A program made the translations under genes and the position numbers. A stretch of 34,720 nucleotides of DNA. It comes from Campylobacteraceae bacterium (GTDB lineage Bacteria; Campylobacterota; Campylobacteria; Campylobacterales; Sulfurovaceae). Under the pieces are notes generated by a model. That model had not been told where the DNA came from. It worked only from the letters and a program-made list of their open reading frames with translations, and did not search any database. The DNA is taken from contig JALSTG010000175.1 of the NCBI GenBank assembly GCA_026983875.1, positions 1 through 34,720 on the forward strand, written 5' to 3'. Positions 1 to 34,720 of this stretch are shown piece by piece. The first letter of the stretch is position 1, and each line of letters begins with the position of its first letter.

Positions 1-526
1 GCTCAAAGGCCCCGTTCCCGGGACGCCGACGATCCTTTTTATAGAAAACGGAGAAGAGAAGGCCCGGCACGTAGGTTATTTGGCTCCCAAGGCATTTTAC
101 CGGGCTCTAGGGGCATTCAAGCTGGGTAAAGAGAGCGAAGCTTACGACGTAGCCTTCAAAAAGTCGACCGATGCCCGCTTTTGCAAAAAATATGAAAAAT
201 TCAAAAAAGTCGGTGACGGGGTCTTCGTCGATCGTATCTCGGGCGAAGCCCTCTTCGATACCCGGGACCGTTTCAACTCCCACTCCGGGTGGCTTAGCTT
301 TTTTCGTCCGCTGCCGGGCACGGTGACGGAGCGCCCCGACAACTCTTTCGGGATGCATCGTACCGAGGTTTTGGCCCAAAAGAGCGGTGCGCATCTAGGC
401 CACGTCTTCAAGGACGGTCCTGGCGGCCGAAATCGCTACTGTATCAATGCGTCGGTTTTGGACTTCGTCCCCCGGGCCGAGTGGAAGAAAAGGATGAGGG
501 CCTCCGCCGGACCCAACGGGAAATAA
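1..526 (+). CDS. msrB: Thioredoxin-like domain fused to MsrB-type methionine-(R)-sulfoxide reductase; 5' end truncated by window edge
   Basis: Frame stays open upstream of the listed TTG at 80: LKGPVPGTPTILFIENGEEKARHVGYLAPKAFYRAL (cis-Pro GTPT of thioredoxin-like folds), then MsrB motifs SGWLSF, MHRTEV, GAHLGHVFKDGP, RYCINASVLDF. Confidence 0.82.
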   Translation, partial: LKGPVPGTPTILFIENGEEKARHVGYLAPKAFYRALGAFKLGKESEAYDVAFKKSTDARFCKKYEKFKKVGDGVFVDRISGEALFDTRDRFNSHSGWLSFFRPLPGTVTERPDNSFGMHRTEVLAQKSGAHLGHVFKDGPGGRNRYCINASVLDFVPRAEWKKRMRASAGPNGK

Positions 527-596
527 GGGAGGTGGATCCGAAGTTGTCGTCATCCCCGTCAACTTTTGAGCTCAGTAATTCCTAAAAAAACTTCGA

Positions 597-602
597 TATA
601 AT
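597..602 (+). promoter_or_regulatory. Candidate -10 box (TATAAT) for rpmE
   Basis: cttcgaTATAATacc after an A-rich stretch, about 165 nt upstream of the rpmE start. Confidence 0.45.
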
Positions 603-765
603 ACCGCTCTGAATTTTCCCCGGGATCTCCGGGAGAGTTGTCTCGCGAATCGCGTTGCAGCGCCCCCTGCCGCCGGCAGCGGAAGGGTCTTCCTCCTATC
701 GATGAGCGAAGATCGGAATGGGTTGGTTGCCCATCGACAAAAACTACACTGAAAAGGTCAGCAAG

Positions 766-966
766 ATGAAAAAAGGAATCCATCCCGAATATATGGAGTG
801 TAAAGTTACCTGTGCCTGCGGCAACGAGTTTGTCGTTCGCTCCAACAAGCCCGAACTCTCCATCGACATCTGCAACGAGTGTCACCCCTTCTTCACCGGT
901 TCTGAGAAGATCGTGGATGCCGCCGGACGCGTCGAAAAGTTCAAAAACAAGTACAAGCTCTCCTAA
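766..966 (+). CDS. rpmE: 50S ribosomal protein L31 (Zn-binding C+ form)
   Basis: [22 protein letters not shown]...[29 protein letters not shown]; the listed ORF start at 718 is an upstream extension. Confidence 0.95.
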
Positions 967-999
967 CTCCTCCCGGCCCTGCATCCGCGGGGCGAACCT

Positions 1000-1821
1000 A
1001 TGCTTACTTTTATCCCCACCCCTCTGGGAAATCTTCAAGACATTACCTGGCGTGCCGTCGAGACGATCCGACACTGCAGCCTCTTTCTCTGCGAGGATAC
1101 CCGAGTCACCCGGCGGCTTTTTACATTGCTTCACGAGCGAGGAATTCTCTCGGATTTTCCCGAGGGGGAGTTTCTCTCCTTCAACGAACATAACGGAGCG
1201 AAGCGGCTCGAAGAGATTGGCGGAAGAGTGGCTCGGGAATCGGTAGCCTATCTTAGCGATGCAGGGATGCCGGCGATCTCCGATCCGGGGCAGCTCCTAG
1301 TCGCTTACTGTCAAGAGAAAGCGATCGACTACGATGTACTGCCGGGTCCCAGCGCCGTGACGACGGCCTATGCCGCCAGCGGTTTTGCGAGCGGGCATTT
1401 TCTTTTTTACGGTTTTCTTCCCCACAAAGGACGTCAGAGGCGCGAAGCACTCGATCGGCTTTTAGCCCAGCCCTGGGAGACGGTCCTTTACGAAGCCCCT
1501 CATCGCCTGGAGAAACTCCTGGAGGAGATTGTCGCCAGGGATCCCGAACGAGAGATTTTTGCCGCCAAAGAGCTGAGCAAACAGCATCAACGTTACTATC
1601 GTGAGCCCGCCGCCGGACTGCTAGCGCGTCTAAGGGAGGAAAAAGCCTTCCGTGGGGAATGGGTCGTCATCCTGGGCGCCGGAGCGGGGGAAGGCTCCGG
1701 ACTGAGCGTTGAAGATGTTCTTGCCGAGGAGCTTCCGCCCAAAGCCAAAGCCAAACTGCTTGCCCGATTGACGGGTGAGAGCGTTAAAAGCTGCTACGAA
1801 CGATTGATCAAGCAGTCGTAG
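1000..1821 (+). CDS. rsmI: 16S rRNA (cytidine(1402)-2'-O)-methyltransferase RsmI
   Basis: FIPTPLGNLQDITWRAVETIR, CEDTRVTRRL, YLSDAGMPAISDPGQLLV, LPGPSAVTTAYAASGF. Confidence 0.95.
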   Translation: MLTFIPTPLGNLQDITWRAVETIRHCSLFLCEDTRVTRRLFTLLHERGILSDFPEGEFLSFNEHNGAKRLEEIGGRVARESVAYLSDAGMPAISDPGQLLVAYCQEKAIDYDVLPGPSAVTTAYAASGFASGHFLFYGFLPHKGRQRREALDRLLAQPWETVLYEAPHRLEKLLEEIVARDPEREIFAAKELSKQHQRYYREPAAGLLARLREEKAFRGEWVVILGAGAGEGSGLSVEDVLAEELPPKAKAKLLARLTGESVKSCYERLIKQS

Positions 1822-1870
1822 ATTCAGGGGGTATGTCGTGGGTCGAAGAGCTCGGGGCTGTTAGGAAAAA

Positions 1871-2572
1871 ATGGTAAAATCCCCTATGATTGTTTACGGA
1901 AAGCAGGTGGTCCTGCACGCACTTCGGCATCATCCCGACGAGATTGAAAAGATCTACATTGCCAAAAAAGGGGTACTGCCTCAAGATCTTTTCGAAGCCT
2001 ACGGCGATCGGATCAAATTTATCGAAAACCGCTGGGCCCAGCAGCTCAGCAAGGGGGGAAATCACCAGGGCCTTCTGGCGGAGATGCGGGAACCCGAGCC
2101 TGCGGCGCTGGCGGAGATCAAGTCGGGTGATTTTGTCCTGGTGCTCGATACGCTCACGGATGCGGGCAACATCGGGGCCATCGTCCGAAGCGCCTATGCG
2201 TTGGGGGTCGACGGGATCGTCGCCTGCGGGGTCGGTCAACTCAACGCCGCAGCGATCATGCGAACCAGTGCCGGAGCGCTGATGGAGATGCCCTTTCGGG
2301 TGGAACGCAATATCCTTGATGTGCTGCACGAGCTTTCTCAGGCGGGACATATCCTCTACGGGGCTTCGATGGAGGGAGAAACGATTGAGGAGAAAATTTT
2401 TGCCCGTCGCCGGACCCTGGTAATGGGCAGCGAGGAGAAAGGGATCTCAAAAAAAGCCAAATCGAAACTGGACGAAACGATTGCGATTCGGATGAAACGG
2501 GAATTCGATTCCCTCAATGTCAGCGCCGCCGCGGCGATCTTAATCCACAGGATGAGTTATGCAATTCAATGA
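1871..2572 (+). CDS. rlmB: 23S rRNA 2'-O-methyltransferase, SpoU/TrmH family (RlmB-like); start may be 1886
   Basis: VLDTLTDAGNIGAIVRSAYALGVDGIV, LVMGSEEKGISKKAK, SLNVSAAAAILIHR. Confidence 0.9.
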   Translation: MVKSPMIVYGKQVVLHALRHHPDEIEKIYIAKKGVLPQDLFEAYGDRIKFIENRWAQQLSKGGNHQGLLAEMREPEPAALAEIKSGDFVLVLDTLTDAGNIGAIVRSAYALGVDGIVACGVGQLNAAAIMRTSAGALMEMPFRVERNILDVLHELSQAGHILYGASMEGETIEEKIFARRRTLVMGSEEKGISKKAKSKLDETIAIRMKREFDSLNVSAAAAILIHRMSYAIQ

Positions 2573-3845
2573 ACTGAATGAGATTATCGAAGAAAACACT
2601 CTCCCGACTATCAGTAAAAAGACGCGGATATCGGTCCAGAACCTTGAAGCACTTCTGAAGCGGGACTGGGGGCGGCTCAAAAAAGTCCAGGCCCTGGGCT
2701 TCCTCTCGATCCTGGAGCGGGAATACCATCTCGATCTAAGCGACATGCGTGCCGAATGCCGTGCTTATTATGAGACGCACAGGGAGGAAGAGGCTCGGGG
2801 GCCGGTGATTACTCCCACGCCCGAGCCGCAGCGCCGCGGACCGTCCAAAGGGTTGCTATCCCTGATCGTTCTGCTGATCGTCTTAGGCGCTTCGGTGTTC
2901 CTGTACTCTCCGGTGGATCAGGGGATAGAAGAGAACAAGACAACCGTCGGCTCGGAGCGCACAAAAGGTTTTTTTGATTCGGTGTTGACGACGGCCAAGG
3001 GCTGGTTTGGCAGCGGTGAAGAGTCCCCGGAAACCATGCCGGAGCCCTCGACAGAGGAGCCGCCGGCAGTCCAGGGCGCCTGGGCCCGGAAACCGGAGCC
3101 CGCCGGTACCAATGCCAGCACGACGGCAAAGACAAATACGGCGAAGATAGAGAACTCTCACGTTGTAGAATCACAAGAGACAAACGGTAGTAACAGTTCC
3201 AAGGCACCGGTAGAGGAGAAAGAAGAAGCGCAGATTATCACACAGGTGAAAAAAGAAGAGGTCAAAGCCGAGGAGATGCGGAAGGAAGCTGCTGCCGAAG
3301 AAAATCTCAGCGGCGAAGGCAAGGGGGGAATCTCCGAGATCTCCAAAATGATCCTGGCGGCGACGGCGGGTACCCAGGCCTCAGACGAGGAGAAACCCCT
3401 GGAGCCGCAGAGTCCTTCGATGCCCGGGGAGAAGAAAGAAGCCAATAGCACTCAGAGCGCCAAGCTTGCAACTTCGCAGAAGGATCAGCCCCAACCAACG
3501 CAGAGTGAAGCTCCAAAGCAGAGTCGCGAAGCGGCGGTGCCGACCGAAGAGGGGGTGATTTCCGGCCTGGTGATCATGCATCCTCGCTCCAAGATCTGGG
3601 TCGGCTATACCAATTTGCGCACCATGAAGCGCACGACCAAGGTCACGGCCGATGACCTCTCCTTCGATACGACGGGGGGTGACTATATCCTGGCGGTTGG
3701 CCATGGGCTCATTGATTTCAAGACCCGAAAGGGTGAAATGAAACTCAACGACGGAAAACGGCACTTCTTCATGATCGCCAAAGGCGAGGTGCGAGAGATC
3801 TCCCACGAGGAGTTTCAGAGACTCAACAAAAGCAAGGTATGGTAA
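2559..3845 (+). CDS. RodZ-like membrane protein: N-terminal HTH-like region, one TM helix, long low-complexity linker, conserved-looking C-terminal domain
   Basis: NTLPTISKKTRISVQNLEALLKRDW...; TM GLLSLIVLLIVLGASVFLYSP; E/K/T/S-rich linker; C-term IWVGYTNLRTMKRTTKVTADDLSFDTTGGDYILAVGHG. Confidence 0.6.
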   Translation: MQFNELNEIIEENTLPTISKKTRISVQNLEALLKRDWGRLKKVQALGFLSILEREYHLDLSDMRAECRAYYETHREEEARGPVITPTPEPQRRGPSKGLLSLIVLLIVLGASVFLYSPVDQGIEENKTTVGSERTKGFFDSVLTTAKGWFGSGEESPETMPEPSTEEPPAVQGAWARKPEPAGTNASTTAKTNTAKIENSHVVESQETNGSNSSKAPVEEKEEAQIITQVKKEEVKAEEMRKEAAAEENLSGEGKGGISEISKMILAATAGTQASDEEKPLEPQSPSMPGEKKEANSTQSAKLATSQKDQPQPTQSEAPKQSREAAVPTEEGVISGLVIMHPRSKIWVGYTNLRTMKRTTKVTADDLSFDTTGGDYILAVGHGLIDFKTRKGEMKLNDGKRHFFMIAKGEVREISHEEFQRLNKSKVW

Positions 3846-3848
3846 ACG

Positions 3849-5090
3849 ATGTTCGACGAAATCCAATTTGACAAGATCAACCGGCTTCCCAAGTATGTCT
3901 TTGCGGTGGTCAATGAGCTGAAGATGGCTGAGCGCCGTGCCGGCGCCGATGTGATCGATTTTAGTATGGGCAATCCTGACGGACCGGCCTTTGAGCCGGT
4001 GATCGAGAAGCTGGTCGAAACTGCACGCAAGCCCCACACCCACGGATACAGTGCCTCCAAGGGAATCTACAAACTGCGCCTGGCGATCACCAACTGGTAT
4101 CTGCGCAAGTACGACGTGGTTTTGGACCCCGAGACCGAAGCAGTGGCGACCATGGGGAGCAAGGAGGGCTATGTCCACCTGGTTCAGGCGATCACCAATC
4201 CCGGAGATGTGGCGATCGTCCCCGACCCGACCTATCCGATTCACTCCTACGCTTTCGTCCTTGCAGGGGGCAATGTCGAGAAGATGAAACTAACCTTCGA
4301 CGAGAGCAGCTTCAAAGTGGACGAAGAGCGTTTCTTCACCGATTTGGAACACGCCCTGAAAAACTCGGTCCCCAAACCCAAGTATCTGGTGGTCAATTTC
4401 CCCCACAATCCGACCACGGCGACGGTGGGGCTAGAGTTCTACGAAAAGCTCGTGGAGATCGCCCGAAGAGAGCGCTTCTATATCATCAGCGATATCGCCT
4501 ATGCCGATATCACCTTCGACGGATACAAGACCCCCTCGATCCTACAGGTCGAAGGGGCCAAAGATGTGGCGGTCGAGAGCTTCACCCTCTCCAAAAGCTA
4601 CAATATGGCCGGCTGGCGGGTGGGATTCATCGTCGGAAATCCGAAGCTTGTCGGAGCGCTGCAAAAGATCAAATCCTGGCTCGACTACGGGATGTTTACC
4701 CCGATTCAGGTCGCCGCCACGGTGGCCCTGGACGAGTACGAGCATCTGGTCGAAGAGGTGGTCATCCCCAAGTACCAAAAGCGTCGCGACGTCCTCGTCG
4801 AAGCCTTCGGCAAAGCCGGTTGGGAAGTCGGACGTCCCGAGGCGAGCATGTTCGTCTGGGCGAAGATTCCCGAAATCGCCCGGGAGATGGGATCCTTGGA
4901 GTTCTCCAAAGAGCTCTTGCTTAAAGCTCATGTGGCCGTGAGTCCCGGGATTGGATTCGGAGAGTACGGCGACGAGTATGTGCGTATCGCGCTGATCGAA
5001 AACGAAAAGCGGATCCGTCAGGCGGCCAAAAACATCAAACGCTATCTTCAGGAATTGAAAAAAGAGAAGAGGACAAACAACGATGGTTAA
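3849..5090 (+). CDS. PLP-dependent class I/II aminotransferase (AlaC / LL-DAP aminotransferase-like)
   Basis: FSMGNPDGPAF, NFPHNPTTATV, SFTLSKSYNMAGWRVGFIVGN (PLP lysine). Confidence 0.88.
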   Translation: MFDEIQFDKINRLPKYVFAVVNELKMAERRAGADVIDFSMGNPDGPAFEPVIEKLVETARKPHTHGYSASKGIYKLRLAITNWYLRKYDVVLDPETEAVATMGSKEGYVHLVQAITNPGDVAIVPDPTYPIHSYAFVLAGGNVEKMKLTFDESSFKVDEERFFTDLEHALKNSVPKPKYLVVNFPHNPTTATVGLEFYEKLVEIARRERFYIISDIAYADITFDGYKTPSILQVEGAKDVAVESFTLSKSYNMAGWRVGFIVGNPKLVGALQKIKSWLDYGMFTPIQVAATVALDEYEHLVEEVVIPKYQKRRDVLVEAFGKAGWEVGRPEASMFVWAKIPEIAREMGSLEFSKELLLKAHVAVSPGIGFGEYGDEYVRIALIENEKRIRQAAKNIKRYLQELKKEKRTNNDG

Positions 5091-6345
5091 AGTAGGAATC
5101 CTCGGTGTCGGTACCGTCGGTGCCAGCGTGGCCAAGATTTTGCTGGAAAATGCCGATATCATCGAAGCTAGAGCCGGAAAAAAGATCGTCCCGGTTCTGG
5201 GGGCGGTGAAAGATCTGAGCAAAGATCGGGGAGTGCCGATCCCTCTGACCGACGATCCCGTCGAAGTGATCGAGAGTGCCGACGTGGATATCGTCGTCGA
5301 ACTCATGGGGGGCGTCGAAGAGCCCTACGCGCTGGTCAAAAAGGCTCTGGAAGCAGGCAAGCCAGTCGTAACGGCCAACAAGGCGCTACTGGCCTATCAC
5401 CGCTACGAGCTTCAGGAGATTGCGGGAAATACGCCGCTTTTCTACGAGGCGAGCGTCGCGGGGGGAATCCCCATAATCGGGGCGCTGCGCAACGGCCTGA
5501 GCGCCAACCATATCGAGTCGATCAAGGGGATCATGAACGGGACCTGCAACTATATGCTGACCAAAATGATCCAGGAGGGCGCCGATTACGACGAAGTGCT
5601 CAAGGAAGCGCAGGAACTGGGCTATGCCGAAGCCGATCCCACCTTCGACGTGGGGGGATTCGATGCGGCTCACAAGCTGCTGATTCTAGGCTCCATCGCC
5701 TACGGGATCGACGCCAAGCCTGAGGATATCGTCATCGAAGGGATCGAAGAGATCAGCCAGACCGACGTGGAGTTCGCCCGGGAATTCGGCTACGAAATCA
5801 AGCTGCTGGGCATCGCCAAAAAGGTAGAAACAGGTGTAGAGATGCGGGTGCATGCGACGATGATCCCGGCTTCGAGTATGATCGCCAAGGTCGACGGCGT
5901 GATGAATGCCGTCAGCGTGGTCGGAGATCGGGTCGGCGAGACGATGTTCTACGGCCCCGGAGCCGGCGGAGACGCCACGGCCAGTGCCGTGATCGCCGAC
6001 ATCGTGGAGATCGTCCGGGGCAATACCGGACCGATGCTGGGATATAAAAAGGGGCTCGAGAGCGGTTTGCGGCTGCTTGCTCCCGATGAGATCGAGACTC
6101 AGTACTATCTCAAGCTCAAAGTCCTCGACCGTCCCGGGGTCCTCTCCGCCGTCAGCCGGGTCCTGGGGGAGCACAGTATCTCCATCGAGTCCCTGCTGCA
6201 AAAGCCCTCACGTTTGGCCGACCGGGTGCGGCTGCTCTTGACGACTCACCGATGTAGTGAGCGTGAAATGCGTCAAGCTCTTCAGGCTCTTAAGGCTTTG
6301 GATGCGGTGGACGAGTCGATCACGATGATCCGGATCGAGAAGTAG
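5083..6345 (+). CDS. hom: Homoserine dehydrogenase with C-terminal ACT domain
   Basis: VGILGVGTVGASVAKIL, VTANKALLAYH, GIMNGTCNYMLTKM, YAEADPTFDVGGFDAAHKL, ACT-like LKLKVLDRPGVLSAVSRVLGEH. Confidence 0.95.
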   Translation: MVKVGILGVGTVGASVAKILLENADIIEARAGKKIVPVLGAVKDLSKDRGVPIPLTDDPVEVIESADVDIVVELMGGVEEPYALVKKALEAGKPVVTANKALLAYHRYELQEIAGNTPLFYEASVAGGIPIIGALRNGLSANHIESIKGIMNGTCNYMLTKMIQEGADYDEVLKEAQELGYAEADPTFDVGGFDAAHKLLILGSIAYGIDAKPEDIVIEGIEEISQTDVEFAREFGYEIKLLGIAKKVETGVEMRVHATMIPASSMIAKVDGVMNAVSVVGDRVGETMFYGPGAGGDATASAVIADIVEIVRGNTGPMLGYKKGLESGLRLLAPDEIETQYYLKLKVLDRPGVLSAVSRVLGEHSISIESLLQKPSRLADRVRLLLTTHRCSEREMRQALQALKALDAVDESITMIRIEK

Positions 6346-6396
6346 CCCTCAAAACATTGCGTTTCGGAGTCGATACCCTAGTAAAGGAGGCAGACG

Positions 6397-6903
6397 ATGG
6401 CCAAATCCAAAGAACACTACTTCGACATCAGCGCCAAACTCGATATGATGGAGATGAAAAACGCCATCGAACAGGCGAAAAAGGAGGTGGCGACCCGTTT
6501 CGATTTCAAGGGAGTCGTCACGGAGATCAACCTTAACGAGAAGGCCAAAACCCTGTCGCTTTCGAGTTCATCGGAGTCCAAGATCGACGCGCTCAAGGAT
6601 ATTCTACTTTCGAAGATGATCAAACGGGGCCTCTCTCCCAAATCCCTCGACGAGGTGAAAAGAGAGGGAATCAGCGGCGGGAACGTCAAAGTGATTTATC
6701 GGATCGTCGACAGCATCGACAAAGAGGAGGCCAAAAAGATCGTCAAAGCGATCAAAGACTCCAAGCTCAAGGTCACCCCAGCCATTCAGGGAGAGGAAAT
6801 CCGGGTCAGCGGTAAGAAGATCGACGATCTTCAGGCGGTCATCGCCCTGGTGCGCAAAATGGAAGATCTCAAAGCACCGCTAGTCTTCGGCAACTTCAAG
6901 TAG
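6397..6903 (+). CDS. yajQ: YajQ-family protein
   Basis: FDISAKLDMMEMKNAIEQAKKEVATRFDFKG; IRVSGKKIDDLQAVIAL. Confidence 0.95.
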   Translation: MAKSKEHYFDISAKLDMMEMKNAIEQAKKEVATRFDFKGVVTEINLNEKAKTLSLSSSSESKIDALKDILLSKMIKRGLSPKSLDEVKREGISGGNVKVIYRIVDSIDKEEAKKIVKAIKDSKLKVTPAIQGEEIRVSGKKIDDLQAVIALVRKMEDLKAPLVFGNFK

Positions 6904-6916
6904 GCGAGGATTCGGA

Positions 6917-7663
6917 ATGCTTCGTCTTTTGATGTTCCTGGGGCTTGCGGCGGCGCTTTTGCGCGCGGGGAGCGTCACCGTGGCGGCGGCGGCCAACGTG
7001 GGAGACGCCCTTAAGGATCTAGCCCGGGACTTTGAGCGAACGCATCCCGAGACGAAGATTAGGGTTATCGTCGGTAGCAGTGGCAAACTGACGGCCCAGA
7101 TCCGCCACGGCGCACCCTACCAGATCTTCCTCTCGGCGGATATGGACTACCCCCGGGCGCTTCGCCGCACTGGGGAGGCGGCGACTGAGCCTCGGGTCTA
7201 CGCCCGGGGGCTTCTGGCGCTCTTTAGCGCTCAGAAGCGTGATCTGAGGAAGGGACTTGCACTCCTGGAAGATCCGCAGATCCGCCGCATTGCCGTAGCC
7301 AATCCCCGCACCGCCCCCTACGGCCGCGCGGCCGCCCAAGCCCTCAAAAATGCGGGGCTTTGGGAAGCGCTTCGGCCCCGTTTCGTCTATGGTGAGAGCG
7401 TCTCTCAGACCGCCGCCTACGCCTTGAACGCTGCCGATGCGGGTCTGATTGCCCTCTCGACGCTTCATAGTTCTCGATTTGCACCTTTCAAAAAAGGGGA
7501 ACACTGGATCGTCGTGGATCCCAAACTCTACCGCCCCATCGATCAGGGTGCGATTCTCCTAAAAGTCGGGGCCGACAATCCTGAAGCCCGGGTCTTCTAT
7601 CGGTACATTTTCAGCCCCGGGGCAGGGGAGATCCTGCGCCGTTACGGATACCGGGTGCCATGA
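6917..7663 (+). CDS. modA: Molybdate ABC transporter, periplasmic binding protein
   Basis: VTVAAAANVGDALKDLARDFERTHPETKIRVIVGSSGKLTAQIRHGAPYQIFLSADMDYPRAL. Confidence 0.93.
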   Translation: MLRLLMFLGLAAALLRAGSVTVAAAANVGDALKDLARDFERTHPETKIRVIVGSSGKLTAQIRHGAPYQIFLSADMDYPRALRRTGEAATEPRVYARGLLALFSAQKRDLRKGLALLEDPQIRRIAVANPRTAPYGRAAAQALKNAGLWEALRPRFVYGESVSQTAAYALNAADAGLIALSTLHSSRFAPFKKGEHWIVVDPKLYRPIDQGAILLKVGADNPEARVFYRYIFSPGAGEILRRYGYRVP

Positions 7664-8058
7664 ATCTCTTTCCGGCGCGTCTTGAAGCGATCCAGGTTCA
7701 CGAGGGAGTCAGCCTCCTGGAGTTTGAGGCCTCGGGCACGGAGCTGACGATGGTCGGTCTGGAGCCTCCTCGGGGTCTTCAAAGAGGTGACGAAGTCTTG
7801 CTGGGGGTCAAAGCGACTCATCTGATTCTCTCACGGACTCCGGCAAAAGAGACGAGTCTGCTCAACTGCCTACCCGTGCGTTGTGTGAAGATCGTCTCCG
7901 GAGAGATCCTCGCCTCGGTGATTCTCGCATGGCAGGAGAGAGAGCTGGAGGCGATTCTTGCGAAGCCGGCTTTGCAGAGGCTTTCATTACGGGAAGGCGA
8001 AGAGATCTTCGCCCTATTTCAGGCGGCGGAACTCTCAGTAATCGAGGGGCGTTCATGA
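7660..8058 (+). CDS. TOBE/Mop-domain molybdenum-binding protein
   Basis: Small ORF overlapping modA and modB with TOBE-like pattern (LLGVKATHLILS, LLNCLPVRCVKIVSGEI...). Confidence 0.7.
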   Translation: MNLFPARLEAIQVHEGVSLLEFEASGTELTMVGLEPPRGLQRGDEVLLGVKATHLILSRTPAKETSLLNCLPVRCVKIVSGEILASVILAWQERELEAILAKPALQRLSLREGEEIFALFQAAELSVIEGRS

Positions 8059-8759
8059 GTCTGTGGGAGAGGCTGACGGATCTGGACTGGACCCCCTTCG
8101 TCCTCTCTTTCAAACTGGCGGCAACGACGACCTTGATTCTCTTTTTTCTCGCTCTTCCCCTCGCCTGGTGGCTGAGCCGGACCCGAAGCCGCGGCAAGCC
8201 GCTCATCGAAGCTCTTGCGGCCTTGCCCATCGTCCTGCCTCCCTCGGTGCTCGGCTTCTATCTGCTTTGGGGGCTTTCGCCCCAGTCGCCTCTGGGAGCA
8301 TTTTTCGAGGAGACGCTGGGGGTGAAACTGGTCTTTAGCTTTCCGGGTCTGGTAGTCGCCAGCTGTCTCTACTCTTTGCCCTTTATGCTTCAGCCCCTTC
8401 AGAGCGGATTCGAGAGTCTCGATCGGCGGATGATCGAAGCCTCCTATCTGGCGGGCAAGGGCCCTTGGCAGACGCTTTGGCGAATCGCCCTGCCCAATAT
8501 CAAACCCTCCCTGGTCACGGCGCTGATCGTCACCTTTGCCCACACGGTGGGGGAGTTTGGCGTGGTGCTGATGGTCGGGGGGTCGATCCCCGGGCAGACC
8601 CAGGTCGCTTCGGTGGCGATCTACGAGCTGGTCGAGACGATGGAGTACGGCACGGCGCATATATATAGTGCGATTTTGCTGCTTCTTAGCTTCGGGATTT
8701 TGTTGGGAGTTTTCGCCTTCAATCGACGCCAGAAGCGAAGGCAGGGAGGCCTTTCATGA
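8055..8759 (+). CDS. modB: Molybdate ABC transporter permease
   Basis: MSLWERLTDLDWTPFVLSFKLAATTTLILFFLALPLAWWLSRTRSRGK, ALPIVLPPSVLGFYLL, HTVGEFGVVLMVGGSIPGQTQVASVAIY. Confidence 0.94.
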   Translation: MSLWERLTDLDWTPFVLSFKLAATTTLILFFLALPLAWWLSRTRSRGKPLIEALAALPIVLPPSVLGFYLLWGLSPQSPLGAFFEETLGVKLVFSFPGLVVASCLYSLPFMLQPLQSGFESLDRRMIEASYLAGKGPWQTLWRIALPNIKPSLVTALIVTFAHTVGEFGVVLMVGGSIPGQTQVASVAIYELVETMEYGTAHIYSAILLLLSFGILLGVFAFNRRQKRRQGGLS

Positions 8760-9664
8760 TCGAGATATCGGTCAAAAAGCCCATCTCTACGGCTGAGCAG
8801 CGGCTGGAACTTTCGGTGAATTTGCGCCTGGAGCGGGGCAGCTTTACGGCAATTCAGGGGCCCAGCGGCAGCGGCAAGACGACGCTGCTTCGGATTCTCG
8901 CCGGTCTGGAAGAGGCCGAGGGACGCATCGTCGTCGACTCGAAGGCCTGGCTGGGGGAGGGGCGCAGGCTGCCTCCTCAGCAGCGGAGCGTGGGTTTCGT
9001 CTTTCAGGAGTATGCGCTCTTTGACAATCTAAGCGTCCGAGAAAACCTTCTCTATGCCGCCAAGGATCCGGCTCTGGCGGATCGTCTCTTGGAACTGACC
9101 GATTTAAAGGGCTTGGAAGATCGCTATCCCGCCACCCTCAGTGGAGGGCAGAAACAACGGGTGGCACTCTGCCGCGCCCTGATGCGTCGGCCCAAGATTT
9201 TGCTGCTGGACGAGCCCCTCTCGGCCCTGGATCCGACCATGCGCCGGAGGCTTCAGGAGGAGATTATGCGTCTGCATCGTGAGTTTGGGACCACAACCCT
9301 GATGGTCAGCCATGATCCGGCGGAGATCTACCGTCTGGCAGATCGGGTCCTGCATCTGGAGGGGGGCAGAATCGTCGAAGAGGGGGCCCCGATGGATCTG
9401 CTCCTTCAGACGGCAGGGAGTCAGAAGTTCTCCTTTCGGGGGGAGTTGCTGGAGATTCTCGAACGCGACGCGATCTTCGTGGCGGTCGTCGCCATCGGCC
9501 AGCAGATCGTGGAGCTGGTCATCGACGCATCCGAAGCACGCGCGCTTGAAGTAGGGCAACAGGTCATCGTAGCCGCCAAAGCCTTTGCCCCCTCGATCTC
9601 GGTCGAAAAAAATCCGCGTACCTTTGCCGGGGGAGCCGGGTATCGAAGAGACGGGGAAGGATAG
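8756..9664 (+). CDS. modC: Molybdate ABC transporter ATP-binding protein
   Basis: GPSGSGKTTLLRILAG Walker A, LSGGQKQRVALCRALMRRPKILLLDEPLSALD, GFVFQEYALFDNLSVREN. Confidence 0.94.
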   Translation: MIEISVKKPISTAEQRLELSVNLRLERGSFTAIQGPSGSGKTTLLRILAGLEEAEGRIVVDSKAWLGEGRRLPPQQRSVGFVFQEYALFDNLSVRENLLYAAKDPALADRLLELTDLKGLEDRYPATLSGGQKQRVALCRALMRRPKILLLDEPLSALDPTMRRRLQEEIMRLHREFGTTTLMVSHDPAEIYRLADRVLHLEGGRIVEEGAPMDLLLQTAGSQKFSFRGELLEILERDAIFVAVVAIGQQIVELVIDASEARALEVGQQVIVAAKAFAPSISVEKNPRTFAGGAGYRRDGEG

Positions 9665-9665
9665 G

Positions 9666-10400
9666 GTGGAGTTGCTTGGCTTTTTTCTTTTGACCTTTGT
9701 GTTAGCGACGCTCTTTTCCATGGCAGGGGCGGGAGCGGGGATCGCCCTGATCCCGATCCTACACTTTCTGGGGATCGACTTCAACCTGGCCAAGGCGACG
9801 GGGCTTTTTGTGGGATTTTCCACCACCGTCACCTCTTCGGTGATGAATTGGCGTCGGGGCGTGTTGCGGATCAGGCGGGTGCTTCCTCTGGCGCTGACGC
9901 TGCCGATCTTTGCTCCCCTGGGAGCCCAGCTGTCGCGTCTGGTAGATCCGACGCTGGTGAAGCTGCTCTTTGCCCTTTTTCTGATCTTCAGCGCTTCGAT
10001 GATGCTCTTTTTCAAGAAGCAGCCCAAGGCCCACATCGACGCCGCCTGGGTCATGGGGCTGCTGGGAGCGGTCGTCGGGACGCTGGCGGGCTTGCTGGGC
10101 GTTGGGGGAGGCAATCTGCTGCTGCCGATGCTGATTTTGCTCGGTTTCCCGCCCAAGGAGGTGGCGGTGGCGGTGAGCTTCGTGGTGCCCTTTTCGGCTC
10201 TGAGCTCCTTTCTTAGCTACGCGACCTTCGTGACGATCGACTGGGCGTTGCTGGGTGCCTGCGTTGCAGGGGCGGTGGCCGGAGGGATGGCGGGCAACCA
10301 TCTGCTCCATACCCGCCTAAGCCCGCAGCAAGTGCGCAAGGTCATCGCCGCGATACTCTATCTACTGGCGGTTCGCTTACTCTGGAGCGTTTGGGGCTGA
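9666..10400 (+). CDS. TauE/SafE-family membrane permease (anion/sulfonate/sulfite export-like); GTG start proposed
   Basis: GAGAGIALIPILHFLGIDFNLAKATGLFVGFSTTVTSS, GLLGVGGGNLLLPMLILLGFPPKEVAVAVSF; GTG at 9666 just after the modC stop. Confidence 0.8.
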   Translation: MELLGFFLLTFVLATLFSMAGAGAGIALIPILHFLGIDFNLAKATGLFVGFSTTVTSSVMNWRRGVLRIRRVLPLALTLPIFAPLGAQLSRLVDPTLVKLLFALFLIFSASMMLFFKKQPKAHIDAAWVMGLLGAVVGTLAGLLGVGGGNLLLPMLILLGFPPKEVAVAVSFVVPFSALSSFLSYATFVTIDWALLGACVAGAVAGGMAGNHLLHTRLSPQQVRKVIAAILYLLAVRLLWSVWG

Positions 10401-10464
10401 TTTGGTTATACTGTGTGTAGTTTTGACTTCCGGAAGCCGTGAGCTTCAGACATAAGGAAACTTC

Positions 10465-11811
10465 ATGAATCTCTACCGAAAAATCCCCCAAGTTGATCTG
10501 CTGAAACAGGATGAGCTTTTTGCATCCTGCGCTCCCTCCATACTCTCCGACGCTATTCGCATTGAGTTGGACGCTTTGCGTCGGGCTATTACCGAGAAGA
10601 AGATCGACTCGATCGATGAGCAGGCGCTTAAAGAGCGTATTCGTAAGCGCTACGAGGCGATGCTGCACCCTTCCCTCGAGTCGGTGGTCAACGCCACGGG
10701 GGTGATCTTGCACACCAATCTGGGGCGCGCTCCCATCGACGAAGAGCTTTTCGAAGAGGCGCGCGAGATCGCGACGGGCTATTGCAACCTGGAGTACGAT
10801 CTCGAGAAAGGGAAGCGGGGGGATCGACATGAGCATCTTTCCCGCACTCTTTGCGGCCTTTTAGATTGCGAAGAGGCTCTGGTGGTCAACAACAACGCCG
10901 CGGCGGTCTTTTTGATCCTCAACACCTTCGCCAAAGGCAAAGAGGCGGTGGTCTCCCGCGGTGAGCTGGTCGAGATCGGGGGGAGCTTCCGCATTCCCGA
11001 GGTGATGAACGCCAGTGGAGCCAGGCTCAAAGAGATCGGCACGACCAACAAAACCCATCTGCACGATTATGAAGCGGCGATCGGGGAAGAGACGGCGATG
11101 CTGATGAAGGTGCACAAGTCCAACTACGCCATCGAGGGCTTCAGCGCCGAGGTGGAGATGGCCGAGATTTCGCGACTGGCGCGCAGCCGCGGCTTGATTG
11201 ACTACTACGATCTGGGCAGTGCCTATCTACCCGAGCTGCCTTGGGGGCTTGGATCTTCCGAGCCTTCGATTTTGCGGCTGATGAAGGAGCCTCCTTCCTT
11301 GATGAGCTTCAGCGGCGACAAGCTCTTTGGCGCGGTGCAAGCGGGCATCATCGTGGGCAAAAAGGCGCTCGTCGATCAGCTCAAGCGCAATCAGATCCTG
11401 CGGATGTTCCGTGTCGACAAACTGACCCTGGCGCTGCTGGAGCGCACCGCTTTGGCCTATCGGCGGGGAGAGATAGAGCGGATCGCGATCATGAGGATGC
11501 TCTTTCGTACTCCCGAAGAGCTGGAGGAGAGGGCCGGACGACTGGCAGCGATGCTCGCGATCCCTTCCGAGATCCGCCGCAGTGAAACCTACGTCGGCGG
11601 CGGGACGCTACCCAACCGTAGACTCCCCAGCGTCGTGCTGGCGTTGGAGGGGGATGCGCAAGCGCTGGAGCGCCACTTTCGATCCCATCGGATCGTCGGA
11701 CGGATCGAGAGCGAGCGCTTCGTCCTGGATCTGCGGACGATCGCCGAGGAGGAGTTCGAAGGCATCGCCGCATGCAGCCGGGCATGGGAGGCGCAGCGAT
11801 GCGCGAACTGA
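10465..11811 (+). CDS. selA: L-seryl-tRNA(Sec) selenium transferase
   Basis: VVNATGVILHTNLGRAPI, CNLEYDLEKGKRGDRHEHL, SFSGDKLFGAVQAGIIVGKK (PLP lysine region). Confidence 0.95.
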   Translation: MNLYRKIPQVDLLKQDELFASCAPSILSDAIRIELDALRRAITEKKIDSIDEQALKERIRKRYEAMLHPSLESVVNATGVILHTNLGRAPIDEELFEEAREIATGYCNLEYDLEKGKRGDRHEHLSRTLCGLLDCEEALVVNNNAAAVFLILNTFAKGKEAVVSRGELVEIGGSFRIPEVMNASGARLKEIGTTNKTHLHDYEAAIGEETAMLMKVHKSNYAIEGFSAEVEMAEISRLARSRGLIDYYDLGSAYLPELPWGLGSSEPSILRLMKEPPSLMSFSGDKLFGAVQAGIIVGKKALVDQLKRNQILRMFRVDKLTLALLERTALAYRRGEIERIAIMRMLFRTPEELEERAGRLAAMLAIPSEIRRSETYVGGGTLPNRRLPSVVLALEGDAQALERHFRSHRIVGRIESERFVLDLRTIAEEEFEGIAACSRAWEAQRCAN

Positions 11812-13631
11812 TCGTCGGCACCGCCGGCCACGTCGATCACGGCAAAACGGCCCTCATCGAGGCGATGACCGGCTACAACGGAGACGAGACGGTCCAGGAG
11901 AAGGAGCGGGGCATCACCATCGATCTGAGCTTTTGCCATATGCGGCGCGAAGGGGTCAACGTCGCTTTCATCGACGTGCCCGGCCACGAGCGGCTCGTCA
12001 AAAACATGGTCAGCGGCGCGTTCGGCTTCGATGCGGCGCTGCTGGTAATCGCCGCGGACGAGGGGATCATGCCCCAGACTCTGGAACATTTAGCGGTGCT
12101 GCGGATCGTGGGCGTCGAACGCATCGTCGTCGCCCTGAGCAAAGCCGACCGGGTCGACGACGCGACGTTGCGACGCCGCAAAGAGGAGGTCGAAGCGCTC
12201 TTCACCCAAAGCGAAGGCCCCCGGCTCGTGGGGGTGCTGCCCACGTCGATCCACGACGGGGCGTCGATCGAGCGGCTCAAGGATCTTCTCTTCGGCCTCG
12301 AGGCGCGCAGGGGCGAGGATGCCCCCTTCTTCCGCTACTACATCGACCGACTCTTCTCTCCGAAAGGAGTGGGGACGGTGGTCACGGGTACGGTGCTTTC
12401 GGGCCGTATCGAGCGGGGGCAGAAGATCAGCGTCGCGGAGCTGGGCAAGGCCGCCGCCGTCCGGGCGATCCAGATCCACAGCCGCGAGAGCGAAGAGGCC
12501 CATACCCACCAACGCGCGGCGTTGCAGCTCGATCTGCCCCATACGCAGCTGCAAAAGGGCTTTTTGCTCTGTAGCCGGGGCTATTTCCGGGGATTTACGA
12601 CGATCGACGTGCACTTCAAAGAGCGCAGCGACGCTCCGCCGCACGGCAGCGAAGTGCTCTTCATCACCGGCTCCAAACGCATCGAAGCGCGCATCCTCTA
12701 CTACGCCGACGAGCGCTACGCATCGCTGCGCCTGAGCCAAAAGGCTTTTACGCGATTCGGCGATCCCTTCGTCGTCTTGCACAAAGGACGGCTCACCGGC
12801 GGGGGAGAAGTGCTCGTACCTATCAGCGAACCGATCCGCAAAAACCGCAAAATTCCACTGCTGGATGTTCTGCGGCTTCGCGATTTTCCCAAAGCCTTCG
12901 AGATCCTGCTGCACAACCATGCCCGGGGCTTCGGCCTGATCTCCAGCCAGCAGCGCTTCGCCCTGAGCCACGAAGAGGCGCTGGGGATCGCCCGGGGGAT
13001 CGAGGGGGCTTTCGTGGATGAAAAGGCGCTGGTGCTCTACCCCGCCGAGGCGATGGATCGGGTGCGCCGTGCACTGGAAGCGATCTACGAGCACAACCCC
13101 CAGGCGCTGCTCTCTCCCGCGGCGGTGACGCTGCGGATGCGCTGGGCCAGCGAAGCGCTGGTGGCCGAGGTGATGAATCGCATGCTCGACGAGGGCGTTC
13201 TCAAAGAGGCCCGGGGGCTCTACCTGCGAGCCGACCAGGACGAGCAGCAGCTCCAAAACGGCCTGGAAGAGCGCATCTACAGAGTCCTCGACGAGGAGGG
13301 GATCACCCCTGAAGCTCCCTACAACCTCTACGACCGGCTCATGATCGACCGCAAGGAGGGGGACCGGGTGCTCAAATCCCTGAGCCGGCGTAAAAAGGTC
13401 ATCCGCCTGGCCCACAACCTCTTCGTCACCGAGGGCAATCTGCGCCGCGTGCTGGAGATGATGAAAGTGATTATGCAGGAAGAGGGCTACATCGATATCC
13501 GCCTCTTCAAAGAGAAAAGCTCCATGAGCCGCAAATACTGCATCGCCTATCTGGAGTACCTGGACAAAAGCGGCGAAGTGATCCGGGAGGGAGAGCGCCG
13601 GAGGGCGCGCTACGCAAATGCGAAACTTTAG
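11799..13631 (+). CDS. selB: Selenocysteine-specific elongation factor
   Basis: MRELIVGTAGHVDHGKTALIEAMTG, DVPGHERLVKNM, KGVGTVVTGTVLSG; C-terminal winged-helix region ending RRARYANAKL. Confidence 0.95.
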   Translation: MRELIVGTAGHVDHGKTALIEAMTGYNGDETVQEKERGITIDLSFCHMRREGVNVAFIDVPGHERLVKNMVSGAFGFDAALLVIAADEGIMPQTLEHLAVLRIVGVERIVVALSKADRVDDATLRRRKEEVEALFTQSEGPRLVGVLPTSIHDGASIERLKDLLFGLEARRGEDAPFFRYYIDRLFSPKGVGTVVTGTVLSGRIERGQKISVAELGKAAAVRAIQIHSRESEEAHTHQRAALQLDLPHTQLQKGFLLCSRGYFRGFTTIDVHFKERSDAPPHGSEVLFITGSKRIEARILYYADERYASLRLSQKAFTRFGDPFVVLHKGRLTGGGEVLVPISEPIRKNRKIPLLDVLRLRDFPKAFEILLHNHARGFGLISSQQRFALSHEEALGIARGIEGAFVDEKALVLYPAEAMDRVRRALEAIYEHNPQALLSPAAVTLRMRWASEALVAEVMNRMLDEGVLKEARGLYLRADQDEQQLQNGLEERIYRVLDEEGITPEAPYNLYDRLMIDRKEGDRVLKSLSRRKKVIRLAHNLFVTEGNLRRVLEMMKVIMQEEGYIDIRLFKEKSSMSRKYCIAYLEYLDKSGEVIREGERRRARYANAKL

Positions 13632-14775
13632 CCGCCGATTTGTATTGATCATTATTGTGTTAATCTCGGGAAGTATCTATTGGTGGGCGAAGTCCGGCAG
13701 TTCAAAGTGTCATGAGATTCGGCTGGGAGCTTCGTTGCCCCTAAGCGGCATAAACAAAGAGTTGGGTAAGGAAGTAAAAGAAGGAGCAGAACTCGCCTTT
13801 TCAGAGGCAAATCGCAAGGGGGAAATCGGTGGAAAAAAAATTGACCTGATTGTTTACGACGACAAATATGAACCGGCGAAAACCCTGGCCAATACTCGTC
13901 GTCTGATTGATCGTGACGATGTCTGTGCTCTTTTTGGATTTGTCGGAACCCCGACCAGCAGAGCCGTGCTGCCGTATATCGACGTCGTTCCCTTCATCGC
14001 CCCCTATACGGGAGCTTCTTTTCTCAGGGATCCCGAATGGAAAAATATCGTCAACTTTCGCAACTCCTACGCCCGGGAAATGGAGACGATCGTTCACTAC
14101 CTTCACGATGAAAAAGGCTACCAACGTTTCGCGATCTTCTATCAGAATGACTCCTATGGAATCGATGGGTTCAACGCACTGACTCAAGTTTTGAAAAAAC
14201 GGAACATTGAGCTGGTTGGAGAAGGAACCTACAAACGCAATACCCTCTCGATCCGCCACGGGTTGGAGGATCTGCGCCGCAGTGCCCCGGAGGTCGTCGT
14301 CATTGTCGGAGCCTACAAACCCAGTGCGCGTTTTATCCGGGCCTGGCGCAAAGGGGTCTCAGGGGATACGCTCTTTGCGACGATCTCCTTCGTCAATGCC
14401 GATGCCTTGATCCGTGAGCTTGGGCCCGATCTCAGTCAAGGTATTCTGTTTTCTTCTACGGTGCCCTCCTATGACGATCCTTCGCTACCGGCGGCGAGAG
14501 AGTATCGCCGTCTGCTTGGGAGTACCGATCCCAATACACGGGGATCTTTCGCATCGTTCGAATCTTTTTTGGCCGCCAAAACGGTGATTCGCGCGCTTGA
14601 GCGTCTCGGCGATGAATCGAAGGCGGAACGACTCATCCACTCCCTGAAAGGACTGAGTGGAGAATCCATCGGCGGAATCCCACTGAACTATAAAAACGGT
14701 GCGCTTTTGGATCGAACGTACCTCTTCCGCTATCAGGAGGGACGCTTTGTTTCCGTACCGAGGACACTGCGATGA
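13618..14775 (+). CDS. Periplasmic type I binding protein (LIVBP/amide-sensing family), probable sensor partner
   Basis: N-terminal hydrophobic segment; IRLGASLPLSGINKELGKEVKEGAELAFSEANRKGEIGGKKIDLIVYDDKYEPAKTLANTRRLI; no permease/ATPase adjacent; ATGA overlap with kinase gene. Confidence 0.83.
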   Translation: MRNFSRRFVLIIIVLISGSIYWWAKSGSSKCHEIRLGASLPLSGINKELGKEVKEGAELAFSEANRKGEIGGKKIDLIVYDDKYEPAKTLANTRRLIDRDDVCALFGFVGTPTSRAVLPYIDVVPFIAPYTGASFLRDPEWKNIVNFRNSYAREMETIVHYLHDEKGYQRFAIFYQNDSYGIDGFNALTQVLKKRNIELVGEGTYKRNTLSIRHGLEDLRRSAPEVVVIVGAYKPSARFIRAWRKGVSGDTLFATISFVNADALIRELGPDLSQGILFSSTVPSYDDPSLPAAREYRRLLGSTDPNTRGSFASFESFLAAKTVIRALERLGDESKAERLIHSLKGLSGESIGGIPLNYKNGALLDRTYLFRYQEGRFVSVPRTLR

Positions 14776-16400
14776 AGAGGCCGATTCCATCGTTAAACCG
14801 ATGGCTCGACGAATTGGAATTTTCCAAGAAAACCCGGATGCTCGTCGTCATTATCTCTCTGGGTATGATCAGTATCGGCGGGTTGATGCTGGTCTCGATA
14901 TTTTCGATCAAATACGATTACGAAACCCTTTATGGACAACGGACGATTCCTCAGGTGCATCTGGAGAATATGAAAGATATCTACAGTGTCAATATCGACG
15001 AAACGCTTCGGGAAATCTCCGAGAGAAGCGTCGATCCGGAAGATGCGGCTGAAGTGTTGGAGTCCGCCCTGGAGATTGCGGGGAGACAGTGGAGCGCTTA
15101 TCGTAAATCGATCGGGGGAAGACCCGAGGGAGCCTCGCACTATGCCCATGCTTTGCTCGCCACCCTTTTTTATAAATCGGGGGAGAAATCGGATCGTAAC
15201 TACTATCGCAAAGAACTTCCCCGAAAAATTCAAGAGCGCCATGAACAGATTGCCAAACAGACGCGACATCTGATCGAGACTCTTCGCCGTAGCGAACAAC
15301 CCGATTCCGATCTCTTGCACTCTCTTTCTTCGAACCTTCAAAGTGCCAATATCTACCTGACCGGTCTCATAGCGGAGCATTTAAAAGAGGCGATCAAAGA
15401 GAAACGAATGAACGATCGCCTCTTCGAACGCAGTATCGTGATGCTGACGATTCTGATCGTTCTGGTTTTTATCTTGAGTATTCTTATAACCATTTTGTTG
15501 GTCAACCATTTCAAAAAGCTCAATGAATCTCTGGAAAGCAAAGTAGCGCTTAAGACGCGGGAGTTGATCGAACTGAACCGATCTCTGGAACGGCGGATCG
15601 AACGGGAGGTGCAAAACAGTAGAAAAAAGGATTGGGTGATGTTCCAGCAGGCAAAGATGGCCAGTCTTGGAGAGATGCTTCAAAACATCGCCCATCAGTG
15701 GCGTCAGCCTCTGGGAACGATGACGATGATTATCCAGGGGATCGAAGCCAAATATCTGGCCGGAAAGCTGGATGAGCGCCTTTTGGAAGAGAAGGTTTCG
15801 GATGCGATGAAAATCGCTCGAAATATGTCCGAAACGCTGGAGGATTTCCGAACCTTTTTCCATCCCCACAAGCGTTACGACAGGTTCGATCTGCGCACCG
15901 CAATCCTCAAAGCGCTGGATCTGACGCGTTATCAATTGGATCGGGAAGGGATCGAAGTGATGTTCGAGATGCGCCATTCGCTCACGATTTACGGCTATGA
16001 AAACGAACTGGTCCACGTACTGCTGAACCTGATCAACAACGCCAGGGACGCGCTGAAAGAACGGGGCGTTACAGAGGGAAAGATCGCCATCTACGTCAAG
16101 CCATCTTTCCGGCGCGTTTCCATCAGCGTTATCGACAATGCCGGCGGCGTTCCCGAGGAGATCCTTCCCAAGATTTTCGAGCCCTATTTCACGACGAAAT
16201 ACAAAGGGGCAGGTACGGGAATCGGACTCTATATGTCCAAACAGTTGATCGAAAAGCATATGGAGGGTAGAATCTATGTGAAAAATATCCGCCACAAACT
16301 CGGGGTAAAGGGTGGGAAGATGCAGCGCTGTGCCATGTTCGTCATCGAACTTCCCCGAACACCGAAACATCCGAAGGAGTTCAATCATGAGACAATCTGA
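14772..16400 (+). CDS. Membrane sensor histidine kinase
   Basis: Two TM helices around a ~180-aa periplasmic region; H-box MASLGEMLQNIAHQWRQPLGTM; N-box NLINNARDALKERG; IFEPYFTTKYKGAGTGIGLYMSKQLIEKHM. Confidence 0.93.
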   Translation: MKRPIPSLNRWLDELEFSKKTRMLVVIISLGMISIGGLMLVSIFSIKYDYETLYGQRTIPQVHLENMKDIYSVNIDETLREISERSVDPEDAAEVLESALEIAGRQWSAYRKSIGGRPEGASHYAHALLATLFYKSGEKSDRNYYRKELPRKIQERHEQIAKQTRHLIETLRRSEQPDSDLLHSLSSNLQSANIYLTGLIAEHLKEAIKEKRMNDRLFERSIVMLTILIVLVFILSILITILLVNHFKKLNESLESKVALKTRELIELNRSLERRIEREVQNSRKKDWVMFQQAKMASLGEMLQNIAHQWRQPLGTMTMIIQGIEAKYLAGKLDERLLEEKVSDAMKIARNMSETLEDFRTFFHPHKRYDRFDLRTAILKALDLTRYQLDREGIEVMFEMRHSLTIYGYENELVHVLLNLINNARDALKERGVTEGKIAIYVKPSFRRVSISVIDNAGGVPEEILPKIFEPYFTTKYKGAGTGIGLYMSKQLIEKHMEGRIYVKNIRHKLGVKGGKMQRCAMFVIELPRTPKHPKEFNHETI

Positions 16401-17052
16401 GATTGACCTGGAGCAGCTCAACCGCTTTAATATTCTCTATATCGAAGACGATCCGGATCTCTTGAAGCATACGGCGTCGATTCTGGAGGATTTTAGTGCC
16501 AAGACATTTGCCGTACGCAGTTGCGAGGAGGCATGGAAGGTACTCGAGAGTGAGCGGGTAGACGTAATCCTCGCTGACATTCTATTGGAAAACGAAAACG
16601 GCTTGGAGTGTATACGAAAGATTCGAGAACGTTTCGATATCGATGTACCTGTCATCATGGCGACGGCTTACACCGATACGGAGTTTTTACTCGAAGCGAT
16701 TCGATTGCATGTCCGGGACTATCTGGTCAAGCCGATCAATCTCAAAGAGCTGTTGCAAACCCTCTATGCTGCGTTACTGCCCCGTATCCAGGAGCGGGAG
16801 ATGGAAAGGAATCGGATGGTTATCCACCTTGTTTCACTCGTTTCCGAAGGCAAGCAGGTGGAGCTGGTGCGCTATATCGTCGGGCATCTCGACGACGAGT
16901 ATCTTCTGCATCGTTCCTATGCCGAGATCGTGGAGGAGACCGGAATCAGCAAGCCTACCGTCGTCAAAGTCTTTCGGCAGCTGATGGAGTCGGGCGTTCT
17001 CTCCAAGGTCCGGAACGGAATTTATCGCCTCCATCTTGAGAAGGTAAAGTGA
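16387..17052 (+). CDS. Response regulator with N-terminal receiver and C-terminal winged-helix DNA-binding domain
   Basis: NILYIEDDPDLL, VDVILADILLENENGLE, VIMATAYTD, DYLVKPINLKELL; C-term EIVEETGISKPTVVKVFRQLMESGVLSKVRNGIYRL. Confidence 0.9.
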   Translation: MRQSEIDLEQLNRFNILYIEDDPDLLKHTASILEDFSAKTFAVRSCEEAWKVLESERVDVILADILLENENGLECIRKIRERFDIDVPVIMATAYTDTEFLLEAIRLHVRDYLVKPINLKELLQTLYAALLPRIQEREMERNRMVIHLVSLVSEGKQVELVRYIVGHLDDEYLLHRSYAEIVEETGISKPTVVKVFRQLMESGVLSKVRNGIYRLHLEKVK

Positions 17053-17068
17053 AATAAAATAATTTTAT

Positions 17069-17086
17069 GGTAAATTATAGTTTACC
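17069..17086. promoter_or_regulatory. Inverted repeat GGTAAA-ttatag-TTTACC (IR1) upstream of the SOR-like gene
   Basis: Perfect 6-bp arms, 6-nt spacer, 50 nt upstream of the start at 17136; further GGTAAA half-site at 17105-17110. Confidence 0.6.
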
Positions 17087-17135
17087 GACTGAGATTTATC
17101 AGAAGGTAAAATTATTATTATAGAAAGGAGCCGAG

Positions 17136-17558
17136 ATGGAGCGCAGAACGCTGCTCAAAGGAGCACTCATCGCAATGGCGGCAAGTGCAGCCTACGGATA
17201 TGACGAGAAGAAAATCGTCAACAAGCAGGAGATGAAGATAAAAGATCCCGAACATCCTTCCAAGTTTGAACTCAAACATACCCCCGAAATCAAAGTCGGG
17301 GAGACGGATGCAAAGGGGTACGTGTTGGTAGAAGTGACCGTCGGACAGAAAGGGATCATTCACCCCAGCACCCCCGATCACTGGATCTACGAGATGGAGC
17401 TCTACGCTGACGGGAAAAAGGTCGCTTCAGTGGATCTCGAACCGGTGACATCCCGTGGTTACCTGGGAGCACGAGTCAAGAAAGAGGGACTCAAGAAGCT
17501 GCGTGCCGTCGCCAAGTGCAATCTCCACGGCAACTGGGAGTCCACCCTCGCCCTCTAA
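17136..17558 (+). CDS. Exported superoxide reductase-like (desulfoferrodoxin/neelaredoxin, SORL) protein
   Basis: MERRTLLKGALIAMAASAAYG (Tat-like leader); ligand motifs KHTPEI, HPSTPDHWI, CNLHGNWES match the His4-Cys iron centre pattern of SORs. Confidence 0.82.
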   Translation: MERRTLLKGALIAMAASAAYGYDEKKIVNKQEMKIKDPEHPSKFELKHTPEIKVGETDAKGYVLVEVTVGQKGIIHPSTPDHWIYEMELYADGKKVASVDLEPVTSRGYLGARVKKEGLKKLRAVAKCNLHGNWESTLAL

Positions 17559-17564
17559 GAGGGC
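17550..17564 (+). terminator. Hairpin GCCCTC-TAA-GAGGGC followed by a T-rich tract; overlaps the SOR-like stop codon
   Basis: Perfect 6-bp stem with the stop codon TAA as the loop, followed by tctttgtctcttcttt. Confidence 0.7.
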
Positions 17565-17606
17565 TCTTTGTCTCTTCTTCTTTCGGAAGAACGAAGCGCC
17601 TCCCGG

Positions 17607-17801
17607 CTAGTTGGAGGGGGCTTTGAGATTTTTTTCGATCCACTCCATCGCTTTTTCCACGCTTTTGAACTTTTTCGATTTGGCCACGACATGCAAGCCT
17701 TCGTAGAAATGGATGCGGATCTCTCCCGCTTTGTCGGCTACTTTGGCGCGGGTAATGCGATCGGTGTTGAGGTAGACTCGGTTGTTGAGTTTGACGAACA
17801 T
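17607..17801 (-). CDS. Small conserved-looking hypothetical protein (64 aa)
   Basis: MFVKLNNRVYLNTDRITRAKVADKAGEIRIHFYEGLHVVAKSKKFKSVEKAMEWIEKNLKAPSN; GGAG-like RBS upstream. Confidence 0.6.
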   Translation of the reverse strand: MFVKLNNRVYLNTDRITRAKVADKAGEIRIHFYEGLHVVAKSKKFKSVEKAMEWIEKNLKAPSN

Positions 17802-17836
17802 GTGTACTCCTTATTAAAAGTTTGGTTCAATTGTAG

Positions 17837-18601
17837 CTATATCCGGTTGCTCCGGTTGTTGAGCCAGCGCACGAGGATAAAGACGACGACGGAGACCAGA
17901 ATCATGGCTGCGGCGACAGGAGCCGAATATTTGAGGCCGTAGCTGTTGAAGCGGTCGTAGATCAGCACCGGGGCCACCATGGGATGGTAGGCGATGATCA
18001 CGACGGCGCCGAACTCCCCCAGGGCGCGGCTCCACATCATCAAGGCGCCGTTGAGGATCTCCTGGCGGGCTCCGGGTAAGGCGATACGCCAAAAGACACC
18101 GAAGCGCCCGGCACCCAGAGTGCGGGCGACATGTTCATACCGTACATCGACCTTTTTGAACCCCTCTTTGGCACCGTTGATGAGAAAGGGGGCGGAGAGA
18201 AAGGCCATCGCCGCGACGATGCCGGTAGTGCTGTCGACGAAGTCGAGTCCCATGCGCTGCACCCATCCGTTACCGAAAGCCGCCAGCAGCGCGATGCCTG
18301 CGGCGGTGTGGGGGACCATCACGGGCAGGTCGATCAGAGACTCCAGAGCCGCCTTGCCAGGGAAATCGTGCCGGGCGACGAGGTAGGCCAGGGGAATCCC
18401 CGTCAAGGCGACGAAGGCGACGGCCGCAAGCGCCGTTCTCATGGTCAAGGCGATACTCGAGAGGATTTCGGTATCGCCGAAGGCTTCGGTCAGCCCCGCC
18501 GCACCTACACCCCAAAAGAGTTTGAAAAGCGGCGCGATAAGAAAAAGCGCCGCAATCGAGCCTAGAAAGATAAAAAGTGCGTAAAATCCCCGATTGTCCA
18601 T
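17837..18601 (-). CDS. wtpB: Tungstate/molybdate ABC transporter permease (WtpB-like)
   Basis: ALAAVAFVALTGIPLAYLVARHDFPGKAALESLIDLPVMVPHTAAGIALLAAFG; SRALGEFGAVVIIAYHPMVAPVLIYDRF; next to wtpA/wtpC-like genes. Confidence 0.8.
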   Translation of the reverse strand: MDNRGFYALFIFLGSIAALFLIAPLFKLFWGVGAAGLTEAFGDTEILSSIALTMRTALAAVAFVALTGIPLAYLVARHDFPGKAALESLIDLPVMVPHTAAGIALLAAFGNGWVQRMGLDFVDSTTGIVAAMAFLSAPFLINGAKEGFKKVDVRYEHVARTLGAGRFGVFWRIALPGARQEILNGALMMWSRALGEFGAVVIIAYHPMVAPVLIYDRFNSYGLKYSAPVAAAMILVSVVVFILVRWLNNRSNRI

Positions 18602-19578
18602 CAGATGATTCCTATGTCTTTTCGGTTGAAACACAGAGGGGTCTTTGCCCCCTCTCGCAGAGCGGTGGAGGCCATCAGTGCCTTGGGAACCTTGGCGAAG
18701 AAGCGGTGCGTTCCGACGCTAGCGAAGATTTTGTAGTGGTCGGTGATCCCCATGATCCGCTCGACGGTGCAGTCGAATCGGTAGTCGCCCTCGCGGCATC
18801 GGCCGTCGAATCGGATCTTGTTGGGATCGATGGTGAAGTATCGCTGTTCCTGATCGAAGCCCAGGAGGGAGGCGGGGAAGAGGTTTTTAAATCCCAAAAA
18901 CTTCGCCACTTCGATGCTGGTGGGTTTGTGGAGCACCTCTTCGGCCCGGCCGGTCTGGAGGATCTTGCCGTCGAGGATCACGGCGATATGATCGGCCAGA
19001 TAGGAAGCTTCCCGAAAGTTGTGGGTCACATGCAAAACCGTCGTGTCGTAGCGGGAGGTGATCTCTTTGAGGGAGGCCATGATGGCATTGCGGAAGGTGG
19101 GATCGATGGCGCTGAGCGGCTCGTCGAGCAGCAGCATTTTGGGCCGCGAAAAGATCGCTCTGGCCAGAGCGACGCGCTGTTTTTCGCCTCCGCTGAGATG
19201 GCGGATATTGCGATCAAGAAGCGAGGACAAGCCCAAAAAATCCACCAGGTCCTCAAAGAGCTTCTCGGCCTCGACGATCGGTTTGTAGCGTTCGGCGAAG
19301 CGGATATTGCCCCGGACATCGAAATTGGGGAAAAGGGCAAAATCCTGATAGACGAAGCCGAAATCGCGCCGTTCTGGCGGTAGGCGGGTGATCTCTCGGT
19401 CTTCCCAGTAGAGTCGCCCTTCGATAGGCTGGATACCGGCGATCGACTCGAGCAGCATCGTCTTGCCGCTGCCGCTGCGTCCGAGCAGGACGAAGTAGTC
19501 GTGCGTCGGCACGGTAAAGTCGAGGCGTTGGAGCATGAACTCCCCCCGCCGCAAAAAGAGCTTTTCCGCCCGCAGCAT
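18601..19578 (-). CDS. wtpC: Tungstate/molybdate ABC transporter ATP-binding protein (WtpC-like)
   Basis: LLGRSGSGKTMLLESIAGIQP, LSGGEKQRVALARAIFSRPKMLLLDEPLSAIDP; start MLRAEKLFLRRGEF at 19578. Confidence 0.82.
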   Translation of the reverse strand: MLRAEKLFLRRGEFMLQRLDFTVPTHDYFVLLGRSGSGKTMLLESIAGIQPIEGRLYWEDREITRLPPERRDFGFVYQDFALFPNFDVRGNIRFAERYKPIVEAEKLFEDLVDFLGLSSLLDRNIRHLSGGEKQRVALARAIFSRPKMLLLDEPLSAIDPTFRNAIMASLKEITSRYDTTVLHVTHNFREASYLADHIAVILDGKILQTGRAEEVLHKPTSIEVAKFLGFKNLFPASLLGFDQEQRYFTIDPNKIRFDGRCREGDYRFDCTVERIMGITDHYKIFASVGTHRFFAKVPKALMASTALREGAKTPLCFNRKDIGII

Positions 19579-20540
19579 CAGCGCTCCAGGATCGAGGTGT
19601 CGCCGGTGACGACGGGCGGGTCGATCACCCCCTGGCCGCTTGAACGCATGATCTCCTGCCCTTCGGGCGAGAGGACGAAGTTGACGAAAGCAGCGGCGCC
19701 TTCGAGATTGGGCGGAAGTTTTTTTGCATCGTTTTGGACGACGGTGATGCCGTAGATCATGGGCGCGCCCTCTTTGACGATCCACTCTCCGGGTTTTTTC
19801 CCCGTAACTTCGAATCGTACCTGCCGATAGTAATCGGCATATTTTTGCGCTTTGAGGCTGATTTTTGGAGAGAGTTCGATGAACTTGAGCCCACGTTGGC
19901 GTGCGACCGACTTGTAGATAAAGAGGTAGTCGTAGGCTCCTGCCCCAAGGAGACCGAGCAGATCGGTCTCCTTGGGGCGGACGATGACTTTGGTTTTGTT
20001 CTCTTTGCCGTTTTCGTATCGTTTGCCATAGCCGAAAAGCTTGTCGAAAAAGCCCGGAATCCCATAGTAGCGTTCTGCCAGTTGGGTCACCAGCATCGAG
20101 CGGTAGCCGCAGGGATCGAGGTTGGGGTTGGAGTGGCCGACCTTGACCCCTTTGCGCAGAAGAATCTTCGGCCAGTTGGAGGCGTTGATCTCGTTGGCGT
20201 ATTTTGAATGGGGAGTGTAGGCGATGGCCATTTCGTTGGTGGCGAAGCTGGCGGTGAATTTGGCGTAGTCGGGCCGAAGGAGATCGTCGATGACCTTGTA
20301 ATCCGCACTGGCCATCACATCGGCTCTTTTTCCGACATCGGTGATCTTGCGGGCACAGGCCCTACTGCCGGCCGCTTCGCGTACCAGATCGTATCGGGGA
20401 TATTTGGCTTCGAAGGCCTTCTCCATTTTGGAAAAAGGGACGGAAAGGCTGCCGGCGTGAAAGACGACGACCTTTTCGGGGCCTCCAGCGTGGAGGGAAA
20501 AGAAGATCAAAGCTCCAGCGGCGACGAGTTTGCCTATCAT
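19578..20540 (-). CDS. wtpA: Tungstate/molybdate-binding periplasmic protein (WtpA-like)
   Basis: VVVFHAGSLSVPFSKMEKAFEAKYPRYDLVREAAGSRACARKITDVGKRADVMASADYKVIDDLL, typical of the WtpA family. Confidence 0.83.
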   Translation of the reverse strand: MIGKLVAAGALIFFSLHAGGPEKVVVFHAGSLSVPFSKMEKAFEAKYPRYDLVREAAGSRACARKITDVGKRADVMASADYKVIDDLLRPDYAKFTASFATNEMAIAYTPHSKYANEINASNWPKILLRKGVKVGHSNPNLDPCGYRSMLVTQLAERYYGIPGFFDKLFGYGKRYENGKENKTKVIVRPKETDLLGLLGAGAYDYLFIYKSVARQRGLKFIELSPKISLKAQKYADYYRQVRFEVTGKKPGEWIVKEGAPMIYGITVVQNDAKKLPPNLEGAAAFVNFVLSPEGQEIMRSSGQGVIDPPVVTGDTSILER

Positions 20541-21325
20541 GAGTCTTCCTCCTTACTCTGAGGGTTTGTGGATGGATCCTGTTTCTGGGAGCTTTTGCCG
20601 GATCCTTTTCTCTTTTTCAAAAAAAGTTCTTTGAAGCGTTCGTTGGCAAAGGCTTCGATTTCGTTCTGGAGCTGTCGGTAGTTTTGGATGTACTCCCGAG
20701 CCTTGGGGGTGAGCTTCGTACCGCTCTCCTCCCCACGGCCCGGTCGGGTTTCCACCAGGATGTCGTCGAGGTTCCTTTGGAGGATTTTGATATGGCTCCA
20801 TGCCTTTTTGTAGCTCATCCCCAGGGCTTCGGCAGCTCTGGCGATGGAGCCGTGCCGCTCGATTTGCTCCAGGATTTCGGTCTTACCCATGCCGAAGAGC
20901 AGTTCGTGTTTCTGGTTTTCGATCCAGGTTTTGGTGCGGACGAAGAGGCGGGTGCGCTTCTTTTCGGTGAAGCATCCCAGCTCGCAATAGATCACGTCGA
21001 GCCCGCCCTCCTTGATGGCGGTGCGCACCGCTTTGAGGTTGCTCTTTTTGGCCAGTTCTCGGGCCTCTTTGCACAAGACGCGTCCCTGATCGTCGGCAAG
21101 CGGCTGAAGATCTTCGAGGACCTCGGGTCGGAATGTCCCCATCGGCTGACGGCCGAACTGCCCCAGATCGCAGGCGCTGATGCGAACCTCCAGCTCATGG
21201 GCTCTCTGGCCGACCTCTTTGGGACTACGGCGTAGTTTGTGGGCGATTTTGAAGGCATTGGCGCAGCTGAGTTTTCCGTCGTCTCCGCGATAGCGTTCGA
21301 TTAGCTCATCCAGGGTTTGGGACAT
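20537..21325 (-). CDS. ModE-like regulator: extra ~110-aa N-terminal domain plus ModE-type HTH; no obvious TOBE/Mop domains
   Basis: C-terminal half GMGKTEILEQIERHGSIARAAEALGMSYKKAWSHIKILQRNLDDILVETRPGRGEESGTKLTPKAREYI is ModE-HTH-like; N-term SCANAFKIAHKLRRSPKEVGQRAHELEVRISACDLGQFG. Confidence 0.8.
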   Translation of the reverse strand: MSQTLDELIERYRGDDGKLSCANAFKIAHKLRRSPKEVGQRAHELEVRISACDLGQFGRQPMGTFRPEVLEDLQPLADDQGRVLCKEARELAKKSNLKAVRTAIKEGGLDVIYCELGCFTEKKRTRLFVRTKTWIENQKHELLFGMGKTEILEQIERHGSIARAAEALGMSYKKAWSHIKILQRNLDDILVETRPGRGEESGTKLTPKAREYIQNYRQLQNEIEAFANERFKELFLKKRKGSGKSSQKQDPSTNPQSKEEDS

Positions 21326-22100
21326 CGATTCTCCTTTCGTTGGCGTAGATGTTCATGCGGCCTTGCCGGACGAATCCGATAAGGGTCAGGCCGAATTTTC
21401 GGGCGATCTGAACCCCCAGACAGGTGCTGGCGGTGCGGGAGGCGAGAATAGGGATCGAGTGCATCACCGCCTTGGCGACCATCTCGGAGCTGAGCCGGCC
21501 ACTGACCATCAGGAAGGATCCTTCGAGGTTTTTCCCCTCCAGGTGGGCTTTGCCGATGGCTTTGTCGATGGTGTTGTGTTGGGCGATATCCTCGCCCAAA
21601 GTGAAGCTGCCGTCTTGGAGGAAGAGTTTGGCGGTATGGACGCAACCGGTCTGCTCGTAGAGGGGACATTCGGTGTAGAAGCGCTCCATCTCGGTGCTCA
21701 GCAGCGAAGCGGGGATGCGCGTTGCGTCCCTCATCACCTTCGCTTCGATGGCGTCGGGGTCGATGTTGGCGGTGCTGCTGCGGCCGCAACCGCTGATGAC
21801 GACGCCCTCGCTGTCGAGACGATGCAGACGTGCATCGTCGATCCGGGCGTTGATCACGATCCGGGTCCCCTCCTTCTCCAATCGGAGACTCTCCACATCG
21901 TCGTAGTTGCCGATGATTCCCTCGCTCATCAAATAGCCCAGTGCCAGGGCTTCCTGGTCTACCGGCGTCGCCATCACGGCGCCGGCACGCCGGCCGTTGA
22001 CGATCAGATCCAGCCGGACTTCGCGTACGAGGGTATCGGCGGTGGGGCGTTTTTTCCCGTCGACGATCTTGACAATCTCCGTTTGGTATAGCGCGTCCAT
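21306..22100 (-). CDS. fdhD: Formate dehydrogenase sulfurtransferase/accessory protein FdhD
   Basis: LIVNGRRAGAVMATPVDQEALALGYLMSEGII, ISGCGRSSTANID, TGCVHTAKLFLQDGSFTLGEDIAQHNTIDKAIG, SGRLSSEMVAKA. Confidence 0.92.
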   Translation of the reverse strand: MDALYQTEIVKIVDGKKRPTADTLVREVRLDLIVNGRRAGAVMATPVDQEALALGYLMSEGIIGNYDDVESLRLEKEGTRIVINARIDDARLHRLDSEGVVISGCGRSSTANIDPDAIEAKVMRDATRIPASLLSTEMERFYTECPLYEQTGCVHTAKLFLQDGSFTLGEDIAQHNTIDKAIGKAHLEGKNLEGSFLMVSGRLSSEMVAKAVMHSIPILASRTASTCLGVQIARKFGLTLIGFVRQGRMNIYANERRIDVPNPG

Positions 22101-22114
22101 CCGTTCTCCTTTTT

Positions 22115-22135
22115 AATATGCCGATTTTGCATATT
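22115..22135. promoter_or_regulatory. Inverted repeat AATATGC-cgatttt-GCATATT upstream of fdhD
   Basis: Perfect 7-bp arms, 7-nt spacer, immediately upstream of the fdhD RBS. Confidence 0.5.
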
Positions 22136-22144
22136 TCAGTCTAT

Positions 22145-22177
22145 TGAAAAAACCTCTCCCCGAAAGTGGGGGAGGTT
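22145..22177 (-). terminator. Rho-independent terminator of the fdh operon
   Basis: Minus strand AACCTCCCCCACTTTCGGGGAGAGGTTTTTT; overlaps the fdhC stop codon. Confidence 0.8.
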
Positions 22178-23156
22178 ATCGTTCGTAACCTTCGATCTCC
22201 TCCAGGATGTCGGGAGCGAGCTGCTCCAAGTACTCCCGGGGAACCTTGCCGGTGATCACGGCGGGCAAGTAGCCCTGCACCGAGACGAAATAGGTATAAA
22301 CCGTCTCAAAAAGGAAGAACGAGATGATCGCGCTTCCCATAAAGTGCATGAAGAGCATCAGCCGCTTGAACTGAATGATCTGGGCATGCGTCTTGGGATC
22401 CGGGTAGAGATACCAGAGCAAAAAGCCGCTGACGATCAGGATGAACCCAAAGGCGACGAAGGCCAGGTAGTTGATCCGTTTCATCGGCGTGTAGCGGCCT
22501 TTGAGAAAGATCTTCCCAAAGAGCCGCGAACTGGGCCGGACGAAGAACTTGAGATCCTTGAAGGCGATGATCGTCACGATCAGCCAAATCGGGATCCATG
22601 CCAAGCCCACCAATTCGTGAGTCATCCGCATATAGCGCGGGATCAAACCGCCTCCGGTCCAGTTGCCGAAGGTGATCGAAAATCCCGTGACAAAGAGATA
22701 AAGCACCAGCAGAATATTGAGCAGGATGACGAAACGCTGAAAGAGCGAATAGACCTGCACCTTGTCTTCAGGATGGGTGACGGTCGCCTTTTTGCGCCCT
22801 CCTTGAAGGATGAAGGCGATGAGAAAGGCGGTGAATTCCACCGCGAAGACATAGGGCAAAATCTCCTGCCGTTCGCGAAATGCCCGGATTACCTCCGGAG
22901 CGATGGCGTCGTATCGGGGGCCGAAGAGTCCGACCTCCATCTGCTGGTAGTGGGTCAGGGAATCGAACGGGACGAGCTGACCCGTGAAATTGCCGTGGAG
23001 CATCTGCAGGAAATACCGGTAGACATACTGAATATCAGCGATAGTTGCCAGCCAGAAGTACCAATAAGTCAGCAGTGCAAAGCCGAGAAGAACAAGGATA
23101 TAGGCCTTGTTCCGGCTCCAGAAGCCACGGCGGGGGGCGCTTTTACTTGTTGCCAT
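22176..23156 (-). CDS. fdhC: Formate dehydrogenase cytochrome b (gamma) subunit
   Basis: Multi-TM protein (FVILLNILLVLYLFVTGFSITFG, MRMTHELVGLAWIPIWLIVTIIAF, LMLFMHFMGSAIISFFLFETVYTYF); gene order. Confidence 0.87.
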   Translation of the reverse strand: MATSKSAPRRGFWSRNKAYILVLLGFALLTYWYFWLATIADIQYVYRYFLQMLHGNFTGQLVPFDSLTHYQQMEVGLFGPRYDAIAPEVIRAFRERQEILPYVFAVEFTAFLIAFILQGGRKKATVTHPEDKVQVYSLFQRFVILLNILLVLYLFVTGFSITFGNWTGGGLIPRYMRMTHELVGLAWIPIWLIVTIIAFKDLKFFVRPSSRLFGKIFLKGRYTPMKRINYLAFVAFGFILIVSGFLLWYLYPDPKTHAQIIQFKRLMLFMHFMGSAIISFFLFETVYTYFVSVQGYLPAVITGKVPREYLEQLAPDILEEIEGYER

Positions 23157-23748
23157 AGGCTATATCCCAGCCGTAGGGGGCCGACTGTACGCCCTTGCCC
23201 CGGGCCATGACCCGTTCGCGGTAGATTTTCGAGACGGACTCTTCGTCTCCGACGAGCAACGCCTTGGTCGAGCACATGGCGGCACAGACCGGCACCTTGC
23301 CTTCGGCGAGGCGATTCTGGCCGTAGAGTTCGCGTTCCTTGGCACTGTTGGTCTCCTCGGGACCGCCGGCGCACATGGTGCATTTGTCCATGACCCCTTT
23401 GGTGCCGAAAGCTCCGTCTTGGGGGAACTGCGGCGCTCCGAAGGGACAGGCGTAGAGGCAATAGCCGCATCCAATGCAGATCTCCTTGTCGTGCAAGACG
23501 ATACCGTCTTCGCGAATATAGAAGCAGTGCACCGGACAGACTTGCTCGCAGGGCGCGTCGGTACAGTGCATGCAGGCGACGGATAGGGAGAACTCTTTGC
23601 CCGGAACGCCGTCGTTGACCGTGACCACCTTTCGACGGCTGATACCGACGGGAAGTTCGTGGGCTTCGTCGCAGGCGACGCTGCAGCCGTTGCATTCGAT
23701 GCAGCGACCTTCGTCACAATAGAATTTCATACGTGCATATGCATTCAT
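23143..23748 (-). CDS. fdhB: Formate dehydrogenase iron-sulfur (beta) subunit
   Basis: MNAYARMKFYCDEGRCIECNGCSVACDEAHELP, CMHCTDAPCEQVCPVHCF, CIGCGYCLYACPFGAPQ, CTMCAGG. Confidence 0.93.
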   Translation of the reverse strand: MNAYARMKFYCDEGRCIECNGCSVACDEAHELPVGISRRKVVTVNDGVPGKEFSLSVACMHCTDAPCEQVCPVHCFYIREDGIVLHDKEICIGCGYCLYACPFGAPQFPQDGAFGTKGVMDKCTMCAGGPEETNSAKERELYGQNRLAEGKVPVCAAMCSTKALLVGDEESVSKIYRERVMARGKGVQSAPYGWDIAYGNK

Positions 23749-23758
23749 CTCGCACCCC

Positions 23759-26617
23759 CTACGCTTTTTCGATGCGGCAGAGGCCGCCTTTGGTTTCGGG
23801 GATCTGGGTGACGATATCGTAGCCGTAGTTGGTGACGGTATTCGCACTCTCTCCCACCGCATAGGGTCGCGTGCCCTCCGGATACTTCGCACTGAGATCT
23901 TCGCCCTGGAAATGTCCGGCGAAGTGCATCGGCAGGAAGATCCGATCGGGACTGACGCTGTAGGTATAGTGTGCCTTGACCTTGATCTTGGCGCCCTCCG
24001 GGGAATGGACCCACATCATCTCTCCGTCCCGGATACCGTGTCGGGCGGCCAAGTCGGGGTTGATGTCGGCGTACATCTCCGGCGAGAGTTTCGCTAGATA
24101 CTTGGAAGACCGGGTTTCGGCGCCGGCGCCGTTCATGTTGACCAGACGGCCGGTGACCAGATTGATGGGGAACTCCTTGGACCAGTCTTTGGCATCCTGG
24201 ATGCTGGCGTACTTGGTATCGACCCGATAGTGGTTGGGCTTGTCGGGATAGGTATGATACTTTTTCACCAGATCCGGACGCGGCGAGTGCAGCGGTTCCC
24301 GATGCAGAGGAATCGGGTCGGGGAAATTCCATACCTTCGCCCGCGCTTTGGCATTGCCGTAAGGGGCGATCCCCGCTTCCATACACTTTTTGGCGATGAT
24401 GCCGCTGGCATCTACTTTCCAGTTTTTGCCGATCTTTTTCTTCTCTTCCGGAGTGAGAGTGATGCCCAGCACCTTTTCGATATTCTCCGCCGTAATCTCC
24501 GGATATCCGCCGTCGACCTTGGAGCCGACGGGGGCCGAATGGGGGCCGGCCAGCAGGTTGACGCCGTCGTGCTCCAGGCCGAAACGGTTCCTGAAGCCCA
24601 TACCGCCCTCCTTGACCGGGCGGTGAATGTCGTAGAGGACGGGGCTGCCCGAGTGGGTCTCGGTCCAGCAGGGCCAGGGCAGGCCGTAATACTCGCCCTT
24701 CATGGGTCCGTATCCGCGGAGGCTTACCTGGTCGAACATATGCCAGTTTTCCTGATGTTTTTTCAGCCGCTCGGCGGTCCATCCCGTCAGACCGATGGTT
24801 TTGATGATCCGGGCGATCTCGTCGGTGGCATCCTCGGGCCATTTGAAACTCTTTTTGACCTGTTTGGGCTGGGCGGTCTCTTCGTCGATACCCATGAGCA
24901 TGCCCCGGGTCAATTCGTCGTAGAAGCCTAGCCGCTTGGCCAGTTCGAACATGATTTCCTGGTCCGGTTTGCTCTCGTAGAGAGGATCCACGACCTTGCT
25001 GCGCCACTGGGCGGAGCGGTTGGTGGCCGTGACCGAACCGCTGGTTTCGAATTGAGTCGCCGCCGGGAGTAGGAAAATATTGTCCTTCTTGTCGGTCAAG
25101 ACCGCCGCTTCGTTGACGAAGGGGTCGGCCAAGACGATCAGTTCCAGATTGTCCAGGGCCTCTTTGACCTTGGCCTGCTGGGCGATGGAGGTGATTCCGT
25201 TGCCCATGACGACCAGGGCCTTGATATTGGTCCCGGCGTTATGGATATTGTCTTCACCGGGTTTCCCGGCCAGAACGCCGGCATACCAGCGCGCCAGGGT
25301 GAAGCCCTTGGCGTTCATCCATTTCTTATCTTTGAAACGACCTTTGAGCCATTCGTAATCCACGCCCCACTGTTTGGCGAAATATTTCCATGCTCCGTCG
25401 CTCAGGCCGTAATAGCCCGGCAAAGTGTGGGAGAGGCAGCACATATCGGTGGCCCCCTGCACGTTGTCGTGACCGCGAAGGATGTTGCACCCGCCGCCCT
25501 CTTCGCCCATGTTGCCCAGCGCCAACTGCAGGATCGGTGCCATCCGGGTGTTGGAGGAACCGATCGAGTGCTGGGTCAGGCCCATGGCCCAAATCAGCGT
25601 ACCGGGGCGAGAGGAAGCGTAGAGCCGGGTGACCTGGATCAACTGGGACGCCGGGACACCGGTGACCTCTTCGACCTTTTCCGGCGTCCACTTCTTCGCC
25701 TCCTGCATGACATCATCCATGCCGTAGACGCGGTCTTTGATAAAGTTTTCATCCTGCCAGCCGTGCTTGAAAATCAGGTGCAGCATGCCGTACATGAAGG
25801 GAATGTCGGTTCCCGGACGGATACGCACATAATGGTCGGCTTTGGCGGCCGTACGCGTAAAGCGCGGATCGACGACGATGATCTTCGCGTTGTTGCGCTC
25901 CTTGGCTTTGAGAAAATGTTGGAAGCCTACCGGATGATTTACGGCCGGATTGGCTCCGAAAATGATGATCGCTTTTGCATTCTGAATGTCTCCCAGATGG
26001 TTGGTCATAGCGCCATAACCCCATGTATTCGCCACACCGGCGACTGTTGCGCTATGTCAGATCCGGGCCTGATGGTCGATATTGTTGGTCCCGTACATCG
26101 CGGCGAATTTTCGGAAATAGTAGGATTGTTCCGTTCCGAATTTCGCCGAACCGAGAAAGATAGTTGAATCGGGACCGCTCGTCTTTCTCAGATCCGCCAG
26201 TTTCTTGGAGATTCGGTCCAGGGCGTCATCCCAACTGATGCGCTTCCATTTTCCGTTCTCCTTGACCATCGGATGCTTGAGGCGGACTTCGCTGCGGACC
26301 AGATCGATCATATCGGCACCCTTACAGCAATGTCCTCCAAGACTGACGGGGTGATCCTGTGCCACTTCCTGTCGAACCCATACTCCCTTCTGCACTTCTG
26401 CTATTACACCGCATCCTACGGAGCAGGAGGTACAGATGGTTTTGATCTTTTTCGATCCGGGGAACGGGTCTTTGATCTCCTCTTCCGTGGCCGCTCTCGT
26501 TACTCCTGCCGATGCGAATGCGCCGGTCGCTCCAAATGCTCCCGCCAATCCTGCCATCTTGAGAAACGATCGTCGGCCCACTCTGCTCTTGAGAGCCTGA
26601 TCATGTTTCTGTTTCAT
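23759..26617 (-). CDS. fdhA: Formate dehydrogenase catalytic subunit, selenocysteine-containing (UGA at 26057-26059 read through), Tat leader
   Basis: The two listed ORFs (26057..26770 and 23759..26035) are one frame separated by TGA: [33 protein letters not shown], matching the Sec context of FdnG/FdhA; start MKQKHDQALKSRVGRRSFLKMAGLAG at 26617 with RBS. Confidence 0.95.
26006..26056 (-). promoter_or_regulatory. bSECIS-like hairpin in fdhA just 3' of the UGA
   Basis: mRNA UGA-CAUAGCGCAACAG-UCGCC-GGUGU-GGCGA: 5-bp stem, 5-nt loop starting GG, loop 18 nt after UGA; outer arms CAUAGCGC/GCGCUAUG also fully complementary. Confidence 0.75.
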
Positions 26618-26651
26618 TCGATCTCTCCTTTGAGATAGATAAACCCAGCCC

Positions 26652-26858
26652 CTACAGGGCGTTTTTGTAATACTCTTCCCATGCCGCGGTTTTTCGATAG
26701 AGGATCTCTTTTTTCCGAGAGTGCCCCACCACGACGCCGTTGGAATCGGGTTCGGTTTTCTGCTTTTCACTCGCCAATGCGGCGACCGTTCCGGCCGAAG
26801 CCGCTACGGCGCCTGCGCCGGCCAGTTTTTTGAGAAAACCGCGTCGCTCTTTTTTCAT
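26652..26858 (-). CDS. Small Tat-signal protein of formate dehydrogenase operons
   Basis: MKKERRGFLKKLAGAGAVAASAGTVAALASEKQKTEPDSNGVVVGHSRKKEILYRKTAAWEEYYKNAL; RBS ggagggcgg upstream. Confidence 0.82.
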   Translation of the reverse strand: MKKERRGFLKKLAGAGAVAASAGTVAALASEKQKTEPDSNGVVVGHSRKKEILYRKTAAWEEYYKNAL

Positions 26859-26953
26859 ACCGCCCTCCTTTCCTTGGATTTGCCTATCTTCGGGGATAGG
26901 TCGGGAGAACGAAGCGGGAGGCTTGGTCGCTTCGCTCCCCCGACCCATCGGGA

Positions 26954-27730
26954 TCAGACCTCTTCGATGCCGCTTTCGGGCGCGGCGTCTTCGAGGGAAC
27001 AGCTCTGCACCAGAGAGTCCGCCACTTTCTTCAGGCGGTTCGATTCCCGACGCTTCGCCTCCAGATCCGCCGTAAATTCACATCCGGCCCCCTCTTGTTC
27101 AACGGGGAGTTCCCTGGGACGGGGTCTGGGCACCTGGAAATAGATCCGTTCAAATTCCAAAAATGCGTATGCCACCACCGCCAGAGATGCGTAGGCGTTG
27201 GCTCGGTCGTGCTCGTAGAGGTTGGGCAGGAAGTCTTCGAGGAAAGGGTTGATCACCTCGGCAAACAGACAGTGGGCTATATTTTGCGAGCTCTCCTCTC
27301 CCGCCATCTCCATCTCGATAAGTTCGTGCATGAAGGTCATCAAAAACCCCGCGCTGTCTTCGGGTTCTTTGTAGCGTTTTTCATCGCGGCGGATGCGGGT
27401 TTTCGCCAGAAAGTTCCGGACCTCGAGGAGTCGCCGTCCGCTTTCGACCCCTTCGTGGTAAAAGGAGGCGGTGGTGCGTATGACCGGGCGTTCGGGGTTG
27501 TGAAAGATCTCGTCATACTCTTCCACCAGTCCGGCGTAACCGTGGGCGTCTATGAACTCCCGAATCTCTTTGAGAGCTTCGCCCGAATTGGTGTCCAGGG
27601 GATTGGCGATCATCGCATCAAGCGCCTCCCGGACTCCGTCGTAGCGATCCGTAGCCGTCGTGAAGACCAGCATTTTGCTGAGAAATCCGTAGTAGAGGGA
27701 TCGTGCGGGGTTGACCGATTCTTTGTTCAT
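26954..27730 (-). CDS. TorD/DmsD-family chaperone for FdhA
   Basis: LYYGFLSKMLVF..., EYDEIFHNPERPVIRTTASFYHEGVESGRRLLEVRNFL, DSAGFLMTFMHELIEMEM. Confidence 0.82.
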   Translation of the reverse strand: MNKESVNPARSLYYGFLSKMLVFTTATDRYDGVREALDAMIANPLDTNSGEALKEIREFIDAHGYAGLVEEYDEIFHNPERPVIRTTASFYHEGVESGRRLLEVRNFLAKTRIRRDEKRYKEPEDSAGFLMTFMHELIEMEMAGEESSQNIAHCLFAEVINPFLEDFLPNLYEHDRANAYASLAVVAYAFLEFERIYFQVPRPRPRELPVEQEGAGCEFTADLEAKRRESNRLKKVADSLVQSCSLEDAAPESGIEEV

Positions 27731-29394
27731 GCCTGCTCCATTCGTTTGAGGTAATCACCCAGCATCACCTTGGGTTTGCAGTCGGCGCAGCAGTAGAGTG
27801 CGCGGATTTTGGCCCGGTCGTCGCCGAAGCGCGGAGCCATCATGGCGGCGATTTTTTCGATCGATTTGACCGTGGCAAACTCTTTGCCGCACTCGATGCA
27901 GCGAAAGAGTTCGTCGCGTGCCATCGTCTGTTTGACGAAGGAAGAGGGGGCCAGAGCAAAGGTGTCCCGGATCACCTCCAGGCAGTTCGCTTCGGGGCAG
28001 GCGGTTTCGCAGTAGCCGCAGTCGGTGCAGAGGGAAGCGTTGAATTTCAAAGTATTGTCCTCGGGATGGGCCGTCAGCGCCGCTACGTTGCAGACGCCGA
28101 CGCAGCTCATACAGAGGGTGCAGGCGGCTTCGTTGATTCGGACCGTACCGTAATGGATGTGAGGCCCCGTCTCCAGGATTCCCAGATCCTCGTCGCCCAC
28201 CAGATGAGCCATTCGGTAGGTAAAGATCTCCCGTTTTTTCATCCCCTCTTCGTTGATACTGTAGCGGCACTCTTCGATAGATTCTGCCTTTTCGATCGCT
28301 TCGCGGAGATCTTCGGCGTTTTGGCAGAGCCAGACGGCCTGTTTCCCGTACTTGCGCCGGAAGATTTCATTGAGCATCCGGACCGCTTCGGCCGTGCCCT
28401 TGGAGACGATATCTGTATAAAAGATCACTGCGTTTCCACTCTCTTGCACTAGGGTCAGCAGACGCACCTCGTCGAGAAACTTGCGTCCCTCCAGTCCCAT
28501 CGGCAGGATTCCGGCCTTGAGAGACATCGGAGGAACGTCAAGTTCCGAAGGTATCAAGAGCACTGCATGTCCCGCATAATATCGGGCCGCTTCGGCAAAG
28601 GCCATTCGCGGCATCTGGGAGAAATCCAGTGCGCCGGAGGGACAGACGCTGACGCAACCCCCACAGCCGTGGCAGTTGATCGGGTCGAACTTCAAATGAC
28701 GTTCCTCGTCGATTTTGAGGATGGCAACGGTGGGGCAGACCTCTTCGCATTTGCCGCAAGTCTCCTTGAGGGGGCGTTCGTGATATTGGCAGATATTTGC
28801 ATCGTAGAGGAGAAAGTTTTTGTAGCGGTATCGGCGGCTGTTTTCCTGCAAGCGTCGCAGGGCTTCTTCCCAACCGAGCTCCTTGGCGTCGTAGACTCCG
28901 CTTTGCTTCATGGCAAAATCCGGGGCATCGTACCAAAGAATCTGATCGGTTTCGAGGGAGGTGCGGAGGCGTTTGGCGGTAGATACCCGGAGGGCTCCGA
29001 TGTGTCCTTCGACTCCCGTGATCTCCCCAGGATGCAAATCAAGGGGCGTAAAGCCCTGCCGGGATAATTCTTCGATAAGTCCGGGAGGGAGTTCTTCCGC
29101 AACGATCAAAACCTTTTGACCGACCTCCTGTTCGTAGTCGATATCCTGGGCCAGATCAAAGACAAGGGTGCGGACTTCATAAAGCAGGGGAATATTGTGA
29201 ATCTTGTCACCGGAAGAGTCCAAGCTGTTGCGTAGGTAGTAATCTATTTCAGGTGCAATGATATGGGCATGAACCGTCGGACTATTGGCCACCAGGAAAT
29301 TTCCGGAGTCGGATTCTCTTGTCGTGACATGAATCGATTCATCCAGCGGGAAATCCGGTAACTGATCTGCCACCAGCAGATAAGGTTGATCCAT
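27727..29394 (-). CDS. Multi-[4Fe-4S] ferredoxin-like protein leading the fdh operon
   Basis: CGKCEEVCP, CHGCGGCVSVCPSGA, CTLCMSCVGVC, CTDCGYCETACPE, plus CIECGKEF and CCADCKP; start MDQPYLLVADQ after RBS GGAGGAG. Confidence 0.87.
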   Translation of the reverse strand: MDQPYLLVADQLPDFPLDESIHVTTRESDSGNFLVANSPTVHAHIIAPEIDYYLRNSLDSSGDKIHNIPLLYEVRTLVFDLAQDIDYEQEVGQKVLIVAEELPPGLIEELSRQGFTPLDLHPGEITGVEGHIGALRVSTAKRLRTSLETDQILWYDAPDFAMKQSGVYDAKELGWEEALRRLQENSRRYRYKNFLLYDANICQYHERPLKETCGKCEEVCPTVAILKIDEERHLKFDPINCHGCGGCVSVCPSGALDFSQMPRMAFAEAARYYAGHAVLLIPSELDVPPMSLKAGILPMGLEGRKFLDEVRLLTLVQESGNAVIFYTDIVSKGTAEAVRMLNEIFRRKYGKQAVWLCQNAEDLREAIEKAESIEECRYSINEEGMKKREIFTYRMAHLVGDEDLGILETGPHIHYGTVRINEAACTLCMSCVGVCNVAALTAHPEDNTLKFNASLCTDCGYCETACPEANCLEVIRDTFALAPSSFVKQTMARDELFRCIECGKEFATVKSIEKIAAMMAPRFGDDRAKIRALYCCADCKPKVMLGDYLKRMEQA

Positions 29395-29408
29395 CGTCTC
29401 CTCCAATA

Positions 29409-29425
29409 GTAAATAAAACTTTACC
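29409..29425. promoter_or_regulatory. Inverted repeat GGTAAA-N6-TTTAC (IR2) at the fdh operon promoter
   Basis: Minus strand GGTAAA-GTTTTA-TTTAC; next to TATAAT (29427-29432, minus); degenerate second site GGTAAAATCAATTTGATT at 29465-29482. Confidence 0.6.
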
Positions 29426-29426
29426 G

Positions 29427-29432
29427 ATTATA
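29427..29432 (-). promoter_or_regulatory. Candidate -10 box (TATAAT) of the fdh operon
   Basis: Minus strand ctcTATAATcgg, about 33 nt upstream of the proposed start at 29394. Confidence 0.5.
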
Positions 29433-29586
29433 GAGGTGGAGGGCTTATTTAAAACTGAAAATACGGTAAAATCAATTTGATTGTACAAAACATAAGTTCA
29501 ATTAAAATATAAGATAGTGTCAGATAATGAAAAAGATCTCACGATAAAATATATTCAAAACAGCGGCTGTTTCCGTCGCTTAGGAG

Positions 29587-30294
29587 ATGAAGGCCATGAA
29601 GCAGCACAAGAATACACTTGAGAATGATGCACTTTTATTGATCGAGCAGAACTTCTATTTTCTCCATCTTGGGATCTTTTTTGACCGTCTTGCCAAAAGG
29701 AATGATTTGACGCCTTTGGCAGAAAAAGTGCTGATGAAAACTTTTGACGACGATACAACCTATTACTTTGATACGATCCTGCTTCGGCATCTTTTGGAGG
29801 AGAGTTTTGATACAAGGGAGGAGGAGCCGACACTTTTCGAATATTTTGTCGAGTTTAACGCGATCCGGGGAGTCGCTATGGGGATGGTGGAGGCATTGAA
29901 GCTGCCGGGTCCTTTTCGGAAGTTTGTAGAGAAGAGGCTTTCGGAGCGCTATGCAGGCTTGGTCGATCTGCTCTCTTTTGTCCGTAATGTTCTCTCTCAT
30001 AATGTTCATGCCGAGATCGCCTTGAATCGGAAAGACTTCGAGGGGACACTCGGCAGGATTGTGCGACAGGGGCGCGATCCCAACGTCTCCTTGAAAGTGG
30101 ATTACCTGCGTGACCTGCCCGAGCTTCCGGTGCCTCGGGAGGGTTACGGTTTTCGATGTCATCTTGATTTCTCCACCCTTCGTGAAGGGACGCCGCTTTT
30201 GGAGATTCTCTCGATACGGGAGCTTTTCCTCTTGGCGGAATTTTGTTTCAATCTGGTCGTAGTCTATATGAGGAAAAGGCAAAAAAGAGTGTAA
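29587..30294 (+). CDS. Hypothetical protein, possibly HEPN-like (RNVLSH motif)
   Basis: 235-aa alpha-helical-looking protein with LLSFVRNVLSHNVHAEIALNRKDF, matching R-X4-H; RBS before an alternative ATG at 29596. Confidence 0.6.
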   Translation: MKAMKQHKNTLENDALLLIEQNFYFLHLGIFFDRLAKRNDLTPLAEKVLMKTFDDDTTYYFDTILLRHLLEESFDTREEEPTLFEYFVEFNAIRGVAMGMVEALKLPGPFRKFVEKRLSERYAGLVDLLSFVRNVLSHNVHAEIALNRKDFEGTLGRIVRQGRDPNVSLKVDYLRDLPELPVPREGYGFRCHLDFSTLREGTPLLEILSIRELFLLAEFCFNLVVVYMRKRQKRV

Positions 30295-30302
30295 TTCTCA
30301 TT

Positions 30303-30356
30303 GCTACACACTAAGCAATAGCCGATCTGACGGTTGCTCCCCTGGGATAGTGTAGC
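30303..30356. repeat. Nested inverted repeats in a convergent intergenic gap
   Basis: GCTACAC (30303-30309)/GTGTAGC (30350-30356) enclosing AGCAA (30314-30318)/TTGCT (30334-30338). Confidence 0.5.
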
Positions 30357-30378
30357 GAAGAGAGGGACATCGAAATAC

Positions 30379-30567
30379 TTAGACGGGGATGTCCCGTTCA
30401 TTTCTTCGATTGAGCAAGATGATACCGATGCTTCGAAAGCCGAAAAAGACCATGCGGATAAATTGCCATAGGATACAGTGACGCATGGCCCGCTGAAACT
30501 TACCGGGGATCATCGTGGTTTCGAACTGAGGGTCGGCGAAGTTGAGTTCCTCTTTGATGATGCTCAT
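30379..30567 (-). CDS. Small single-TM 'CILWQ' protein (copy 1)
   Basis: MSIIKEELNFADPQFETTMIPGKFQRAMRHCILWQFIRMVFFGFRSIGIILLNRRNERDIPV; 14 nt downstream of the SQR-like gene; similar to 33326..33502. Confidence 0.75.
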   Translation of the reverse strand: MSIIKEELNFADPQFETTMIPGKFQRAMRHCILWQFIRMVFFGFRSIGIILLNRRNERDIPV

Positions 30568-30581
30568 AGTTTTCTCCTTTC

Positions 30582-32051
30582 TTATTCGGGGATCAAAGTC
30601 CAGCCGGGATGGAGCTTGGCTTTGTAGATGAAGATGTGGTGGAGCAGGTATTTGATCCAGTGTCCGGAGACACCGATCTCTCCATAGGTGCGGCCGGTGT
30701 CCCGGCCGGTGCCCGGATACTTTTCGAAGTCTTTGACGATCGGATAGACGGTAAAGCTGATCGCCTGGCCTGCCTTGAATCCGGTTCCCGCCGAGGCGAC
30801 GCAGATGGCGCCCATTTCGGCCATCGAAGCGCTTCGCAGAGGGCCGTGCTCTCCGTTGAGTATGAGGTTTTTGATGGAGTGGGCGACCGCTTTGCCGATG
30901 GTGCCCGAGGGCATTCCGGTGCGTGGAGGCATCGGCGTGATCATGGTTCCGTTGGGAGATTTACGCGGCTTGGAGATCGGATGGGGAGGCGCAAAGGCGA
31001 TCCCGGCGGCGAAAATGTTGCCGTAGTCGGGGTTGTGGTAGGTCACCGGCCAGTCGCTGGCTTTCCACTCGGCGTAGGGTTTGGCACTGTAGTCGGCATC
31101 GACTTTCATGAAGCCGTTGGGGAGGAAGAGTTTGTCGGTGATCTCTTCGCCGGCTTTGTCGTAGGCTTTGAGTCCCACGCCGCTGAAGGGTGGAATCAGC
31201 ATCGCGAAATCGAACGCCTCTTCTCCTTCGCTACCGTCGATTTGCTCATAGCTGAGCTTGCCCTCCTGGACCTCGTTGACGTGGGCGTCGAGGAGCCAGT
31301 GGATTCCCCGCTCTGCGAAGAGGGATTCGCCCAGGAGTTTGGCGCTCATGACGTAGCCCATGGAGCCCAGGTGCATTCCGTCCATGCCAAAGTCGCCCAG
31401 GTAGGGTTCGTTGGAGATCCACTTGATATCGACCTTGTCCCGTATCCCGGCTTTGCGCGCTTCGTGCTCGATGTTGAGGATATATTCGAAAGCCGCCCCC
31501 TGGCAGGTGCAGGTGCCGTGGCCGGTTCCGACAAGGATTTTCTGCTTTTCGCCTCTTCGGGCTTTGTTGAAGATCTCCTGCAGTTCCCGGGAGGCATGCA
31601 GGGCATGATCGGCGGTGCAGACGCTGACGGTATGCTCACCGATCTGGCTGCCTTTACCCAGGCCCGGCGTCGCGCCGAAGTTGAGTTTGGGTCCGGTGGC
31701 ATTGATCAGATAGTCGTATTCGAGCTCCTCGCTTTGCCCCTCTTTGTTCTGCCCCGTGTATTCGATAGTGATAAACGGTTTTTCGTGTTGCTCGTCTCCT
31801 TCGGGATGAATCGAGAGCGCTTTGGACTGGCGATAGTCGATGCCGGCTTTGGCATAAATAGGAGCTAGAGGGAAGAGCACCTGCTCCTTGTTCATCCGAC
31901 CGACGCCGACCCAGATGTTGGAAGGGATCCAGTTCCAGTGGCTGTTGGGGGTGACGACGATCACTTCGTGGGCGTCCCCCAGCCATTTCTTCAGAAAAGT
32001 AGCCGCCGTATGTCCGGCGACGCCTCCACCCATCACGACGACTCGTGTCAT
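30582..32051 (-). CDS. Sulfide:quinone oxidoreductase-like FAD-dependent oxidoreductase (copy 1)
   Basis: MTRVVVMGGGVAGHTAATFLKKWLGDAHEVIVVTPN (Rossmann), Cys motifs SVCTADHA, GTCTCQGAAFEY, GAICVASAG; C-terminal amphipathic HHIFIYKAKLHPGWTLIPE. Confidence 0.78.
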   Translation of the reverse strand: MTRVVVMGGGVAGHTAATFLKKWLGDAHEVIVVTPNSHWNWIPSNIWVGVGRMNKEQVLFPLAPIYAKAGIDYRQSKALSIHPEGDEQHEKPFITIEYTGQNKEGQSEELEYDYLINATGPKLNFGATPGLGKGSQIGEHTVSVCTADHALHASRELQEIFNKARRGEKQKILVGTGHGTCTCQGAAFEYILNIEHEARKAGIRDKVDIKWISNEPYLGDFGMDGMHLGSMGYVMSAKLLGESLFAERGIHWLLDAHVNEVQEGKLSYEQIDGSEGEEAFDFAMLIPPFSGVGLKAYDKAGEEITDKLFLPNGFMKVDADYSAKPYAEWKASDWPVTYHNPDYGNIFAAGIAFAPPHPISKPRKSPNGTMITPMPPRTGMPSGTIGKAVAHSIKNLILNGEHGPLRSASMAEMGAICVASAGTGFKAGQAISFTVYPIVKDFEKYPGTGRDTGRTYGEIGVSGHWIKYLLHHIFIYKAKLHPGWTLIPE

Positions 32052-32082
32052 TTTTCCCTCCTTCTTTAATGACTTGTAAACA

Positions 32083-32088
32083 ATTATA
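32083..32088 (-). promoter_or_regulatory. Candidate -10 (TATAAT) for SQR-like copy 1
   Basis: Minus strand ggtTATAATtgt, about 32 nt upstream of the ATG at 32051. Confidence 0.45.
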
Positions 32089-32110
32089 ACCATCGATATA
32101 TAAAATAAAA

Positions 32111-32127
32111 GTAAAAAATTATTTACC
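32111..32127. promoter_or_regulatory. Inverted repeat GGTAAA-N6-TTTAC (IR3) upstream of SQR-like copy 1
   Basis: Minus strand GGTAAA-TAATTT-TTTAC, same architecture as IR1 and IR2, 22 nt upstream of the candidate -10. Confidence 0.6.
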
Positions 32128-32229
32128 AAGTAGGGGATATCAAATATCTTTGTTCATAAGGGGATAGAGATGTATTTATATATAGAGTTTCATTGTAAAA
32201 TTGTATTTTAATTATTATGTAAATGACTG

Positions 32230-32329
32230 TGGCGAGAGAGGGAAGGAATCGAACCTTCCGCCGGACGGTCATCCGTCCGGCCAGACGGGTTTGAAGCCCG
32301 CGGCGCCCACCAGGGACGCATCCTCTCCG
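32230..32329 (-). tRNA. selC: tRNA-Sec (anticodon UCA), CCA encoded
   Basis: Minus strand: D-stem GCGTCC/GGGCGC (6 bp), anticodon arm GCGGG-CTTCAAA-CCCGT, long variable arm CCGGACGG-ATGA-CCGTCCGG, T-arm GAAGG-TTCGATT-CCTTC, acceptor CGGAGAGG/CCTCTCTC-G-CCA. Confidence 0.95.
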
Positions 32330-32336
32330 TGGGTGG

Positions 32337-32352
32337 GGGAGATCAAACTCCC
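32337..32352 (-). terminator. Small hairpin GGGAG-TTTGAT-CTCCC between the PDF-like gene and selC
   Basis: Perfect 5-bp stem, 6-nt loop; no clear U-tract. Confidence 0.35.
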
Positions 32353-32362
32353 GATCCCTATT

Positions 32363-33214
32363 TTACGAAAAAATCGGCGAAGCGGGGTTGACCAGCAGCC
32401 AGGCGCCCAGAGCGAGAGCAGCGGCGGCGACGGTGCGCTTGACGATGACGCCGATCTGGTTGCCGATCTGGCAGGAGGAGCATTGACGGTACTTTTTCGC
32501 TTCGTATTGGGCATAGAAGAAATAGATCACCATCAAGACGAGGACCAGAGGAAAGGCGATTTTGTCGAAGGTATAGATTTTGGAGACGGTTCCTGCACTC
32601 CAGTCGAACCATCGGGCCAAAAGGGGCGTCAGCAGGGAAAGGCCCATGAGGATCAGGATTTTGTCGGTGAAACTGACGAAATAGTCTTTGTTGCTGAAGG
32701 TGGGGCAGACATCGCCGGTTTCTGGGACGAGACCCTTGCCGGCCAGGGCTTCGAGAACTTTTTCCCTATAGTGCTTGTCCACTTTATCCAGGGGGGTACC
32801 GCCGAAGAGGTAGTCGATCTTGCGCTGAATCGTCGTCGAGAGCCAGGGATCTTCGACTTTCATGGAGTGGGTGTTGCCCTCCCGATCTTCGTAGATCAGG
32901 CTGATTTTTTCGTAACGAGGGACGGTAAGCTCAATCTCGGGATAGTAGGCGGTGTGCTCTTTGTTGTCGAACATGCCCTCTTTTTTGAGGATACGGGGGT
33001 TGATGAGTTCCAGAAACTCTCCGTCCTCTTGTTTGATCAGGACGATATTGAAGGGGTGGGCGATCTGGATCGCCGCCAGTGCATCAAGGCCGTTGTCTTC
33101 CATCGTATCCTTCATATCCTGGAGCAACCGGGGGAGGCTCTCATCTTTGAAGTCCCGTACGTCGGTACACGCGAGGATCCGTTCATCGGGATAGACTACC
33201 AACTCTTTTACCAT
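32363..33214 (-). CDS. Peptide deformylase-like domain lacking canonical metal ligands, fused to a C-terminal membrane domain
   Basis: PDF-like framework NGLDALAAIQIAHPFNIVLIKQEDGEFLELINPRIL and TIQRKIDYLFGGTPLDKVDKHYREKVLEAL (cf. QHExDHLxG), then three TM segments and RQCSSCQIG. Confidence 0.78.
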   Translation of the reverse strand: MVKELVVYPDERILACTDVRDFKDESLPRLLQDMKDTMEDNGLDALAAIQIAHPFNIVLIKQEDGEFLELINPRILKKEGMFDNKEHTAYYPEIELTVPRYEKISLIYEDREGNTHSMKVEDPWLSTTIQRKIDYLFGGTPLDKVDKHYREKVLEALAGKGLVPETGDVCPTFSNKDYFVSFTDKILILMGLSLLTPLLARWFDWSAGTVSKIYTFDKIAFPLVLVLMVIYFFYAQYEAKKYRQCSSCQIGNQIGVIVKRTVAAAALALGAWLLVNPASPIFS

Positions 33215-33325
33215 AATTGTTCCTTGGTTTTGATGGCTACTCTTCGAAATATTAAAAAGAGGAAATATTTGGAAGAGTTTCCGGAAAGAGAAACAAACGT
33301 TTTGCCTCCGAAGAGGCGAAAAATA

Positions 33326-33502
33326 TTAGCCGTGGCTCTTTCTGACCACGACGAGCATCTTGATGTTGATGACGATAAAGCGGATGATCTGCCAGAGGAT
33401 GCAGGTCCGCAGGAACTTGACGAAGGGGGTGGGCACCATCGTCTCGAAGCTAGGCTCGTAAGGTCGGATGTTTTTCTCGATGGAATGGTCAACGCTTCCC
33501 AT
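33326..33502 (-). CDS. Small single-TM 'CILWQ' protein (copy 2), absent from the supplied ORF track
   Basis: Hand translation: MGSVDHSIEKNIRPYEPSFETMVPTPFVKFLRTCILWQIIRFIVINIKMLVVVRKSHG*; RBS aaaggagaac upstream; similar to 30379..30567. Confidence 0.75.
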   Translation of the reverse strand: MGSVDHSIEKNIRPYEPSFETMVPTPFVKFLRTCILWQIIRFIVINIKMLVVVRKSHG

Positions 33503-33531
33503 GGGTTCTCCTTTTCTTTAAATTCTTTTTC

Positions 33532-34720
33532 TTATTCGGGGATCATCGTCCAGCCCGGCTTGAGCTTGGCTTTGTAGATGAACATATGGTGCAGGATGTG
33601 TTTGATCCAGTGACCGGCCAGTCCGATTTCACCGAAAGTGTAGTCCAGATCCCGTCCGAGGCCGGGATACTTCTCGAAGTCGGGGACGACGGGATAGACG
33701 GTCAAGGCTGCCGCCAGACCGTTGGTCAGACTCTTACCGGCAGAGGCGACACAGGCCGCACCCATCTCGGCCATGGAGGCTTCGTGCAGGTGGGCGTTGG
33801 GTCCCTCTTTGATCATATCGACGACGCTGTGGGCGACGGCTTTGCCGATGATACCCGAGGGCATTCCGGTTCTCGGAGGGGTGGGGTTGATGGGGGTGCC
33901 TTTGGGGCTCTTCATCGGCTTAGAGATCAGATGAGGGGGTGCGAAGGCAATTCCCACGGCAAAGATATTTTTATAGGTGGGGTTTTGATAGGTTCGGGGC
34001 CAATCGCTTGCTTTCCACTCCTCATAGGGCTTGGGGGTGTAATCGGCATCGACTTTCAGGAAGCCGTTGGGGGCGAAGATCTTGTCGGTCATATCTTCAC
34101 CGTTTTTATCGTAGGCCTTGAGACCCACACCTGCGAAGGGAGGGATCAGCATGGCGAAGTCGAACTCCATCTCTCCCTCGGTGCCGTCGAGCTGCTCGTA
34201 GTGAAGTTTGCCCTCTTCGACCTTGCTCACATGCGCACCGATGGTCCAGTCGACTCCCCGCTCGACGTAGAGGGACTCGGCGAAGAGTTTGGAGCTGGCG
34301 GCATATCCTCCGCGCTTGAGGTGCAGACCGCCGATTCCAAAGTCGCCGAGGAAGGATTCGTTGGAGATCCAGTGGAAATCGATCATGTCGCGAACTCCGG
34401 CTTTCTGGGCTTCGAATTCGCAGTTGAAGATGTATTCGAAGGCTGCGCCCTGGCAGGTACACATTCCGTGTCCGGTACCGATGACGATCTTCTGCTTCTG
34501 GCCCTGTTTGGCCTTTTCGAAGACCTTGCGCAGTTCGTTATTGGCATGAACCGCATGGTCGGCGGTGCAGACGGAGACGGTATGGGGCCCGAGATTGCCT
34601 TTGCCGTCACCCAGACCGGGGGTGGCGTCGAAGTTGAGTTTGGGGCCCGTGGCGTTGATCAGATAATCATAGCTGATCTCTTCGGTCTGACCCTCTTTGC
34701 CCTGACCGGTGTACTCGATG
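33532..34720 (-). CDS. Sulfide:quinone oxidoreductase-like FAD-dependent oxidoreductase (copy 2), N-terminus beyond window edge
   Basis: Frame open to the window end (IEYTGQGKEGQTEEISYDYLINATGPKLNF...SVCTADHAVHANNELRKVF...GTGHGMCTCQGAAFEYIF); closely similar to copy 1. Confidence 0.8.
   Translation of the reverse strand, partial: IEYTGQGKEGQTEEISYDYLINATGPKLNFDATPGLGDGKGNLGPHTVSVCTADHAVHANNELRKVFEKAKQGQKQKIVIGTGHGMCTCQGAAFEYIFNCEFEAQKAGVRDMIDFHWISNESFLGDFGIGGLHLKRGGYAASSKLFAESLYVERGVDWTIGAHVSKVEEGKLHYEQLDGTEGEMEFDFAMLIPPFAGVGLKAYDKNGEDMTDKIFAPNGFLKVDADYTPKPYEEWKASDWPRTYQNPTYKNIFAVGIAFAPPHLISKPMKSPKGTPINPTPPRTGMPSGIIGKAVAHSVVDMIKEGPNAHLHEASMAEMGAACVASAGKSLTNGLAAALTVYPVVPDFEKYPGLGRDLDYTFGEIGLAGHWIKHILHHMFIYKAKLKPGWTMIPE

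Follow-up and report, generated by a model that had tools for sequence, protein, structure and literature searches.

A conserved, membrane-anchored probable pseudoenzyme of the peptide deformylase family encoded beside SQR in Campylobacterota

The C-terminal helix of the E. coli peptide deformylase (PDF) is a ribosome-binding element (PMC8712518). Among the more divergent members of the family, the type 3 PDFs of Archaea, protists and some bacteria are defined by changes in motifs I and II and are weak or inactive, examples being the accessory PDFs of S. aureus and S. pneumoniae; the main text of the paper which describes them contains no mention of 'transmembrane', 'Campylobacter' or 'sulf' (PMC12690207). 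The protein described here, hereafter the pseudo-PDF, is encoded within a window of 34,720 nucleotides, this being the whole stretch of DNA that was analysed. It resembles Def (PF01327) in fold, in domain length and in the Gln of motif I, the Glu of motif II and the Gln and Asp of motif III. It differs from Def in having neither the metal Cys, the two His, the catalytic Glu nor the basic ribosome-binding helix, in its fusion to a three-helix membrane region carrying a CxxCQ motif, and in its location in an operon with sulfide:quinone oxidoreductase (SQR) instead of the tig-clpP-def context. It shares with type 3 PDFs the character of a degenerate-motif paralogue in which motifs I and II are both altered, as the definition of that class has it, but motif III is also destroyed, and the membrane fusion and the linkage to an SQR operon set it apart from that class as described. 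We are aware of no protein of the PDF fold that acts outside N-terminal processing, nor was one found in the literature searched. Similarly, no paper linking PDF with SQR or describing the pseudo-PDF family was found in the open-access literature.

The features of the locus are presented in Table 1. The open reading frame proposed in a first-pass annotation of this DNA was found where it had been placed, on the minus strand and coding for 283 aa, and the neighbouring SQR-like and CILWQ genes, whose linkage to it is kept across many genera, proved to be real as well. The interval that separates the small gene from the pseudo-PDF gene (33215-33352) contains a terminator-like hairpin (33352-33329) and a second GC-rich hairpin, which possibly tune expression of the third gene. 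The tRNA-Sec gene probably does not belong to the system. With respect to the second SQR locus of the window (30379-32129), SQR-B was 71% identical to the SQR of locus L032, and the same genome therefore holds both a two-gene form, SQR-B with the divergent CILWQ peptide, and a three-gene form which includes the pseudo-PDF.

Table 1. Features of the pseudo-PDF locus and its surroundings (window coordinates)
Feature	Coordinates	Strand	Description
SQR-A gene	33532..34719	-	Operon gene 1; 5' end truncated by contig edge
RTCILWQ-motif small membrane peptide gene	33326..33502	-	Operon gene 2; 58 aa, C-terminal KSHG
Pseudo-PDF membrane protein gene	32363..33214	-	283-aa open reading frame
Pseudo-PDF protein parts			PDF-fold domain, residues 1-150; linker with conserved Cys170; three hydrophobic helices; CSSCQ, residues 245-249
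tRNA-Sec gene	32234..32328	-	Directly downstream of the pseudo-PDF gene, between it and SQR-B
SQR-B gene	30582..32051	-	Full-length SQR-A paralogue; redox Cys conserved
Divergent CILWQ peptide gene	30379..30567	-	62 aa, after SQR-B, E=3.3e-12; no pseudo-PDF gene after it

The PDF-like scaffold reported in the first-pass annotation was recovered by three comparisons, and chance likeness to PDF could be ruled out. Residues 3-148 matched the Pfam family Pep_deformylase (PF01327) with E=1.4e-28 and 99.9 bits (cut-off 22.8), a family matched by all 58 of the 58 pseudo-PDF family members tested, and a phmmer search of the PDB returned many solved PDFs, the best at 1.8e-12. The NCBIfam equivalog model TIGR00079 gave 54.3 bits against a cut-off of 103.95, about half, as would be expected of a relative rather than a true Def. 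An AlphaFold model built from 58 family members had a mean pLDDT of 89.4 and a pTM of 0.56, the latter meaning that the orientation of the PDF domain to the membrane region is not fixed in the model. All 50 Foldseek matches listed for this model were PDFs, the best of them, with E=4e-14, being that of H. pylori, at a TM of 0.86 scaled to target length and an rmsd of 2.2. On the basis of the model and these matches the predicted fold is that of PDF.

The catalytic site was compared between 59 aligned pseudo-PDF members and 17 canonical Campylobacterota PDFs. In the window protein motif I, GxGLAAxQ, reads LDALAAIQ, with loss of the glycines and retention of the Gln; motif II, EGCLS, reads EHTAY, with the Glu kept and Thr in place of Cys; and motif III, QHEIDH, reads QRKIDY, in which the Gln and Asp are kept and both His and the Glu are gone. 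The alignment recovered no metal ligands, in agreement with the earlier proposal that the Cys ligand, the pair of metal His and the catalytic Glu had been lost. Across the family the metal Cys position (C88) was occupied by Thr in 40 members, Ser in 13, Asp in four and Cys in two, and the first metal His (H131) by Arg in 49, Gln in nine and His in one. The catalytic Glu (E132) was found in none of the 59, Lys being present in 45 and Gln, Met or Thr in the rest, while the second metal His (H135) was replaced in every member by Tyr, Phe, Ile, Met, Trp or Leu. All four residues were kept in 17/17 canonical PDFs. The residues which stay in the pseudo-PDFs, Gln50 (56/59) and Glu86, Arg100 and Asp134 (each 59/59), are structural. 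The mean net charge of the C-terminal helix was +0.5 in pseudo-PDFs compared with +8.6 in the 17 canonical relatives, and judged by this charge the basic ribosome-binding helix is lost from the family. The protein is best read as a pseudoenzyme derived from peptide deformylase.

Three hydrophobic helices follow the PDF domain, as had been described. The CSSC motif, which had been placed near the end of the protein, is instead found at residues 245-248, in the loop that joins helix 2 to helix 3. As CxxCQ (C245, C248, Q249) it was invariant at this location in 59/59 pseudo-PDFs, and a further Cys170, in a CPT motif of the linker, was present in 53 and absent in six. No signal peptide was seen by eye in the N-terminal domain, and the CxxC has Lys and Arg on its flanks, in keeping with a loop on the cytoplasmic side. 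By the positive-inside rule, applied to hydropathy and charge only, the PDF domain and the CxxC would both be cytoplasmic. FeoB-associated Cys-rich membrane proteins (PF12669) likewise have a hydrophobic helix beside a Cys pair, but the window protein matched this family only below the cut-off (E=0.1); one other member gave 0.0019.

In a phylogenetic tree with modest support and few outgroups, the pseudo-PDFs formed one clade (UFBoot 78) on a long branch beside the Campylobacterota PDFs (72), a topology which indicates a single origin and a lineage separate from ordinary PDF. Between relatives dN/dS was about 0.06-0.2, with the PDF domain constrained as much as the anchor or more, and by this measure purifying selection acts on the pseudo-PDF. 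Within the Campylobacterota sample, certain families of the Campylobacterales had full-length pseudo-PDFs and others had ordinary PDF alone. Beyond the Campylobacterota the search consisted of one contig scan seeded for close relatives and of plasmids; the plasmid search, performed with the membrane domain, gave one match, in Sulfurovum mangrovi. There the annotation places "peptide deformylase" beside "FAD-dependent oxidoreductase" and "hypothetical protein", and the pseudo-PDF gene (L156, 7521-8336) has been entered as a pair of adjoining 'peptide deformylase' frames, possibly owing to a frameshift or a sequencing error.

A canonical def was looked for elsewhere in the genome, as the first-pass annotation had proposed. 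Most relatives do carry a separate def, but none was present in the window's own assembly, where the only PF01327 match was the pseudo-PDF itself. In the two same-genus genomes examined clpP lies directly upstream of def; in the window's assembly clpP was not detected, comM was found only in part, and the contig holding that part did not contain the tig-clpP-def stretch. Since the gene adjoining def is also missing, the absence of def is likely to be an assembly gap. Replacement of the host's only def by the pseudo-PDF is unlikely, given that clpP was also undetected and that most relatives carry both genes.

At 54 of the 59 loci the pseudo-PDF gene is preceded by a small gene of the same orientation, at a distance of 14-137 nt in 53 and of 251 nt in one, and SQR precedes the small gene at nearly all loci whose contig reaches far enough. 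Genes downstream and further upstream of this operon vary between lineages, so that the linkage of SQR, peptide and pseudo-PDF is not mere inherited synteny. The five stand-alone copies away from SQR (L053, L054, L057, L058 and L060) belong to genomes which hold SQR and the peptide elsewhere. The small peptide is of about 55 aa and forms one long helix; C34, Q38, R41, F42, N46, M49, K55, S56 and H57 were invariant among 54 homologues; P24, R32 and I45 are invariant as well, and the peptide ends in a K-S-H tail. No Pfam family was matched by the window peptide, and a few other members gave weak chance matches only. The partner SQR matched solved SQRs, with E=1e-44 to 3HYV, and the partner SQRs were conserved at 80% on average across the set. 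They align over the flavin fold of the A. aeolicus (3HYV) and A. ferrooxidans (3SZ0) enzymes, and their invariant C146, C184 and C418 correspond by phmmer alignment to the three redox Cys of A. aeolicus SQR, SQR-A having been aligned through its paralogue SQR-B. Unlike those two enzymes, they have an extra conserved Cys182 and are followed by the gene for the membrane peptide. In two genomes of one Campylobacterales family (loci L119 and L126), SQR and the small peptide are followed by thioredoxin-like and thioredoxin-reductase-like genes, so that another CxxC protein occupies the third place. Downstream of the operon at L006, L078, L075, L107 and L108, on the same strand, is a molybdopterin oxidoreductase-like gene with an RRxFL signal and a Cys-rich N-terminus, which is present with or without the pseudo-PDF.

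When homologues were sought in 149 genomes, the pseudo-PDF was found in 69, and only where SQR, the peptide or both were also present. Both partners accompanied it in 67; of the other two genomes, one (G062) had the peptide but no SQR match, the contig with the operon being 7 kb long, and one (G068) had SQR and pseudo-PDF fragments with no peptide match. The association between pseudo-PDF and peptide gave a Fisher p=4.5e-13, calculated on phylogenetically non-independent genomes with no correction for phylogeny. SQR and the peptide occurred without the pseudo-PDF in 39 genomes. SQRs with and without a pseudo-PDF showed only two conservative differences, which rejects an SQR specialised for this partner, and their redox Cys were the same. 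SQR thus does not need the pseudo-PDF, and the simple reading is that the pseudo-PDF depends on SQR and not the reverse.

Family-wide catalytic loss, purifying selection, operon order and co-occurrence all favor the first-pass proposal of a repurposed non-deformylase acting as a membrane module with the SQR-like proteins. A link to SQR function is well supported by the genomics, and the pseudo-PDF probably serves SQR in sulfur-oxidising Campylobacterota. We consider the chances to be about even that it is a third, optional member of a membrane SQR system, alongside SQR and the single-helix peptide of about 55 aa, in which CxxCQ provides a thiol site. Sulfur handling is plausible given two invariant and one near-invariant Cys at the membrane and the SQR partner. 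In such an arrangement the PDF domain would face the cytoplasm and serve in docking or regulation instead of catalysis, CxxCQ and Cys170 would form a thiol site at the cytoplasmic face of the membrane, and this site would take sulfane sulfur, as persulfide or polysulfide, from SQR; alternatively it may be a redox switch or anchor controlling SQR. Residue conservation and partner chemistry are the only grounds on which the CxxC is suggested as sulfur acceptor or redox switch. The more specific proposal, that the PDF fold was recruited as a non-catalytic membrane subunit in a respiratory complex which oxidises sulfide and also contains SQR and the 55-aa peptide, and that CxxCQ receives the sulfane sulfur of SQR on the cytoplasmic side, is put forward only tentatively, and we would sooner doubt it than assert it.

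Other explanations were weighed against the SQR-linked pseudoenzyme. A membrane-tethered, non-hydrolysing PDF fold that had lost catalysis but kept its peptide groove could bind the N-termini of SQR or the peptide, formylated or not, and aid insertion or assembly of these proteins at the membrane, and the retained fold, the motif I Gln, Glu86 and Arg100, the membrane domain and the constant company of SQR and/or the peptide are all compatible with such a biogenesis factor. It is nevertheless unlikely, as the basic ribosome-binding helix and the motif I glycines are gone, the invariant CxxCQ is left unexplained, and 39 genomes have both supposed clients without it. Somewhat less likely again is an electron relay, in which a metal, heme or Fe-S centre held by the CxxC together with Cys170 would carry electrons between SQR and the quinone pool or another acceptor. 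The Cys pair, the third near-invariant Cys at the membrane and the weak likeness to FeoB-associated proteins would fit, but SQR reduces quinone by itself, Cys170 is absent from six members, the window match to the FeoB-associated family is below the cut-off, and with two strictly invariant Cys per chain a four-Cys site would need a dimer or a partner. A rebuilt active site, as deformylase or other hydrolase, seems very improbable: activity is known from some PDFs whose motifs are altered (PMC12690207), and Gln50 and pocket residues are kept, but no metal ligand set is left, relatives carry a canonical def, and the replacements at catalytic positions (R/Q, K/Q/M, Y/F/M) differ between clades, which argues against a new catalytic centre. 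Lastly, motif loss and the relative split into two reading frames might suggest a decaying def duplicate without function; the low dN/dS, the intact state of the gene in many genera and its invariant new residues contradict a pseudogene, and we give this explanation almost no credence.

If the conserved, catalytically dead PDF is indeed tied to SQR, this would be a role for the PDF fold outside N-terminal processing. It would also mean that automatic "peptide deformylase" labels in databases should be corrected for members of this family, and that sulfide oxidation in Campylobacterota of vents and sediments has two components which had gone unrecognised.
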